From positions 62,001 through 126,000 of the forward strand of contig JANQFZ010000046.1 in NCBI GenBank assembly GCA_028277605.1: DNA of 64,000 nucleotides, given 5' to 3'. A model generated the notes under the pieces. It did no database searches and had not been told where the DNA came from. It saw only the letters and a program-made list of their open reading frames with translations. The DNA comes from Vallitaleaceae bacterium (lineage in GTDB: Bacteria; Bacillota; Clostridia; Lachnospirales; Vallitaleaceae). Positions 1-64,000 of this stretch are shown here, in pieces. The translations under genes and the position numbers were made by a program. How positions within the stretch are numbered: the stretch's first letter is position 1; the number at the start of each line of letters is the position of its first letter.

Positions 1-1111
1 CTAAAGGCGTTCCTATGACAGCGCCTATACCGTATGCGGTGAATAATACCCCATAATTCCTACTATAATGAGTTTCACCAAAATACATAGCAATTGATGT
101 GGGTGCAATGGAAAGCCAAGCCCCCAGATTAAGCCAAATGATTGATAATGCAATGACGTAGATAATGATAGAGTCACTATTTATGAGATAAATGAAACTA
201 GACGAAGCTAATATGAGTATAAATGATATAACAGCTGCTTTATACGGATGATACTTATCTGTAATCCATCCAAATAACGGTCGTCCAAGAGCATTAAAAA
301 CTGCAAAAATTGATATAAGGAAAGCTGTGGTATTAGAATCAATACCAAAGAGTTCTTCACCAATCTGACTAGAGATACCAATAATCATTAAACCAACAGA
401 AGCTCCAATCACAAAGCATAACCATAATCCTTTAAACTTAATATGCTTAATGACCTGCATCAAACTCTGCTGTTCTATAGTAGAGTCTTTCATCTTCCTC
501 TTGTTATCTTTAGTAACCTTAGGTTTTTTTAAGAACAGTCCCAATACTGGTACAACAATTAAGAAAAAACAGCCAATAACAATAAAAGTATTTTTTAACC
601 CATATTCATTTAACAAAGTTTTTGCTATAGGAGCTGTTATTAATGGAGATAAGCCAAATCCTGCGAGTAAAATGCCTAAGGCTATCCCTCGTTTCTCAGT
701 AAACCAGCTGGATATCACTTTAATAGGCGGACCATAAGCAATTCCTACACCTGAACCAGCAATAAAGCCATAAGAAAGAATTATCATATTAAAGGATACC
801 GCTAAGCCTGATAAGATCCAACCTACACCAACTAGTATACCGCCAATCATTATCATTATTTTGGGGTTGATGCGATCGGTCAATTTCCCCGTTACAACCA
901 TAGATGCTGTATACATTAATAAAAAAACCAAATAGGGTAACCCACTCATTGAGGCATCAATCTGATAATACTCTTCTACAGGTGTTCTCAATACACTCCA
1001 AGAGTAAACGGTTCCTAAACATATAAACATAACCATGCCAAGTATTACAAATAGCCATTTATTTGTAGAAGCATGGGAACTATAACTTTTAATTTTCTTA
1101 TTCGTTTTCAT
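1..1111 (-). CDS. MFS transporter, oxalate/formate antiporter (OFA) type, 3'-truncated by window edge
   Basis: About 370 codons are readable leftward from the ATG at 1111, and the gene runs off the window without a stop. The protein starts MKTNKKIKSYSS and then has many hydrophobic segments. The early segment FICLGTVYSWSVLRTPV and the loop RPLFGWITDKYH, an MFS G-R-x3-G-x3-D motif, are typical of the OFA family of carboxylate (oxalate, formate or lactate-like) transporters in the cytoplasmic membrane. An AAGGAG ribosome site lies 6 nt upstream. It begins 16 nt after the DUF116 gene on the same strand, so the two are probably cotranscribed. The substrate cannot be read from the sequence. Confidence 0.85.
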   Translation of the reverse strand, partial: MKTNKKIKSYSSHASTNKWLFVILGMVMFICLGTVYSWSVLRTPVEEYYQIDASMSGLPYLVFLLMYTASMVVTGKLTDRINPKIMIMIGGILVGVGWILSGLAVSFNMIILSYGFIAGSGVGIAYGPPIKVISSWFTEKRGIALGILLAGFGLSPLITAPIAKTLLNEYGLKNTFIVIGCFFLIVVPVLGLFLKKPKVTKDNKRKMKDSTIEQQSLMQVIKHIKFKGLWLCFVIGASVGLMIIGISSQIGEELFGIDSNTTAFLISIFAVFNALGRPLFGWITDKYHPYKAAVISFILILASSSFIYLINSDSIIIYVIALSIIWLNLGAWLSIAPTSIAMYFGETHYSRNYGVLFTAYGIGAVIGTPL

Positions 1112-1127
1112 AAACGACTCCTTATCT

Positions 1128-2267
1128 TTAGTAACACAGGATCTTTTTAAGGACATCATAATTGATTTCAGTCATTAAACCCTTTTTATGCCAATGCTTT
1201 TGACATCCACAAAAGTCAAGTAAAACACATTGGGGTTCAAATCCAATAGCTTTAGCTTCATAGCCGCCTGTTATAAGATTTAATACACATGCTATTCCAA
1301 CGATGCCTATTTCCCCACGTTGAACATTCTGATTAGAAAATGCTGTTGAAGCATGAGGAATAATATAGACCTTAAAATTATGAAGACGTCCAAGCTTAGT
1401 AACTTGATGAACTATGCAGTTATGGGTACAGCCCGTACACCTAAAACCATTATGTGTTTTTTTTGCTTGACATTCACTGGCTGGTTTACCTCTCATGCAA
1501 ATGGGAAGTAATACTCTCTTTTCTTTTGTTTTTAAAAAACCTTCTCTAAAGGCTTTATTCATAATTTGAGCACCAACCATATTTAAGTGATATTCCACTC
1601 TTCTCCGTGTACAGAAAATTCTATGCTCCTGCCAAATCATTTTCTTATCATTCTCTTTAATAAATTGATTGACATTGGGAGTATAAACACCTAGCGTTTG
1701 CTCAGACTTAGTATCAAACCATAATCCTAGATCTGATGCATCTTTAAGCAGTTTTTTAACTTCTTTGGCTGATAGTGTTTGCATAAAAACAGACCAAATT
1801 TCTAACCTATCCACGATGAAACGAAATTCACCAGAAGCCTTGAGCCATTGATTGAGTTGAATAAAATTTTCAAGTGTGTAAGAAGGCTTATGTGGTGAAC
1901 TTCTTTTTGATAAAAATACAGTTCCAAGTATACCTCTAAAAAAATCCATAATGCCTTTCCATCTTCTTTTTTTCCTTATATTAACCATACTATGAAGCAT
2001 ACGACCAGGTAATTTAGGAAGTGTTACAGCTCTTTCAACATAGGTATTCCATAAAACACCTATTATTAAATATTCTAAATAAATAATTAATTCTGGCATG
2101 GATTTTTCGGGGCAGGATTGTTGAACATATTGACGATATTGATGGATATAGTGTAAAGCATCACTGCAAATTTTATCGCAGACATCTATTGTAAATTGTT
2201 CTATTCGTTCATAATACTCATCTGAAGTTTTTTTACCTTGAAGTATAGAATAAGTTATAATTTCCAT
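1128..2267 (-). CDS. DUF116 domain protein, cysteine-rich
   Basis: This is a 379-residue protein. The C-terminal half (about residues 255-375) carries the DUF116 pattern: C-M-R-G-K-P-A-S-E-C, then FRCTGCTHNC, then GIVGIACVLNLITGG, then QCVLLDFCGCQKHW. These clustered cysteines suggest a metal or Fe-S site, but that is inference. The N-terminal half is helical and has no recognised domain. I chose the ATG at 2267 because GGAG lies 7 nt upstream; the ATG 21 nt further upstream has no ribosome site. It sits between the transposase-like gene and the OFA transporter on one strand. The biochemical role of DUF116 proteins is not established. Confidence 0.8.
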   Translation of the reverse strand: MEIITYSILQGKKTSDEYYERIEQFTIDVCDKICSDALHYIHQYRQYVQQSCPEKSMPELIIYLEYLIIGVLWNTYVERAVTLPKLPGRMLHSMVNIRKKRRWKGIMDFFRGILGTVFLSKRSSPHKPSYTLENFIQLNQWLKASGEFRFIVDRLEIWSVFMQTLSAKEVKKLLKDASDLGLWFDTKSEQTLGVYTPNVNQFIKENDKKMIWQEHRIFCTRRRVEYHLNMVGAQIMNKAFREGFLKTKEKRVLLPICMRGKPASECQAKKTHNGFRCTGCTHNCIVHQVTKLGRLHNFKVYIIPHASTAFSNQNVQRGEIGIVGIACVLNLITGGYEAKAIGFEPQCVLLDFCGCQKHWHKKGLMTEINYDVLKKILCY

Positions 2268-2315
2268 AGTCTCACTCCATATAGTCATAATAAGCTTATA
2301 TTAAAGGCACTAGTA

Positions 2316-3116
2316 TTAGCTAATATTTGTTTTATAATTAAGCCTCTTACTCATTTGATGAACCTTGTTAACATTGATATCCATTAGCTTAGCAATTTTT
2401 CTATGAGTTAATTTGCTGTTAATGAGCAAAAGCTCTATGACTTCTTCTAGCCTCATTGTATGAATAAGTATTTCTTTTTTATCATGAAGACTTTTTGACT
2501 TAATGTAATCTTCAATTATATTTTGAGCTAACCTCTGCCTATTATGTTCAATATCTTCTTTTATATCCAAATATTCACATTCATCATTTTTATGGTGATA
2601 TGATACAAAGGTATCCATACTATGATTAAAAAAGTTTAAAACCCATTGCTTTTGTTTAGGAAAAATCCATTTAACTTGATCAAAATATTCTCTATAGCTG
2701 CTCCATTTATATTCCCCTATGTTCTGAACTATTTCAGCTTTAACTGGATTATTATGAACATATCGTATGACCTGAACTAAATATTCCTCATCTTCTATAG
2801 CCTGACTCTTATATCTGTCCTGAAAAACATGACCAACACGATTATGATGGTAATTGTAATGCATAGCAAATTTAATATTTACTCTTTTCATAGCCCTAGA
2901 CAGGTTGTCAAGATCAGCCTTTAAAACCAAGTGTATGTGGTTACTCATAAGACACCATGCAGCAATTTCTATCACTTTATCGTCTTGCTCTTTTTTTAGA
3001 AGGGATAAGAACTCCTTTTTTTGTCCTTCTTGAGTAAATATCCATTCTTTATTATGACCTCTTAACATCACATGATAATAGCCTGTATTACTTTCAACCC
3101 TTGCCTTTCTAGGCAT
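2316..3116 (-). CDS. REP-associated tyrosine transposase (RAYT), Y1/IS200-like HUH family
   Basis: The 266-residue protein begins MPRKARVESNTGYYHVMLRG, typical of the Y1 (COG1943) family. The HUH metal motif is NHIHLVLKA (His60 and His62). The candidate nucleophilic tyrosine is in the segment EYLVQVIRYVHNNPVKA (Tyr119, or Tyr112). The C-terminus (about residues 225-262) looks like a helix-turn-helix, LTHRKIAKLMDINVNKVHQM. RAYT proteins cut single-stranded DNA at short palindromic REP-like repeats and are usually single-copy domesticated genes. A copy of the GGGGACGGTTC repeat lies 47 nt upstream. The ATG at 3116 matches the family start better than the in-frame GTG at 3125. No IS ends or target duplications are visible. 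Confidence 0.88.
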   Translation of the reverse strand: MPRKARVESNTGYYHVMLRGHNKEWIFTQEGQKKEFLSLLKKEQDDKVIEIAAWCLMSNHIHLVLKADLDNLSRAMKRVNIKFAMHYNYHHNRVGHVFQDRYKSQAIEDEEYLVQVIRYVHNNPVKAEIVQNIGEYKWSSYREYFDQVKWIFPKQKQWVLNFFNHSMDTFVSYHHKNDECEYLDIKEDIEHNRQRLAQNIIEDYIKSKSLHDKKEILIHTMRLEEVIELLLINSKLTHRKIAKLMDINVNKVHQMSKRLNYKTNIS

Positions 3117-3162
3117 TTTCACCACCGCCTCAAAAACAAGTATACCATACTGATACTATACA

Positions 3163-3188
3163 AGCAACAGGAACCGTCCCCATCACTT
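3163..3188 (+). repeat. REP-like repeat copy 1 (AACCGTCCCC core)
   Basis: Divergent copy of the repeat seen at 8201, 9818-9873 and 59597. It keeps GAACCGTCCCC (3171-3181) flanked by AGCAACAG and ATCACTT. It lies just upstream of the RAYT gene, the usual relation between a RAYT and its cognate REP sequences. Confidence 0.7.
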
Positions 3189-3197
3189 TAACGCTTG

Positions 3198-3233
3198 AAA
3201 GAGGCTGTTTAATATAAATTAAACAGCCTCTTT
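3198..3233 (-). terminator. Rho-independent terminator of the sugar ABC operon
   Basis: Perfect 13-bp stem (AAAGAGGCTGTTT with AAACAGCCTCTTT) around a 10-nt AT loop, just after the stop codon of the substrate-binding protein gene. Confidence 0.75.
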
Positions 3234-3268
3234 CTAAATTAAGGGAGATTAAATAGGTTGATTGAATT

Positions 3269-4678
3269 TTACTCAGGTGCTCCTACTTCAAAACCTAATA
3301 AATCTTGAAGTTCTATTTCTAATTCAAGTAGTGCATCCTTAGCATTGGATTCACCTGTTAAGACGGAGTGAACCGCTTGATAAAAATAAGTAGAAACTTC
3401 ATTATATCTTGGTGCTGTTGCTGTTGATGGTCTAGGTGCAGCATTTGTAAACACATCGTATAAGCTTCCAAAGAATGGGCTTGCTTCTAAAACTTCTTCA
3501 TCTTGGTATAAAGATTTGATGGTTGGATTAAAAGAGCCTTCTATAGCACGTAGCTTTTGAATATCATAACTTGCTAAGAATAATGCAACTTTAGCGGCTG
3601 CTTCTGGATCATTGGAGTATTTAGAAACAGCAAGCTGCCATCCTCCAAGTGCAGCAGCACCACGACCTGCATCTCCTTTAGGTAAAGGTACAACATCAAA
3701 TAACCCTTTAATTGCACTGTCATCTGAATTACCTAGAACGTAGGCATAAGGCCAGTTACGCATAAATGCTGCATTTCCTGTCTGCCACATATTTCTAGCA
3801 TCTTCTTCACCAAAACCTGTTACACCATCTGGAGAAATAGTTCCAACCCATGATGCTGCTTTTTCAATAATTTCTGCTGCTTTATCATTATTAACTGTAA
3901 TTACTTTTTCTGGGCTTACTATACTACCGCCACCATTGGATACAATCCATTCAACTGCATCACAGGTTAACCCTTCATAAGCATTTCCCTGCCATACGTA
4001 ACCCCAAAAATCTGGGTTATCAGCACGCTCACCATCTTGAATTGTTTTAGCACATGTCTCTAATTCATCCCATGTTGTAGGAATCTCTAAATTATATTTT
4101 TCTAGTAAATCTTTTCTGTAATAGAGTAAACCTGCATCTGTGAACCAAGGCATACCAATTAATTTACCATCCACGGTATTATTCTCAATAATTGGCGCAA
4201 AATGATCCCCTGCAACTTCTTTAGCTCCATACTGATATAAGTCTACAAAATGCTCTGCTAGATCTCCAGGCCAGATAACGTCGATTTGATAGACATCAAC
4301 ATCTGAACTCTGTGCTTCTAGGAATTGAAGATACAATCCTAGTCTATCTTGAGCGAGATCGGGTGTTTCAAGAACACGCACTTCTATGTTTGGATTGTCT
4401 TGATTGAATAACTCAACGGCCTTTTTAGTTAAGTCTAATTCTATTCCAACTGCACCGCAAGCTACAGTAACTACACTTTTTTTATCCTCTGAAGCATTAT
4501 CTTGTGTCGTATCCTTTGACGAATCATCATTCGATGTAGCATCCTTATCCGTATCTTGTGTCGTATCAGGTGCATTCGTTGATGTATCGTTCGTATCCTT
4601 ACTACTACTACACCCAGCCACACTAAAAGTTAAAACAAGTACAAACGCCATCATCATTGTTAATAGCTTTCTCTTCAT
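3269..4678 (-). CDS. Sugar ABC transporter substrate-binding lipoprotein (family 1, MalE/trehalose-like)
   Basis: The 469-residue protein has a lipoprotein signal, MKRKLLTMMMAFVLVLTF followed by SVAGC with Cys23 as the acylation site, then an acidic Ser/Thr/Asp linker to about residue 65. The remainder has the carbohydrate-binding SBP_bac_1 pattern (IDVIWPGDLAEHFVDL, GMPWFTDAGLLYYRKDLLEKY, TTWDELETCAK, AALGGWQLAVSKYS). It would capture a sugar or oligosaccharide outside the membrane and deliver it to the two permeases encoded upstream. AGGAGG lies about 7 nt before the ATG. It is the last gene of the operon behind the LacI-type operators. The sugar is not identifiable. Confidence 0.92.
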   Translation of the reverse strand: MKRKLLTMMMAFVLVLTFSVAGCSSSKDTNDTSTNAPDTTQDTDKDATSNDDSSKDTTQDNASEDKKSVVTVACGAVGIELDLTKKAVELFNQDNPNIEVRVLETPDLAQDRLGLYLQFLEAQSSDVDVYQIDVIWPGDLAEHFVDLYQYGAKEVAGDHFAPIIENNTVDGKLIGMPWFTDAGLLYYRKDLLEKYNLEIPTTWDELETCAKTIQDGERADNPDFWGYVWQGNAYEGLTCDAVEWIVSNGGGSIVSPEKVITVNNDKAAEIIEKAASWVGTISPDGVTGFGEEDARNMWQTGNAAFMRNWPYAYVLGNSDDSAIKGLFDVVPLPKGDAGRGAAALGGWQLAVSKYSNDPEAAAKVALFLASYDIQKLRAIEGSFNPTIKSLYQDEEVLEASPFFGSLYDVFTNAAPRPSTATAPRYNEVSTYFYQAVHSVLTGESNAKDALLELEIELQDLLGFEVGAPE

Positions 4679-4914
4679 ATCACTACCTCCTAAGTTTTTA
4701 TAAATAGTAATTATTTATCCAACTTACCAACCATCAATATGACATCTGCTAAAGTATGACTATATAAGATTAAACTCCTATTACAGCGCTATCTATTGAG
4801 ATGGGAAAGTTGAACAATATATTTAAGAGAACTCCATACTTATGTTTTAAGATGCTTAAGCCAGTTATTATGATGAAATTCTCTTAATCTATAAAACCAA
4901 TTGGATTGGTTTTA

Positions 4915-5766
4915 TTAACCCTTTACAGAACCAGCTGTTAAGCCAGCAATAATTTTTCTTTGGAATACCAAAACCAAGACAACAATCGGAACGGTAACTA
5001 ATATAGTAGCCGCCATAATCTCTCCAAATGGCTCTTGTCTAGAGATAATACCTGTGAAGAAAGATATGGCTACTGGAATAGTCCGTGCATTTTTTTCAAT
5101 CGCTGTAAAAGTTAAGGCAAATAGGTATTCATTCCATGCTGCTATAAAAGCCAATAATCCTGTTGTTACCAACGCAGGTGCTGTCAATGGCAATAATATT
5201 AATCGAAAAGTTTGGAATGGTGTACAACCATCTACGTTAGCTGATTCCATTATTTCCACAGGAAGCTCTTTAAAAAAAGATGTTAATACCCATACCGTAA
5301 ATGGTAATGTGAATATCATATAGGTTAAAATCATAGAAAACCATGCATTAAGCTTTAGTGTGGTAATAATTGCATATAAGCCTGAAAGGATCGTAACTTG
5401 AGGGAACATAGTCATTGCCAAAATAACATACAACATTTGTTTTCGCCCTTTGAATCTAAGTTTACCCATTGCAAACGCTGCGAATGAGCCTGCAATAAGA
5501 GCCATAGTTGTTGTGGTTACTGCAACTATTGTTGAATTTGCAATTCCATTTAAGAATTGTTTGTCCTTAATAACTGAAGCATAATTCATAAAAGTTGGAG
5601 AGAAGCTTCCGTTTTGTGGATCGATTGGTACAAGTGTTGTAGGTGTCATTTGAAGCTGTGCTTCTGACTTAAGGGACGAATTAAGCGCCCAGTAAAAAGG
5701 AAATAGCAAATAAAATGAAATAAGTGCGATCATTAAATAAAATCCTATTTTTTTGAGTTTAGTCAT
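4915..5766 (-). CDS. Sugar ABC transporter permease, MalG-like
   Basis: Inner-membrane subunit of about 283 residues with six predicted hydrophobic segments. The EAA-loop motif ESANVDGCTPFQTFRLILLP, which contacts the ATPase, is near residue 190, and the C-terminus FQRKIIAGLTAGSVKG is typical of MalG-type permeases. It overlaps the end of the MalF-like gene by several bases, which implies translational coupling. An in-frame GTG sits directly before the chosen ATG and could also serve as start. No ATPase gene is present in the operon, so it probably shares a general MsmK/UgpC-type ATPase encoded elsewhere. Confidence 0.92.
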   Translation of the reverse strand: MTKLKKIGFYLMIALISFYLLFPFYWALNSSLKSEAQLQMTPTTLVPIDPQNGSFSPTFMNYASVIKDKQFLNGIANSTIVAVTTTTMALIAGSFAAFAMGKLRFKGRKQMLYVILAMTMFPQVTILSGLYAIITTLKLNAWFSMILTYMIFTLPFTVWVLTSFFKELPVEIMESANVDGCTPFQTFRLILLPLTAPALVTTGLLAFIAAWNEYLFALTFTAIEKNARTIPVAISFFTGIISRQEPFGEIMAATILVTVPIVVLVLVFQRKIIAGLTAGSVKG

Positions 5767-6805
5767 CACTATCTACCCCCAATCCTTTCATGTAGATTAA
5801 CGCAAAAACAAAAATAAGTATAAAGATTAGGACACCTATGGCTGATGACATACCCATTCGTTTGGCTTGGATTAACTGAAAATAATTATAGGTTGCCATA
5901 GAATATCTTTGGTTATTTAATAAAATCTGGAATAAATCAAATACTCTTAAAGCATCTAAGGTTCTAAAAATTAATGCTACTACTAAAGCAGGTTTTAACA
6001 ATGGTAAAGTCACGTATATAAATTGTTTGAATTTATTCGCACCATCAATTTTTGCTGCTTCATAGAGTGAACCTGGTATGATTTGCAACCCTGCTAGTAA
6101 TAATAATGCCATATAAGGCGTTGTCTTCCACACATCTACAAGTATAATGGTTGGTAACTGTAAAGCCCTATTGGTTAAAAAGGAAACAGAGCCATTAGAA
6201 ATACCAAGCCAATCTCCTATCATATTGAATAAACCAACACGTGTCGGCATCAGCATGAATTCCCATATTCTAGCTGATACAACCGTTATAACTGCCCATG
6301 GTACAAGCATAATGGTTCGCATGGTTCCTTGTCCTCTAAACTTGATATTAACAATCATGGCAACAACTAAACCTAGAATGGTCTCTAACAGTACTGACCA
6401 TATTGTGAAATTGAGTGTATTCCCTATAGAGGATAAGAAATCAGGATTCGTTGCTCCGAAAACATACCTATTACCAAAAAAATTAAATTGAAAAGCTTCT
6501 TTATAACGCATAGGTTTCCTTGGTAGAATTCGAAGTGGATTCTCATAAACCATATCTCCGTCTTCATTTTCTACTTTTGGTAATTTCATAATTTTGACGC
6601 TTAGCAATTCCTTGTAATTATCAAAGCCTACAAATTCAGCTTTTTTAGAACTTGCAAAGGTCTTATCCGTAAAGCTGGTAACAAAAACATTAACTAAAGG
6701 ATATAAGGCAACTACAACTAGTATTACAAGGGTTGGTAACAGCATCTTATATGCTAGCCGCTGTTCTCTTTTAGCTAATTCTGATTTTTGGCTTCCTTTC
6801 ATCAT
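5759..6805 (-). CDS. Sugar ABC transporter permease, MalF-like
   Basis: The 348-residue protein has an N-terminal cytoplasmic tail, a first membrane segment near residues 20-45 and a periplasm-facing loop before the permease core. The EAA motif EAAKIDGANKFKQFIYVTLP lies near residue 250. Together with the downstream MalG-like partner it should form the membrane channel of the importer. AAGGAGG is 6 nt before the ATG. It is the first structural gene of the operon, 135 bp after the LacI-type regulator gene. That gap holds two palindromic operator-like sites. Confidence 0.92.
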   Translation of the reverse strand: MMKGSQKSELAKREQRLAYKMLLPTLVILVVVALYPLVNVFVTSFTDKTFASSKKAEFVGFDNYKELLSVKIMKLPKVENEDGDMVYENPLRILPRKPMRYKEAFQFNFFGNRYVFGATNPDFLSSIGNTLNFTIWSVLLETILGLVVAMIVNIKFRGQGTMRTIMLVPWAVITVVSARIWEFMLMPTRVGLFNMIGDWLGISNGSVSFLTNRALQLPTIILVDVWKTTPYMALLLLAGLQIIPGSLYEAAKIDGANKFKQFIYVTLPLLKPALVVALIFRTLDALRVFDLFQILLNNQRYSMATYNYFQLIQAKRMGMSSAIGVLIFILIFVFALIYMKGLGVDSDD

Positions 6806-6826
6806 AGATGTCCTCCTTATGTTTTA

Positions 6827-6843
6827 ATTGGAACATTTCCAAT
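6827..6843. promoter_or_regulatory. Operator-like palindrome ATTGGAA-CAT-TTCCAAT upstream of the ABC operon
   Basis: Perfect 7-bp arms around a 3-nt centre, 22 bp before the MalF start. It shares the TGGAA/TTCCA half-sites of the two 14-bp operators nearby but has an odd-numbered centre, so binding by the same LacI-type regulator is plausible, not certain. Confidence 0.5.
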
Positions 6844-6868
6844 AAATATACCACAATATTCTATTTAG

Positions 6869-6882
6869 TGGAATCGATTCCA
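6869..6882. promoter_or_regulatory. LacI-family operator TGGAATCGATTCCA
   Basis: Perfect 14-bp palindrome between the regulator gene and the transporter operon. The same half-sites recur at 7996-8009 in front of the regulator gene, which ties both to the LacI-type regulator encoded between them. LacI/GalR operators are typically such centrally symmetric sequences with a CG core. Confidence 0.75.
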
Positions 6883-6940
6883 ATTTATTTTAAATAAAAA
6901 TTTTGTATACACCTATATAAATTATTAAATGTACAACCTA

Positions 6941-7972
6941 CTATAATAATGATTGTGTAGATTCTCTTTCTATTATAGAATGTGATAGTGTTATCATACA
7001 TGTGGGACTTTCTTTACCTTCAATCCAATCAATTAAACAGCTCGTTCCTTTAGTTCCCATTTGATAACGTGGTTGCTTAACTGTGGAGATAGATGGGTGA
7101 AAGTACTTCCCATTTTCTATACCATCAAATCCAAATAAGGCAATATCTTCTGGTATTCTAAACCCTCTTGACATAACTGCTTTTGCAGCACCCATTGCCA
7201 TTAAATCAGAAAAAGCAAATACAATTTCCGGTCGTTCTTCTTCCTCTAATAAAGCTTGCATTGCTTTATAACCGCTTTCAAACGTAAAACTTCCATATTT
7301 ATTCCACTCTTGACGATTTTGTATCCCATTTTCCTTTAAAGCTTTTTTAAAACCATATTCACGAGGTATTGATGAATTAGGGTCTCCTTGTACCCCTGAA
7401 ATATAAGCCAGCTTAGTATAACCTAATCCAATTAAATATTGAGTGGCATCATAAGCCGCCTTTTCATTGTCAATATTTACGGAATAAAACTTAGCATATA
7501 GCTTTTTATCCTTCACATTCACATTTGTGGAAATAATCGCTAGGGGTATTTGTCTGCTAGCAAATATCTTAATATCCATATCATTAACTGAGGTTCCCAT
7601 AAAAATAATTCCATCCACATTTTTGTCACGAAATTCATCTATACGATCTTTTAATGCATTCATGTTACAATTCAAATCTGCCAGCAAAAGACTATAGTTT
7701 TTATTATAAGCAATGTATTCTATCCCTTTTACAACATTACCGTAAAAAGGATTGGTTATATCCATTAAAATAACTCCTATGGTTTTGGTTGTTTGAGTTT
7801 TTAGACTTCTAGCAATTTCATTAGGACGATAACAGAGCTCTTCCATAGCCTTAAGTACCATCTGCCGTTTTTGTTTACTGACATTTGGATGGTTGTTCAG
7901 CACACGAGAAGCTGTTCCAATACCTACACCAGCTAACTTTGCTACGTCTTTCAATCTAACAGACCGACTCAT
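6941..7972 (-). CDS. LacI/GalR-family transcriptional regulator of the sugar ABC operon
   Basis: The 343-residue protein has an N-terminal LacI helix-turn-helix, VRLKDVAKLAGVGIGTASRV (about residues 5-24), followed by the hinge region NEIARSLKTQTT. The rest is a periplasmic-binding-protein-like sensor domain (IGVILMDITNPFYGNVVKG, FAFSDLMAMGAAKAV, IALFGFDGIENG). It should repress the adjacent importer until its sugar effector binds. Matching palindromes occur in front of both its own gene (7996-8009) and the transporter genes (6869-6882), so it probably represses itself too. It is encoded on the same strand, upstream of the permease genes. Confidence 0.92.
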   Translation of the reverse strand: MSRSVRLKDVAKLAGVGIGTASRVLNNHPNVSKQKRQMVLKAMEELCYRPNEIARSLKTQTTKTIGVILMDITNPFYGNVVKGIEYIAYNKNYSLLLADLNCNMNALKDRIDEFRDKNVDGIIFMGTSVNDMDIKIFASRQIPLAIISTNVNVKDKKLYAKFYSVNIDNEKAAYDATQYLIGLGYTKLAYISGVQGDPNSSIPREYGFKKALKENGIQNRQEWNKYGSFTFESGYKAMQALLEEEERPEIVFAFSDLMAMGAAKAVMSRGFRIPEDIALFGFDGIENGKYFHPSISTVKQPRYQMGTKGTSCLIDWIEGKESPTCMITLSHSIIERESTQSLL

Positions 7973-7995
7973 ACAATTACCTCTCTATCTAACGG

Positions 7996-8009
7996 TGGAA
8001 CCGATTCCA
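7996..8009. promoter_or_regulatory. Autoregulatory operator TGGAACCGATTCCA
   Basis: It differs by one base from the perfect palindrome at 6869-6882. It lies just downstream of the -10 box of the regulator promoter (8021-8026), near the transcription start, where a bound repressor would block initiation or clearance. Confidence 0.7.
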
Positions 8010-8020
8010 TGTATGTAACA

Positions 8021-8049
8021 ATTATAACACTGAAGTTGTACATTGTCAA
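8021..8049 (-). promoter_or_regulatory. SigA-type promoter of the LacI-family regulator gene
   Basis: Read leftward: TTGACA (8049-8044), a 17-nt spacer and a perfect TATAAT (8026-8021). The start point would be near 8014, directly at the operator. Confidence 0.8.
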
Positions 8050-8200
8050 CAATTTCCTCTATATTTTTTTCGCCATTAGTATAATGTTTCCTAAATGGTG
8101 TGAATAACATCTTCTTATCTATTATCAATATCTACAAATTGTATGCCTATGAAGGGGGTTTTTTGCTTTCTAAAAAAACTGTTACTCTTTTCTTATTTTA

Positions 8201-8227
8201 AAGCAAAAAGAACCGTCCCCACTGCTT
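8201..8227 (+). repeat. REP-like repeat copy 2, AAGCAAAAAGAACCGTCCCC core
   Basis: Repeat with AAGC at the left and GCTT at the right end, so the element is itself an imperfect inverted repeat. It ends 2 bp before the -35 box of the chemoreceptor promoter. Same orientation as copy 1. Confidence 0.75.
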
Positions 8228-8229
8228 AC

Positions 8230-8258
8230 TTGACATTTTTTTTATGTTATAGTAATAT
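8230..8258 (+). promoter_or_regulatory. SigA-type promoter of the chemoreceptor gene
   Basis: TTGACA (8230-8235), 17-nt spacer, TAATAT (8253-8258). It gives a leader of about 100 nt before the ATG at 8364. Confidence 0.7.
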
Positions 8259-8276
8259 TTATTAATACTGTTTTAG

Positions 8277-8319
8277 GGACAAGGGTGTCCATATAGCTTT
8301 TATATGGGGACCCTATTTT
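8277..8319 (+). promoter_or_regulatory. Leader with two mutually exclusive hairpins, possible attenuator
   Basis: Hairpin A: GGACA (8277-8281) with TGTCC (8286-8290). Hairpin B: GGGTGTCCATATA (8283-8295) with TATATGGGGACCC (8301-8313), with one mismatch and one wobble pair, followed by TATTTTTA, which is terminator-like. They share 8283-8290 and cannot form together. The ligand or trans-factor, if any, is unknown. Confidence 0.4.
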
Positions 8320-8363
8320 TATGTCTTGTTAAAACTCTAAATTTTCTGAAAGGGGCGATTGCA

Positions 8364-9848
8364 ATGGCTAGAGGAATCAAGCAGTTAACAGCAGAAGTAG
8401 ATAAAATTGTAAAAAAAGAGTATTCAACAGATATTAATCCAGACCAATATAAGTCTCAACTTAAGCAATTGGCTAATGGCTTAGCTAGTATTCAACACTT
8501 ATTAACCAATCAAATTTTTGAAATGCAGGTGGTTTCTTCCCAAATTGATGCTTCAACCCAAGAAATTAATTTAGTCATTGACGAACAGATAGATTTAAGT
8601 AATAAAATGTACAAAGAGTCTAAAAATTTGTCAGAGCTCAACGCTAAAAATATGGATTCGGTATATCAATCCGTGGATTACACAAAAAAAATGATTGAAA
8701 TGATGGATCAAGTCAAAATTTCATCTAATGAGTTAAAATTTTGCAGTTCACAATCTCAAAAAAATATTCAAAATCAGCTTAGTGAAATATACACTATAGT
8801 TACCATCATTGATACTATCTCTGAAACAACACAGCAATCATCAGAATACATACATCAACTTTTTGATTCAACACAAAAAATATCGGAAATACTAACCATC
8901 GTTCAAAATTTTTACAAGCAAACTCAGCTTCTGGCTCTTAATGCCTCTATCGAATCAGCAAGAGCTGGTGAATATGGTAATGGCTTTGCAGTTGTTGCTA
9001 ATGAAATTAGAGCTTTAGCAGATAATAGCAGCAGTGCTATCAATGAAATTTCTAATCTTATTCAAACCATTCATTCAGATATTAATAATGTTGTCAATCA
9101 TACAGAGCTAAATCAAAAAAATGTATTACAAGCTGTCAGTCATACTGCAAATGTTAAATCAGGACTTCAAACTATAGAAGACTCTTTCAAAAGTGTTGAT
9201 AAAAATATCATAAATATATCGGATAAGCTAGAACAAAATGCTGCGTTTATACAAAGTATTGATAAGTTTATTGAAAATACACTCCAAGCGTCACAGGATG
9301 TTGGAACAGAAATCAGCATCATTAATACTCAAATACAGCAGCAACATCAAACGTCTGATAGAATTGCAGCATTAGAAATAACGCTTAAGGATGCCTCTAA
9401 AAGCTTAAATATTGTATCAAATAAGTCTCAGATTGATATGCTTGATAAAAGTAAGGATGCTATAGCAGCTAAAGCAAAGTCACTTATCAGCACATTAAAG
9501 TCATTTTTAGATAACCAAGAAGAGTTATGGAGCGATAACAAAAACAGCTGTAAAAACCAATTAGATAGTCTATGGAATCATGTTAATGAAATAAAAGCTA
9601 TTTGGGCGAACCGGCTTGATGGAAGCTTCATTTATTCAAATCCACCAGCAGGTATAAAAAACGCAAAAATAAGACCTTGGTTTCAAGAAAGTATAAAAGG
9701 AACGACTTATATCTCAGATATCTATATTTCAGCTATATCAAAGAAGCCTTGTCTTACTTTATCTCTACCTATTTATGATACAGCTAATAGGATAGTTGGC
9801 GTATTAGGTGCAGATGTAAGTGCTGGGGACGGTTCTTTCTGCTTATAG
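8364..9848 (+). CDS. Soluble methyl-accepting chemotaxis protein with C-terminal Cache-like domain
   Basis: The 494-residue receptor has no transmembrane segment. The conserved signalling tip is near residues 185-225 ([18 protein letters not shown], then [17 protein letters not shown]), where CheA/CheW bind. The C-terminal 110 residues ([55 protein letters not shown]) resemble a Cache/PDC ligand domain placed unusually after the signalling hairpin. The start is the ATG at 8364, with AGGGG 8 nt upstream. The last nine or so residues (SAGDGSFCL) and the stop codon are encoded by a REP-like repeat, so the original C-terminus was probably replaced or shortened by its insertion. It is presumably a cytosolic energy or ligand sensor. 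Confidence 0.9.
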
Positions 9849-9873
9849 GCAGAAAGAACCGTCCCCAGCGCTT
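9818..9873. repeat. REP-like repeat copies 3 and 4 as a large inverted pair overlapping the chemoreceptor stop codon
   Basis: Two head-to-head repeat units form a stem with 21 perfectly paired bases (9822-9842 with 9849-9869) and a 6-nt loop TTATAG. The pairing extends to 25 bp with one mismatch. The loop contains the TAG stop of the chemoreceptor gene. The structure separates two convergent genes and could also stop transcription or protect mRNA ends. Confidence 0.85.
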
Positions 9874-9879
9874 TGTATT

Positions 9880-10755
9880 TTAAGGATAGATATATGGAAT
9901 TTCAGGCTGCTCAATGGTTTCTACAGCACTTACTTTAATCACAGGTATGATTTCTTCTTCGTTGGTATAGCTATTGGTATACGGTACTTTTTCTATAACT
10001 CCTTTAACCCTAAACCACCCTTCTGGATCCAATCGTGCTGTATCATCCCACTCACATAGTAATCCAGCAATTTGAGTATCAGCAGCACAGCAGGTCATTA
10101 ATAATCGCGAAATAACAAATCGTTCTTCTGGAAATTCTGATTCCCTATAGATAAAACCTGATAACTCTACTTCTTCACCTACCATTGTTTCCAGATTATC
10201 ATAAATTGCCATTAAAATATCTAAAAAGCTTTCCGCCTCAGGATCATAGTAATCTTCATCCTTCTCAACAGGTATATGTACTATATCCTCATCGGCATTT
10301 TCTTGCGATGTATCATGAATGGTAATACTCTCAATATTTTCTTCATTGCTCTGATTAACATCACCCACGTCTTCTATTCTATCTGTATGATAGTCTTTAT
10401 TTACTTCCTCTTGGTTATTGCTTTTTAATGTTAACTCATGGTTAACAATATTAACCCCTTTATTCGATACCACTTGCGCACTTAAGCTATCTGGATTTAC
10501 TGTAAATGCTAAAATCAATGGCACAAGAAATATGAGGTTACCTAGCTTTATACCATTGGATTTATGCCCAACTAGTTTTTTTAATTGGCTAATGGTAAGT
10601 ATCAAAAAAACAATCAAAGAAAAGTAGACATGCTTAAACATTCTAGGATGTATGTACGTATATATTTTATCTGTCCTAAACAACTTATAAATAAGCAAAA
10701 CAAAACAGCTTAATATAATAAACCATATAACCTCATTAATATTAATTTTTTTCAT
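9880..10755 (-). CDS. TIGR03943-type permease subunit (DUF1980, YcgQ-like)
   Basis: The 291-residue protein has hydrophobic segments near residues 10-27, 40-58 and 73-88, then a polar and acidic linker (about residues 115-170). The C-terminal globular domain (FVISRLLMTCCAADTQIAGL, WFRVKGVIEKVPY, IPVIKVSAVETIEQP) is typical of DUF1980. These proteins are encoded next to, and presumed to work with, a DUF318/ArsP-type permease, exactly the neighbour here (14 nt upstream). The pair is similar to B. subtilis YcgQ/YcgR. The transported species is unproven. The CC pair and the partner's His-rich loop point to a metal. Confidence 0.85.
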   Translation of the reverse strand: MKKININEVIWFIILSCFVLLIYKLFRTDKIYTYIHPRMFKHVYFSLIVFLILTISQLKKLVGHKSNGIKLGNLIFLVPLILAFTVNPDSLSAQVVSNKGVNIVNHELTLKSNNQEEVNKDYHTDRIEDVGDVNQSNEENIESITIHDTSQENADEDIVHIPVEKDEDYYDPEAESFLDILMAIYDNLETMVGEEVELSGFIYRESEFPEERFVISRLLMTCCAADTQIAGLLCEWDDTARLDPEGWFRVKGVIEKVPYTNSYTNEEEIIPVIKVSAVETIEQPEIPYIYP

Positions 10756-10769
10756 TTTATCTCCTCACA

Positions 10770-11885
10770 CTATAGACCTATTATGTTCACCAGCATAGCT
10801 AAAATAAAACATATCGTAACTATGATGGCTATTAATTTTATAATAAATTTCATTTTAAATGAACTACTTAACATTAAAGTGTTTTTTATATCTATCATCG
10901 GTCCTAAGATTAAGAAGCCTACAATAGAACCTGTTGTAAATTGTCCTACGAAAGTTCTTGCTATAAAAGCGTCTGCCTCAGAACACAATGAAAGTACAAA
11001 GGCAAGTGCCATCAGAACCAAGGTTGACGAAATCTTTCCCTGACCAATAGATAGGATACTACTTCTCTCAACAAAGGTCTGCATTAAGGCAGATAGAAAA
11101 GCTCCAGTAATTAAAAATTTGCCTACATCATAGAGTTCTAAGCTCGTATGCTCAATAATGTCAGCTATATTGGTAAGTATTTTCTTTTTAATACCGACCT
11201 TATGGTGGTGTATTTCTTTATGTTCTCCATGATGATGTTCATGAGCATGGTCTTCATGTTCGTGATGATCATCGCCTTCATGATCTTCATGATGATGATG
11301 GTGATGATGACAACTAGTTGACATATTTGCATTAGGTTTTAAAGGATTTTTTTTATCCTGTATGACACCAACTAAATGACCGATCAAAACAGCGCCAATT
11401 AAACCTAGCCCGCCTCTGAGAAAAACCATGTAAAACTCATTTGAAAAAGCATAATATGTAGAGGCTAACACAACAGGATTAACAATAGGTACTGCCATCA
11501 TAAATGTTATAGCAATGTAAAGCGGAACACCCTTTTTAAGTAATCCTCTCATGATTGGCACAATAGCACATTCACACACTGGAAAAATGAATCCCATCAA
11601 AGAAGCAGCTATAAGCCCTACGAATCTATTTTTAGGTATTATCTTGGCTATCGTTTTCTCTGATACAAATATTTGTATAATAGAAGATACAAAGGTTCCT
11701 ATCATAACAAATGGAATAGCTTCTAATATAATACTTAAAAAAACAATTGTAAATCCCTCAAGATAATTAAAATAGATTTCTCCTTTAAAGCTTATGAATT
11801 GAAAAAACAAAAAAGGCACAATTAAAACACATAGCAAAAATATAAGTGTCCTATCCCCTTTATTTAAATAAGGTTTTGAATCCAT
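10770..11885 (-). CDS. DUF318 (ArsP_1/YcgR-like) permease with histidine-rich loop
   Basis: The 371-residue membrane protein has about eight hydrophobic segments. Conserved features are GFIFPVCECAIVPIMRGLLKKGVP and FMMAVPIVNPVVLAST in the first half, and LSLCSEADAFIARTF in the second, matching the DUF318/ArsP permease fold. Between the halves (about residues 190-230) lies a loop with more than 20 His plus many Asp/Glu, a metal-chelating type of sequence. With its downstream DUF1980 partner it likely moves a divalent metal (inference). A 15-bp 7-1-7 palindrome lies in the promoter region, suggesting control by a Fur-family metal regulator. Confidence 0.85.
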   Translation of the reverse strand: MDSKPYLNKGDRTLIFLLCVLIVPFLFFQFISFKGEIYFNYLEGFTIVFLSIILEAIPFVMIGTFVSSIIQIFVSEKTIAKIIPKNRFVGLIAASLMGFIFPVCECAIVPIMRGLLKKGVPLYIAITFMMAVPIVNPVVLASTYYAFSNEFYMVFLRGGLGLIGAVLIGHLVGVIQDKKNPLKPNANMSTSCHHHHHHHEDHEGDDHHEHEDHAHEHHHGEHKEIHHHKVGIKKKILTNIADIIEHTSLELYDVGKFLITGAFLSALMQTFVERSSILSIGQGKISSTLVLMALAFVLSLCSEADAFIARTFVGQFTTGSIVGFLILGPMIDIKNTLMLSSSFKMKFIIKLIAIIVTICFILAMLVNIIGL

Positions 11886-11919
11886 TAACCTTTAATCCCC
11901 CTTAGAAATTACTGGTATT

Positions 11920-11934
11920 TGCAACTAAGTTGCA
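11920..11934. promoter_or_regulatory. Fur-family-type 7-1-7 operator TGCAACT-A-AGTTGCA
   Basis: Perfect 15-bp inverted repeat with a single central base, the geometry used by Fur, Zur and PerR repressors. It lies just downstream of the predicted -10 box for the metal-permease operon and 34 bp before the start codon. The specific regulator cannot be named from the half-site alone. Confidence 0.6.
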
Positions 11935-11947
11935 TTTTCAAAATATA

Positions 11948-11976
11948 ATTTTATCATAATCAGTAAACATATTCAA
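11948..11976 (-). promoter_or_regulatory. Promoter of the DUF318/DUF1980 permease operon
   Basis: Read leftward: TTGAAT (11976-11971), 17-nt spacer, TAAAAT (11953-11948). The start point would fall near 11941, just before the 7-1-7 operator. Confidence 0.6.
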
Positions 11977-12516
11977 TAGTGCACATAATCCCTATATTTC
12001 TATGTTTAGGGTTTTGAGTATACAATTATAGAGTTATCCATAGCCATTTCTCTTATCATAATATATTAAATGATAATAAAAAAATATTATAGTCAAGTGC
12101 AATTAAAAATGCTCAAAATTTTATCTGTTTATTAATGATAATTAGATATATTTACAACAGGTCTATCTTTATTTTAAATTACGGAGATTATATTACCTGT
12201 GTTTTTATATTTAATTCTTCTATACACCACAATACATTGAAACTAAAGCAATATTAATTTTAAATATTTTTCTTATCAAATTCATCTTTTTTTAATCTGG
12301 GTATATATTTACAGAAACAACTAGTCTTACTGAGTAACACAATTCATTGTACTAGGGTTATTAGCCTAGTTAACTCCGTATATATAATACTATTTTTTAT
12401 TTATTTTAACAACAAATATAATTTAGTCATAATATCCAAAATAAATACATTTTAAATCTTGTACTATTATTTGATTTTGTCATATTTAATAGTTTAAATA
12501 ATTTTTTTATAAATAC
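11977..12516. other. AT-rich intergenic region without recognised gene
   Basis: Very AT-rich spacer between two divergent transcription units. The only structure I see is a short hairpin, ACTAGG...CCTAGT at about 12351-12370. No reading frame with a credible ribosome site was found on either strand. Confidence 0.5.
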
Positions 12517-12544
12517 TTGACATTTATAATATTTATATTATAAT
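12517..12544 (+). promoter_or_regulatory. SigA-type promoter of the lipoprotein-peptidase unit
   Basis: TTGACA (12517-12522), 16-nt spacer, TATAAT (12539-12544). It implies an untranslated leader of roughly 140 nt before the lipoprotein ribosome site. Confidence 0.8.
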
Positions 12545-12690
12545 GATACTTGTATTGAAGCATATTTTATCCAATGATAATTAAGGGGTATAATAATTTA
12601 AATACTACATATACTGTGTTTGTGGTGTAAATACGTTATTATTGTTGCAACTTTAATATAATAACACTAAGTAAGGGAGGGGATATAATA

Positions 12691-13095
12691 ATACTTAATA
12701 CTTTATTATTACTTACTTTTATTCTAATCTGTTCTTTCTTAGTACTTGGATGTACGTCTAAACCCAAACTTAAAGAAGACAAAATTAAAGAACTTGATAT
12801 CATTGCACTACCACCTCCACCGACCATCATGAGAATTACTGGTAGTGAGGATATTCACCTATTCGTAGATTTTTTCAATTCTCTTAACTTTCAACCACTT
12901 GGTTATGATAATATTAAAGGCTGGCAATTTAGAATACACTTGACTAATGATACCGATGACATCTATTTTATCAGCGATAAGGTGAGTATCAGTGGGAAAT
13001 GGTATGCAATTGATTCTGATGCTATTAATAAACTGGATGTGTTATATAAGAATTATAATTATAAAAAAGAAATATGGAAGTATCCAAATAATTAA
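12691..13095 (+). CDS. Small putative lipoprotein lacking a canonical start codon (AUA start?)
   Basis: The frame from about 12691 encodes a classic lipoprotein signal: the hydrophobic stretch LNTLLLLTFILICSF then LVLGC (Cys21). A charged and Pro-rich linker follows (KPKLKEDK, LPPPPTIMR), then a folded domain of about 90 residues ending at 13095. A strong GGGAGGGG ribosome site (12675-12682) sits 5-8 nt before the triplets ATA ATA. No ATG, GTG or TTG occurs in frame between the upstream stop at 12628 and the internal ATG at 12829, which would remove the signal peptide. So the gene starts at AUA, or it has lost its start codon. The signal has no Lys/Arg, which is also unusual. I do not recognise the domain. 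The secreted peptidase gene follows 17 nt later. Confidence 0.6.
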   Translation: MLNTLLLLTFILICSFLVLGCTSKPKLKEDKIKELDIIALPPPPTIMRITGSEDIHLFVDFFNSLNFQPLGYDNIKGWQFRIHLTNDTDDIYFISDKVSISGKWYAIDSDAINKLDVLYKNYNYKKEIWKYPNN

Positions 13096-13112
13096 AGGGA
13101 GAGTTGGTAAGA

Positions 13113-14093
13113 ATGAAAAAATACTTTTTTGCATTATTAATGATGTTTGTTATGTGTGTCACTTTATGCTCAACTGCTTTTGCTAAAGAATCTAAACCAT
13201 CTAAATACTCGAAAATTAAAGCTCATGCTGAAAAATTCATGAAAGCTCATACAGTAAATTATTTATTAGAAGAACCCATTGAACTCTATAATCTTGAAGA
13301 TAAAGTGGTTGCTTTATTCTTTAAGTCAACAAAAAGTGGTTATATTATCGTTAACACCGAGAATTTAACTGTTCCAGAATTTTCACCTACAGAAAATAAT
13401 AAATTTATCACCAACCGAAATATTAAGTATTTTTATAATGGTCCATTAACCTATATGGAAAAGGTTGGAGATTCTATTATTGATTTAAAATCTCATGAAG
13501 CCATGGGAAATGAAAAGCAGCTTAAAACTCAATTAAAACGTACGATGTTATATGGTACTGAAAATATTACTGCGGCTACAAATACTAAATCAGCTACAAG
13601 AGCAACTCAAGATCAAATTTATGGAACCGTACCAAATTATTCCTATAATCCTACTGGTATCTGTGGTTCAACAGCTTCTGCTATGCTAACTAGATACTAT
13701 GATATCTATGTAGATGGAAGATTTGTACCATCTTATTTAGAATCCTCAGATGGTGTTGCATTAACGAAACATTTAGTTCCATACATTGATGGTTCCACAC
13801 CTGGTAGTACAGCTACAGAATTACGTAATGGTCTTAACAATTATTTGTCTGATCAAGGTGTTAGCAAACGTGTATCTACTTATTATTCCTCACTTATCAA
13901 TACAATCAAGTCATCTGTAAGCAGCGATAATCCATATATCCTTGGACTTTATAATCATCCAAAATATGGTAATCATTGGGTAACAGGTTATGGATATTAT
14001 GATAGCTCTGATGATTATGCGCTTGTTAATGATGGATGGGGAAGCGTTAATGTTTGGATTCATTTGTACTATGCAGACGTTGTAGCTAAATAA
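13113..14093 (+). CDS. Secreted cysteine peptidase-like protein (C39-like/streptopain-like)
   Basis: The 326-residue protein has a clear signal peptide, MKKYFFALLMMFVMCVTLC with AFA before the cleavage site. Residues about 30-140 resemble a propeptide (VVALFFKSTKSGYIIVNTEN). The C-terminal catalytic-type domain has the nucleophile segment GICGSTASAMLTRYY, the His segment GNHWVTGYGYYD and VNDGWGS, matching a papain-like Cys-His-Asn/Asp arrangement of the C39_2/C10 group. The likely start is the ATG; the TTG 9 nt upstream lies too close to GGGAG. It probably acts outside the cell on peptides or peptidoglycan cross-links, but the substrate is unknown. It is likely cotranscribed with the preceding lipoprotein. 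Confidence 0.75.
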   Translation: MKKYFFALLMMFVMCVTLCSTAFAKESKPSKYSKIKAHAEKFMKAHTVNYLLEEPIELYNLEDKVVALFFKSTKSGYIIVNTENLTVPEFSPTENNKFITNRNIKYFYNGPLTYMEKVGDSIIDLKSHEAMGNEKQLKTQLKRTMLYGTENITAATNTKSATRATQDQIYGTVPNYSYNPTGICGSTASAMLTRYYDIYVDGRFVPSYLESSDGVALTKHLVPYIDGSTPGSTATELRNGLNNYLSDQGVSKRVSTYYSSLINTIKSSVSSDNPYILGLYNHPKYGNHWVTGYGYYDSSDDYALVNDGWGSVNVWIHLYYADVVAK

Positions 14094-14111
14094 GTTTGCT
14101 TATCTAATGAT

Positions 14112-14142
14112 AGCCCTTTTGGTTCTGCCGAAAGGGCTTCTT
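14112..14142. terminator. Terminator after the secreted peptidase gene
   Basis: AGCCCTTT (14112-14119) pairs with AAAGGGCT (14131-14138), followed by TTCTTT. It lies between convergent genes and may serve both strands. Confidence 0.75.
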
Positions 14143-14179
14143 TATCTCTAGGGACACACGACAATCGCAGGTATGATTA

Positions 14180-14995
14180 TTATAACATATCCTTAGTTAT
14201 GTCTGGAACAAACGTTTGTTCATCCATTGGTGGTCTGATATACGTTTCTATATTTTGCCTTTCTGGCAGCTTGATATCAGGATAGGAGATTTTTTCATAA
14301 GGTATGGTATCCAGTAAATGCGCAATACAGTTTAAACGAGCATGCTTTTTGATATCAGCATCAACCACATACCAAGGACAATGTTTTGTATCTGTGAATC
14401 TAAACATCGTGTCCTTTGCTTTTGAATACTCAACCCAATACTTTCTTGACTCTATATCCATAGGACTGATTTTCCATCTTTTTGTTGGATCATTAATTCT
14501 ATCTTGAAATCTTCTTTCTTGTTCATCATCACTCACTGAAAACCAATATTTTATAAGCATGATACCTGATCTTATCAACATTTTTTCAAACTCAGGACAA
14601 GTTCTAAGGAATTCTACGTACTCATCTTTAGTACAAAAACGCATGACACGCTCTACTCCTGCTCTGTTATACCAGCTTCTATCAAAAAGCACAATTTCCC
14701 CAGCAGCAGGCAAATGGGCAACATACCTTTGAAAATACCATTGTGTTTTTTCTCTTTCTGTAGGGATCCCTAATGCTACTACACGGCAAATCCTAGGATT
14801 CATCTTTTCAATAATTCTTTTTATAGCTCCGCCCTTTCCAGCAGCATCTCTTCCTTCAAAAACAACAACAATTTTTTTACCCTTAGCTTTGACCCATTCT
14901 TGCATTTTGACGAGTTCTATTTGGAACTCTTGTAGTTTTTTTTCATATTCTTCAGTTTTTATTTTGCGTTTTTTTTTGCTAGTCACTGGCATCAT
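14180..14995 (-). CDS. ppk2: Polyphosphate kinase 2 (PPK2 family)
   Basis: The 271-residue protein has a P-loop VFEGRDAAGKGGAIKRI (about residues 46-62), the Walker B/lid segment FDRSWYNRAGVERVMRF, and the C-terminal HCPWYVVDADIKKHARLN. These are the diagnostic PPK2 motifs. The enzyme transfers phosphate between polyphosphate and nucleoside di- or monophosphates in the cytosol; the direction and the nucleotide preference are not clear from sequence. The length matches single-domain PPK2. The N-terminus is Lys-rich (SKKKRKIK). It stands alone, converging on the secreted peptidase gene. Confidence 0.92.
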   Translation of the reverse strand: MMPVTSKKKRKIKTEEYEKKLQEFQIELVKMQEWVKAKGKKIVVVFEGRDAAGKGGAIKRIIEKMNPRICRVVALGIPTEREKTQWYFQRYVAHLPAAGEIVLFDRSWYNRAGVERVMRFCTKDEYVEFLRTCPEFEKMLIRSGIMLIKYWFSVSDDEQERRFQDRINDPTKRWKISPMDIESRKYWVEYSKAKDTMFRFTDTKHCPWYVVDADIKKHARLNCIAHLLDTIPYEKISYPDIKLPERQNIETYIRPPMDEQTFVPDITKDML

Positions 14996-15133
14996 CCTTA
15001 TAAATTGGTAAACTTCTAGCTCTGTTTTAAGCTTAGTATCGGATTAAGTAGAGCATATTATGCTTTTGAGTTCCCTCTTTTAAAAGTTAATTAATAAAAT
15101 ATTTAACATTAAATCATGTAAAAAACACATGTT

Positions 15134-16315
15134 TTATAACCTGTGAATAAGCAAATTTATCTTTTGTTCATCCGTTAAAGCAATTGGGTTATTCTTATTG
15201 GAAGTAATTTTGATAATTTTTTTAGCATCCTTTTCTGTTACACCATATTGACCTAGCTTAGGTATTTTTAAATCCTCTGTCCATTGATATAATACTTCTA
15301 TAAGCTTCTGACAGGATAAGTTCACATTGGTTTCTTCACAGCCAGTTAAGAGAGCACCTACTTTTGCATACTTTCTTAAGAATATTTCATTATTCCTTTC
15401 ACTTTCAAGCAGTAAATCCACATTGAGTCTAACTGCCTCCGCAAGTAAAGTACCACATATCACACCATGAGGTATATCATAAAAACCACCAATACTGGAT
15501 GCGAATCCATGAACAATACCAAGCCCTGCATTTGCTAATGTAATCCCTGAACAATATGCTGCATAAGCTATACTTGATCTTTTACGAATATTATCGTATT
15601 GACTTGTACATATTGGTATTAGATTTGTTGGTATCATACTTAAACCTGATAAAGCAAGGGCGTCTGTCATAGGCGATGCCTGAGTAGATACATAAGAACC
15701 AAGTAATTGAGTGAGTGCATCTAACCCACTAGCAGCAGATACATTTGCTGGACAGGTTAAGATTAACTGAGGATCAATCATAGCTATTTCAGGTATAAAG
15801 TTATCATGTCTTAATGATTTTTTAAATCCATCTTCCCCAATATGGCTTAAAACTGCATTCTTTGTCACTTCACTTCCAGTTCCAGAAGTTGTAGGTACTG
15901 CAATAAAAGGTATTTTATCCCCATTATGCTGTTTACCTTCACCTACCCCTTCTATATAGGCCATAACAGATTCTTTTTGAGTCAGCATAGCTGATACAGC
16001 TTTTCCTGCATCTATAACACTTCCACCCCCGATGGCTATAAGAAGATCAATGGCATGTCCTTTATGAAGCTTTACTTGTTCATCAACAAGCTGTGGTGAG
16101 GGCTCTTGACTAACCATTGTTTCATATATATTAACACCACAATGCTTCAATTGATTTATAAGCTTATCATAAGGATTGGATTTTCTAAATGAGTTCGCTC
16201 CAGTGAACAATAAAACATTACGTGCTTTCTTAACTAAATCCAGCTCTGTTATCTGATTAAGACAACCAGGGCTAAATATGGTATGAGGTATTCTAGCTAA
16301 ACTAAATGGTATCAT
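15134..16315 (-). CDS. Iron-containing alcohol dehydrogenase (group III)
   Basis: The 393-residue protein has the nucleotide-binding stretch LLIAIGGGSVIDAGKAVSAM (about residues 89-108), FIAVPTTSGTGSEVT and the metal-binding region with GLDALTQLLGSYVS and GIVHGFASSIGGFYDIPHGV. These supply the conserved Asp/His ligands of Fe-ADHs. It would reduce or oxidise an alcohol/aldehyde pair with NAD(P). The substrate is not predictable, as the family spans butanol, 1,3-propanediol and lactaldehyde enzymes. GGAGGG lies about 10 nt before the ATG. It is monocistronic, with no linked pathway genes. Confidence 0.9.
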   Translation of the reverse strand: MIPFSLARIPHTIFSPGCLNQITELDLVKKARNVLLFTGANSFRKSNPYDKLINQLKHCGVNIYETMVSQEPSPQLVDEQVKLHKGHAIDLLIAIGGGSVIDAGKAVSAMLTQKESVMAYIEGVGEGKQHNGDKIPFIAVPTTSGTGSEVTKNAVLSHIGEDGFKKSLRHDNFIPEIAMIDPQLILTCPANVSAASGLDALTQLLGSYVSTQASPMTDALALSGLSMIPTNLIPICTSQYDNIRKRSSIAYAAYCSGITLANAGLGIVHGFASSIGGFYDIPHGVICGTLLAEAVRLNVDLLLESERNNEIFLRKYAKVGALLTGCEETNVNLSCQKLIEVLYQWTEDLKIPKLGQYGVTEKDAKKIIKITSNKNNPIALTDEQKINLLIHRL

Positions 16316-16635
16316 AAGAACTTATCCCTCCAAGATTATATTTATATCACTTACTTCATGCATATATCTAAAAAATAGTAACTACACTTATTCTAACAAA
16401 AACTATCAGAGCTTTAAAGTATTGAGTATTTAAAAAACACTTGGATGATAATAAAATCCAAAATAAGGCTTATGAGTATTAGATACATAGTGAAACACAA
16501 ATATTTCCAGCTGTTACTAATGAATAACAAGCCTACCTGTGGATTATAATATAAAGAAGAAACATTATTAAAAAATACTAATTCTAGTATACTATATTTA
16601 AATTCTATGATATATTAAGAGTAACTCTAGAATAA
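16316..16635. other. Intergenic region between adh (-) and the superoxide dismutase gene (+)
   Basis: AT-rich and divergent promoter-bearing by position, but no convincing -35/-10 pair could be fixed. A weak partial match to a PerR-type box near 16550 is not good enough to call. Confidence 0.4.
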
Positions 16636-16668
16636 ATAATAGAGTATTACTATTTTAAAGGAGGTTTT

Positions 16669-17328
16669 ATTATCTATTATCCATCTATTCCATTAGGAAA
16701 ACACCAATTACCACCACTGCCTTATGCTTATAACGCACTAGAACCGAATATCGGGGAACAAACCATGCGATTACATCATGACATTCATCATCAGGCTTAT
16801 GTAAATGGTCTGAATAAAGCTGAACTAGAATTAGAAAAAGCACGTCAAAATAAGAATTTTGATATGATATCATATTGGGAAAACCAATTGGCTTTTAATG
16901 GCTCTGGACACATTTTACATAGTGTGTTCTGGACTATCATGACTCCTCCTGGAGCTGGTGGACAGCCAGGTATGTACACTATGGAACAAATTAATAAGTC
17001 TTTTGGCAGTTTTGATGGATTCTTAGATCAATTTAAAGCCGCTGCCGCTAAAGTAGAAGGATCAGGCTGGGCAATACTTGTATGGAATCCAGCATGGGGA
17101 CGATTAGAGGTTCTAACCGCTGAAAAGCATCAAAACCTTACTGAGTGGGGCAGTATTCCTATACTTCCTATAGATGTTTGGGAACATGCTTACTATTTGG
17201 ACTATCAAAACAAACGACCTGATTATATTAATAACTTTGTCAACATCATCAATTGGAATGCAGTTGAAGAACGATTATTACTAGCTATGAAGGGTGAAAC
17301 ACCTATTACATTAGAAAACAAAAGCTAA
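16669..17328 (+). CDS. sodA: Superoxide dismutase (Fe/Mn family) with non-canonical start codon
   Basis: The frame encodes a full-length Fe/Mn superoxide dismutase: YYPSIPLGKHQLPPLPYAYN, the first metal ligand in MRLHHDIHHQAYVNGLN, the second in NGSGHILHSVFW, and the DVWEHAYYLDY motif with the last Asp and His ligands. The NGSGH...H pattern looks Mn-like. Upstream is an ideal AAAGGAGG (16657-16664), then TTTT ATT ATC TAT TAT. No ATG, GTG or TTG is in frame from the stop at 16633 to the ATG at 16765. That internal ATG would delete the conserved LPPLPYAYNALEP region. Initiation at AUU (16669) or AUC (16672) is therefore implied, or a start codon was lost. The enzyme detoxifies superoxide in this presumed anaerobe. 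Confidence 0.82.
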   Translation: MIYYPSIPLGKHQLPPLPYAYNALEPNIGEQTMRLHHDIHHQAYVNGLNKAELELEKARQNKNFDMISYWENQLAFNGSGHILHSVFWTIMTPPGAGGQPGMYTMEQINKSFGSFDGFLDQFKAAAAKVEGSGWAILVWNPAWGRLEVLTAEKHQNLTEWGSIPILPIDVWEHAYYLDYQNKRPDYINNFVNIINWNAVEERLLLAMKGETPITLENKS

Positions 17329-17335
17329 GAAATAC

Positions 17336-17367
17336 GGGGCTGTACAAAGCTTGTACAGCCCCTTTTT
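17336..17367 (+). terminator. Rho-independent terminator of the superoxide dismutase gene
   Basis: Perfect 11-bp stem GGGGCTGTACA/TGTACAGCCCC with a 5-nt loop, followed by TTTTT. Confidence 0.9.
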
Positions 17368-17521
17368 AAGTTCTAAATCGCTTATATAGGGTAATACACA
17401 ATCCTTAGATTTGACTTTAGTTAAAATTGAAATAAAATTTTATGTATTTGAGAGACATAATTCATAAAAAAATGGTAATGATTAAGGGTATAGCACGAAA
17501 TAATAGTTCGGAGGTGTCTTT

Positions 17522-18436
17522 ATGAGACAAAGAAGAAGAATGAATTCAGATATTGCTATTACCCATAACGAGGATAAAAATGAAAGTCAAGCCATATTAG
17601 ATGGCTTAAATAGTATTAGAGCTCATGAGATGATTCATAAGGATGATGTGGTCGTTATTACACCTAATTGGGTCAATAAAAGTAAACCCCATCCTAAAGA
17701 TGCTACCGTTGTTGGTCATGATAGTTTGCGAACCCTTATACAGTATGTTAAAAACTTAAATCCCAAAAGAATCATTGCAGCATCTGGTTCAGGAGGACAT
17801 CCTACCCTAGAGGTTATGAAGGCTGTAGGATATGAAGAGGTTATTCAAAGTGAAGGGATAGAATTCTTAGATCTCAATTATGGACCTTATACAACCATCA
17901 GCTTAAACCATGATAGGCCAGCACAAACTAAAATTAATACAATACTAAATGACATGACATTTCTAATCTCCTTTACACAGCTAAAACATCATGAATCAGC
18001 AACTATGTCCGCTAGTATCAAAAATATTGCAATGGGCTGGCCACCTGCTGAGATTCACGGTTTTCCAAAGAAAGGACTTGGGATACATGATAATCTACAT
18101 AGCTTTATTGCAGCTATGGCTGATGCAATTCCTATTGATTTATCTATCTTAAGCTGTAATCCAGCCATGATTGGCACAGGTCCTACAAATGGTCTTTCAA
18201 GGCACACAGGACTTGTGGTGTGTGGTACCGACCCTTTTTCTGTTGATACAATAGGTGCAAGATTTTTAGGTTTTAAACCTGAAGCGGTTCAGTATTTGAA
18301 CCTATGTAAAAAACTCAAAATGGGAGTTACAGATATTGAGCAAATGCATTTAATGGGTATGGACTTGATAGAAGCTGAAAAGCAATTTAGCCGTGCAGTA
18401 TATGGAGAAGAAATAACAATAGACATGTCTAACTAA
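17522..18436 (+). CDS. DUF362 domain protein
   Basis: The 304-residue cytosolic protein has the DUF362 layout: VVVITPNWVNKSKPHPKDAT near residue 45, a nucleotide-fold-like IIAASGSGGHPTLEVMKAVGY, the TFLISFTQLKHHESATMSAS centre, and GLVVCGTDPFSVDTIGARFLGF near residue 235. Members with a ferredoxin extension exist; this one has no Cys cluster. Its function is unknown. The ATG at 17522 is preceded by GGAGGTG. A second in-frame ATG at residue 7 is possible. It is a single-gene unit with its own terminator. Confidence 0.8.
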   Translation: MRQRRRMNSDIAITHNEDKNESQAILDGLNSIRAHEMIHKDDVVVITPNWVNKSKPHPKDATVVGHDSLRTLIQYVKNLNPKRIIAASGSGGHPTLEVMKAVGYEEVIQSEGIEFLDLNYGPYTTISLNHDRPAQTKINTILNDMTFLISFTQLKHHESATMSASIKNIAMGWPPAEIHGFPKKGLGIHDNLHSFIAAMADAIPIDLSILSCNPAMIGTGPTNGLSRHTGLVVCGTDPFSVDTIGARFLGFKPEAVQYLNLCKKLKMGVTDIEQMHLMGMDLIEAEKQFSRAVYGEEITIDMSN

Positions 18437-18440
18437 ATTT

Positions 18441-18468
18441 AAGAGGGTGATCATTCACCTTCTTTTTT
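18441..18468 (+). terminator. Terminator of the DUF362 gene
   Basis: AAGAGGGTGA pairs with TCACCTTCTT (9 of 10 pairs) around TCAT, running into TTTTTT. Confidence 0.75.
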
Positions 18469-18561
18469 ATTCATTGATAAGATTATAAGCTTCTGTTATG
18501 AATTATACTTTCCTACATAATAAAAGAAAAGTTTAATAAACATATAACGAGGTGAAATTTT

Positions 18562-19971
18562 ATGCGTATGATTATTCTTGCAGGTCAAAAAATAAAAATA
18601 AGCATAATTCTAGTTTTACTCCTTGTTATCATCAGCTGCTTAATAGTTATCCATCATCATGAAAATAAAGAATGGTTAGCTGTTTCAAACAATTATGATG
18701 TTATTACTGATTTAGAGAAAGAAAATGATACACTAAGAGGTATCCTTGAGCATATAGTTCCAAAACAACCTAAAGTCCTTTATGAAAATCCTTACCGTTT
18801 AGAATCTGACACTATTCCTAACTTTTATACCTATGATTTACACCATATTTTAGAAAAAGGAAATGATGTCCCCTTTCATATCCTTTATCATAATCAAGAC
18901 TATCAGCGACCGATGTATGCTTCAACATGGAAAGACTTTTATTATCGTTCGTGGCTATACCTTCCAAGTAAAATCTCCGATGCTTACCATACTCTTTTTC
19001 TCTATCAAGGCGGATTAAGTGCTATTTATGATTTTGAAGGGGGACTAGGTTTTCAGGAACATATCCTTGTCGATTACCATAAAAATTTGAATTGTTTAGT
19101 TTATAATTTTCATGTTGCCAATGTAAAGAAGCTTGGACATCAAATTATTCTTGTAGGCAGACCAGCTCGAAAAGGTGCTGCAATAGTATCTATAAAAGTT
19201 AATGATGTCCTGTCACAAGCCAAAGAGTCTCAGGATTATCTCTTTCAGCTTTCTACACCTAAAGGGTATGAACTCGATTTCTTATACAATCATTACCATA
19301 GAAGCGATACTTTAAATCAAGAAGAATCCACGATACAGACGTTTTGTATGATTACTAAGGATGAGTCTAATTATCTAGATCTAAAAAAAGAAAATCATCT
19401 ATTAAAAACCGAGATATCCTATTATTTCCCTTTAGACGAAGAAGGTGTTATTACACAACAGTCTTGTAGAAACAGCACAAGCATCAATCTATCTACTCAA
19501 GTAGATATCGCTACTGTAATAGAAAAAGGAAGAGAAATTAATTATGGTATCGCCTATGAAAGCTTACCTTATAGAAGACCTATCTATGACCCCACCTGGG
19601 AACAAAAAGCACCTAATGGCTGGGCATATATACCAGAGAAAGTGTGTCAGGCTAATCGTAAGCTTTTTGTGCTTCCTAGCAAAGAAAAAGAAAGATTAAA
19701 TATATTAGAAAAACTTTCTTTCTATGAGCCACTTCAACCTATTAAAGAAAATGAAAGCAGTTTGTTAATTTATAATTTTATGCCTTCACAGGTGTTTATT
19801 TTAAATCATCAAATGGTTCTATTAGGTATACCGCATAGAACAGGAGCTTTAATACTAACCATAAACAAAAACAATCTAATGCATGATACTGATTATTTAG
19901 TGCAGCTTATAACACCTGATTTCAGCGAGCTTGATTATGATGTACTCAAGATCAATAGCCCCATAAAATAG
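18562..19971 (+). CDS. Membrane-anchored protein with two tandem copies of an unrecognised domain
   Basis: The 469-residue protein has one N-terminal membrane segment (about residues 12-30, ISIILVLLLVIISCLIVI) and a large extracytoplasmic part. The latter consists of two related halves of about 200 residues. Half 1 has DLEKENDTLRGIL, ILEKGNDVPFHILYHNQDY with RPMYASTW, and LVYNFHVANVKKLGHQIILV. Half 2 has DLKKENHLLKTEI, VIEKGREINYGIAYESLPY with RPIYDPTW, and LIYNFMPSQVFILNHQMVLL. Each half opens with a short heptad-like DLxKEN helix. I do not recognise the family and assign no function. It has its own GAGGTG ribosome site and a hairpin after the stop. Confidence 0.8.
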   Translation: MRMIILAGQKIKISIILVLLLVIISCLIVIHHHENKEWLAVSNNYDVITDLEKENDTLRGILEHIVPKQPKVLYENPYRLESDTIPNFYTYDLHHILEKGNDVPFHILYHNQDYQRPMYASTWKDFYYRSWLYLPSKISDAYHTLFLYQGGLSAIYDFEGGLGFQEHILVDYHKNLNCLVYNFHVANVKKLGHQIILVGRPARKGAAIVSIKVNDVLSQAKESQDYLFQLSTPKGYELDFLYNHYHRSDTLNQEESTIQTFCMITKDESNYLDLKKENHLLKTEISYYFPLDEEGVITQQSCRNSTSINLSTQVDIATVIEKGREINYGIAYESLPYRRPIYDPTWEQKAPNGWAYIPEKVCQANRKLFVLPSKEKERLNILEKLSFYEPLQPIKENESSLLIYNFMPSQVFILNHQMVLLGIPHRTGALILTINKNNLMHDTDYLVQLITPDFSELDYDVLKINSPIK

Positions 19972-19999
19972 CTACACCCTATGATTCTACAGTGTAGCT
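19970..19999. terminator. Hairpin between convergent genes
   Basis: AGCTACAC (19970-19977) pairs with GTGTAGCT (19992-19999), directly at the stop codon of the preceding gene. There is no long T-run, so termination strength is uncertain. Confidence 0.5.
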
Positions 20000-20024
20000 T
20001 AATGCATATATGAGAGAGTTAAAA

Positions 20025-20822
20025 TTATACCTGCATATCTCTTTTTTTATAAAAAATATACGTTACAGTTACAAGAACTATGACAATCAATGCAGATAAA
20101 ACAATAAAAACAGCTTCAAATTGTCCTCCAAACATCAGTTGTCTTGCTTCAAAGTATTTAAATGGCGTTAAATATTTTAAATTCTCTATTTTAGAATACA
20201 TATCAATAGCCATAGATAATATAAAAGTAATTAACAATACTGCCGTAGATACGGAAGTTGCTTTTTTTGTATTTCTTGTCATAACGGCTGTGCCTACACC
20301 TACACTTAAAAATATGAGTTGTATGATGAATAACGCTATCATCAATTTAATAATATCACCTGTTATAGACTGTCCTTGATTATACATATCTACAATGATA
20401 ATTGATGCTATTAAGGTCGTTAAATTGAAAGCAACGATATTAATAAGAGCTGCCACCAGTTTTGAAGTGATTATTCTTACTCTTGATACAGGTTTTGTAA
20501 GTAAAAAATCCGCTGTTTTATCTCTTTCTTCTTTAGATATAATGACCGCTCCAAGCATAACAGCATGGATAGAACCAAGTAATATAAAATAAAGAAAAAA
20601 CACTCCATAGTAGCCGCCTACATGAGTTAAATCAAAGGTAGATAATCCAAACATCGTTTTAAATATCTCTGGCAGACCAGCTAAAAGGTCATTGACACTG
20701 TTGCCAGCTTCAGCCATTCCTGCATATTTTAGCATCCCAACATATATTAAGAAAACCTGCATAACACACCATATAATAAGAGCTTTCATATTTGCCCTAA
20801 GTTCTCTAAGAACTATATTCAT
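20025..20822 (-). CDS. ABC-2 type transporter permease (second copy)
   Basis: The 265-residue membrane protein has about six hydrophobic segments. It contains GAVIISKEERDKTADFLLTKPVSRVRIITSKL, the cytoplasmic ABC-2 segment shared with the upstream permease (SAEVRERTADFLLVKPINRSRIITYKL). The two permeases are therefore paralogues from a duplication and probably form a heterodimer with the ATPase of this operon. The substrate (drug, lipid or peptide) cannot be told. It is the last gene of a three-gene operon. Confidence 0.88.
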   Translation of the reverse strand: MNIVLRELRANMKALIIWCVMQVFLIYVGMLKYAGMAEAGNSVNDLLAGLPEIFKTMFGLSTFDLTHVGGYYGVFFLYFILLGSIHAVMLGAVIISKEERDKTADFLLTKPVSRVRIITSKLVAALINIVAFNLTTLIASIIIVDMYNQGQSITGDIIKLMIALFIIQLIFLSVGVGTAVMTRNTKKATSVSTAVLLITFILSMAIDMYSKIENLKYLTPFKYFEARQLMFGGQFEAVFIVLSALIVIVLVTVTYIFYKKRDMQV

Positions 20823-20858
20823 CTTTCTAACCTCCTTTATTAACTTTCAACCTAATAC

Positions 20859-21656
20859 CTATATGGCTGGTATATCTTTTTTAGTATAAATACCGTAAGA
20901 AACTATAGTAAAAACAGTAAAGAAACCTACAGCTACTGCTACATAAGTTACATCATATTGCACGTTACTTACAATATAGGCTGGCTCAAAATAGGCAAAA
21001 GGTGTGACATAAGAAAGCTTAGCATCATGTAACGTTTGATTCAATAAGTAGATAATATAAAAGCCAAAAACAGCAGCTAAGCTAATAGGGAGTACCGTTC
21101 TAATCTTCTTGAAAAAAACAGAAACAGCAATTCCAAAGGCTATAAAATAAAGCTGCAAAAACAAAAGTGTGAATGTCACCAAAAAAAATGCTTTTGTATC
21201 ATAAGGAGCTTTTTTAACAATATCCATCATCAGCTTTGCGGCTAAGATATAGACAACATTAGTTATTGCTATATTCGTTAATGCCGCAAGCAGCTTATAA
21301 GTTATTATTCTACTTCTATTAATAGGCTTGACCAATAAGAAATCAGCTGTCCGTTCCCGCACTTCTGCCGAAAGAATAGATGTTCCCAAATTCATAGCTT
21401 GAATAGAGCCCACTAATAAAACATAAATAAAAACAAAGCTATAAAAACCAAGAACCGTGGATAGGTCAAGAGTTGTTAAACCAAGGGCTTTCTGTATCCC
21501 TTCAGGAAAAGCACTAAGTAATTTGTTAAGAAGCTGGGCATCTTTTGCTATAGCTGGAAACATGGATAATATTAGTACAACTAAAACTACAAGTGCAATT
21601 GTCCATGTTATTAATGATTTTCTATACATTTTAAGTTCTTGTAAATAGACATTCAT
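20859..21656 (-). CDS. ABC-2 type transporter permease (first copy)
   Basis: The 265-residue protein is the same length as its downstream paralogue and shares its fold: the N-terminal membrane segment LITWTIALVVLVVLILSMF, the EVRERTADFLLVKPINRSRI loop near residue 105, and four later membrane segments. It begins 3 nt after the ATPase stop codon, implying translational coupling. With the ATPase and the second permease it should make a complete ABC-2 exporter. Confidence 0.88.
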   Translation of the reverse strand: MNVYLQELKMYRKSLITWTIALVVLVVLILSMFPAIAKDAQLLNKLLSAFPEGIQKALGLTTLDLSTVLGFYSFVFIYVLLVGSIQAMNLGTSILSAEVRERTADFLLVKPINRSRIITYKLLAALTNIAITNVVYILAAKLMMDIVKKAPYDTKAFFLVTFTLLFLQLYFIAFGIAVSVFFKKIRTVLPISLAAVFGFYIIYLLNQTLHDAKLSYVTPFAYFEPAYIVSNVQYDVTYVAVAVGFFTVFTIVSYGIYTKKDIPAI

Positions 21657-21659
21657 AGG

Positions 21660-22544
21660 CTACGCCTCCTTAACATAATAATGCATAAAGATTTCATCCA
21701 GCGTTGGCTCTTCTACAATAAGATTTTTAAGTCTTTTTTGAGATAATTGACTAATAATGACATTAATATCTCCACTAAATAAAAAAGTTACATGTTGATC
21801 ATGAATAGATAGATTCGTCACACCCTCTACATCAAAGTACGTATCCGTGATAGTGTCCGTCATATCTATTCTAAACTTCTTGTAATTGGATTGTTTTAAA
21901 GTCTCTATATCTTCAACTTTAATGATTTTACCTTCTTTAATAATGGCTACTCGATGACATAGCTTTTGGACTTCATTCAATATATGGGATGAAAATAATA
22001 TGGTTGCGCCCTTTTTATTTTCTTCGTGAATTAAGTCAAAGAATTTTTGCTGCATTAAAGGATCAAGCCCGCTTGTAGGCTCATCTAAAATAATTAATTT
22101 AGGACTGTGCAGAAGTCCTTGTACAATTCCTACTTTTTTCTTGTTGCCATAAGATAAATCGTTGACTTTTCTGTTTAGATCAAGATCCATAATATCAGCA
22201 AGCTCATACAATCGTTCTTTGCAATCCTTATTATAAAACGAGGCAGAGTATTTAAGTACATCCAGTACTTTCATATTATCATAATAAAAAACCTCTGAAG
22301 GTAGATAGCCAATTTCCCGTCTAATCTCTGGTCCATATTGAATACAATCCTTACCAAATATTTTAGCACTACCACTAGTAGGATATATTAAAGCTAAAAG
22401 CGTTCTAATGGTTGTAGATTTACCAGCACCGTTAGGTCCAATAAACCCAAATATCTCACCTTCTTCAACGTTAAAACTGACATCAACAATACCTCTTGAT
22501 TTTCCGTAGTATTTTGTAAGTTGATTAATTTCAATAATATGCAT
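21660..22544 (-). CDS. ABC exporter ATP-binding protein (CcmA/BcrA-like)
   Basis: The 294-residue ATPase has a Walker A GFIGPNGAGKSTTIRTLLAL (about residues 33-52), a Q-loop region in GYLPSEVFYYD, the signature LSYGNKKKVGIVQGLLHSP and Walker B LIILDEPTSGLDPL, with the H-loop His in LFSSHIL. The signature LSYGN deviates from LSGGQ, as is common in this export subfamily. The last 80 residues form an accessory domain. It is the first gene of the operon with two ABC-2 permeases. No sensor kinase or regulator gene is adjacent. Confidence 0.93.
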   Translation of the reverse strand: MHIIEINQLTKYYGKSRGIVDVSFNVEEGEIFGFIGPNGAGKSTTIRTLLALIYPTSGSAKIFGKDCIQYGPEIRREIGYLPSEVFYYDNMKVLDVLKYSASFYNKDCKERLYELADIMDLDLNRKVNDLSYGNKKKVGIVQGLLHSPKLIILDEPTSGLDPLMQQKFFDLIHEENKKGATILFSSHILNEVQKLCHRVAIIKEGKIIKVEDIETLKQSNYKKFRIDMTDTITDTYFDVEGVTNLSIHDQHVTFLFSGDINVIISQLSQKRLKNLIVEEPTLDEIFMHYYVKEA

Positions 22545-22729
22545 GGATAACCTCCTCTTAACTAGATTTACTGATTCATCTTTAGTATTAGATTTAACTT
22601 AAGATAATAGTATAAGAATTTAACATTTTTTGTGAAAATCCTTTATTTTTAATGTGATTTTATAAAGATAATATAGGACTTTCCTGATACTTTGTTTAAC
22701 AATTTTATGTCATATGCTTAAAGGCATAA

Positions 22730-22756
22730 AATAACACCCACAAAAAGGGTGCTATT
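22730..22756 (-). terminator. Terminator of the orphan 234-residue protein gene
   Basis: AATAACACCC (22730-22739) pairs with GGGTGCTATT (22747-22756) with one non-Watson-Crick pair. Read leftward it is followed by TTATG. Confidence 0.6.
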
Positions 22757-22813
22757 GTCTTTATAAAAAAAGAGCAAAGATTTACACTTTACTTAGATAA
22801 ATTATCTTATATG

Positions 22814-23518
22814 TTACTCCGTCCATTTATCAGAATCTATATCATTATCTAACATAAACTCAAGACGCATTTCTTCGTCTAATTGAGATGCTGTAGCTTG
22901 TCCCCCCTCTTTAATATTTGCTAGTGTATCGTCGTTAAGTACAAAATTCTTGTATGTTCTATTCTCACCAGTAAACATAATTAATGTTTCTATCTTCGTC
23001 AGTGCTTCACCATTATTAAAACGCTCAATAATATTTGCTTGTTCTTCCTTGTATTTATCACAATTAAAAACTTCATCGTAGGCTGTACCTATCGGTAATT
23101 CCATTAATGATTGCATAATACTACTTTGATGATATAACCTATTGGATATAACATTATCCACACCCTTAGTTAAGAGGTCAAAGGTATCTCTTCCGTAACA
23201 TTCTTTTAGTCTATCGTCTTTCATAAATAACATGTCATATCCTATGTTAGACATAAATTCTCTTTTCTCATTCAGCTGTCCATAGATATTGAATTCTTCG
23301 AAGGTTACATCATTGGCTAAAGGTTTACCTTGAAAAACAGCTTTATCAATTTCATTTTGCACGATTGCGTACCTAGAGAACTCTACACTATCAAATTTTG
23401 TAGGATTAAAACATATCTTATCCATTGGTTTATTGTATCTTCGCATTAATTTATATGCCATATCATTTTCTTTTAAGGGTATAGGATTGTTAATACCAGC
23501 ACTGTTAACTGTTGACAT
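22814..23518 (-). CDS. Hypothetical protein, 234 residues, no recognised domain
   Basis: I do not recognise this protein. It is soluble, mostly helical in appearance, with no signal peptide or membrane segment and no obvious catalytic motif. The N-terminus MSTVNSAGINNPIPLKEND looks flexible, and the last 25 residues are acidic (LDEEMRLEFMLDNDIDSDKW). A weak AGAGG lies about 11 nt before the ATG. It forms its own unit with a terminator downstream and about 400 bp of non-coding DNA upstream, between the ABC exporter and the CAP-domain protein. Confidence 0.65.
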   Translation of the reverse strand: MSTVNSAGINNPIPLKENDMAYKLMRRYNKPMDKICFNPTKFDSVEFSRYAIVQNEIDKAVFQGKPLANDVTFEEFNIYGQLNEKREFMSNIGYDMLFMKDDRLKECYGRDTFDLLTKGVDNVISNRLYHQSSIMQSLMELPIGTAYDEVFNCDKYKEEQANIIERFNNGEALTKIETLIMFTGENRTYKNFVLNDDTLANIKEGGQATASQLDEEMRLEFMLDNDIDSDKWTE

Positions 23519-23915
23519 CCTTCACACTTCCTCTCTATATTATTGTATCATTAACGCTCTATTCATTCTCTACCTAGTTGCACTAAATAATCAAAAACCT
23601 CTTCTTTAGTTTTAGATCTTTAAAAATAACTTCCATTTTATCCTATATTGAATATCGGCATATTCGTAAAAATATATATACCACTTATTATTAAACTAAA
23701 AAAATATTACCATGAGTAAGTATCTTCCTAAACTGCATAAGGGGACATAGTATATATCATTTCTTAACAGTATCATTAAGACAAAAAAAGAGAATATGCC
23801 CACACTTGATTGTGTATGACATATTCTTAGGATTATTTATATAATCAATTACACTCGCCTCTTAAAAAATGCTTAATAAGTTTGATTGGCATCTAAATCT
23901 TATTTTAGCATTCAT
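23519..23915. other. Intergenic region holding the CAP-gene terminator
   Basis: Upstream region of the orphan 234-residue protein. The stretch 23541-23780 is AT-rich, with no supported gene. The hairpin at 23791-23827 belongs to the next gene on the left-reading strand. Confidence 0.5.
23784..23827 (-). terminator. Terminator of the CAP-domain protein gene
   Basis: Read leftward, AGAATATG/CATATTCT (23791-23798 with 23820-23827), with an inner CACA/TGTG pairing, runs into CTTTTTTTG. Confidence 0.75.
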
Positions 23916-25238
23916 CTACCTGATAAAATTTTGAGTATAGTGTGGGACGTTTTTCTCGTTAAACCACACACCAACTCCTAAACCCGTATATTTTTCTTTC
24001 AATATATTATTACGGTGTCCTGAAGAATTCATCCAACCACTAACTACTTGGATGGCATCCCACTGTCCCATGGCTATATTTTCACCAAAGTATGAGTATT
24101 TAATATTAGCTTTTTTGGCTCTATCCCAAGGTGCTTCACCCTGTAAGTTTGTATGAGAAAAATAATTCTTGTCACTCATATCCTTACTATGCTGTCTAGC
24201 TAAAACCGCTACAGCTTCATTCCATTCAAAAGGCTGTAAGCCCTTATTAACTCTTTCAACATTGGTCAGGTCAAATACTTGTTTTTCATAGCTGGCTATA
24301 AGAGCTTCTGCTGATTTATTTTCATAATCATTACGCTTAGCACTCTGAGCCATTATAGATACTCCCACTACCTTTTGATGATCTAAGGTATCTATATAAA
24401 AAGTATAGTCATAATCATTTTTAGTTATCTTTAGCTGATTATTATTGGTTTTCTTAATGCCTAAGCTATTCTTTACTGTATTAGATGCTACTCCGTAACG
24501 AACCGTATCATCTAATGCCCAGTAGGATGCGTTGGTATATAAGGCAACAACCTTATCATCCTCTACACCGATTTGAAGGTATTTCTTATAATCGCTATTA
24601 TAAATATACCAATCAAAACCATACCTACTTTTATCCATACGATTTGGCTGACCCAATGATTGAGTTACAGAAGTAACGTCATCACCAATATGTACACCCC
24701 TTAATGCACTTGATGATGTCACTACGGGTTCCTCTACATCGTCATCATCTACTGGCTCTTCTACATCAACTTGATCCTCTGATGTAACATAGATAGCTCT
24801 ATTATCGCCATCCCAAGTAACTTTATAGCCAAATGATTCCAATACAATTCTTAATGGTATGTAAATTCGATCTTGAAAAATTACATTCTGTGTATCACTA
24901 TGAATACGTTTGCCATTCTTTTTAATAAAGCTACAGCCAACCGGTATATCAAATGTGACTTGACACTTCTTAGCATAACCAACTCTTTTCTTACCATCCC
25001 AGGATACTTTGAAATTACAAGCCTCTGAGAAAGCTCTAAATGGTACTTGTGTACGACTATTATCATCTATAAATGGATAACCTAAATCCTTGGTGAAGTT
25101 TACCTTCTTTCCATCAATATAGAGCTTGATTTCTTTTGACTTTGTCTTATGCTTTGAATAACATGCATTACTAGTCGTACCTAATATACCAAAAGCCATA
25201 ACCATGACTAATAATAAACCTAACAGCTTTTTGTACAC
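23916..25238 (-). CDS. Secreted protein: copper-amine-oxidase N domain, CAP-associated domain, CAP (SCP/PR-1) domain
   Basis: The 440-residue protein has a signal peptide (MYKKLLGLLLVMVMAFGILG). Residues about 38-155 form a Cu_amine_oxidN1 repeat domain (LYIDGKKVNFTKD, RTQVPFRAFSEAC, IYIPLRIVLESFGYKVTWDG). After an acidic linker comes a CAP-associated N region (GVHIGDDVTSVTQSLGQPNR, about residues 183-290). The C-terminal CAP domain (about residues 310-438) has LTNVERVNKGLQPFEWNE, HSKDMSDKNYFSH, YFGENIAMG and SGHRNNIL. This YkwD-type architecture is common in secreted or wall-associated clostridial proteins; its biochemical role is unknown. It is transcribed alone. Confidence 0.9.
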   Translation of the reverse strand: MYKKLLGLLLVMVMAFGILGTTSNACYSKHKTKSKEIKLYIDGKKVNFTKDLGYPFIDDNSRTQVPFRAFSEACNFKVSWDGKKRVGYAKKCQVTFDIPVGCSFIKKNGKRIHSDTQNVIFQDRIYIPLRIVLESFGYKVTWDGDNRAIYVTSEDQVDVEEPVDDDDVEEPVVTSSSALRGVHIGDDVTSVTQSLGQPNRMDKSRYGFDWYIYNSDYKKYLQIGVEDDKVVALYTNASYWALDDTVRYGVASNTVKNSLGIKKTNNNQLKITKNDYDYTFYIDTLDHQKVVGVSIMAQSAKRNDYENKSAEALIASYEKQVFDLTNVERVNKGLQPFEWNEAVAVLARQHSKDMSDKNYFSHTNLQGEAPWDRAKKANIKYSYFGENIAMGQWDAIQVVSGWMNSSGHRNNILKEKYTGLGVGVWFNEKNVPHYTQNFIR

Positions 25239-25402
25239 AATAACGCCCCTTTCTACTTCCCTTCTTATTGTTTCTAGTGACTTAATGATGAGAAGGCTAA
25301 AATATTACGTAACTATTAATTAATTATTAAGCGAGTCAACTCTTTTTAGCTCTTCACAAATCTTATTATACACAAATACAAGAGTTTAATCAACCTAAAA
25401 TA

Positions 25403-25431
25403 TTACATAAGTGTTAATAGAGCAGTATAAT
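25403..25431 (+). promoter_or_regulatory. Promoter-like sequence in front of the candidate small RNA
   Basis: TTACAT (25403-25408), 17-nt spacer, TATAAT (25426-25431). The -35 box overlaps one ATTACATAA motif. Confidence 0.5.
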
Positions 25432-25437
25432 AAATTA

Positions 25438-25523
25438 ATATTTATGTAATAATTAGAGTTAACTTTTGTCATAAGAAAACCATTACCTTATGGAAATTAA
25501 TCTTGGTAATGGTCTTATTTTCT
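25438..25523 (+). ncRNA. Candidate small RNA or orphan attenuator
   Basis: Following the promoter-like sequence, about 85 nt end in a 9-bp stem ACCATTACC/GGTAATGGT (25479-25487 with 25505-25513) and CTTATTTTCT. An alternative 6-bp stem CATAAG/CTTATG (25470-25475 with 25487-25492) would compete with it. There is no reading frame of note inside. The class is unknown. Confidence 0.35.
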
Positions 25524-25831
25524 AGGATTAAGCTAATCATGAGTTTTGTATTATTACAAGTTTATTTATGATTACAAACCTTTACCTGTTTGACTAATTT
25601 ACCTTATATTACCTATTAGAATAGATAGAATGCGTCAGAATACTAAGCCTTTATAAAACTTATATTATATAGGTTTAGCTTATATAATAATAATTGTGTT
25701 AAAAGTAAAGAACAATTTTAAACCAATTGCTATAGTATCAATAAATAGCATATGTTAAAAATGTAATCTTTGACTTAGGTTTCTCAAGGTGACATTATCA
25801 CAATTTAACAACACAAAATTTGTAATTATAC

Positions 25832-25859
25832 TTGCATTTCTTGTTAGATATGTTATAAT
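25832..25859 (+). promoter_or_regulatory. SigA-type promoter of smpB
   Basis: TTGCAT (25832-25837), 16-nt spacer, TATAAT (25854-25859), about 50 nt before the start codon. Confidence 0.75.
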
Positions 25860-25910
25860 GTGATTTACGGCGTTTCGTGCCTAGATATCAACCATTTGGG
25901 GTGTTCTATT

Positions 25911-26372
25911 ATGAAGTCAAATTACAAGTTAATAGCCCAAAACAAGAAAGCCAGACATAACTATTTTATTGAAGGAACTTATGAGGCTGGAATTGCACTT
26001 GCAGGCACAGAGGTAAAATCTCTTAGAATGGGAAAGTGTAGCTTAAAAGAAAGCTTTATAAAATCTGAAAATGGGGAATTATTTATTTATAATATGCATA
26101 TTAGTCCCTATGAAAAAGGTAATATATTTAATAAAGATCCTTTAAGAATAAGAAAGCTGCTTCTTCATAGGTACGAAATTAATAAAATCCAAGGGGCTGT
26201 TAGCCAGAAGGGATTTACAGTCGTTCCTTTAAAGGTTTATTTAAAAGGCAGCTTAATAAAGGTTGAAATAGGTCTAGCAAAAGGTAAGAAGCTTTATGAT
26301 AAGCGTCAAGATATTGCTAAAAAGGATCAACGTCGTCAAGCAGAAAAACAATTTAAAATAAAGAATCTCTAA
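25911..26372 (+). CDS. smpB: SsrA-binding protein SmpB
   Basis: The 153-residue protein is of usual SmpB length. The N-terminal core is [20 protein letters not shown] followed by [18 protein letters not shown]. It then has SPYEKGN and [12 protein letters not shown], and ends in the basic tail [20 protein letters not shown] that enters the ribosomal mRNA channel. SmpB delivers alanyl-tmRNA to stalled ribosomes for trans-translation. The ATG at 25911 is preceded by GGGGTG. An in-frame upstream ATG at 25860 overlaps the promoter and is excluded. The tmRNA gene follows about 100 bp downstream from its own promoter. Confidence 0.96.
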
Positions 26373-26381
26373 CAACTACCA

Positions 26382-26410
26382 TTGTCATTTAAGATTTTTT
26401 ATACTATAAT
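26382..26410 (+). promoter_or_regulatory. Promoter of the tmRNA gene
   Basis: TTGTCA (26382-26387), 17-nt spacer, TATAAT (26405-26410). The start would be near 26417, about 50 nt before the mature 5' end, consistent with RNase P processing. Confidence 0.7.
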
Positions 26411-26468
26411 AGTTGAGTTGGACTTAAAGAGTCATCCTCATAGATTGATTCTTTATTCATAATAACTT

Positions 26469-26821
26469 GGGGGTGTACTGGTTTCGACGGGGACATTTGA
26501 AGTTGGAGGAGCCATCCGCAGTTTCTGGGGCTGCGTCATCAACCTGGAACATAATTATAAACGCAAACGAAGATAATTACGCTTTAGCAGCTGCTTAAAG
26601 CTGCTTGTCTCACCTTGGTAACCCGCAACTAGGGATGAGGCATCAACTTAGCGGGGCACTTCGCTTTCGACGCTCCTAGAAAGTGGAAGAACTTAGAGAG
26701 CTACTAAAGTCTAAAGCCTGTCGTTAGGCGTTAGATAGAGGGAATGTTAAAGTAACGACTGTGATGGGAGATACTCTGATGGATGAGTTTTCGGACGGGG
26801 GTTCGATTCCCCCCACCTCCA
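26469..26821 (+). ncRNA. ssrA: Transfer-messenger RNA (tmRNA)
   Basis: The 353-nt RNA has 5' GGGGGTGTACTGGTTTCGAC and the T-arm GGTTCGATTCC at the 3' end. The acceptor stem pairs GGGGGTG with CACCTCC, including one G-U pair. The tag reading frame at 26563-26598 encodes ANEDNYALAAA and a TAA stop. The 3' CCA is not encoded (the discriminator A is followed by TTC), so it must be added by nucleotidyltransferase. With SmpB it rescues stalled ribosomes and tags the incomplete proteins for proteolysis. It sits just downstream of smpB, as in many Firmicutes. Confidence 0.97.
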
Positions 26822-26868
26822 TTCTATATAAGAGGAAAAGTAATACTAATTCATCAATATCAAATTTT

Positions 26869-26898
26869 ATCTATTCCGTAGTGAATAGATTTTTTATT
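26869..26898 (+). terminator. Rho-independent terminator of ssrA
   Basis: ATCTATTC (26869-26876) pairs with GAATAGAT (26883-26890), followed by TTTTTATT. Confidence 0.85.
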
Positions 26899-26901
26899 AT
26901 T

Positions 26902-26945
26902 AAGGGCTGTTCTTGCTATAGTGATAGATAGCAGTAACAGCCCTT
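26902..26945 (-). terminator. Terminator of the aldo/keto reductase gene
   Basis: AAGGGCTGTT pairs with AACAGCCCTT, with an inner TGCTAT/ATAGCA stem. Read leftward it is followed by a TAATAATAAAAAA stretch. It lies back to back with the ssrA terminator. Confidence 0.65.
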
Positions 26946-27015
26946 AAATTATCTCTTATCCTATTTTTACTTTATTAATACTTAATAATTGAATATGTGA
27001 GTTTACTGATGTATT

Positions 27016-27957
27016 TTAGAGTACTTGCTCTATTTTTTTCATATCCTCACTCGTTAATTCAATATCTCCACCACAAATAACACCTTCTACCTGCTTTTCA
27101 GTACGCATTCCAACAATAGCGGCTGTTACAGCAGGGTTTTGTAGCGCCCATGCAATGGCTACCTCAGCGGTTTGGCAGTTTTTTTCTTTTGCAATATTAC
27201 TCATAGTTTCAACTACTCTCAAGTGTTTGGTTATCTTAGGTTCTTTAAAATCTGCTGATTTTTTCCGCCAATCATCATCTGCTAATCCTTGAATACGCTC
27301 ACGTGTCATTTTACCAGTTAATAAGCCAGAACCCATTGGTGAGTAAGCAATAACTCCAATATGGTTGTTACTACAATAGGGCAAACTATCGTTTTCAACC
27401 TCTCTAGCAATAGCGTTATATTTTGGCTGTAAGCTGGTGATAGGTGCAATTGTACTGACACGTTCCATTTGCTCTACAGAAAAGTTAGAAACACCTAGAT
27501 ATCTCACCTTACCCTCTTTCACCATCTTATTCATTTCTTCCCATGCTTCTTCTATCTGTTCCTCTGGATTTGGCCAATGAATCTGATATAAATCAATGCA
27601 CTCAATATCCAGCCTTTTCAAGCTATCAACAACCTCTTCTCTTACACTTTCTGCCGTTAAGTTATGTATGGCATGTCCCTTATCATTCCATCTAAAACCA
27701 CACTTTGTAAATATATAGGGCTGATAGGAAGTTTGCTTTAAAGCTCGACCGATAACCTCCTCACTATGACCAAGACCATAAACAGGCGCTGTATCTATCC
27801 AGTTGACTCCTCGCTCTAATGCACAATGAATCGTCTTAATAGAGTCTTGATCTTCTTGTACACCCCAGCCCCATTCCCAGCTGCCTCCTATTGCCCAAGC
27901 ACCTAGTCCAATGCTTGTAATTGCCAAGTCGCTTTGACCTAAAACTTGTTTTTTCAC
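27016..27957 (-). CDS. Aldo/keto reductase
   Basis: The 313-residue (beta/alpha)8 oxidoreductase contains IGLGAWAIGG near residue 15, GVNWIDTAPVYGLGHSEEVIG with the catalytic Asp and Tyr (Asp/Tyr of the Asp-Tyr-Lys-His tetrad), FTKCGFRW with the Lys, and DLYQIHWPNP with the His. C-terminal AIVGMRTEKQVEG matches the nucleotide-binding end of the family. I chose a GTG start at 27957 because GGAGGGAG lies about 5 nt upstream. An upstream in-frame start at 27996 lacks a ribosome site. The substrate is not predictable. It is monocistronic, between ssrA and rnr. Confidence 0.9.
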   Translation of the reverse strand: MKKQVLGQSDLAITSIGLGAWAIGGSWEWGWGVQEDQDSIKTIHCALERGVNWIDTAPVYGLGHSEEVIGRALKQTSYQPYIFTKCGFRWNDKGHAIHNLTAESVREEVVDSLKRLDIECIDLYQIHWPNPEEQIEEAWEEMNKMVKEGKVRYLGVSNFSVEQMERVSTIAPITSLQPKYNAIAREVENDSLPYCSNNHIGVIAYSPMGSGLLTGKMTRERIQGLADDDWRKKSADFKEPKITKHLRVVETMSNIAKEKNCQTAEVAIAWALQNPAVTAAIVGMRTEKQVEGVICGGDIELTSEDMKKIEQVL

Positions 27958-28139
27958 TAGTTCTCCCTCCAGATAAGGGTTATTCCATAAAAGCAAGCTA
28001 GATTATTTCTATATTTAATATAAGTATTGAACTTATTGATGTACAATATCTTGGATATTAACTACTATTTTTATGGATTAACCTACTAATATTTTTATAT
28101 ATTTTTGAACTCTAATCTATTATAGCGTTGTATTCAGTA

Positions 28140-30260
28140 CTAAGCCAGCTCAAAATCTATGGTTCTTTCAATTTTATTCGCTTTTACTACCTTTATCTCT
28201 ACTTGGTCTCCCAAACGATAGACTTTATCTGTTCTTTCTCCAACAAAGATATGCTGTTCACTATCATAGATATAGTAATCATCATCTAAAGCATGTACAT
28301 GAATTAAACCTTCAACCGTATTTGGAAGCTCTACATACATTCCCCAGTTGGTAACACCAGAAATAACACCAGTAAAAGTTTCTCCAATATGCTTTTCCAT
28401 GTATTCTACCTTTTTCAGCTTGTCTGTTTCCCTTTCTGCCTCTACAGCAATACGCTCATTATCAGAACACCGTTTAGCAACAGAGGGTAATAAAGCCTGA
28501 TAGTTTGCAAGTCTTTCTCCTATCAACTGACCATGAAGATTCTCTTTAATAATCCTGTGTATTTGAAGGTCAGGATAACGTCGGATTGGAGATGTAAAAT
28601 GGCAATAATACTGTGTAGCAAGCCCAAAATGTCCATCATTCGTGGTTGTATACCTAGCCTGTTTCATAGATCTTAAGGCTAATCGGCTAATGATTACCTC
28701 TTCTTGCTTTCCTTCCACGTCTATCAAAAGTTTTTGAATCTGTTTAGGATGTATCTCACCCTTTCCTTTCATATGGTATCCAAAGTTATAGATAAATTGT
28801 CCTAAATTTTGAATCTTTTCGTGATCGGGTTCTTCATGTGTTCTATAAACAAAGGGTAATTCCTGCCAATAAAAATTTTCTGCAATGGTTTCATTACACA
28901 GAAGCATAAATTCCTCAATAATCTTAGTGGCTACATTTCTATCATATGGCATTATCTCAATTGGTTCACCCTTTTCATTAAGCTTGATTTTAGATTCGGG
29001 AAAATCAAAATTAATCGAACCTCTTACCTTTCTTTTCTTTCTTAGCTTTGCGGCTAAGGTTTGCATATGAATTAACATAGACACAAGTTCTTTATACTCT
29101 TGTAGCAAGTTGTCATCTCTATCCTCTAATATTTTCTTAACAATCGTATAGGATAATCGTCGATTAACGTGAATTACTGACTCAACGATCTGATGATTTA
29201 ATACATTTCCCTGCTCATTGATATTCATAAGACAGCTTAAAGCCAGCCTATCTTCTCCTGCATTTAAAGAGCAGATACCATTTGACAGTTTATGAGGCAG
29301 CATTGGAATAACTCTATCAACCAAGTATACACTAGTTCCACGTTTAAGCGCTTCTTTATCTAATGGAGAGCCTTCCGTTACATAGTGCGTGACATCTGCT
29401 ATATGCACACCTAATGTGTAGCTTCCATTTTCATGGCACTCTATCGTAATGGCATCATCGAGATCCTTGGCATCTTCACCATCAATGGTAACGGTTTGCA
29501 GGTGTCTTAAATCCAATCGTCCTTCTTTACTCTTTTCATCGACTTCTAAAGGGATATCATTTAGAGCCTTCATAACATCCTTAGGGAATTCAGTAGGCAG
29601 ACGAAAGCTTTTAATAATAGCAAGTATATCTGTATCCGGGTCATTGATATGACCAAGGATTTCAACAACTTTTCCCTCTGGATTACGTCTATCGTTACCA
29701 AAATTCTGTATTTTAACAACGACTTTATGTCCTGACACGGCACCCATACTATCCGCTTTTGCGATAAAAATATCTTTCACAAATTTTCTATTATCTGGTA
29801 TAACAAAACCGAAGCTTTTATTTTTATCGTAGGTTCCTATTATCTCTTTTTTACCTCTTTCAATAATATGCAGGACTTCTCCTTCTTGTCGTTTACCAGA
29901 TGAAACTTTTCGAATCAGTTTGATAGCTACTTTATCCTCATGGAGCGCACCATTTACAAATGGTATAGGTATGAAGATGTCATTATCTGCATTTTCTATC
30001 TCTACAAATCCATACCCCCTAGGATGAGCAATAAATCGTCCGACAAGAATATTAATCTGTTCAGGTGTAGAGAACTTACCCCTTTTCGTTTTAACTATTT
30101 TACCTTCATGGATAAGATCCTCCATGAGCTGATTTAGAATATCCCTCTCTTTAGCTGGAATATTTAAAACCATAGCAATTTCTTTTATTTTCATTGGCTT
30201 ATAGTCTTTATGGTTCATAAGATCTAATAAAACCATTTTTCTTTCTTCTGTTTTTATCAT
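28140..30260 (-). CDS. rnr: Ribonuclease R
   Basis: The 706-residue exoribonuclease has an N-terminal winged-helix region, two cold-shock/OB domains (GRFIAHPRGYGFVEIENADNDIFIP; IGTYDKNKSFGFVIPD), and the RNB catalytic domain with TIDGEDAKDLDDAITIE (acidic metal ligands). It also has ADVTHYVTEGSPLDKEALKRGTSVYL and HFTSPIRRYPDLQIHR, then a C-terminal S1 domain (GVISGVTNWGMYVELPNTVEGLIHV). It degrades structured RNA 3'-5' and takes part in trans-translation mRNA decay. The start is the ATG at 30260, with GGAG 9 nt upstream. The usual secG-rnr-smpB-ssrA order is disturbed here: two surface-protein genes separate it from secG, and smpB-ssrA are on the other strand. Confidence 0.96.
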   Translation of the reverse strand: MIKTEERKMVLLDLMNHKDYKPMKIKEIAMVLNIPAKERDILNQLMEDLIHEGKIVKTKRGKFSTPEQINILVGRFIAHPRGYGFVEIENADNDIFIPIPFVNGALHEDKVAIKLIRKVSSGKRQEGEVLHIIERGKKEIIGTYDKNKSFGFVIPDNRKFVKDIFIAKADSMGAVSGHKVVVKIQNFGNDRRNPEGKVVEILGHINDPDTDILAIIKSFRLPTEFPKDVMKALNDIPLEVDEKSKEGRLDLRHLQTVTIDGEDAKDLDDAITIECHENGSYTLGVHIADVTHYVTEGSPLDKEALKRGTSVYLVDRVIPMLPHKLSNGICSLNAGEDRLALSCLMNINEQGNVLNHQIVESVIHVNRRLSYTIVKKILEDRDDNLLQEYKELVSMLIHMQTLAAKLRKKRKVRGSINFDFPESKIKLNEKGEPIEIMPYDRNVATKIIEEFMLLCNETIAENFYWQELPFVYRTHEEPDHEKIQNLGQFIYNFGYHMKGKGEIHPKQIQKLLIDVEGKQEEVIISRLALRSMKQARYTTTNDGHFGLATQYYCHFTSPIRRYPDLQIHRIIKENLHGQLIGERLANYQALLPSVAKRCSDNERIAVEAERETDKLKKVEYMEKHIGETFTGVISGVTNWGMYVELPNTVEGLIHVHALDDDYYIYDSEQHIFVGERTDKVYRLGDQVEIKVVKANKIERTIDFELA

Positions 30261-30355
30261 CTTTAACATCTCCAACTATTTTCTTAGGATATTCTATAGT
30301 TTTCTTATAAAGCAATGATTTTATACTATAGGTAGTTTAGTTTAAATGATCAGAC

Positions 30356-33028
30356 TTACGTTAGGTCTGGAAGCGCTTCAGGTAATTCTACTATTATTTC
30401 TTCAGTTACTTCATTTCCAGCTGCATCCTTTGCATATATGGTGAAAGGTGTCTCTTCTTCATCAGATTTTATTATAGTAAAATAGCCTTTAACACTATAT
30501 TTTTCATCTATTTCTTTTTCTTCTAAAGGAGTTTTAGTTGCATCCTTGATGGTTGTTTCATTATAACTTCCTTGCGCACATTGATGTTCTGAAATAAATG
30601 CTCCCTCTGATTCTATAGTCACTATAACCTTTGTTTGTTGTTCAAAAATATTCTTTTCTTGACTTATAGAAATAGTAGGTGGTGTATTATCAATATAGCT
30701 AATAGTTAATTTTTCTTCTGATGTTATGTTTTCAGAGTTACCGTTACAATTAGCTTTTTCTATACCAATTCGATAGTCGTTGTTATAATCAAAACCTTCC
30801 TTTGGTATTTCCCTTGTCATTAAAACCTCATAGTCACCAGCAGGTAAAGGGCTATCTCCATTATAAATAATATGGTATTTATCATCGCTTATTTTATTAA
30901 TACTAAATCCATCTATCAATTGATCCAATGCATTGACTGTTTTGTCATGTTTATAAACATTTCCAATACCAGCTATATCTGGTAAATCATCCTCAATAAC
31001 TAAAGAAAAGGTGTCAAAGTTATTTAATGTCGTAAATATTACTTTTACTGGAAAAGGATCAGATTCATTATAATGCAAGTCATAATCAAGTTCTGTCTCG
31101 CTTTTATCATTTACCGTTAACACCTTAATATCTCTTACCGTCTGTGCATCAAAATTTATAGTCTTGTCTACTACTGGACTATTATAATTTAATGATGCAT
31201 TTATGGTAATTTTACTCTCATTTAGTGTCATGCCTGGTTGACCTTCTCTTAGCCCATAGCCTGAAGGTATAGATAACCTTATGGTGTAGTCATCTGTTGG
31301 TAACTGAACGACTATTTTACCATCACTATCTGTTACAATCGTTTGATTATAGCCCGTTTTATCTCCTGTTATGGTTATCGCTTCATTGGCTATTCCACAC
31401 GCCAAATCATGATCTATAAGAGTAATATTAACTTCACCTTTGCGTACACGGACAATATTTTCTGCCATATTCTCCAGCTTGTTATCAAAAAGGACTTCAT
31501 TGAGGTCGGCTAATACATAATCTAAATCATGTACAAAAGTATAATGTCCTTCCTTCAAACAGGTTAATACTAAGGGTATGTCTTTTTCCCATGTTTCTGA
31601 TGATGGGAGTACATATTCTTCCTGTATAGTAGAATTAAGAGTATTATCTTGAATTGTCCACGTAGAGGATTCTGATATGGAAAAAGCATCCGATAACTGA
31701 GCATCCATCAGCTTCTTTGTATAAGTACCCATCCAGATTTTCTTAAATTTAAACGGAGCATGGTTGGTGAACTCTAATGTGTGAGTAATCTCGGCAGTAT
31801 CTCCTACCAAATATCCTGTAAAATCGTTATAATTATCATTGATTACACATGGTAGATTATCTAAAGGCGGTATGTCTACATAATAGTCTTCAATATCCTT
31901 TTTCTGATTATGCTCCACGTCATCATCATAAGTTAGGTAATTCTCATCACTGACAGCAACGTGCTTCATTCCTGTTGGATAATAATCGTCCTTTACCCTT
32001 ATCTTAAATTTAAATTGTTTAATCTCTTCGCCTAGTGTTCCAATATGCCATTTGACTTGTTGTTGACCGTTTTCTGTTGTTAATACCTCTGCATTGACCC
32101 CTTCTGGTAAGCTTCCATCCACTATTTCAAATGCTTCATTTAATGTTTCGGTTAGTATAGCGTTGGTTCCAACATAATTTAAATTCTGAGAGATGGAATC
32201 TAAAATACTGCTTAATTGGTCTAAGGTACCAGCATCATAATAACCTCCATTTTGAGATTGCCTTAATGTATCCTGCGCCACAGCTTTTGTAGAGGACTGA
32301 CTAACACCTTCAAAGTAACCAATGGTAAAAACTACGGCATTTTTCATAGCTTCTTTTGCTGCATTGATGGCTCTATTAGTATTGGTATTGTGACTACTAG
32401 GATAATTGTTATTCTCATCTTGATTTGTTCCTCCCCTTGTTGCTACACCATCTGTAAAGAGTACGATAGTATCTACTGAATGGTTATTGTTCAGTTTATT
32501 ATCTTCTAAAATGGTTTGATTTGCCAATTTAAAACCAGCTTTAATATTCGTTGCTCCCGACCAATAATCAAAATGATCATATTTATATTTGTGACCATTC
32601 CAATAATAATCATAAATGTATCTAACCTTACTAATGGCATCATCTTTGTTGTTACAATATCTCCAGTTATGCTCCTTTGAAGCATCACTACCAAAGCTTA
32701 GTATCCCAATTCGCGTATTGGGTCTATCCTCATAAACATCCTTAATAAATTGAATAACCTGCTGCCTAACACTCTTGGCAACCGGAGCACGGTCATCGTC
32801 TAAAAAGAGCATACTATTGGATCTATCTAGAACAATTAATAAATCCACTTCACTCTGCTTAGGCTTGCTTTCTATTGAATATGTCACCTCAAACACTCTG
32901 TTCTCATCGGTCGGTTCCACTGTTTTATGAATAGTAATAGCATCATCTGCAGCAAAGCTTATGAGACTTAGATGAAAAGTCATGATTAAACTAGATATTA
33001 TGCTAAATAAAAGATTTGTCTTTCTCAT
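30356..33028 (-). CDS. Large secreted vWA-domain surface protein
   Basis: The 890-residue protein has a signal peptide (MRKTNLLFSIISSLIMTFHL...SFA). The von Willebrand A domain (about residues 60-300) has an intact MIDAS, VLDRSNSM (Asp68, Ser70, Ser72), and the later LFTDGVATRGG. The remainder looks like beta-rich repeats: a prealbumin/CNA-B-like segment DHDLACGIANEAITITG with IVVQLPTDDYTIRL near residue 600, and Ig-like regions. There is no LPxTG-plus-hydrophobic anchor at the C-terminus, so attachment is unclear. It probably binds a surface or matrix ligand through a metal ion. An AAGGGG site lies 7 nt before the ATG at 33028. A hairpin sits in the upstream leader. Confidence 0.88.
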   Translation of the reverse strand: MRKTNLLFSIISSLIMTFHLSLISFAADDAITIHKTVEPTDENRVFEVTYSIESKPKQSEVDLLIVLDRSNSMLFLDDDRAPVAKSVRQQVIQFIKDVYEDRPNTRIGILSFGSDASKEHNWRYCNNKDDAISKVRYIYDYYWNGHKYKYDHFDYWSGATNIKAGFKLANQTILEDNKLNNNHSVDTIVLFTDGVATRGGTNQDENNNYPSSHNTNTNRAINAAKEAMKNAVVFTIGYFEGVSQSSTKAVAQDTLRQSQNGGYYDAGTLDQLSSILDSISQNLNYVGTNAILTETLNEAFEIVDGSLPEGVNAEVLTTENGQQQVKWHIGTLGEEIKQFKFKIRVKDDYYPTGMKHVAVSDENYLTYDDDVEHNQKKDIEDYYVDIPPLDNLPCVINDNYNDFTGYLVGDTAEITHTLEFTNHAPFKFKKIWMGTYTKKLMDAQLSDAFSISESSTWTIQDNTLNSTIQEEYVLPSSETWEKDIPLVLTCLKEGHYTFVHDLDYVLADLNEVLFDNKLENMAENIVRVRKGEVNITLIDHDLACGIANEAITITGDKTGYNQTIVTDSDGKIVVQLPTDDYTIRLSIPSGYGLREGQPGMTLNESKITINASLNYNSPVVDKTINFDAQTVRDIKVLTVNDKSETELDYDLHYNESDPFPVKVIFTTLNNFDTFSLVIEDDLPDIAGIGNVYKHDKTVNALDQLIDGFSINKISDDKYHIIYNGDSPLPAGDYEVLMTREIPKEGFDYNNDYRIGIEKANCNGNSENITSEEKLTISYIDNTPPTISISQEKNIFEQQTKVIVTIESEGAFISEHQCAQGSYNETTIKDATKTPLEEKEIDEKYSVKGYFTIIKSDEEETPFTIYAKDAAGNEVTEEIIVELPEALPDLT

Positions 33029-33083
33029 AATTATCCCCCTTTTCGTAAGCGTCCTATCTATCTCAATGGTACATAAAATAAAA

Positions 33084-33109
33084 AGGTTCGTCAATAGCGA
33101 AACCTTTGT
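33084..33109. other. Hairpin in the leader between the vWA and SLH genes
   Basis: AAAGGTTCG pairs with CGAAACCTTT (one bulge). T-rich sequence follows on both strands. It lies in front of both divergent genes and cannot be an ordinary end-of-gene terminator for either. It could be an attenuator of the vWA gene. Confidence 0.4.
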
Positions 33110-33208
33110 TTTTATGTAAAGTTTAATAGGATTTCCTGAGTGTATTGCAATTGTATTATATATTTTTTATAATAAGAACTAACACAAGATAAGATAGGAG
33201 TGAGTAAG

Positions 33209-34414
33209 ATGAGGATAAAGAGAATGTGTATCATTGCTTTTATAAGCTTATTAATAATACGACCATCTGTTATAGCGAAAGATATAGCTTTTAAGGATGT
33301 CACTAAGCAGGAATGGTATTATGAAGATTTACAACGACTTATACAATATAGTATCATTAACGGTTTCCCTGATGGAACCTTTAGGGGGAACCAGCCTCTG
33401 AACCTTGATGAATTTATAAAAACTGTAGCAGTAATCCATGATTGTTTCATAGATTCTAACTCAGATTATTGGGCGCAAGGCTATATTCAAAAAGCTTTTG
33501 AACTTGAATGGCTAAATCATACCTATCCTACATCAATGAACCAAACCGTCTATAATCGACCTGTCAGTAGATATGAAATTGTAGAAATCATTTCACGCAC
33601 CATTCATGATGAGGAACTATCACCTAATTATGATACTTATTCACTTTATATACAAGACTTTAACGAAATACCAGAGCAATATAAACCCTATGTATTGAAA
33701 GCTTATGCTAATGGGTATATGCTTGGATATCCTGATGGAACATTTCAAGGGAATCAAACACTAACCCGTGCTGAAGGAACTGCACTTCTGTTAAGACTTC
33801 TTAAACCTACAGAAAGAGTTATCCCTATGAAGCCATCTATAAAAGTGCTTCAAAAAGAACTTTTTAAAAATACTCGAGATACCCAATTTATAAGTCATGA
33901 TGTTGTTAAATATAAAGATAACCAACTGTATTATCAAGATGAAACTGATACATGGATAAGTATAAAAGATACCAATATATACCCATGTTTTCAAGCCGCT
34001 TCTGAGGAATTATTAACCACTTATTTAGAGTATGCTAAATCACATCATTTAAAAGACCAAATATTCGCAGGATATGGTTATGGAACTTATAGTATTGGTT
34101 TACTGAGTACCGATGATTATTGTCCATTTATTGTACGATTGACAGATCATTCATCAGATATTTCTTTAACTGTTAATACTTTATATGAGAACAATGATGA
34201 ATTTCTATCTGAGAATTATACAGCATTATTAAAACAGTTTACAGATACTTTTTTTGATCAAGACAGTGAAAAAATAATGGAGCTTATATTAAAAGAGTAT
34301 AATAAACAAGAAAAAGAAATGGGCTATGAAAATACAGTTTATTGGGATAAGTACCAATTTAAGATTGTTAAAAATGATTTTGGTATGGACATGTTAATAG
34401 ATATGGATTATTAG
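33209..34414 (+). CDS. S-layer homology (SLH) domain protein
   Basis: The 401-residue protein has a signal peptide (MRIKRMCIIAFISLLIIRPSVIA). Three SLH modules follow: FKDVTKQEWYYEDLQRLIQY with GFPDGTFRGNQPL; a divergent second near YWAQGYIQKAFELEWL; and a third with YVLKAYANGYMLGYPDGTFQ and NQTLTRAEGTALLLRL. SLH domains bind pyruvylated secondary wall polymers. The C-terminal 180 residues are unique and of unknown role. The start is the ATG at 33209, with AGGAG 8 nt upstream, rather than the GTG inside the ribosome site. It is divergent from the vWA surface protein, and the two could act together on the cell surface. Confidence 0.9.
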   Translation: MRIKRMCIIAFISLLIIRPSVIAKDIAFKDVTKQEWYYEDLQRLIQYSIINGFPDGTFRGNQPLNLDEFIKTVAVIHDCFIDSNSDYWAQGYIQKAFELEWLNHTYPTSMNQTVYNRPVSRYEIVEIISRTIHDEELSPNYDTYSLYIQDFNEIPEQYKPYVLKAYANGYMLGYPDGTFQGNQTLTRAEGTALLLRLLKPTERVIPMKPSIKVLQKELFKNTRDTQFISHDVVKYKDNQLYYQDETDTWISIKDTNIYPCFQAASEELLTTYLEYAKSHHLKDQIFAGYGYGTYSIGLLSTDDYCPFIVRLTDHSSDISLTVNTLYENNDEFLSENYTALLKQFTDTFFDQDSEKIMELILKEYNKQEKEMGYENTVYWDKYQFKIVKNDFGMDMLIDMDY

Positions 34415-34427
34415 TTATTAAAAAAGC

Positions 34428-34477
34428 GGCTGTCTTACAACGCATCTTCTCTCTAGAAAAAGCATTGTAAAACAGCC
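34428..34477. terminator. Bidirectional terminator between the SLH gene and secG
   Basis: A 16-bp stem with two mismatches (GGCTGTCTTACAACGC against GCATTGTAAAACAGCC) is flanked by A-rich and T-rich runs on the two sides. Confidence 0.7.
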
Positions 34478-34487
34478 TCTTTTCATA

Positions 34488-34724
34488 TTAGACTAAAACT
34501 AATGCAACAGACAGTATAATAAATAATGCAGCACTAATCTTAGTTAATTTCCCTAATGATCCTTGCATAGAGCGTGCTTTATTTTTACCCCAGTAACTTT
34601 CAGCTGCACCACCTATAGCACCTGATAAGCCAGCAGTTTTCCCTTTTTGCATAAGGACAACTGTTATTAGAAATAAGCAATTCAGTATATATAATATTTT
34701 CAAAATAACGGATAATGCGCCCAC
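34488..34724 (-). CDS. secG: Protein translocase subunit SecG
   Basis: The 78-residue membrane protein has two hydrophobic helices (about residues 4-24 and 57-77) joined by the conserved loop VLMQKGKTAGLSGAIGGAAE. This is the standard SecG layout and length. It is an auxiliary subunit of the SecYEG channel. The start is GTG, with AGGAGGTGAA just upstream. It follows the eno gene by about 300 bp on the same strand, a neighbourhood known from B. subtilis. Confidence 0.95.
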   Translation of the reverse strand: MGALSVILKILYILNCLFLITVVLMQKGKTAGLSGAIGGAAESYWGKNKARSMQGSLGKLTKISAALFIILSVALVLV

Positions 34725-34980
34725 AGCTTCACCTCCTAAATCAACATTAATAGTTTAGCATAAAGTATAAGGGTATTCAAGATTTTTTTAATTTGAGGTT
34801 CATTTTTTACCCTATAACTAAGAATTCTGTTTGACTTTCGTAATCTGTAATTAAAGGTTATAAGAATAAATAAAGAATAGGCTGATAGAAATTATTCTAG
34901 TAAAGATAGGATAAAATAAGGGCAATAAGAAGTTCAGTGAAAAAAGACTTCTAGCAACTTCTATTGAAAATGTAGTTAAT

Positions 34981-35010
34981 AAAAGTGCCTATCGTAAAGA
35001 AGGCACTTTT
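34981..35010 (-). terminator. Terminator of the glycolytic operon
   Basis: Perfect 10-bp stem AAAAGTGCCT/AGGCACTTTT just after eno. Read leftward the stem ends in TTTTATTAA. Confidence 0.85.
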
Positions 35011-35028
35011 ATAATTAATATTTTCTAA

Positions 35029-36366
<1,338 letters not shown>

Positions 36367-36373
36367 TTATAAT

Positions 36374-37909
36374 TTATTTTAATAAAGAACGACCTGTCAT
36401 TTCTTTAGGCTGCTCAATACCCATCATATCTAATAGAGTAGGAGCAATGTCTGATAGCTTCCCACCTTCATCAAGAGTAACACCCTTCTTATAATTAACT
36501 AAAATAAAAGGAACAGGGTTAATGGTATGAGCTGTATGTGGCAAACCTGTTTCATAATCAGTCAACTGTTCTGCATTTCCATGGTCTGCACAAACAAACA
36601 TTTGACCGTCTACTTCCAGTAGAGCCTCTAAAGCTTTTCCAACACACTCATCTACTGTTTCAACAGCTTTAATAGCAGCCTCTTCTACTCCTGTATGCCC
36701 CACCATATCTGGGTTAGCAAAATTAATAACAATCAAATCATAGCGTTTGGACAGAATGCTCTCATTAAGCTTTTCAGAGACCTCATAAGCACTCATCTCT
36801 GGCTGAAGATCATAGGTTGCAACCTTTGGAGAGGGTATGAGTGTTCTATCTTCACCTTGGTTAGGCTCTTCTATACCACCATTAAAGAAAAAGGTAACAT
36901 GGGGATACTTCTCTGTTTCTGCTAGTCTTAGCTGGGTCTTTCCTTGTGAAGCAAGATACTCCCCTAATGTATTTTTTAATATAACCTTATCAAAGGCAAT
37001 GCTTTTATTTGGAATTGTAACATCGTATTCTGTAAAGCATATATAAGTCAATGGTATAAAGCTTTCTCTTTTAAATCCACTGAAATCTTCATCACAGAAA
37101 GCTCTTGTTAATTGCCTTGCTCTATCGGGTCTGAAGTTAAAGAAAATAATAGAATCATTATCTTGCACCTTTGCTGTCGGTTCACCTTCATAAGTGACAA
37201 CCGTTGGTATGACAAACTCATCTGTGATTTTGTCATCATATGAAGCTTGAACAGCGCTCATAGCACTATCTGCCTTATTGCCCTCAGCAAATACTAAAGC
37301 ATCATAAGCAAGCTTGGTTCTTTCCCAGCGGTTATCTCTGTCCATAGAATAGTAACGTCCAATAACCGTTGCGATTTTACCAACACCTATTTCTCTCATC
37401 TTTTCCTCTAATTCTTCAACACACTGCTTACCTGAAGTCGGTGGTGTATCTCTACCGTCCAAAAAGACATGAACGTAAACATCTTCTAATTCATTTTGCT
37501 TTGCAAGCTTTAATAGAGCATATAGATGCTCTTGATGGCTATGCACACCACCGTCGGATACTAAACCTAATAGATGAAGGGAAGAATGATGTTTTTTACA
37601 ATTGTTGACGGCTTTCAAGAACGCTTCATTGTCAAAAAACGACTTATCTTCAATTGCTTTGCTAATTCTGGTAAACTGCTGGTAGACAATTCTACCAGCA
37701 CCGATATTCAAGTGTCCTACTTCAGAATTACCCATCTGTCCATGAGGTAGTCCTACATCTAATCCACTTGCATGACCTTGAACCCAAGGATAATCTTTTA
37801 AAAGCTTATCAACATTGGGAGTATGGCCTAGAAACACAGCATTTGATTCTTTTTTTTCACTCAATCCATAACCATCTAAAATCATTAATACAGTTGGTTT
37901 ATTTATCAT
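36374..37909 (-). CDS. gpmI: 2,3-bisphosphoglycerate-independent phosphoglycerate mutase
   Basis: The 511-residue enzyme of the alkaline phosphatase superfamily has LMILDGYGLSEKKESNAV with the first metal Asp, GQMGNSEVGHLNIGAGR with the phosphoserine, HVFLDGRDTPP, and the second metal-site motifs NFANPDMVGHTG and VCADHGNAEQ. It interconverts 3- and 2-phosphoglycerate with manganese. It lies between tpiA and eno, as in the B. subtilis gap operon, 25 bp upstream of eno. Confidence 0.97.
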   Translation of the reverse strand: MINKPTVLMILDGYGLSEKKESNAVFLGHTPNVDKLLKDYPWVQGHASGLDVGLPHGQMGNSEVGHLNIGAGRIVYQQFTRISKAIEDKSFFDNEAFLKAVNNCKKHHSSLHLLGLVSDGGVHSHQEHLYALLKLAKQNELEDVYVHVFLDGRDTPPTSGKQCVEELEEKMREIGVGKIATVIGRYYSMDRDNRWERTKLAYDALVFAEGNKADSAMSAVQASYDDKITDEFVIPTVVTYEGEPTAKVQDNDSIIFFNFRPDRARQLTRAFCDEDFSGFKRESFIPLTYICFTEYDVTIPNKSIAFDKVILKNTLGEYLASQGKTQLRLAETEKYPHVTFFFNGGIEEPNQGEDRTLIPSPKVATYDLQPEMSAYEVSEKLNESILSKRYDLIVINFANPDMVGHTGVEEAAIKAVETVDECVGKALEALLEVDGQMFVCADHGNAEQLTDYETGLPHTAHTINPVPFILVNYKKGVTLDEGGKLSDIAPTLLDMMGIEQPKEMTGRSLLK

Positions 37910-38024
37910 TTTGGCTCCTTCTTATCTAAATCTATTATAGGTAATGAAATAAATATCTATTCTTATAAAGTTATTACAATTTATCATTTTCCTTTGAAGT
38001 AACGAATCAAACATAAAGCTTTAA

Positions 38025-38774
38025 CTACTTATAATTTACGATATTACCAAAATCTGTGGTTAAGCTAGCACCACCAACTAAACCACCGTCTATATTAGGC
38101 ATGCTAAATAACTCTTTAGCGTTTGCACTTTTCACACTACCGCCATATTGTATTCTTACTGCTTGGGCAGTTTCTTGGTCATAGATTTCACTAACCACTT
38201 GACGGATAGCCGCACATACTTCTTCTGCCTGTTGAGATGTTGCTGTCTTACCTGTTCCTATCGCCCAAATAGGCTCATAGGCAATTACCATTTTCATTGC
38301 ATCTTCTTTAGATACATTTTTAAGGGCAATCTTTGTTTGTAATCGAACTAAGTCAACAGTAATGCCTTGTTCTCTCTGTTCTAGTGTTTCGCCAACACAA
38401 ACGATAGGTATAAGCTTATGCTCTATTGCTTTTAGAACTTTTTTATTTACTGTTTCATCAGTCTCTGAAAAATAAGCTCGTCTTTCAGAATGACCAATAA
38501 CGACGTATTGAACACCGATTTCGGTTAACATGTTAGGAGCAACTTCACCTGTATAGGCACCGCTTTCCTCATAATACATGTTTTGTGCACCAATGGCAAT
38601 ATCAGAACCTTTAGCAGCTTCAATAGCTGAAACCAGTGAAACAAATGGCGTGCAGAATACAACATCTACTTCGTCATTTTTTACTAACGGTTTTAAGGCT
38701 TTTATTAATTCAACCGTTTCAGAAGGTGTTTTGTTCATTTTCCAGTTACCTGCAACAATCTTCTTACGCATCAT
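38025..38774 (-). CDS. tpiA: Triosephosphate isomerase
   Basis: The 249-residue TIM barrel contains [10 protein letters not shown] (catalytic Lys and Asn), [12 protein letters not shown] (catalytic His) and [16 protein letters not shown] (catalytic Glu), with phosphate-binding GGSVKSANA and GGLVGGASL at the end. It interconverts dihydroxyacetone phosphate and glyceraldehyde 3-phosphate. Two consecutive ATGs follow an AAGGA site, so the exact first residue is uncertain by one. It is the fourth gene of the glycolytic operon. Confidence 0.97.
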
Positions 38775-38853
38775 AACATTCCTTCCATCATTTTAGTATT
38801 TTAACAAGCAAATCATATCTAACAAGTACAACTATATAAACTGAATCATGTCT

Positions 38854-38889
38854 AATGATAGCTATAGCAATAACAGATAAGCTATCATT
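38854..38889. other. Intercistronic hairpin between pgk and tpiA
   Basis: Perfect 10-bp stem AATGATAGCT/AGCTATCATT with a 16-nt loop and no T-run. It is more likely an mRNA-processing or stability element than a terminator. Confidence 0.5.
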
Positions 38890-38908
38890 CTTACGATATT
38901 AAATTTAA

Positions 38909-40102
38909 CTATTTATTATTAGCAGCCGCAACTCCTGGTAGTTCTTTTCCTTCCAAGAATTCCAAAGAAGCTCCGCCACCAGTAGATATATGAGACATTT
39001 TATCGCCAAAGCCTAATTGATTAACAGCCGCCGCTGAATCTCCACCACCAATAATAGTGGTTGCATCAGTTGCTGCTAATGCTTTTGCAACAGCTTTTGT
39101 TCCATTAGCAAAGTTTTCAAACTCGAAAACACCCATAGGACCATTCCAAACCACTGTCTTAGCATCTTTAACAGCGTCTGCAAAAAGCGTTTGTGTTTCT
39201 GCTCCTATATCTAAGCCTTGCCAATCAGGATCAATACCATCATGAGAAACTGTCTTGAAAGGTGTATCATTTTTAAACTCTCTGGCAACAACATTATCAA
39301 TAGGTAATAATAGCTTAACGCCCTTATCTTCAGCTTTTTTGATCATATCACCAGCATAATCCACTTTATCAGCTTCTAATAGCGACTTACCTATTCTGTC
39401 ACCTTTAGCTTTTAAAAACGTATAAGCCATACCACCACCAATAATCAGTGTATCGACCTTTTCTAATAAGTTATTAATTACATTAATTTTATCTGAAACT
39501 TTTGCTCCACCAAGAATAGCTACGAAAGGTCTTTCTGGATTATTCACAGCATTTCCTAGGAAATTAATTTCTTTTTCCATCAAATAACCCACCGCACAGG
39601 TATCTACGTATTGAGTAACACCTACATTAGAACAGTGTGAACGATGTGCCGTACCAAAAGCATCGTTTACAAACACATCACAAAGGCTTGCAAGCTCTTT
39701 ACTAAAAGCTTCACCATTTTTAGTTTCCTCTTTACGATAACGGGTATTTTCTAATAATACAACATCCCCGTCTTGCATTGATTCAACAGCTTTTTTTGCA
39801 TTTTCTCCTACCACTGTATCATCTGCTGCAAAAACAACTTCTTTTTTTAATAACTCATTTAGCCTTTTTGCAACGGGTGCTAAGGATAGCTCTGGCTTAG
39901 CTTCTCCTTTAGGCTTTCCTAAATGAGAGCATAGGATAACTTTAGCACCTTCATCTATAAGCTTATTGATAGTTGGTAATGCAGCTGTCAGTCTATTCTC
40001 ATCTGTAATAACACCCTCTTTTAAAGGGACATTAAAATCACATCTAACTAATACCTTTTTACCCTTTACTGAAATATCTTCTACTGTTTTCTTATTTAAC
40101 AT
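38909..40102 (-). CDS. pgk: Phosphoglycerate kinase
   Basis: The 397-residue enzyme contains [26 protein letters not shown], the substrate-site arginine in [27 protein letters not shown] and the nucleotide loop [13 protein letters not shown]. The C-terminal motifs are [11 protein letters not shown] and [13 protein letters not shown]. It makes ATP from 1,3-bisphosphoglycerate. It is the third gene of the operon, with a long hairpin in the gap that separates it from gap. Confidence 0.98.
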
Positions 40103-40131
40103 ACGCCGTCTCCCTTCTTTTAATTGATAAA

Positions 40132-40167
40132 GGTCCGGTCCTATAGTTCAAACTACAAAACCGGACC
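40132..40167. other. Nested intercistronic hairpin between gap and pgk
   Basis: Outer stem GGTCCGGT/ACCGGACC (40132-40139 with 40160-40167) and inner stem TAGTT/AACTA. It is GC-rich against the AT-rich background and lacks a T-run. A role in processing or in stabilising the gap transcript is plausible. Confidence 0.55.
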
Positions 40168-40266
40168 CCTATGCCCTAATCCTTTATGATGATAATTTCT
40201 ATTATGCAGAAAGTTATGCAATGCTTTAATAGATTTATCATTATTAATTTAGGGTATTTAAATCAT

Positions 40267-41250
40267 TTATAATCTGTCTGCTACGTATACAGCTAAATCA
40301 ACAATTCTGTTTGAGTATCCCCACTCGTTGTCATACCATGAAAGTACTTTAACCATGTTTCCACCCATTACTAATGTAGATAATCCATCTACGATAGTAG
40401 AATGAGGATCTTTTCTATAATCAATAGAAACTAAAGGCTCATCAGAATAACCTAATACTTCTGTAGCTGCTGCTTTTAAAGCACCATTTACATCTTCTAC
40501 AGTTACGTCTTTATCTAATTCGATGGTTAAGTCAACAACGGAAACTGTAGGTGTTGGCACACGCATAGCCATACCAGTTAATTTTCCTTTTAAAGCTGGA
40601 ATAACCTTAGCAACCGCTTCTGCTGCACCAGTTGTAGTAGGAATAATAGATTCTGCTGCTGCACGAGCTCTTCTTAAGTCACTATGAGGTAAATCTAATA
40701 TTCTTTGGTCATTGGTATATGAGTGTACTGTGGTCATAATACCTCTCTTGATACCAAAATTATCGTTAAGAACTTTAGCTACAGGAGCTAAACAGTTGGT
40801 TGTACAGGATGCATTATCAATGATGTCATCTTCTTTTGGATCGTACTCATTTTCGTTAACACCCATAACAATGGATTTTGTTCCTTTACCAGGTGCAGAA
40901 ATAAGAACTTTCTTAGCGCCAGCATCAATATGTAATTGAGCTTGCTCTTTTTTTCTAAATAAACCAGTGCATTCCATGACAACATCAACACCAAGTTCAC
41001 CCCAAGGATTATCTGCTGGGTTTCTGTTAGCAGTAACCTTGACTTCTTTTCCATTAACAACTAAAGCGCCTTCCTTAGCTTCAACTGTTGCATCAAATTT
41101 TCCAAAGCATGAATCGTATTTTAAAAGATGAGCTAAAGTTTTTGAGTCTGTTAAATCATTGATAGCTACGACATCTAATCCTTTTTCCATAGCTATTTTA
41201 AAGGCATTACGTCCAATACGTCCAAAACCATTAATTGCATATTTTGCCAT
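40267..41250 (-). CDS. gap: Glyceraldehyde-3-phosphate dehydrogenase (NAD type)
   Basis: The 327-residue enzyme has the NAD-binding start KYAINGFGRIGRNAFKIA, VAINDLTDSKTLAHLLKYDS and the catalytic ASCTTNCLAPVAKVL with its nucleophilic Cys. It ends with the conserved WYDNEWGYSNRIVDL. Its Asn-Asp near residue 32 fits NAD preference. It is the first enzyme gene after cggR, with an AGGAGG ribosome site before the ATG. Confidence 0.98.
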   Translation of the reverse strand: MAKYAINGFGRIGRNAFKIAMEKGLDVVAINDLTDSKTLAHLLKYDSCFGKFDATVEAKEGALVVNGKEVKVTANRNPADNPWGELGVDVVMECTGLFRKKEQAQLHIDAGAKKVLISAPGKGTKSIVMGVNENEYDPKEDDIIDNASCTTNCLAPVAKVLNDNFGIKRGIMTTVHSYTNDQRILDLPHSDLRRARAAAESIIPTTTGAAEAVAKVIPALKGKLTGMAMRVPTPTVSVVDLTIELDKDVTVEDVNGALKAAATEVLGYSDEPLVSIDYRKDPHSTIVDGLSTLVMGGNMVKVLSWYDNEWGYSNRIVDLAVYVADRL

Positions 41251-41309
41251 AATAAAGTTCCTCCTAATAATTTTATTTATATTAAGCTGTAAAACAGCTT
41301 ATAAACTAT

Positions 41310-42338
41310 TTAGTGTTCTAGTATCCTAATTATCTCATGTGCAGCACCTTCATCAATAACTAAACAGCCCTTTTTAAACAGCTCTCTAACCGATATAATC
41401 GCATGTGCCTTATTAGCACCGCCTGCTACAGCAATAGAGTAGGACAAGTGAAGCATTTGTTCTAATTTTATACCAATTGACCTTGACGTATACACACTTT
41501 CGCCATCTTTATTGAAATAGTAGCCTAAGGCTTCTCCTACTGCCTTGCGCCTAATAAGAAAATCCGCAACAGTATCAGATAAATTTCTTATGTCTGCCAT
41601 TTCTAAAGCATTACCGATTCCAAAAAGCAAGACATCTGCTATAAGAATCATATCTATAACGCCATGAATCTCAGGTTCTTTTCTGATACTTTCTAATGCT
41701 TTTCGGCTAAGATTATCTGGAATATTGAGTAATTGATAATCGGCATTTAATTTGTGAGCTAATAATGCGGCTAAGGTGTTGGCTTGATACTCTACATGTG
41801 TTCTAAGACTCCCTCTTGCTGGCACAACCAACAGATTACTTAAAGAGGATGTTTCTCTAATAGAATTAACGACATGATAAACGGTACTGCCCCCTGTTAA
41901 TGCTACAATAGAATTATGCTGACTCCTTGTTAGCAACTCTTGACCTGCTGCTTTTCCAATGTATTGTTTTACATAAGGATCATCATCAGCATTACCAGCA
42001 ACTATGATAACTTTTTGACAATTTAAAAGAGCTTGTACCTTTTTTTGCAGGTTATTGAGTCCTTCTAAGTCATTGATAATATCTTCTAAGTCATTGATAA
42101 GCATTTTACCTTGTTTTGTAATGGTCATACCAGATGCACTCACATTAAGATAATGCTCATTTTTAAGAAATTCTACTTCTCTTCTAACTATCTTTTCAGA
42201 TATTTTTAAGTGATTGGATATATTTCTTCTTCCTACTGGCTGGTGAAATTGTATGCCTTTTAACAGCTTGTACCTTCTATAGAGGACTTCTAATTCATCA
42301 GGTATAATTTTTCTCAAGATAGAAAGCTTGTTTTCCAT
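41310..42338 (-). CDS. cggR: Central glycolytic genes regulator CggR (SorC/DeoR family)
   Basis: The 342-residue regulator has an N-terminal winged-helix DNA-binding domain (VGRRNISNHLKISEKIVRREV, about residues 35-58) and a C-terminal SorC sugar-phosphate-binding domain (VVPARGSLRTHVEYQANTLAALL, GVIDMILIADVLLFGIGNALEMA, SIAVAGGANKAHAIISVRELF). In B. subtilis CggR represses this operon and is released by fructose-1,6-bisphosphate. The same role is expected here because it heads the same gene order and has CGGGAC direct repeats over its promoter. Confidence 0.94.
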   Translation of the reverse strand: MENKLSILRKIIPDELEVLYRRYKLLKGIQFHQPVGRRNISNHLKISEKIVRREVEFLKNEHYLNVSASGMTITKQGKMLINDLEDIINDLEGLNNLQKKVQALLNCQKVIIVAGNADDDPYVKQYIGKAAGQELLTRSQHNSIVALTGGSTVYHVVNSIRETSSLSNLLVVPARGSLRTHVEYQANTLAALLAHKLNADYQLLNIPDNLSRKALESIRKEPEIHGVIDMILIADVLLFGIGNALEMADIRNLSDTVADFLIRRKAVGEALGYYFNKDGESVYTSRSIGIKLEQMLHLSYSIAVAGGANKAHAIISVRELFKKGCLVIDEGAAHEIIRILEH

Positions 42339-42360
42339 ACATTCACCTTGGCCCTCTCAG

Positions 42361-42394
42361 GTCCCGATATACAAAATCAGTCCCGATCAGTCAA
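42361..42394 (-). promoter_or_regulatory. CggR-type operator overlapping the glycolytic operon promoter
   Basis: Read leftward: TTGACT (42394-42389), 17-nt spacer, TATATC (42371-42366). Two direct CGGGAC repeats (at 42380-42385 and 42361-42366) are 19 nt apart, one in the spacer and one at the -10 box. B. subtilis CggR also binds paired CGGGAC repeats. Bound repressor would cover the promoter itself. Confidence 0.75.
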
Positions 42395-42854
42395 TAAAAA
42401 GTAGATTTGGAAATGTTTCCTTACCATCTATATTTTACATAATTGTTCAAAAAAATTCAAGGCTTTTTTTCAATATAAGAGGATTTATAGCAAAAAATTA
42501 ACAGGTTGTTAACAGGTATACTATTCAAACCATTAAAAAATATTTAGGAGTATCTAAAAGTTTTAATATAGAATTAGATTTAGAGTGGTTGATAATAACA
42601 ACGAAAAACTATTGAGCTTGTGGGAGATAGGTAAAAAGATAAGCTTAATATGAAGTATTAATAGGTTTAGATAGGTAATAAGTTAGATTAGGTAATAAGT
42701 TAGATAGGGTGATATTAATAGACAGAAGCATTAAATTAAAATATCAGAAGCAAAAGCCTAGACTCCTATCATAAAGTAAAAGCCACGAGAGGCATACACC
42801 GATACTTTTTCGGTATATGCACACTTGCTTAAAAGGAATATCTTTAAACCATGA
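42395..42854. other. Intergenic region between cggR and the phosphate symporter gene
   Basis: It contains the palindrome GGAAATGTTTCC (42409-42420) just upstream of the cggR -35 box. A perfect 17-bp tandem duplication occurs at 42672-42705. A hairpin GCATACACCGA/TCGGTATATGC near 42793-42822 probably ends the phosphate-transporter transcript. No gene was found. Confidence 0.5.
42672..42705. repeat. Perfect tandem duplication, 17-bp unit TAGGTAATAAGTTAGAT
   Basis: Two exact copies, 42672-42688 and 42689-42705, in non-coding DNA. Confidence 0.8.
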
Positions 42855-44525
42855 TTATATAATTTCGTCTTTTATATAGTAAGCAATGTTTAATGCATGG
42901 TCGGAGATCCTCTCATAATTATTGATAGAATCAAGAAAGACAACGCCCGTAGAAGAATCACATATATTATTTGATAATCGATTGATATGCTTTTCTCTAA
43001 GTTCTTCTTCTAATGTATCCACAAGCTCTTCATTCTGTTCCACTTTTCTTATGTACTCTGTATTCTCTGTTTCTCTAGCTTTAATTGCGTATTCCAAAGT
43101 CTCTATTGCTATCCTAGAAATATTTCTAAATTCCACTAATGCTGTTTCAGAAAATGTACAATCATTGTCTAAATAGTATTGAGCCAGCTCAGCTATATTT
43201 TCAGCATGGTCTCCAACCCTTTCTATATCATTAATGGTATGAAATAGGTTAGTAACAATGATATTTTGATGTTCACTCAATGATGTATTACTAATTTTAA
43301 CCAAATATTCCGTTATTAATTTTTCTAAAGCATTAATATCTTTCTCACTCTTTATGACGCATTCAATTTTGTTTTTATCTTTTTCTAATAAAGCTTCAGT
43401 GGCTAATTTAGTATTCTTTAAAGATAACTGCCCCATATTAACAACTTCTTTAATAGCATTTTCAACCGCAAAACTAGGTGTTTCTAATATTCTTTCATCC
43501 ATATGCTTGAGAGCCATTTGTGGCTCACCAACGGTAACAATATCCGAGCCTTTAACAATTCTTTTGGACAGATTAACCAATCGGTTAGCAAAAGGAAATA
43601 GAACTAGCGTGACGGTAATATTAAAAATGGTATGGAAAATACTAATTTCAGTTGATGTAATATTTCTATTACCTAGTGAAACATTAATAATGTTGAGATA
43701 AATAATTGTAATGATAGCAAATAGTACAGAACCAATAACATTAAATAGTAAATGTATATAGGCTGCTCTTTTTGCTGTCTTATTAGCTCCAATACTGGAT
43801 AGCATAGCTGTAATACATGTCCCTATATTCTGCCCTAAAATAATATAGACGGCAGCATTCCAAGGAACAAGTGCTAAAGCTGCTAAGGTTTGAAGAATTG
43901 AAACGGATGCGGAACTACTTTGGATGATAGCTGTTACAGCTGCTCCAATTAGTATTCCAAGAACAGGATTTTTTCCTAATACTAAAAAAGCATTTTTAAA
44001 GGCTTCACAATCTTTGAATGGAGAAATTGCATCCTTCATCATATCTAAGCCAATAAATAAAAGACCAAAACCAATAATGATTTCTCCAATATGCTTTTTT
44101 TTGTTAGATTTGCAAAAAAATAAAATGATAGCGCCTATACCAATGGCAAAAGGAGCCAGTTTAGAAGGTTTTAGAAACTGTGACCATTCATTTGATGATA
44201 CAAGCCATGATGTTATCGTTGTTCCAATATTAGCACCCATTATGACGCCAACCGCTTGAGTTAACTTTAGCAAACCAGCATTGACAAACCCTACCACCAT
44301 AACTGTAGTCGCTGAACTACTTTGAATAATCGCTGTAACAAGAGCACCTACCGTAACGGCTAAAATTCTGTTATTTGTTAACATACCTAATAAGTTTTTC
44401 ATTTTATTACCAGCAGAGGTCTGAAGTCCTTCAGCCATGATATTCATACCATAGATAAACATCCCAAAACCGCCAATAAAACCAAAAATAATAAAAATTA
44501 AATCGGTAGTACTTAGATCTCCCAT
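42855..44525 (-). CDS. Na+/phosphate cotransporter with C-terminal PhoU-like domain
   Basis: The 556-residue membrane protein has two NptA/Na_Pi_cotrans repeats, each with a QSSSA motif (TAIIQSSSATTVMVVGFVNAG near residue 65; TAIIQSSSASVSILQTLAAL near residue 200). Residues about 340-550 form a helical PhoU-like domain (TNLFHTINDIERVGDHAENIA; NNYERISDHALNIAYYI). It is expected to import phosphate with sodium. It starts just before 44525 with an AGGAGG-like site and stands alone. Confidence 0.93.
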   Translation of the reverse strand: MGDLSTTDLIFIIFGFIGGFGMFIYGMNIMAEGLQTSAGNKMKNLLGMLTNNRILAVTVGALVTAIIQSSSATTVMVVGFVNAGLLKLTQAVGVIMGANIGTTITSWLVSSNEWSQFLKPSKLAPFAIGIGAIILFFCKSNKKKHIGEIIIGFGLLFIGLDMMKDAISPFKDCEAFKNAFLVLGKNPVLGILIGAAVTAIIQSSSASVSILQTLAALALVPWNAAVYIILGQNIGTCITAMLSSIGANKTAKRAAYIHLLFNVIGSVLFAIITIIYLNIINVSLGNRNITSTEISIFHTIFNITVTLVLFPFANRLVNLSKRIVKGSDIVTVGEPQMALKHMDERILETPSFAVENAIKEVVNMGQLSLKNTKLATEALLEKDKNKIECVIKSEKDINALEKLITEYLVKISNTSLSEHQNIIVTNLFHTINDIERVGDHAENIAELAQYYLDNDCTFSETALVEFRNISRIAIETLEYAIKARETENTEYIRKVEQNEELVDTLEEELREKHINRLSNNICDSSTGVVFLDSINNYERISDHALNIAYYIKDEII

Positions 44526-44909
44526 GAGTTGCCTCCTAGATTAAGATGTTAATAAATTGTTAATATAGCCACGAATAGTTTAACATAAAATTAAAAAAGA
44601 TTACAAGCTTAATTTTTAGAACACTGTCAAATTGTGATAGATAAATGGACATAATTACTAATTTATAGTAGAAAAAAGGGATAACATGAAACACTTACAC
44701 ATCATGTCTATCTTTAATGTATACAAGCTTTTGGATATTTTTCTTCAAAAAAATTTCTTACTTGGTACAATAACTATTACTTTATTATAAGCCCTCTCTT
44801 TTTTTAATTTCCTTAATTTTTATATTATGGAAGCTAATTAATAGATGAATTAATTTTACTCATACCAATTTATATGTTAAGATTAGAAAAAATATTAGAG
44901 GTGATAGTA
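44526..44909. other. Intergenic region, nothing recognised
   Basis: AT-rich divergent spacer between the phosphate symporter and the PHP phosphatase genes. I could fix no promoter, repeat or small reading frame with confidence. Confidence 0.4.
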
Positions 44910-45719
44910 TTGAAGAAATATGATTATCATGTTCACAGCCATTTTTCAGGAGATTGTGAAACCGATGTTAGAGATATTTTAGAGTTTGGAATAAAAAATC
45001 ATGTAGATACAATATGTCTTACTGACCATTATGATTACGATTATCCATATGATGATGTCTGCTTTGAACTAGATATTGATAACTATTTTCCTACACTTGA
45101 GCGACTACAGGAAACGTATAAGGATAGAATTAATCTTCTAATAGGTATTGAAGTAGGTGTTCAGCCCCATATTATAGATTTCCTACATAAAAAACTATGT
45201 CAATATCCATTTGACTTTATCATCGCCTCAACTCATTTGATAGATAAGATGGATCCTTATTATAAAGATTTCTTTACTGGAAAAACACAGTATGAGGCAT
45301 ACTACCGCTACTTTGAAACAATACTAGAAACTGTAAAGACTTATAAAGAATATGATGTTTTTGGTCATTTGGACTATATCATACGCTATGGTAATTTTGA
45401 GAATAAGAGTCTTTCTAGTTTTGACTATAATGATATAATTGACGAGATCCTAAAAACAATCATAGATACTTCACATGGTATTGAAATTAATACCTCAGGA
45501 TTAAGATATGGGCTTAATCAAGCGCATCCAAATGAGAAAATACTAAAAAGGTATAGAGAATTGGGAGGCGAAATAATTACGATTGGTTCAGATGCACATA
45601 ATGCTAAAGACCTTTGCTCCTACTATGATTATGCTGTAGATATGCTTAAGAATTGTGGATTCAAGTATCTCAGTATTTTTCAGAAAAGAAAACCTACATT
45701 GATTAAGTTAGACAGTTGA
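44910..45719 (+). CDS. PHP-domain phosphatase, histidinol-phosphatase (HisJ/HisK) family
   Basis: The protein of about 269 residues has the four PHP motifs: DYHVHSHFSGD, CLTDHYDYDYPYD, FGHLDYIIRYG and TIGSDAHNAKDL, which supply the trinuclear metal site. Motif spacing fits the PHP-type histidinol phosphatases, but no histidine genes are nearby, so another phosphoester substrate is possible. I chose the TTG at 44910 because GAGGTGAT lies 6 nt upstream. The ATG at 44874 has no ribosome site. Confidence 0.85.
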   Translation: MKKYDYHVHSHFSGDCETDVRDILEFGIKNHVDTICLTDHYDYDYPYDDVCFELDIDNYFPTLERLQETYKDRINLLIGIEVGVQPHIIDFLHKKLCQYPFDFIIASTHLIDKMDPYYKDFFTGKTQYEAYYRYFETILETVKTYKEYDVFGHLDYIIRYGNFENKSLSSFDYNDIIDEILKTIIDTSHGIEINTSGLRYGLNQAHPNEKILKRYRELGGEIITIGSDAHNAKDLCSYYDYAVDMLKNCGFKYLSIFQKRKPTLIKLDS

Positions 45720-45862
45720 CTCAACTGCCATGATTAACAAAGCGTGTCAAATAGGATATACAATTGAATAGTTAGATATAATAAAAGTTAGAACAAGTAT
45801 GAATAGCATAATCATGAAAATTTAAACTATACTTTTAATAAGTAAACCTTTATGAGGTAGCT

Positions 45863-46861
45863 ATGACTACGCATTCCATTGTTAAAATACTAAGTATCGA
45901 CGGGGGTGGTGTAAGAGGCTATATTCCTTGTATGTTTCTTAAACACCTAAGACTTGAACTTAATGAAGCAGGCTACACTACCCCTTTTTACCATATGTTT
46001 GATTTATTTGCCGGCACCTCTACAGGTGCTCTTATAGCCTTGATGTTATCATCACCACCAGATTCTATTCAAGATATTCATCGTCTCAATCTTCTTTTAG
46101 ACCTTTATGAGAATGATACGAAAAAAATATTTCCACCTCGTCATTCTCATCCATTTAATCAACAATTAATCCGACCCAAGCATAATGGAAAAGCCTTAAA
46201 AAGAGTTTTAAGAAAGTATTTTAAATCTTATACACTTAAGGATGTTTTAACGAATCTTATTATTCCAAGCTTTGATATGACATCTATGTCTCCCTTTTTT
46301 TTTAAACATAGACCTCTATATTCAGGCTGTCAAGACGATCTAAACTTTTTCCTTAAGGATGTAGGGCTAGCCGCTTCTGCTGCACCCACTTTTCTACCGC
46401 CTGTTAATATTCGACCTATTCCTGATAACAAACAAAACTATTGCTTTATTGATGGTGGTATCTATAGTAATAATCCCTCTTTATGCGCATACATAGAAGC
46501 TAGAAAGCTATATCCAAACGCTAAGAAATATCTTGTTTTTTCAATTGGCACTGGAGGGATTCATCGGTCTTTTGAATGTAAAAAGGTGAAGCATTGGGGC
46601 ATCATGGGCTGGATGAATCCTTTTGACGGTGTCCCCTTAATTACCACCATTATGTACTCTCAGCAAGAAAGTATTGAACATATGTTGAGATACTTACCTT
46701 CTATTGATTTTTATCGGTTTGATATAAGTCTTCAAGGCAGTACTAATGAATTGGATGACGCATCAGATCGTTATCTAACGTTCTTAAAAGGCAAATCGGC
46801 AGAGATGATTTTAAATTACAAAAATACAATACCAAAAATAATCAACCTTTTAACGAGTTAA
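45863..46861 (+). CDS. Patatin-like phospholipase (CBASS-type-like patatin fold)
   Basis: The 332-residue lipid hydrolase has the oxyanion loop SIDGGGVRGYIPC (residues about 12-24), nucleophile elbow FAGTSTGALIAL (Ser near 53) and the catalytic Asp in CFIDGGIYSNNPS. This domain architecture resembles soluble bacterial patatins such as FabD/CapV-like proteins. No nucleotide cyclase or other defence gene is next to it, so I do not propose an antiphage role. No signal peptide is present. A GAGGTAG ribosome site precedes the ATG. Confidence 0.9.
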   Translation: MTTHSIVKILSIDGGGVRGYIPCMFLKHLRLELNEAGYTTPFYHMFDLFAGTSTGALIALMLSSPPDSIQDIHRLNLLLDLYENDTKKIFPPRHSHPFNQQLIRPKHNGKALKRVLRKYFKSYTLKDVLTNLIIPSFDMTSMSPFFFKHRPLYSGCQDDLNFFLKDVGLAASAAPTFLPPVNIRPIPDNKQNYCFIDGGIYSNNPSLCAYIEARKLYPNAKKYLVFSIGTGGIHRSFECKKVKHWGIMGWMNPFDGVPLITTIMYSQQESIEHMLRYLPSIDFYRFDISLQGSTNELDDASDRYLTFLKGKSAEMILNYKNTIPKIINLLTS

Positions 46862-46901
46862 CATCAATTATGTTAGATTAAACATCAAAAAATATTCCAC
46901 A

Positions 46902-46942
46902 TAGAATTAGATTGTGTATCTATATGACACCATCTAATTCTA
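46902..46942. terminator. Long hairpin between the patatin and mnmA genes
   Basis: TAGAATTAGAT/ATCTAATTCTA with an inner GTGT/ACAC pairing. It lies between convergent genes and is likely a shared terminator, though T-runs are short. Confidence 0.6.
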
Positions 46943-46992
46943 TAAGACTTAATTCTACTCTATTGACTAAACTCAATCTATTCGATATTCTC

Positions 46993-48078
46993 TCAACGAT
47001 TTCTTATTATGGTTCCACCACCAACTAATAAATCTTGGTCATAGAATACAACTGCCTGTCCTGGTGTTATGGCTCTTTGAGGCGTATCAAATGTACATTT
47101 TAACACCTGTTCGTTAACCATTTGAATGGTACAAGGGGCTGCTTGATGAGCATAGCGAATTTTTCCCGTAACTCGTATAGGATTCTCTAATTCTTTAAAT
47201 GGCATGAAGTTAAGTGTATCAGCATATAGTGTGTCACCATAAACATCCTCATTGGAACCTAATACAACTTCATTGGTCCCTGGTCTTATCTCGATAACAA
47301 AAACGGGTCGTCCTAGTGATAGACCTAGCCCTTTTCTTTGACCTACTGTATAATGAATAATCCCTTTGTGCTGTCCTAAAATATTACCCTCTAAGTCAAT
47401 AAAATTACCAGATTGACTCTCTTCTCCTGTTATGTCTTTTAAAAATTTCGCATAATCTTTATCGGGTATAAAACATATGTCTTGACTGTCTGGTTTATTG
47501 GCAATCTCAATGTGAATTTGTTCTGCTATTTTTCTTATCTCATCTTTAGTATATGCACCTACAGGCATTAATGTATGGGATAATTGTTTCTGAGTTAAAT
47601 TGTATAAAGCATAGGTTTGATCTTTTAGAGCTGTCACTGATTTTTTCAGACTGTATCTGCCATTATCTAGCTTGACAATACTGGCATAGTGACCTGTTGC
47701 AATATATTGAGCCCCTATTTGAAGCGCATGCTCTAAGAGTGATGTCCATTTAATTTTACGATTGCATACAATACAAGGGTTTGGTGTCTTACCTTTATAA
47801 TACTCATCAACAAAATAGTCAATAACCTTTTCTTGAAAAGTATCTTCATAATGAACGACATAAAATGGAATATCAAGCATATGAGCCACACGCCGTGCAT
47901 CATCTATGACGGATAAACCGCAGCATCCACCTTTCTTATCTACTGCTTTTTTTTCTTCCTCCCTTAAAAATTGTATTGTAATACCAACCACATCATAGCC
48001 TTGTTCTTTTAATAAGTAAGCTGCAACTGAACTATCAACACCACCTGATAGACCAACAACCACTTTTTCTTTTTTCAT
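46993..48078 (-). CDS. mnmA: tRNA-specific 2-thiouridylase MnmA
   Basis: The 361-residue enzyme has the PP-loop VVGLSGGVDSSVAAYLLKEQ, the catalytic Cys in NPCIVCNRKIKW (about residue 103) and the second Cys in SQDICFIPDKDYAKF (about residue 200). The central HYTVGQRKGLGL and C-terminal FYDQDLLVGGGTI are conserved. It thiolates U34 of tRNA Lys/Glu/Gln using sulfur from a cysteine desulfurase, whose gene is two positions upstream. It is the last gene of the iscR-nifS-nifU-mnmA cluster. Confidence 0.97.
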   Translation of the reverse strand: MKKEKVVVGLSGGVDSSVAAYLLKEQGYDVVGITIQFLREEEKKAVDKKGGCCGLSVIDDARRVAHMLDIPFYVVHYEDTFQEKVIDYFVDEYYKGKTPNPCIVCNRKIKWTSLLEHALQIGAQYIATGHYASIVKLDNGRYSLKKSVTALKDQTYALYNLTQKQLSHTLMPVGAYTKDEIRKIAEQIHIEIANKPDSQDICFIPDKDYAKFLKDITGEESQSGNFIDLEGNILGQHKGIIHYTVGQRKGLGLSLGRPVFVIEIRPGTNEVVLGSNEDVYGDTLYADTLNFMPFKELENPIRVTGKIRYAHQAAPCTIQMVNEQVLKCTFDTPQRAITPGQAVVFYDQDLLVGGGTIIRNR

Positions 48079-48259
48079 ATTGATCTTCCTTTGTATTATA
48101 GATATAGAAGTACAATTCTACAGTAGAAATTCACGTCTATACAATAAATAATTAACCTAAGTAATTTCATCTATTGAATCATCGTCATTTTATTATATAA
48201 CTTATCAAGTAATAGTCAAGGGGTAATGAGTTATGAAACCAAAAATGGATATCAGAGTT

Positions 48260-48706
48260 CTAGTAGATATCCTCGTCATCATCCCCATGATCATGTTCTC
48301 CTATATCCGTTTTAGGCTGCTTCAATCCATCAATTTTAATACCATGCTTCTGAGCATAATCCCATAGAGCCGCACGAAGTGCTTCCTCTGCTAATAATGA
48401 ACAATGAACCTTTACTTTTGGCAGACCATCTAAAGCTTCTAATACAGCTTTATTCGTAACTTCAAGAGCTTGTTGAATAGTTTTGCCTTTAACGAGCTCA
48501 GTAGCCATACTGCTTGTAGCAATTGCTGCACCGCATCCAAATGTCTTGAATTTAACTTCTTGAATGATATTATCTTCTACTTTAAGATAGATACGCATAA
48601 TATCACCGCATTTAATATTTCCTACCGTACCAACACCATCCGCGTCATTTATTTCACCCATATTTCTAGGATTTGAAAAATGATCCATTACCTTTTCACT
48701 ATACAT
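48260..48706 (-). CDS. nifU: Fe-S cluster scaffold protein NifU/IscU
   Basis: The 148-residue scaffold has three conserved cysteines, in GNIKCGDIMRIY, FGCGAAIATSSM and VHCSLLAEEAL, plus the Asp of CGD. It ends with an acidic, His-containing tail. It receives sulfur from NifS and assembles Fe-S clusters. The start is the ATG at 48706, with GAGGTGAG upstream. An upstream in-frame start at 48736 would overlap the ribosome site. It lies between nifS and mnmA. Confidence 0.95.
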   Translation of the reverse strand: MYSEKVMDHFSNPRNMGEINDADGVGTVGNIKCGDIMRIYLKVEDNIIQEVKFKTFGCGAAIATSSMATELVKGKTIQQALEVTNKAVLEALDGLPKVKVHCSLLAEEALRAALWDYAQKHGIKIDGLKQPKTDIGEHDHGDDDEDIY

Positions 48707-48822
48707 TAAACTCACCTCTTTGTCATAGTTTGGCATTAACTGTATAATAACTGATAAGAATTTTAGAACTTTTTAACTAAGACAACATCAAGATATAGCT
48801 GATAAAAGTCGTACTACAAGGA

Positions 48823-49998
48823 TTATTTTTGTTTCATAAAATCTTCATATAATGGGGACATCTCTCTTAGCCTTGATACAATATCTGGAAGAACTTCTAA
48901 TAGATGTTCAATATCTTCTTCTGTACTCTGCTCACCTAATGTGACTCTTAAAGAACCATGAGCCATTTCATGGGGTAAGCCGATACCTAATAGCACATGA
49001 GATGGATCTAAAGACCCAGATGTACAAGCTGAACCACTTGAAGCACTGAATCCTTTCATATCCAACATAATTAATAAGGATTCCCCTTCAATAAATTGAA
49101 AACTAAAATTAGCATTATTAGGTAGCCTCTCTATTGGGTGTCCATTTAACTTGGTATATGGAATAGAATCAAGCACACCTTTTATGAGCTTATCTCTAAG
49201 ACCAGTAAGCCTTTTTGCCTCTTTTTCAAGGTTTAAAGAAGAAAGAGCAGTGGCTTCTCCAATTCCTACAATACCAGGTACATTCTCTGTTCCTGCACGA
49301 CGACGTTTTTCCTGTGCCCCACCATGAATCAATGAGCCTAAACGAATACCCTTTCTGATAAAAAGGATACCCATGCCTTTGGGTCCATAAATCTTATGGC
49401 CACTCAAGGTTAACAAATCTATCGACATTTTCTTTACATCTATGGGGATTTGTCCTATCGCTTGTACAGCATCCGTATGAAAGAAAACATTGTTTTCTCT
49501 AGCTATTTGACCAATTTCATTTACTTTTTGCAATGTGCCAATTTCATTATTAGCCGTCATGATAGAGATTAGAATTGTATCCGATTGTATAGCATTTTTT
49601 AACTCATCTAAATTAACTTGTCCATAAGAGTCCACAGGTAAATAGGTTACCTTGTACCCTTTTTTCTCTAGATATTCACATGTATTTAATACTGCATGAT
49701 GTTCAATTTGCGATGTAATGATATGCTTTCCTTTTTGTTGATAAGCTTCAGCGATCCCCTTTATTGCCCAGTTATCTGACTCTGTACCGCCGCTTGTAAA
49801 ATAGATTTCACCTGTATCTGCTCCTATACTCTTTGCTACTTTCTTTCTTGCTTCATCAACAGCTATTTTACTCTTTCTAGCTGATTCATAGATACTGGAT
49901 GGATTTCCAAAATCTTGTGTAAAATAGGGTATCATTGCTTCTAAGACGCTTTTCTTAGTGGGGGATGTTGCAGCATAATCCAAATAGATTCTTTTCAT
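48823..49998 (-). CDS. nifS: Cysteine desulfurase NifS/IscS
   Basis: The 391-residue PLP enzyme starts MKRIYLDYAATSPT, with FTSGGTESDNWAIKG, the PLP lysine in LLTLSGHKIYGPKG, and the active-site cysteine loop SSGSACTSGSLDPSHVL near residue 325. It takes sulfur from cysteine for NifU and MnmA. It overlaps the end of the Rrf2 regulator gene by 4 nt, so the two are translationally coupled. Confidence 0.97.
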   Translation of the reverse strand: MKRIYLDYAATSPTKKSVLEAMIPYFTQDFGNPSSIYESARKSKIAVDEARKKVAKSIGADTGEIYFTSGGTESDNWAIKGIAEAYQQKGKHIITSQIEHHAVLNTCEYLEKKGYKVTYLPVDSYGQVNLDELKNAIQSDTILISIMTANNEIGTLQKVNEIGQIARENNVFFHTDAVQAIGQIPIDVKKMSIDLLTLSGHKIYGPKGMGILFIRKGIRLGSLIHGGAQEKRRRAGTENVPGIVGIGEATALSSLNLEKEAKRLTGLRDKLIKGVLDSIPYTKLNGHPIERLPNNANFSFQFIEGESLLIMLDMKGFSASSGSACTSGSLDPSHVLLGIGLPHEMAHGSLRVTLGEQSTEEDIEHLLEVLPDIVSRLREMSPLYEDFMKQK

Positions 49999-50432
49999 AG
50001 GTCTCTCCTCTCTTGAAAAGTTGATTCATGTAGCATGTCCCAAAGAGTGATATTGTCTACCACGTTGAGTATACTGTCACTTATTTTCTCCCATAAATAT
50101 TTAGTTATACAACATGCTTCTTCTTCACAGACTTTATTTTGATTCCATATGATACAATCAACAGGGTATAGATTCCCTTCTAAGGCTTTAAGTACAGACC
50201 CAACGGTTATTTGCTCAGGAGGACTGGCTAAAGTATATCCACCCTGTGCTCCTCTCCTGCTTTTAACAAAGCCTTCTTTTTTTAAAACTGCCATCAGCTG
50301 CTCCAGATAATTTTCTGAAATATGATGTCTTTGTGAAATGCTCTTAATAGAAATGCTGGAACTCTGACCATATTGTGCTAGATCAAGCATTGCTTTTAAT
50401 CCATAACGTCCTTTACTCGATATTACTCTCAT
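49995..50432 (-). CDS. iscR: Rrf2-family regulator, IscR-like
   Basis: The 145-residue winged-helix protein has KGRYGLKAMLDLAQYGQSSS, SQRHHISENYLEQLMAVLKK and the wing RRGAQGGYTLASPPEQITVG. It retains cysteines near residues 92-107 (VDCIIWNQNKVCEEEACC), which could hold an Fe-S cluster as in IscR. Coupled to nifS, it is expected to adjust Fe-S biogenesis to demand. An inverted-repeat operator candidate precedes its own gene. Confidence 0.92.
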   Translation of the reverse strand: MRVISSKGRYGLKAMLDLAQYGQSSSISIKSISQRHHISENYLEQLMAVLKKEGFVKSRRGAQGGYTLASPPEQITVGSVLKALEGNLYPVDCIIWNQNKVCEEEACCITKYLWEKISDSILNVVDNITLWDMLHESTFQERRDL

Positions 50433-50446
50433 AGTTGATTCACCTT

Positions 50447-50471
50447 AATTCCTACTAAATTACTAGGATTT
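50447..50471. promoter_or_regulatory. Operator-like site upstream of iscR
   Basis: AATTCCTA (50447-50454) and TAGGATTT (50464-50471) form 8-bp arms with one mismatch around 9 nt. The site also contains the direct repeat TACTA (50453, 50461). It lies between the predicted promoter and the iscR start, fitting autoregulation. Confidence 0.5.
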
Positions 50472-50483
50472 AAATCCAATTAA

Positions 50484-50524
50484 AGCGTATCACTGTTTTA
50501 TTATCCTGTCAACCAATTAGGTTG
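50484..50524 (-). promoter_or_regulatory. Predicted promoter of the iscR-nifS-nifU-mnmA cluster
   Basis: Read leftward: TTGACA (50512-50507), 17-nt spacer, weak -10 TACGCT (50489-50484). The -35 box overlaps the palindrome CAACC-AATTA-GGTTG (50510-50524), a possible second regulator site. Confidence 0.45.
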
Positions 50525-50578
50525 TATTCCATGATTTGCTAGTCAGTGTCATCGAACAACAATAACACATTACTTAAA

Positions 50579-50613
50579 CAATCCCTCTTATCATTAACTA
50601 ACAAGAGGGATTG
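50579..50613. terminator. Hairpin downstream of the putative immunity-type gene
   Basis: Perfect 11-bp stem CAATCCCTCTT/AAGAGGGATTG with a 13-nt loop, followed rightward by a T-rich stretch. It is downstream of the gene at 50689-51072 on the leftward strand. Confidence 0.65.
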
Positions 50614-50688
50614 ATATAAATCTTTCTTTTTTTACTTTTAATCTTATTATAGCATACTATTGTCTTAGGCTTAATCATAGTTATATAT

Positions 50689-51072
50689 CTACCAATCCTC
50701 AATAGTTATCTTTTTGCCAATTGCTTTATTATCCTTAAAACCTACTAAATAAATTTTCCATCCTGCTAGAACATCATCTTTTATTCTATAAGACCAGTAT
50801 TCGTTAGCTCCGATATCCTTAAAATCTTCATATACCGACTGCTTAGAGTCAAATATCCATTCTGGTTTACCTAAGAGTTCTAAAACTTGTAGATGATTCA
50901 TGCCGATAATCTCATGTTTTTTTTCCAAGTCAGTAATCATATTGATTCTCGTTGATTTATCTTTACAGTTAATCCATTTGCTTGATGAAAAGGTGGTTTT
51001 ATTTTGATTTATACCAAATATTATAATCAAAGTTATTACTATAAAAATACCTATTACGACTCTTTTTCTCAT
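50689..51072 (-). CDS. Small membrane-anchored protein, possible immunity partner
   Basis: The 127-residue protein has a single N-terminal membrane segment (RKRVVIGIFIVITLIIIFGI) and then a small extracytoplasmic domain. ITDLEKKHEIIGMNHLQVLELLGKPEW resembles the SmpA/BamE-like fold (helix-helix then LGxP), followed by EYWSYRIKDD and a beta strand. It starts 13 nt after the effector-like gene ends, with GGAG 9 nt before the ATG at 51072. The membrane anchor and position fit an immunity protein for the upstream effector, but that is inference only. Confidence 0.65.
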   Translation of the reverse strand: MRKRVVIGIFIVITLIIIFGINQNKTTFSSSKWINCKDKSTRINMITDLEKKHEIIGMNHLQVLELLGKPEWIFDSKQSVYEDFKDIGANEYWSYRIKDDVLAGWKIYLVGFKDNKAIGKKITIEDW

Positions 51073-51085
51073 TATAACTCTCCAA

Positions 51086-52468
51086 CTAATCTTGATATTG
51101 TTCAAATATCCATTGAACAAATGCTTTTTTTCCTTCTTCTACTTCTTCTTCATTATCTCCAATAATATATTGACTTCCCATAGTTTCAACATCTAGAATT
51201 TTTAATAATTCAAGTATACCAATATCTTCATGACCGTCTCCAAGATTACAAAAGAATTCTTGAGCTCGATTAATGTCTCCATTCATAACATCACTATTAT
51301 AGTTCATAATAGCATTAAAAATACTGTCTGACTTTTGCATACGAGAATATATGTTTATTGCGTCAACATCTGATGCAAAGTCACCCATATCCCATCTAGT
51401 TGAATCTATATCTCCTTTAAAACTTGCTTCATAATTAGTATAGGAATACACTAGATCAGAGTTAAATACATCAACTAATGAACGTCTTAGTTTACCATTA
51501 AATATGTCAAAAATTCCAGGTTCATAATCATCTGGCAAAGAATTTGAAAATATTGCATACTGTATTAATTCATGAGCAAAATCTTTCTTGATTCCATCAT
51601 TTCCGTTCATATAGTCATCATGAGTTCTATTACTAAAACTACTTTGTTCTAAATCAATATCAAGTTTTGCCAGCTTTTCCTTATCATATGGTAAGTGCTG
51701 TACGTTTATCATAATAATTAAGTCAAGAACTTCAGATTCACTTAGCCCTAGATTTGTAAGCTTATTCATTGCCCTAGCTCTTGAAGGTGTGTTAGCCGTC
51801 AAACGAAATCTTTTTGAATCATAATTTAAGCATAAAGGTGCTAACAGTCTAACTACATTATTTATATACTTAGCTTTGTCTGATTCATCTTTATAGTTCT
51901 CTTCTATAACACCAAATGCTTTTTTAAACAAATTATATTGCTCAGATGTAAACCCATATGAAGTCATAAAGCTCTCTTTATGTATATCTTCGATAGAATT
52001 ATCCTGATTACTTACTGTATCATCAGATATAGATGTATTATTAATTTTTTGTTTGATTGTATCAAAAAAATCTTTGATATGTTCTATACTAGACTTCAAA
52101 GTATTTTTGATTTTTTTAGAAATTTTTTTAATGTCATCCATCAAATCTTCACTGTTAGATTTTCTAGAATTAATCTCTTTAAGTGTATTATCATGATATA
52201 GTTTAAGGCGTTTTTCTGCACTGATATATTCGTTTTCAGCTATTGTTATAAATGCTCCACTTGTATATACATTCTCCTCTACCCTCCCTAACTCTTTGTA
52301 TATTTTATTAATACTACTATCTATATTATCTCTATTCCTTATGTCACAGTTGATACTTTTTGCAATAGACAAATAACTATTTTTTATTTGATGAATAGCA
52401 TTTGCTATACTTTTTAATTGTTCTTCCTTATTTTTCATTTTATCTAAATCAGCTTTAATATAATCCAT
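51086..52468 (-). CDS. Putative LXG/WXG-like secreted effector of unknown activity
   Basis: The 460-residue protein has no signal peptide. Residues 1-110 are helical and begin MDYIKADLDKMKNKEEQLKS, with conserved-looking LGRVEENVYTSGAFITIAENEY, similar in style to LXG/ESX-secreted substrates. A linker (about residues 110-165) leads to a C-terminal domain with VRLLAPLCLNYDSKRF, KKDFAHELIQYAIFS, GDFASDVDAINIYSRM and INRAQEFFCNLG. I do not recognise a catalytic motif. The layout (secretion-like N-domain, variable C-domain, small membrane partner next) suggests a type VII effector/immunity pair, which no T7SS gene in the window supports directly. Confidence 0.6.
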   Translation of the reverse strand: MDYIKADLDKMKNKEEQLKSIANAIHQIKNSYLSIAKSINCDIRNRDNIDSSINKIYKELGRVEENVYTSGAFITIAENEYISAEKRLKLYHDNTLKEINSRKSNSEDLMDDIKKISKKIKNTLKSSIEHIKDFFDTIKQKINNTSISDDTVSNQDNSIEDIHKESFMTSYGFTSEQYNLFKKAFGVIEENYKDESDKAKYINNVVRLLAPLCLNYDSKRFRLTANTPSRARAMNKLTNLGLSESEVLDLIIMINVQHLPYDKEKLAKLDIDLEQSSFSNRTHDDYMNGNDGIKKDFAHELIQYAIFSNSLPDDYEPGIFDIFNGKLRRSLVDVFNSDLVYSYTNYEASFKGDIDSTRWDMGDFASDVDAINIYSRMQKSDSIFNAIMNYNSDVMNGDINRAQEFFCNLGDGHEDIGILELLKILDVETMGSQYIIGDNEEEVEEGKKAFVQWIFEQYQD

Positions 52469-52798
52469 ACTTTTCCCCCTTATAGTTTATCATTTATTAC
52501 CTTACTTTTGAACCATTTAATTAAGTTAAATTTATTTTACTGCTAATTCTTGATAATTATATACACATGTTTTTTATTAGAAATACATTTATTCATAGAA
52601 ATCTATAATAAAATGTTCCTTATATTTTTTCAATGATTTCTGACGAAATGCACGTTTTAAAGGATGAAATGCATGTTACAACAGTTTTATTTAGTTTTTT
52701 GCTATAAAAAATTAAGTTGTCTACCTTAATGGCTGACAACTTATTAACATGCTTCTTATTATAAATTTTGGTTAATATTATTATTTGAAATTTATAGA
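52469..52798. other. Intergenic region with a degenerate tandem repeat and a terminator
   Basis: It contains two 19-bp units (52642-52660 and 52663-52681; 15 of 19 identical, core GAAATGCA) and the ClpE terminator at 52714-52742. No gene was found. Confidence 0.5.
52714..52742 (-). terminator. Terminator of the ClpE-like gene
   Basis: AAGTTGTC/GACAACTT stem (52714-52721 with 52735-52742). Read leftward it is followed by AATTTTTTATAG. Confidence 0.75.
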
Positions 52799-55090
52799 TT
52801 AGTTAACCTGAATGCTGATTTCATCTTCTTCCATTGTAACATTTACAAAAGAGCCCTCTTTTATGTTTCTCTTTATATACTCCTCTGCAATTTCATCTTC
52901 TACCATTCTCTGTATAACTCTTCGTAAAGGTCTAGCTCCATATTTTGGATCGTAGCCTTTATCTAAAAGATAGGATTTTGCCTTTTCGTCAATCTCAATG
53001 GTAATATCCTTCTCTTTTGCTTCCCGCTTAACATCTTTGAGCATCAGATCAAGAATCGAACGAAGCTGAGTCTTAGATAATTCTGTAAACACAACACTTT
53101 CATCTATACGATTTAAGAATTCTGGTCTAAAGATCTGCTTTAAAGCGTCTTTGGATTTTTGTTCTAAGGAATCATAATTGGATTTTCCAAATCCGATACC
53201 ATTACCTTTGCTATCTGTTCCTGCATTCGAGGTCATAATAATAACTGTATTTTCAAAGTTAACTGTTCTACCCTGATTGTCTGTTAAACGACCATCCTCT
53301 AAAATTTGCAGTAGTAAGTTAAACACATCGGTGTGTGCTTTTTCTATTTCATCTAATAGAATAACCGAATAAGGTCTTCTTTTAATTTTCTCAGTTAATT
53401 GTCCCGCTTGATCATACCCTACATAGCCAGGAGGTGCTCCTATAAGCTTAGATACCGTATGTTTTTCCATGTATTCACTCATGTCAAAACGAATAAGCGC
53501 TTCTTCACTGCCAAATAGCTCTACTGCAAGTGCTTTGGTTAATTCTGTCTTACCTACACCCGTAGGTCCTACAAAAATAAATGAAGAAGGTTTTCTCTTA
53601 CTATTAAAGCCTGAGCGATTTCTTCTGATCGTTCTAGCAAGCCTTGTTACAGCATGCTCTTGTCCTATGACACGTCTGTGGAGTCTTTGCTCCAAATTTA
53701 ATAGCTTCTCCGCTTCAGCTTCATTGATGCTCTGAACAGGTATTTTAGTCCATGCCTCAATCACATACGCAATATCCTCATGAGAAATCTCGGCATCCTT
53801 ACACTGCTGTTCTATTGCTGTTATCTTCTCTAGAAGCTGTAATTCTTTAACTTTAAGATCGGCTGCTCTTTCGTAATCATCTGTTGATGCAGCATCTTCT
53901 TTTTCATCAACTACTTTACTTAATTCTTGTTTCAAAGCTTCCAGCTCAACTAAACCTAAATTTTTAAGATTGGCTCTTGATCCAGCTTCATCAATAACAT
54001 CAATCGCTTTATCTGGCAAAAATCGATCATGGATATATCTTTCTGATAAATACACAGCATATTCAACCACATCATTACTGATTTTCACCTTATGAAAATC
54101 TTCATAATATCCTTTAATCCCATTTAATATTTCTATTGTTTCTTCTATCGTAGGCTCTCCAACCAGAACGGGCTGAAATCTTCGCTCTAGTGCAGAATCC
54201 TTTTCAATGTGTTTTCTATATTCCTCAAGTGTGGTAGCTCCTATCACTTGAATTTCTCCACGTGCTAATGCAGGCTTAAGTATATTAGCGGCATTCATAG
54301 CACCGCCCTCAGCTTCTCCTGCTCCAACAATATTATGAACTTCATCGATAACCAAGATAACATTACCTAATTGAGTAGCTTCATTCAAAATCGCCTTCAT
54401 CCTTGATTCAAATTGTCCTCTAAATTGTGTTCCAGCTACAACTGAGGTTAAATCAAGCAAGTACACTTCTGTTGTCAGAAGTTTAGCTGGCACCTGTTTC
54501 TCAGTTATTCTAACAGCAAGTCCCTCCGCAATCGCTGTCTTGCCAACGCCAGGCTCACCAATAAGAATAGGATTATTTTTAGTTCTTCTATTCAAAATCT
54601 GTATCACTCTATCTATTTCTCTATGCCTGCCAACAATTTTGTCAACTTCATTGGCTTCTGCCTTTAATGTTAAGTTGATTCCATAGGTATCTAGATATTT
54701 CTTTTTCTTCTTGGCTTTCTTCTTAGTCTTCGTTTTTATGTTAGAATTCTTAGCAGGTGGAATCTCTTTATTGTCTTCTTCGTCAGATGCTTGTTTCCCT
54801 TTTATCCCCGCAAAAGCAGAATTAAAAATATTCATTAAGTTTGGATTATCCTCCATAGAAGAGGTTATACTATCCATATCAGCCCCTTCTAGCATAGTCA
54901 TCATCTGTTCATTTATATTTTCAAAATCCTCAGGAGTCATACCACTTTGCTGGATAAGCTGATCCATTGGCGCTAAGCCCTGCTTCTGTGCACATGGAAG
55001 ACAAAGTCCTATTTTCTCCTGCTTACCATTAACCATTTTTGAAACAAAAACAACAGCTGTATTTTTCTTACATACAGAACATTTCATCAT
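52799..55090 (-). CDS. clpE: ATP-dependent Clp protease ATPase, ClpE-like with N-terminal zinc finger
   Basis: The 763-residue AAA+ unfoldase has an N-terminal four-Cys zinc finger (CSVCKK...LCLPCAQ) in place of Clp_N repeats, as in ClpE. A Lys-rich linker follows at about residues 108-128. The first AAA domain has Walker A IGEPGVGKTAIAEGLA and VILVIDEVHNI. A UvrB/C-like middle segment (DEKEDAASTDDYERAADLKVKEL) follows. The second AAA domain has FVGPTGVGKTELTKALA and SVILLDEIEKAH. It feeds damaged proteins to ClpP. The start ATG at 55090 has GGGAG upstream. No CtsR or ClpP gene is adjacent. Confidence 0.92.
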   Translation of the reverse strand: MMKCSVCKKNTAVVFVSKMVNGKQEKIGLCLPCAQKQGLAPMDQLIQQSGMTPEDFENINEQMMTMLEGADMDSITSSMEDNPNLMNIFNSAFAGIKGKQASDEEDNKEIPPAKNSNIKTKTKKKAKKKKKYLDTYGINLTLKAEANEVDKIVGRHREIDRVIQILNRRTKNNPILIGEPGVGKTAIAEGLAVRITEKQVPAKLLTTEVYLLDLTSVVAGTQFRGQFESRMKAILNEATQLGNVILVIDEVHNIVGAGEAEGGAMNAANILKPALARGEIQVIGATTLEEYRKHIEKDSALERRFQPVLVGEPTIEETIEILNGIKGYYEDFHKVKISNDVVEYAVYLSERYIHDRFLPDKAIDVIDEAGSRANLKNLGLVELEALKQELSKVVDEKEDAASTDDYERAADLKVKELQLLEKITAIEQQCKDAEISHEDIAYVIEAWTKIPVQSINEAEAEKLLNLEQRLHRRVIGQEHAVTRLARTIRRNRSGFNSKRKPSSFIFVGPTGVGKTELTKALAVELFGSEEALIRFDMSEYMEKHTVSKLIGAPPGYVGYDQAGQLTEKIKRRPYSVILLDEIEKAHTDVFNLLLQILEDGRLTDNQGRTVNFENTVIIMTSNAGTDSKGNGIGFGKSNYDSLEQKSKDALKQIFRPEFLNRIDESVVFTELSKTQLRSILDLMLKDVKREAKEKDITIEIDEKAKSYLLDKGYDPKYGARPLRRVIQRMVEDEIAEEYIKRNIKEGSFVNVTMEEDEISIQVN

Positions 55091-55171
55091 TATCAACTCC
55101 CTGTTATAAAAAGCACTACTTTATAAATACCACATTTATAGGCTTATGTCTACATAATACTATATTTGTTT

Positions 55172-55189
55172 ACAAAGTTCATACTTTGT
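55172..55189. promoter_or_regulatory. Palindrome ACAAAGT-TCAT-ACTTTGT upstream of the ClpE-like gene
   Basis: Perfect 7-bp arms around four bases, about 80 bp before the start codon, in the likely promoter region. It is not a direct-repeat CtsR heptad box. The regulator is unknown. Confidence 0.45.
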
Positions 55190-55310
55190 TCAATAATTCT
55201 AAACACTCAAAATGCAGCAATCTACACCATCTTAATTAGTATGAATAAGAGAATTCATTTCTATTTTGCAGTTAGCTTTCTATTAAACTTGTCCGTTTAT
55301 ATCCGTTGAA

Positions 55311-56336
55311 CTATTGTATTAACATTGCATCCCCAAAGCTATAAAATCTGTAACCTTTTTCTATGGCTTGCTGATACGCATTTAAGGTATGCTCTCTACC
55401 TGCAAAAGCTGCAACAAGCATAATGAGAGTAGATTCTGGAAGATGGAAATTGGTGATGAGAGCATCCGCTATTTTGAATGGATAGCCTGGGTAAATAAAA
55501 ATATCTGTCCATCCACTGGATGCTTTTATCTGTCCATTTTCATCAGCAATGGTTTCCAAAGTTCTCGTACTGGTGGTGCCTACAGGTATGATGCGTTTAC
55601 CATTTTTTTTAGCAGTATTAATTTTGTCAGCTTCTTTCTCATCGATCCAATAATATTCAGAGTGCATGTTATGTTCCAAGATATTATCCACTTTTACTGG
55701 TCTAAAGGTTCCCAGTCCTACATGTAGTGTAACATAAGCTATCTGGATACCCTTATTTTCTATTACTTTTAGGAGCTCTGGTGTGAAATGAAGCCCAGCA
55801 GTTGGTGCGGCCGCTGATCCTCTATGTTCAGCGTAAACGGTCTGATACCTATCCTTATCATCTAATTGATGGGTAATGTAATGGGGCAAAGGCATTTCTC
55901 CTAGTTCATCCAAAATCTGTTCAAAGATACCCTGATAGTAAAATTGAACAATTCGATTACCACCTTCAACAACAGCCTTAACCTCAGCCTTTAATTTCCC
56001 ATCACCAAATTCTATGCAGTTGCCTACCTTAGCTTTTTTCCCAGGCTTTACCATAACCTCCCACTGGTCATTCTCTTGCCTGTTAAGCAGTAAGAATTCA
56101 ACTTTCCCTCTTGTCTGGGCTCGGTAGCCAATGAGTCTGGCAGGTCTAACCTTTGTATTATTTAAAACTAGACAATCTCCAGAATTAAGATGATCTATCA
56201 CATCATAAAATTGTTTATGCTCAATGTTCCCAGTCTGTTTATTCAGTACAAGCAGCTTCGAGTTCGATCGATTGCTAAGAGGTTCTTGAGCAATCAATTC
56301 TTGAGGTAAATCAAAAGTAAAATCACTTAGTTTCAT
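55311..56336 (-). CDS. queA: S-adenosylmethionine:tRNA ribosyltransferase-isomerase QueA
   Basis: The 341-residue enzyme contains [66 protein letters not shown] and [20 protein letters not shown]. It adds the epoxycyclopentane group from AdoMet to 7-aminomethyl-7-deazaguanine in tRNA during queuosine synthesis. Its length matches the family. No tgt or ruvAB neighbour is present; it follows the pentose-phosphate cluster on the same strand. Confidence 0.97.
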
Positions 56337-56447
56337 GTTAACTCCATTCTATCTGTTTACACTTATTATTTATAGTCTCTAAAACAACTTATCAGCTTAT
56401 AATCATCATTATATAAACAGCATTATCATTTGATAAATTTAAGGTTT

Positions 56448-57071
56448 TTATAAGTTTTCAACTAACACCGCTCTTGTTGGTGCAGCCTCTACATTCTTTA
56501 TTTTTAGTGGTAAGGCTATCATTAAATAGCCGCCTTCTTCAACTTCTTTAAGTGTTAATCCCTCTAATATCATAATACCTCGTCTTAATAATACCTTATG
56601 TGTTTCATGTTCTGGTTGTGCCCTCTCTATACCAAGTGCATCTATTCCTACACCTATGATTGAGCGTTCCGCTAAGTACTGGGCACCAGATTGGTCTAAG
56701 TAAATAAAATCAAAATTAAAAGTTGTATCATATGAATTCTTAGTTTTGAGTAAGATGAAATCTCCTGCTTTTATATCATAACTCAATAAATCTTCTTTTG
56801 TAATTTTATTATTTAAATGTTCTAGATTGAAAACTTTTACATCCGTTATAAATTTTTCCAGCTTGTAGCCTTCCATTGTTTGCCCATCTTTAACCATATG
56901 AAGTGGTGCATCAAAATGTGTTCCAGTATGAAGGTTCATATATAAGTCTGTATCATAATAGTCCGCATTTATATAATTGGCTTTATTATTAAAGTGAGGT
57001 CTTTTTTCTTCTTTATCTTTATAAACTATCATATCTTCGTGAATTGTCATCGATATATCGTATATTTTCAT
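56448..57071 (-). CDS. Cyclase-family metal-dependent hydrolase (kynurenine formamidase-like)
   Basis: The 207-residue hydrolase has the family metal-binding motif HTGTHFDAPLHMVKDG (about residues 48-63), GDFILLKTKNS, VGIDALGIERAQPEHETH and APTRAVLVENL near the end. Family members hydrolyse amide or lactone-type bonds with zinc or manganese. It overlaps the end of zwf by 4 nt. In the gnd-zwf-X cluster, X takes the place where a 6-phosphogluconolactonase would be useful, so lactone hydrolysis is a reasonable guess but not shown. Confidence 0.85.
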   Translation of the reverse strand: MKIYDISMTIHEDMIVYKDKEEKRPHFNNKANYINADYYDTDLYMNLHTGTHFDAPLHMVKDGQTMEGYKLEKFITDVKVFNLEHLNNKITKEDLLSYDIKAGDFILLKTKNSYDTTFNFDFIYLDQSGAQYLAERSIIGVGIDALGIERAQPEHETHKVLLRRGIMILEGLTLKEVEEGGYLMIALPLKIKNVEAAPTRAVLVENL

Positions 57072-58561
57072 GTCTTATCCACCTCTCCAAATCCATTAGG
57101 AGTATCCCATCTAGATTCAATATCTTCCAAGTACCACCAATGTCTCCCCTCTTTTATTAATAGATTATCTGCTTCTATTGGTCCATTGGTATTTTCTTCA
57201 TATAGAACAACTGAGTTTTTCTCATAATTAGAACTTGATAACAAATAATCAATCATTATCCAAGAGCTTTCTACTTCATCCCATCTTGTAAATAAGGTAG
57301 AATCACCTTGAATAATATCATATAGAAGCCGTTCATAAGCTTCAGGAGAACGATAATATATATTACACGATTGACAGTAATCCATGCTTACAGGCATTAA
57401 GACATTTTCGCTTCTTGGCTTCTTGGTATTGATTCTAAAATAAACGCCTTCTTCTGGCTGAATTTTTATAATGAGTAGATTAGGCTTTGCAGAGGCTTCA
57501 AAAGCTGGACAGCAAACATCATTTTTAAATTCAATAATAATACTTGCTTCTCTGCTTCTCAATTTCTTACCTGTTTTAAGGTAAATTGGCACACCCTTCC
57601 ACCGAAGTGTATCTATACTACATTTTAAAGCAACAAAGGTTTCTGTCGTTGACTCAGGATTAACCTTGGATTCACTGGTATAGCCTTGATACTGTCCCAA
57701 AACAATATTACTTTGACCATCTTTCTCAGGCATCAAACGTACACTTTTTAATACTTTCACTTTCTCATCACGAATAGTTTGTGTATTAAGTACTTGAGGA
57801 GGCTCCATACCAATCAACGCTAAAATTTGAAGTAAATGATTTTGCAACATATCTCTTAAGGCACCCGATTGATCATAGTAACCGCCTCTTTCTTCTACTC
57901 CAACACTTTCCTGCACAGTAATTTGAATATTATCAATGGATTGATGGTTCCAAACTGCTTTAAATATTTCATTGGTAAAGCGAATCATAAAAATATTTTG
58001 TATCATTTCTTTCCCTAAATAATGATCAATTCTATAGATATGATCTTCACCAAAGACATCTGCTATCCGTTGGTTAATTGCTTTTGCTGAAGTTAAATCA
58101 TAGCCAAAAGGCTTTTCAAATGCAGCTCTTATATAGCCGCTACTGTTTAATAACCCATTCCTCTTCAATAATTCTGATATAGTAGGAAAGTCATTCGGAG
58201 CAGTGGCTAAATAAAAAATTCTATTTCCACCTGCTGCAACTTGTTGATCTAAACTATCTAAATATATACCAAGCTCCTTATAGGCTTCACCCTGATTGAA
58301 ATCCATTTTATAATAATATAGCTTTTTTGCAAATAATTCAATGGCTACTTGGTCATAGGTTTTACTTTTTTTCTTGATAGTAGCAATAATTTCATCTCTA
58401 TACTTACTATTATCTTTATCTCTTCTTCCAATAGCAACGATAGCGATAGAATCTAATCGTTCTTCAAGAAACAATTGATAAAATGCTGGCATTAATTTGT
58501 TATAAGTTAAGTGACCCGTTCCTCCAAATATTGTAAACAAAACCCCATTATCATTAACCAT
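57068..58561 (-). CDS. zwf: Glucose-6-phosphate 1-dehydrogenase
   Basis: The 497-residue enzyme has the active-site motif RIDHYLGKE (residues 177-185), EKPFGYDLTSAKAIN, MLQNHLLQILALIGMEPP and GVPIYLKTGKKL. The nucleotide-binding stretch is FGGTGHLTYNKLMPA (residues 12-26) rather than the common GASGDLA-x-K-K, so coenzyme preference may be altered. It oxidises glucose 6-phosphate to 6-phosphogluconolactone. It lies between gnd and the cyclase-family gene in an apparent operon. Confidence 0.95.
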   Translation of the reverse strand: MVNDNGVLFTIFGGTGHLTYNKLMPAFYQLFLEERLDSIAIVAIGRRDKDNSKYRDEIIATIKKKSKTYDQVAIELFAKKLYYYKMDFNQGEAYKELGIYLDSLDQQVAAGGNRIFYLATAPNDFPTISELLKRNGLLNSSGYIRAAFEKPFGYDLTSAKAINQRIADVFGEDHIYRIDHYLGKEMIQNIFMIRFTNEIFKAVWNHQSIDNIQITVQESVGVEERGGYYDQSGALRDMLQNHLLQILALIGMEPPQVLNTQTIRDEKVKVLKSVRLMPEKDGQSNIVLGQYQGYTSESKVNPESTTETFVALKCSIDTLRWKGVPIYLKTGKKLRSREASIIIEFKNDVCCPAFEASAKPNLLIIKIQPEEGVYFRINTKKPRSENVLMPVSMDYCQSCNIYYRSPEAYERLLYDIIQGDSTLFTRWDEVESSWIMIDYLLSSSNYEKNSVVLYEENTNGPIEADNLLIKEGRHWWYLEDIESRWDTPNGFGEVDKT

Positions 58562-58586
58562 TCCTCTGCCTCCTTTACTCTACCTA

Positions 58587-59495
58587 TTAATCTTTTTTAT
58601 GCTTCATTTGTAATCCATGTCCACCAAATTCTTTACGTAGTGCTGCCACTACTTTATTAGAAAAGGCTTCTTTATCTTTTGAAGCATAGCGAACAAAGAG
58701 TGCATTGGTAATAACAGGTGCTGGAACACCCAGTTTAACAGCCTCCTCCACGGTCCACTGCCCTTCGCCTAAAGCATTAATGATAGGCTCAACTTCCTCA
58801 AGCTGTTGATGATGTAAGAAAGCCTGTTTGGTCATCTGCATTAAGAAACCTTGAATAATTGACCCATGATTCCACACATTGGCAATTCTCTCATAATCTA
58901 AGTCAAACTCTGAACTCTTTAATATATTAAACCCTTCACCAATAGCCTGCATCATGCCATACTCGATTCCATTATGAATCATTTTAACATAGTGTCCAGA
59001 ACCACGTCTGCCTGTATGAAGGTAACCCTCTTCCACACATATCGCTCTAAACACTGGTTCTAAATGGGCAACCGCTTGGTTATCTCCACCTACCATTAAG
59101 CACGCACCATACCTTGCTCCTTTGGTTCCGCCGCTAGTACCTGCGTCTATATAATAGATAGATTGTTTCTCTAAAAAATCGCCACGTTGCATGGTATCCT
59201 TAAATCTTGAATTACCTCCATCCACAATAATATCACCTGCTTCAAGTAATCCACTTAATTGATGAACCATCTGCTCAACGGGATCACCTGCTGTTATCAT
59301 CAGCCATACTACTCTTGGTTTTTCAAGTGACTGAACTAACTCTTCAACAGAAGTATATCCTTCAATACCTTGCTCTTTTATAGCTTTCAATTTTTCTTTT
59401 TTTCTATTAAATGCATGAACCTTAAACCCCTGATCCCTCATATTCAACGCAAGATTATAACCCATCTTTCCTAATCCTATCAAGCCAATCGTCAT
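58587..59495 (-). CDS. gnd: 6-phosphogluconate dehydrogenase, decarboxylating (short type)
   Basis: The 302-residue enzyme is of the short 6PGDH type (about 300 residues instead of 470, as in GntZ/YqeC-like NAD enzymes). It has GLIGLGKMGYNLALNMRDQG at the N-terminus, IIVDGGNSRFKDT, YIDAGTSGGTKGARYGACLMVGG and the catalytic Lys region GSGHYVKMIHNGIEYGMMQ. It produces ribulose 5-phosphate and carbon dioxide. It is the first gene of the cluster, and zwf starts 25 bp downstream. Confidence 0.95.
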   Translation of the reverse strand: MTIGLIGLGKMGYNLALNMRDQGFKVHAFNRKKEKLKAIKEQGIEGYTSVEELVQSLEKPRVVWLMITAGDPVEQMVHQLSGLLEAGDIIVDGGNSRFKDTMQRGDFLEKQSIYYIDAGTSGGTKGARYGACLMVGGDNQAVAHLEPVFRAICVEEGYLHTGRRGSGHYVKMIHNGIEYGMMQAIGEGFNILKSSEFDLDYERIANVWNHGSIIQGFLMQMTKQAFLHHQQLEEVEPIINALGEGQWTVEEAVKLGVPAPVITNALFVRYASKDKEAFSNKVVAALRKEFGGHGLQMKHKKD

Positions 59496-59592
59496 AATAA
59501 CAGCCTCCTTTAAAATTATTCTCTATTAATTAGTATTATACAATAAAAGAAAATTATTTTCAAATAATAATTATCAATTAATACCAGTTATG

Positions 59593-59627
59593 AATCAAGC
59601 GCTGGGGACGGTTCTTTTTGCTTGATT
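59593..59627 (-). repeat. REP-like repeat copy 5 flanked by AATCAAGC/GCTTGATT
   Basis: GCTGGGGACGGTTCTTTTTG core in reverse orientation, enclosed in a perfect 8-bp inverted repeat (59593-59600 and 59620-59627), so the whole unit can fold. Confidence 0.75.
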
Positions 59628-59660
59628 AATTTTTATTTACAAATAAAGATAGATAATAGC

Positions 59661-59699
59661 TTTTATATAGGTTTTATATAGGTTTTATATAGGTTTTAT
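59661..59699. repeat. Tandem repeat, 11-bp unit TTTTATATAGG, 3.5 copies
   Basis: Exact copies at 59661-59671, 59672-59682 and 59683-59693, then TTTTAT. The unit is about one helical turn. Confidence 0.85.
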
Positions 59700-59924
59700 T
59701 ATTGTACTGGAATACGTTGGTTATGAGTATATATAATATATGAGTCTTTCATTATTATATACATATTAAATACTTATTGTTATTTATACTACTTACATTT
59801 AAGGAAGAGCAAGAACAATTACTAATTAAATCAATACCTATCACTAGAGAAGTGATGCATGATGTCTTTAACTCAAAATAAAAAAACACTATGTTTAATA
59901 AATTTTAAGATAAGGTGATAAAGC

Positions 59925-61790
59925 ATGAATAAAACAATTGGTTCAAAAAATAATAACATTAATAACAACCGTAATTCACCATGTAATAGAGCTATTATGT
60001 CAGAACAATATATTGATTACATTGTTCCCTATAAAGATCTGGATGTATTAAAAAAAGAAAATCCATTAGCTGAATGTATTCAAATTATTAATGAGTCTTT
60101 TGCCATACTTCATGTCAATAAAGAAGCTCTTATACCTATGGATCCTAAGAAAAGAGATGGTCTAATCTATCATGATGTACCCTACTATATGATACCAAAT
60201 CTATATGCCCCTTATCATTTAACATACAACAAACCTAGCCTTAACGAATCAAGCTTCTATGAATTATATGGCAAGCAAAGTCTATCTGCTGCTGAAATAT
60301 TAGATATGCATAACTACACTCTGATGCCGCTCACAGGTAGAAATGTCATCATAGGCATTATAGATTCAGGTATCGACTATACACATTCTGCATTTGTCTA
60401 TGCTGATAATACAACAAAAATCCTTTCTATATGGGATCAGTCTATACAGAGTCAGGCACCAGAGGGATTTAAATATGGTACAGAATATAGCCGAGAACAG
60501 ATTAATAAAGCCCTCCAGTCAAATAATCCTTTTGAAATTGTTCCAAGTACCGATCAGACAGGTCATGGTACATTTTTAGCTGGTGTAGCAGCAGGATTAA
60601 ATGTGGATGAACAAGAGGGGTTTACCATTCAGCAGAAAAATTTTGTTGGTGCAGCACCAGATTCTGATTTGATTATTGTTAAGTTAAAACGAGCCAAAGA
60701 CTATATTAAGAAATACTACTTAATCAATAAATCTACAGTTCCTATCTATCAAAGCACAGATTTAATGATGGCTGTGAAGTATTTAAACGCTAAAGCCAAA
60801 AGCCTAGGTAGACCCCTTGTCATTTGTATCGGATTTGGAACCAATCAGGGAGGTCATGATGGAAATTCAGTCACCGAGTTATATTTAGAAAGTGCTGCAA
60901 GAGAGCTTGGAAATAGTGTGGTGGTTGCTGCTGGAAATGAAGCTGATAAAGAGAAACACTATACAGGCACTTTAACTGAAGCTGGTCAGAGTCAAAGTGT
61001 GCAGATTAACGTAAGTAAAGGAACCTCAGGATTTGTTGCAACTATATGGACCTATGATATTATGACTGTTTCAATCACTTCTCCTACTGGTGAAATGATA
61101 ACACGCATTCCTTTAAGAAGAAGCTTCAAAGATGAAGTTGGATTCTTATTAGAAAACACGAAAATATTTATTAAATATAGTATATTTGAAATGCTAACAG
61201 GAGGTAATTTGATTTCCATTCGATTTAATGGGCCAACAGAAGGACTATGGACAATAACGATTTATGGTGATTTTGTTGTGAGTGGACGATTTGATGTGTG
61301 GATGACAAGAGATGATCTCATGATAGCTGGTTCATCAAAATTTATGTCTCCTGAACCATATACAACAGTTACAGAACCTAGCACAGCCAGTTCCGTCTTA
61401 ACTATTGGGGCTTACAATCCAGAAACAGAAAGCCTATATATACCCTCTGGCAGAGGACCCACGCGTAACATTAGAGTAAAGCCTGACCTAGTTGCACCAG
61501 GTGTCCATGTATTTGGTCCGTTAGCAAAAGCTATAAGTACCAACGGTAATGCATTTGGAACAACAACAGGTACAAGTGCCGCTGCAGCAATTGCAACAGG
61601 GGCATCTGCACTTATGCTGCAATGGGGTATGGAATTACAAGGAGACTCCCATATGAATACTCAAAAAATAAAAAATTATCTTGCATTGGGAGCCAGTAAG
61701 CCAAAGGAATTTAGCACCAAAGAATGGGGTTATGGGAAGTTGAAGCTAAAAAGTACATTTGAAAAGCTTAAAGAAATCAGCATACGATAA
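59925..61790 (+). CDS. S8 family serine peptidase, subtilisin/CspB-like
   Basis: The 621-residue protease has the full subtilisin triad: Asp in VIIGIIDSGIDYTHSAF (about residue 149), His in GHGTFLAGVAAG (about residue 214) and Ser in TTGTSAAAAIATGASALML (about residue 554). The oxyanion Asn is in VVAAGNEAD. The segment of about 120 residues between AAGNEAD and the Ser region fits the jelly-roll insert of clostridial CspB/CspA-type proteases. It has an Asn-rich N-terminus and no typical signal peptide. CspB-like enzymes process spore proteins during germination; here no sleB/sleC gene is adjacent, so the role is only suggested. AAGGTG precedes the ATG. Confidence 0.9.
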   Translation: MNKTIGSKNNNINNNRNSPCNRAIMSEQYIDYIVPYKDLDVLKKENPLAECIQIINESFAILHVNKEALIPMDPKKRDGLIYHDVPYYMIPNLYAPYHLTYNKPSLNESSFYELYGKQSLSAAEILDMHNYTLMPLTGRNVIIGIIDSGIDYTHSAFVYADNTTKILSIWDQSIQSQAPEGFKYGTEYSREQINKALQSNNPFEIVPSTDQTGHGTFLAGVAAGLNVDEQEGFTIQQKNFVGAAPDSDLIIVKLKRAKDYIKKYYLINKSTVPIYQSTDLMMAVKYLNAKAKSLGRPLVICIGFGTNQGGHDGNSVTELYLESAARELGNSVVVAAGNEADKEKHYTGTLTEAGQSQSVQINVSKGTSGFVATIWTYDIMTVSITSPTGEMITRIPLRRSFKDEVGFLLENTKIFIKYSIFEMLTGGNLISIRFNGPTEGLWTITIYGDFVVSGRFDVWMTRDDLMIAGSSKFMSPEPYTTVTEPSTASSVLTIGAYNPETESLYIPSGRGPTRNIRVKPDLVAPGVHVFGPLAKAISTNGNAFGTTTGTSAAAAIATGASALMLQWGMELQGDSHMNTQKIKNYLALGASKPKEFSTKEWGYGKLKLKSTFEKLKEISIR

Positions 61791-61792
61791 TA

Positions 61793-62272
61793 TCAGTTTT
61801 TATTTCTTGGTAATATGAGTAATATCCCTGTAAATATTAAGGCTATAGGAACAAAAAATTTATATGTTGATGCAATATTACTTATTAAAAATGTGCCCCC
61901 TACAGCAGTTAGAATACCAACAGGGATTAATAGTCCTGTTTTCCTAACACCAAATATATATAGCTGCAAAAGACCAACTGCTGGAGCAAGGATAAATAAA
62001 GGCCATAACTCAGCCATCTTATGCCATCCGAAAGTAGTACAAACCGAAAAAATAAAAGCTATCGTTAATATAATACCCCCTGGAACTAACAATCCCGGGT
62101 TTTTGTTTTTAGACAAAAAGAAGCCCAGTTCAAACGCTAATCCTAATATCCAAACAAATACAACCCAAAAACTCCCCCAAGGAATGGTAAAGATATTCAA
62201 GTCTGATAACAAAAAAATGGTACCAATAATAATAATAGAAACACCAAAATAAAAAGAACTGACCTTTCTCAT
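61793..62272 (-). CDS. Integral membrane protein, LiaI/DUF5668-like
   Basis: The 159-residue protein has about five hydrophobic segments. It has the LiaI/LiaF-TM-like repeats FYFGVSIIIIGTIFLLSDLN and KFFVPIALIFTGILLIL, plus LWPLFILAPAVGLLQLYI. Such modules are often found in cell-envelope stress systems, but no LiaF/LiaSR gene is near. The start is the ATG at 62272, with GAGGTGG 6 nt upstream. It converges with the S8 protease gene. Confidence 0.75.
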   Translation of the reverse strand: MRKVSSFYFGVSIIIIGTIFLLSDLNIFTIPWGSFWVVFVWILGLAFELGFFLSKNKNPGLLVPGGIILTIAFIFSVCTTFGWHKMAELWPLFILAPAVGLLQLYIFGVRKTGLLIPVGILTAVGGTFLISNIASTYKFFVPIALIFTGILLILPRNKN

Positions 62273-62398
62273 GATTATCCACCTCGTATTAGTCATACTG
62301 TATATAGTTATAGAAATGTAAAACTAAAGTATGTTATTAAAACAATGTACATACTATTATAGCATTTTTTGAATTAAATTGTAAATGTGATGAATATA

Positions 62399-63982
62399 TT
62401 ATCTAACCTCTACTCCTGTATAATAGTATTCTAGTATTTCTTTATAATTAAAACCTGCATAAGCCATACCTTTAGCACCACATTGACTCATGCCAACACC
62501 ATGTCCCCATCCTTGACCTACAAAAATAAAGGTATTATCTTTGCCTGCAATTAATGGAACATTATCTATATTATTACCGCTAATAACAATTAATTGTTCT
62601 TCTAAATCATGAAGACAATTAGTTTGACCTGAATCACTAGTAACATACATTTGATTAATTGAAATTTCATTTGATTGATCAAATGCATTCATTGCTGTTA
62701 GTTTTCTTTTGGGTTGATATCCTTGTTTAATAACTTCAAATTTACGTCCATATAAATTTAAGTATCTTCTTATCGTTTCTTTAGTTAAAATGTGTTCTCC
62801 CTGCGTACCAACAATCCTTAAATTTAAAACTCTACCAGCATCAGTATAATCTAAAGGAACAACATCAACAATATCCCCAATATATACATCATATCTTCCT
62901 AAGCAGTCCCTTATTTCTGTTGCAGTTATTTCTTTAACCCAAGGTTTTTTCTCAGGACTTGTCTCATATATATCTGGAACACCTTTTAAATAAGGTACTG
63001 TACCGCTCCATACATTTTCACTATTCTCAGTATGTCCACCACTACTCGAAAAGAAACAACTATACACTAATAAATCTCCGAAATAGATTAATTGATGCTT
63101 AGTTAAATCAATTGCTTCATTTGTAGTATCTTTCTCAATATCAAATCCTTTATAGACCTGTGAGCCGGTTGTATCACATACATCATAAATATGATTGGAA
63201 GTATTATTGATGGTATCATATAGAGCATAGCTTCTAGCTGCCACAGCCTGTGCTTTTAAAGCTTCAATAGGCCATGATGCCCCGACTTCCGCTGGTACTA
63301 CACCATATAAATACTGTTCTAAATCAATAACATTAACAACTGTTAGACCCTTATCATTATACCTTCCTATTTCTACCTTCTCCCTATAGCGTCTCTCCCC
63401 TAGATCAAGAACAGGTGCTCCATAAGTTGTATCCATAGTCATAAATTGAGAATGTAATATAGCATTATCAAAAATAACGGTTTCTAATGAAGATAACACC
63501 ATCATGGTACGTAAACCGTTATCAGATGCAATTTGAAAATTTAATGAACTTGCAGTACCGACCTGTTCAAGTATGTTCTGTGCTTCTGCTTTTGTTTTTG
63601 GATCTCCAATGAACACTCGCCATACGCTTGAGGTGGACGACCCTACATAAGCTTTAAATCCCTGCTGTCTTAGTATTTGCACTTGTTCTAGAGCTTCTTC
63701 ATAAGTATTGTAGATTTGATCCGAAATTAATATGAAATGTGTATAAGGCTGAAATAAATAGCCTGTTTCAGAAGTAAACATATGCTCCTTCACCCAGCCA
63801 CCTTTTACCTCATATCCCATGATTAACGTCGTATTATTTAAAGTTATGGAAGTCACATGTTCATAGTATTGTATGAGACCAACACGTAAATAGTCAGGTA
63901 TATCTGTTTTTGCATAGATTTTATTACTACTGTTTGCAATCATAATAAAAATGCATAGTAAAATATTAAATTTCCTTTTCAT
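62399..63982 (-). CDS. SpoIID/LytB domain protein with N-terminal SPOR-like region
   Basis: The 527-residue protein has a signal peptide (MKRKFNILLCIFIMIANSSNKIYA). Residues about 80-150 contain YEEALEQVQILRQQGFKAYVG, a SPOR-like repeat. The SpoIID domain follows with VNVIDLEQYLYGVVPAEVGA, ALKAQAVAARSYALYDT, FSSSGGHTENSENVWSGTVPYLKGV, and the C-terminal WGHGVGMSQCGAKGMAYAGF. SpoIID proteins are lytic transglycosylases that cleave peptidoglycan, in sporulation or, for LytB-type members, in vegetative wall turnover. GGGAG lies 5 nt before the ATG at 63982. Confidence 0.92.
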   Translation of the reverse strand: MKRKFNILLCIFIMIANSSNKIYAKTDIPDYLRVGLIQYYEHVTSITLNNTTLIMGYEVKGGWVKEHMFTSETGYLFQPYTHFILISDQIYNTYEEALEQVQILRQQGFKAYVGSSTSSVWRVFIGDPKTKAEAQNILEQVGTASSLNFQIASDNGLRTMMVLSSLETVIFDNAILHSQFMTMDTTYGAPVLDLGERRYREKVEIGRYNDKGLTVVNVIDLEQYLYGVVPAEVGASWPIEALKAQAVAARSYALYDTINNTSNHIYDVCDTTGSQVYKGFDIEKDTTNEAIDLTKHQLIYFGDLLVYSCFFSSSGGHTENSENVWSGTVPYLKGVPDIYETSPEKKPWVKEITATEIRDCLGRYDVYIGDIVDVVPLDYTDAGRVLNLRIVGTQGEHILTKETIRRYLNLYGRKFEVIKQGYQPKRKLTAMNAFDQSNEISINQMYVTSDSGQTNCLHDLEEQLIVISGNNIDNVPLIAGKDNTFIFVGQGWGHGVGMSQCGAKGMAYAGFNYKEILEYYYTGVEVR

Positions 63983-64000
63983 TTGTACTCCCTTCATAAA

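Follow-up and report, generated by a model that had tools for sequence, protein, structure and literature searches.

A superoxide dismutase gene of a Vallitaleaceae bacterium with a likely AUC start behind an extended Shine-Dalgarno sequence

The window analysed here is a stretch of 64,000 nucleotides from a Vallitaleaceae bacterium (assembly GCA_028277605.1, contig JANQFZ010000046.1). On its plus strand, an open reading frame at 16636-17328 contains an Fe/Mn superoxide dismutase (SOD) and is bounded by an upstream TAA at 16633 and a stop codon at 17326-17328. The frame matches both Fe/Mn-SOD Pfam domains above cut-off, Sod_Fe_N (PF00081; 98.4 bits, 3.3e-28) and Sod_Fe_C (PF02777; 133.1 bits, 4.4e-39), and has no internal stops or frameshifts. 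All 45 SOD columns conserved at 90% or more are matched, and the metal ligands are all kept (H47, H95, D180 and H184, counted from the frame start at 16636). An intrinsic terminator with a 12-bp stem and a T-rich tail lies just 3' of the SOD stop codon, at 17336-17362. The search for superoxide defences covered Fe/Mn-SOD and the desulfoferrodoxin family. It found one Fe/Mn-SOD in the genome, the copy in the window, with no second Fe/Mn-SOD and no family match to a desulfoferrodoxin-type superoxide reductase, which gives a reason for the SOD gene to be retained.

The SOD gene most likely starts at 16672 rather than at 16636, giving a coding sequence of 218 amino acids plus stop (16672-17328) in which the Sod_Fe_N alignment begins at residue 10. 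An extended Shine-Dalgarno (SD) sequence, AAAGGAGG at 16657-16664, forms a 9-nt contiguous match to AAAGGAGGT, with a pairing energy of -13.2 kcal/mol against the 16S tail; of 689 sampled ORFs of this genome that carry an ATG, just 6.7% have a stronger one. Two candidate codons follow it. ATC at 16672-16674, the most likely initiation codon, lies 7 nt after GGAGG, which is optimal spacing, and is a single base (16674) away from ATG. ATT at 16669-16671 is less likely, lying only 4 nt after GGAGG, below the optimal spacing, and out of register with the ATG of the homologue aligned below. No canonical codon (ATG, GTG or TTG) in the 16636-17328 frame keeps the conserved SOD N-terminus, and the first to occur is the ATG at 16765-16767. 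The original prediction had described this same arrangement, a strong SD followed by ATT ATC and no canonical in-frame codon before 16765, and it is confirmed. A start further upstream is ruled out by the TAA at 16633, which closes the frame, and an upstream ATG at 16608 meets a TAA three codons on. The missing start is more than an upstream start that had merely been overlooked. A leader hairpin hiding the start was also rejected, as 16622-16720 folds no better than shuffled sequences do (z -0.29).

Comparison with homologues indicates which of the two codons was formerly the start. Outside the family, the closest SOD homologues share 61-64% identity with the window SOD, the nearest available being at about 64%. 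The SOD of genome G055, at 62% identity, aligns without gaps such that its ATG falls on ATC 16672 (MHHRMIPTGQHQLP in G055 versus (ATC)YYPSIPLGKHQLP in the window). The 5' codons are ATG CAC CAC AGA ATG ATA CCA ACA GGG CAA CAC in G055, and ATC TAT TAT CCA TCT ATT CCA TTA GGA AAA CAC from 16672 in the window. The codon that used to be ATG is thus ATC 16672 and not the preceding ATT. A canonical start (ATG, TTG or GTG) before the LPxL motif is present in 97 of 98 SOD frames from many phyla, the window SOD being the exception. Since none of the 97 other frames shares an AUC start, the codon shows no evolutionary conservation; conservation among orthologues, the mark of a start selected for regulation, was not seen with homologues of at most about 64% identity.

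Real initiation at an AUH codon (AUA, AUU or AUC) is likely for the SOD gene and is its best-supported reading, favored by the extended SD, the ATC at the position of the relatives' ATG, the undamaged reading frame and an ATA start in infC of the same genome. In the mechanism proposed, which is probably the correct one, an ancestral AUG at 16672 would have turned into AUC, and the extended, well-spaced SD would enable the ordinary fMet-tRNA (CAU anticodon) to read it despite a C-C mismatch at the third base. IF3 would discriminate against the AUC, limiting SOD yield to a fraction of what AUG would give. Such a low level may be adaptive, in an anaerobe with little need of SOD, or may simply be tolerated. 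With the usual start lost and an AUC behind a very strong ribosome binding site, the SOD is probably translated weakly. We infer all three elements, namely use of the AUC, low SOD yield and dependence on IF3, the last two by analogy with published work on such codons, from which low expression under IF3 control would follow. The C-C mismatch itself counts against the AUC reading, as does the weak genome-wide enrichment of AUH codons behind strong SDs (p=0.077).

An AUH codon in infC is the classical autoregulatory start of IF3. In this genome, infC (L120, G000:C8, 11637-12218, minus strand) reads GGAGGTG TCTTCTT ATA AAC GAT TTA ATG ATT AAT GAG, with the SD placed for ATA. The relatives in the family have ATT AGC after GGAGG in all 19 cases read, and the codons past the start (ATA AAC GAT TTA here) differ as well. 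The infC start is a switch from AUU to AUA in which the AUH class has been retained. Such infC starts show that the lineage reads AUH codons, a precedent that makes AUH initiation credible for the SOD gene. In other bacteria infC starts with AUU (E. coli), AUC (Streptomyces) or AUA (S. aureus) (PMC5472188, PMC13009471). Like the SOD gene, these have an AUH codon behind a strong SD, and in infC the codon is read by fMet-tRNA and discriminated against by IF3. The infC codon, however, is conserved across phyla and autoregulatory, whereas the SOD AUC is found in one genome only.

AUH starts behind strong SDs are on record for S. aureus, E. coli, Streptomyces and Listeria, and a start like that of the SOD gene is a rare, already known way to keep a protein low; no new mechanism is shown here. 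In S. aureus, AUA and AUU codons behind an extended SD reach about 10% of AUG levels in poor medium and, in the case of ccpN, up to 30% in rich medium (PMC13009471). The S. aureus genes ccpN (AUA), cvfC1 (AUU) and citZ (AUA) share with the SOD gene the combination of extended SD and AUH, although their starts, AUA or AUU rather than AUC, were mapped by Ribo-Ret and reporters (PMC13009471). A parallel in distribution is citZ, a metabolic enzyme gene still expressed after a loss of AUG limited to the NCTC 8325 lineage; the loss in SOD is likewise lineage-restricted. In Streptomyces, where infC has an ATC start, the oxidative-stress regulator gene sigR has a GTC start under IF3 repression (PMC5472188). 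The sigR gene resembles the SOD gene in its link to oxidative stress, non-canonical start and extended ribosome binding site, but it encodes a regulator rather than an enzyme, uses GTC and is conserved in 32 of 34 species. In Listeria rsbW, protein is still produced after the ATG is changed to ATA or ATT, so that a point change in the start lowers translation without abolishing it (ATG > ATA > ATT); unlike the SOD change, these mutations arose under laboratory selection and are adaptive through lowering an antagonist (PMC13068326). As cited in PMC13009471, E. coli pcnB starts with AUU (Binns and Masters 2002) and is, as proposed for SOD, a chromosomal enzyme gene kept low by an AUH start, differing in its codon and in having been proven experimentally. 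In a cell-free study, weak third-base pairs were selected against by IF3 (PMC10158994).

The foremost alternative to initiation at AUC is a recent loss of the start that leaves the SOD silent or nearly so, as an early pseudogene or a polymorphism in the population. Anaerobes often can do without SOD, a single substitution suffices, and the AUC is private to one genome among the 98 SOD frames. Nevertheless, such a loss is rather unlikely: the SOD protein, SD and terminator are otherwise undamaged, the gene is the sole Fe/Mn-SOD found in a genome where the desulfoferrodoxin-family reductase was not found, and reported changes from ATG to AUH behind extended SDs leave translation going (PMC13009471, PMC13068326).

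It is improbable that the true codon is ATG and that a consensus or sequencing error, or a strain mixture, affects this one base. The assembly is a draft of 86 contigs, and the ATG that relatives carry is one base off. However, an error hitting exactly a start codon is a priori unlikely, and infC and a Fur-family gene of the same genome carry the same kind of codon. Long ORFs are intact over the 965 kb surveyed, with 707 of 745 ORFs having a normal SD and canonical start, which indicates a low base error rate.

There is very little chance that a shortened SOD begins at the internal ATG 16765, even though this is the first canonical codon in frame and the four metal ligands all lie downstream of it. 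It corresponds to residue 32 from the ATC, so that 31 residues including LPPLPYAYNALEP would be lost. This loss takes with it the first strand-turn of Sod_Fe_N and nine of the 45 highly conserved columns, making the codon a poor candidate; the original prediction was right that such a start would delete a conserved segment. Furthermore, no SD was detected for this ATG, and AAAGGAGG, about 100 nt upstream, would be left without explanation.

Finally, an organism-wide relaxation of start selection through altered IF3, initiator tRNA or 16S, with wide use of AUH starts, could be suggested by the set of AUH candidates (SOD, infC, a Fur-family gene at L184, an XRE-type gene at L208, L177, L178 and the lipoprotein-like ORF of the window), but it is hardly to be believed, as AUH frequency is no different from that of three relatives, IF3 departs from family-invariant columns only by a conservative change of E to Q in its N-domain, and the initiator tRNA looks ordinary, with a CAU anticodon, three G-C pairs and a 1-72 mismatch.

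The figures behind this comparison come from a survey of 965 kb, or 29% of the genome, a non-random sample weighted towards the window, infC and contig starts. As controls, 400 kb were taken from each of three family relatives (G006, G016 and G014), and the count took in ORFs that lack a usable canonical start but have an SD match of at least 6 nt. In the 965 kb, AUH codons stand at the right spacing at four of eight start-less sites with a strong SD, which is not a significant enrichment over chance (p=0.077). The rate is also not above that of the relatives (4 of 745 ORFs versus 3 of 990; Fisher p=0.47), the count being mechanical and both groups including unverified ORFs. AUH starts are rare but present in the family, and nothing marks the organism out in this respect. 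The original prediction had argued from two genes in the window to AUH initiation as a property of the organism. This generalization is unsupported by either comparison, and IF3, whose variants it proposed to check, is ordinary and matches 81 of 82 family-invariant columns; what stands of the AUH claim is the likely initiation at the SOD gene itself, on the strength of its SD, register and intact frame and of the infC ATA.

The second gene of that prediction is almost certainly a lipoprotein-like ORF at 12631-13095 of the plus strand. It too lacks a canonical start, and has the SD AAGGGAGGGG, three ATA codons (12685-12693) behind AAGGGAGGGGAT, a lipobox LVLGC and a first ATG only at codon 66. 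The ORF has no Pfam or family match, so that its putative N-terminus is judged by its look of a signal peptide and lipobox. An ORF with a C10-like protease fold, as judged by eye, adjoins it at 13104-14093.

Other AUH candidates lie elsewhere in the genome. A Fur-family ORF (L184, G000:C16, 13479-13934, minus strand; TTGGAGGTGATTAACC ATA) has an ATA behind TTGGAGGTGA and no ATG, GTG or TTG before codon 60. Its closest relative is 56% identical, and relatives with a readable start have ATG or GTG. At least three more Fur-family genes are present in the genome. Weaker candidates, likewise behind an SD, are an XRE-type HTH protein (L208, 2703-2906, minus strand) with ATT, an unknown protein (L177, 3643-4020, plus strand) with ATT or ATA, and a kinase-like protein (L178, 3653-4738, minus strand) with ATA. 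Among the family relatives, a lipoprotein-like ORF of G016 (L242, 12386-13081, minus strand; GAGGAGGA then ATA) and a methyltransferase-like ORF of G006 (L227, 12180-12926, plus strand; AAAGGAGGAG then ATA) also look AUA-started, though the latter may instead be a damaged gene.

The SOD gene (AUC), the Fur-family gene (AUA) and infC (AUA) all pair a strong SD with an AUH start. It is a long shot that the level of IF3 tunes translation jointly across this small redox and metal set; if it did, a change in IF3 would move superoxide defence and metal regulation together. If the AUC is used, the only SOD detected in the organism becomes one more metabolic enzyme with a natural AUH start, and the case supports the extended SD with AUH as a recurrent device for low protein levels whose genes are under-annotated. 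Standard gene callers would shorten the SOD at the internal ATG or flag the gene as broken.

Two further genes of the window may be recorded. A tmRNA gene at 26469-26821, with the tag ANEDNYALAAA, adjoins smpB (25848-26372), in which a GTG far upstream of the likely ATG comes first among the in-frame starts.
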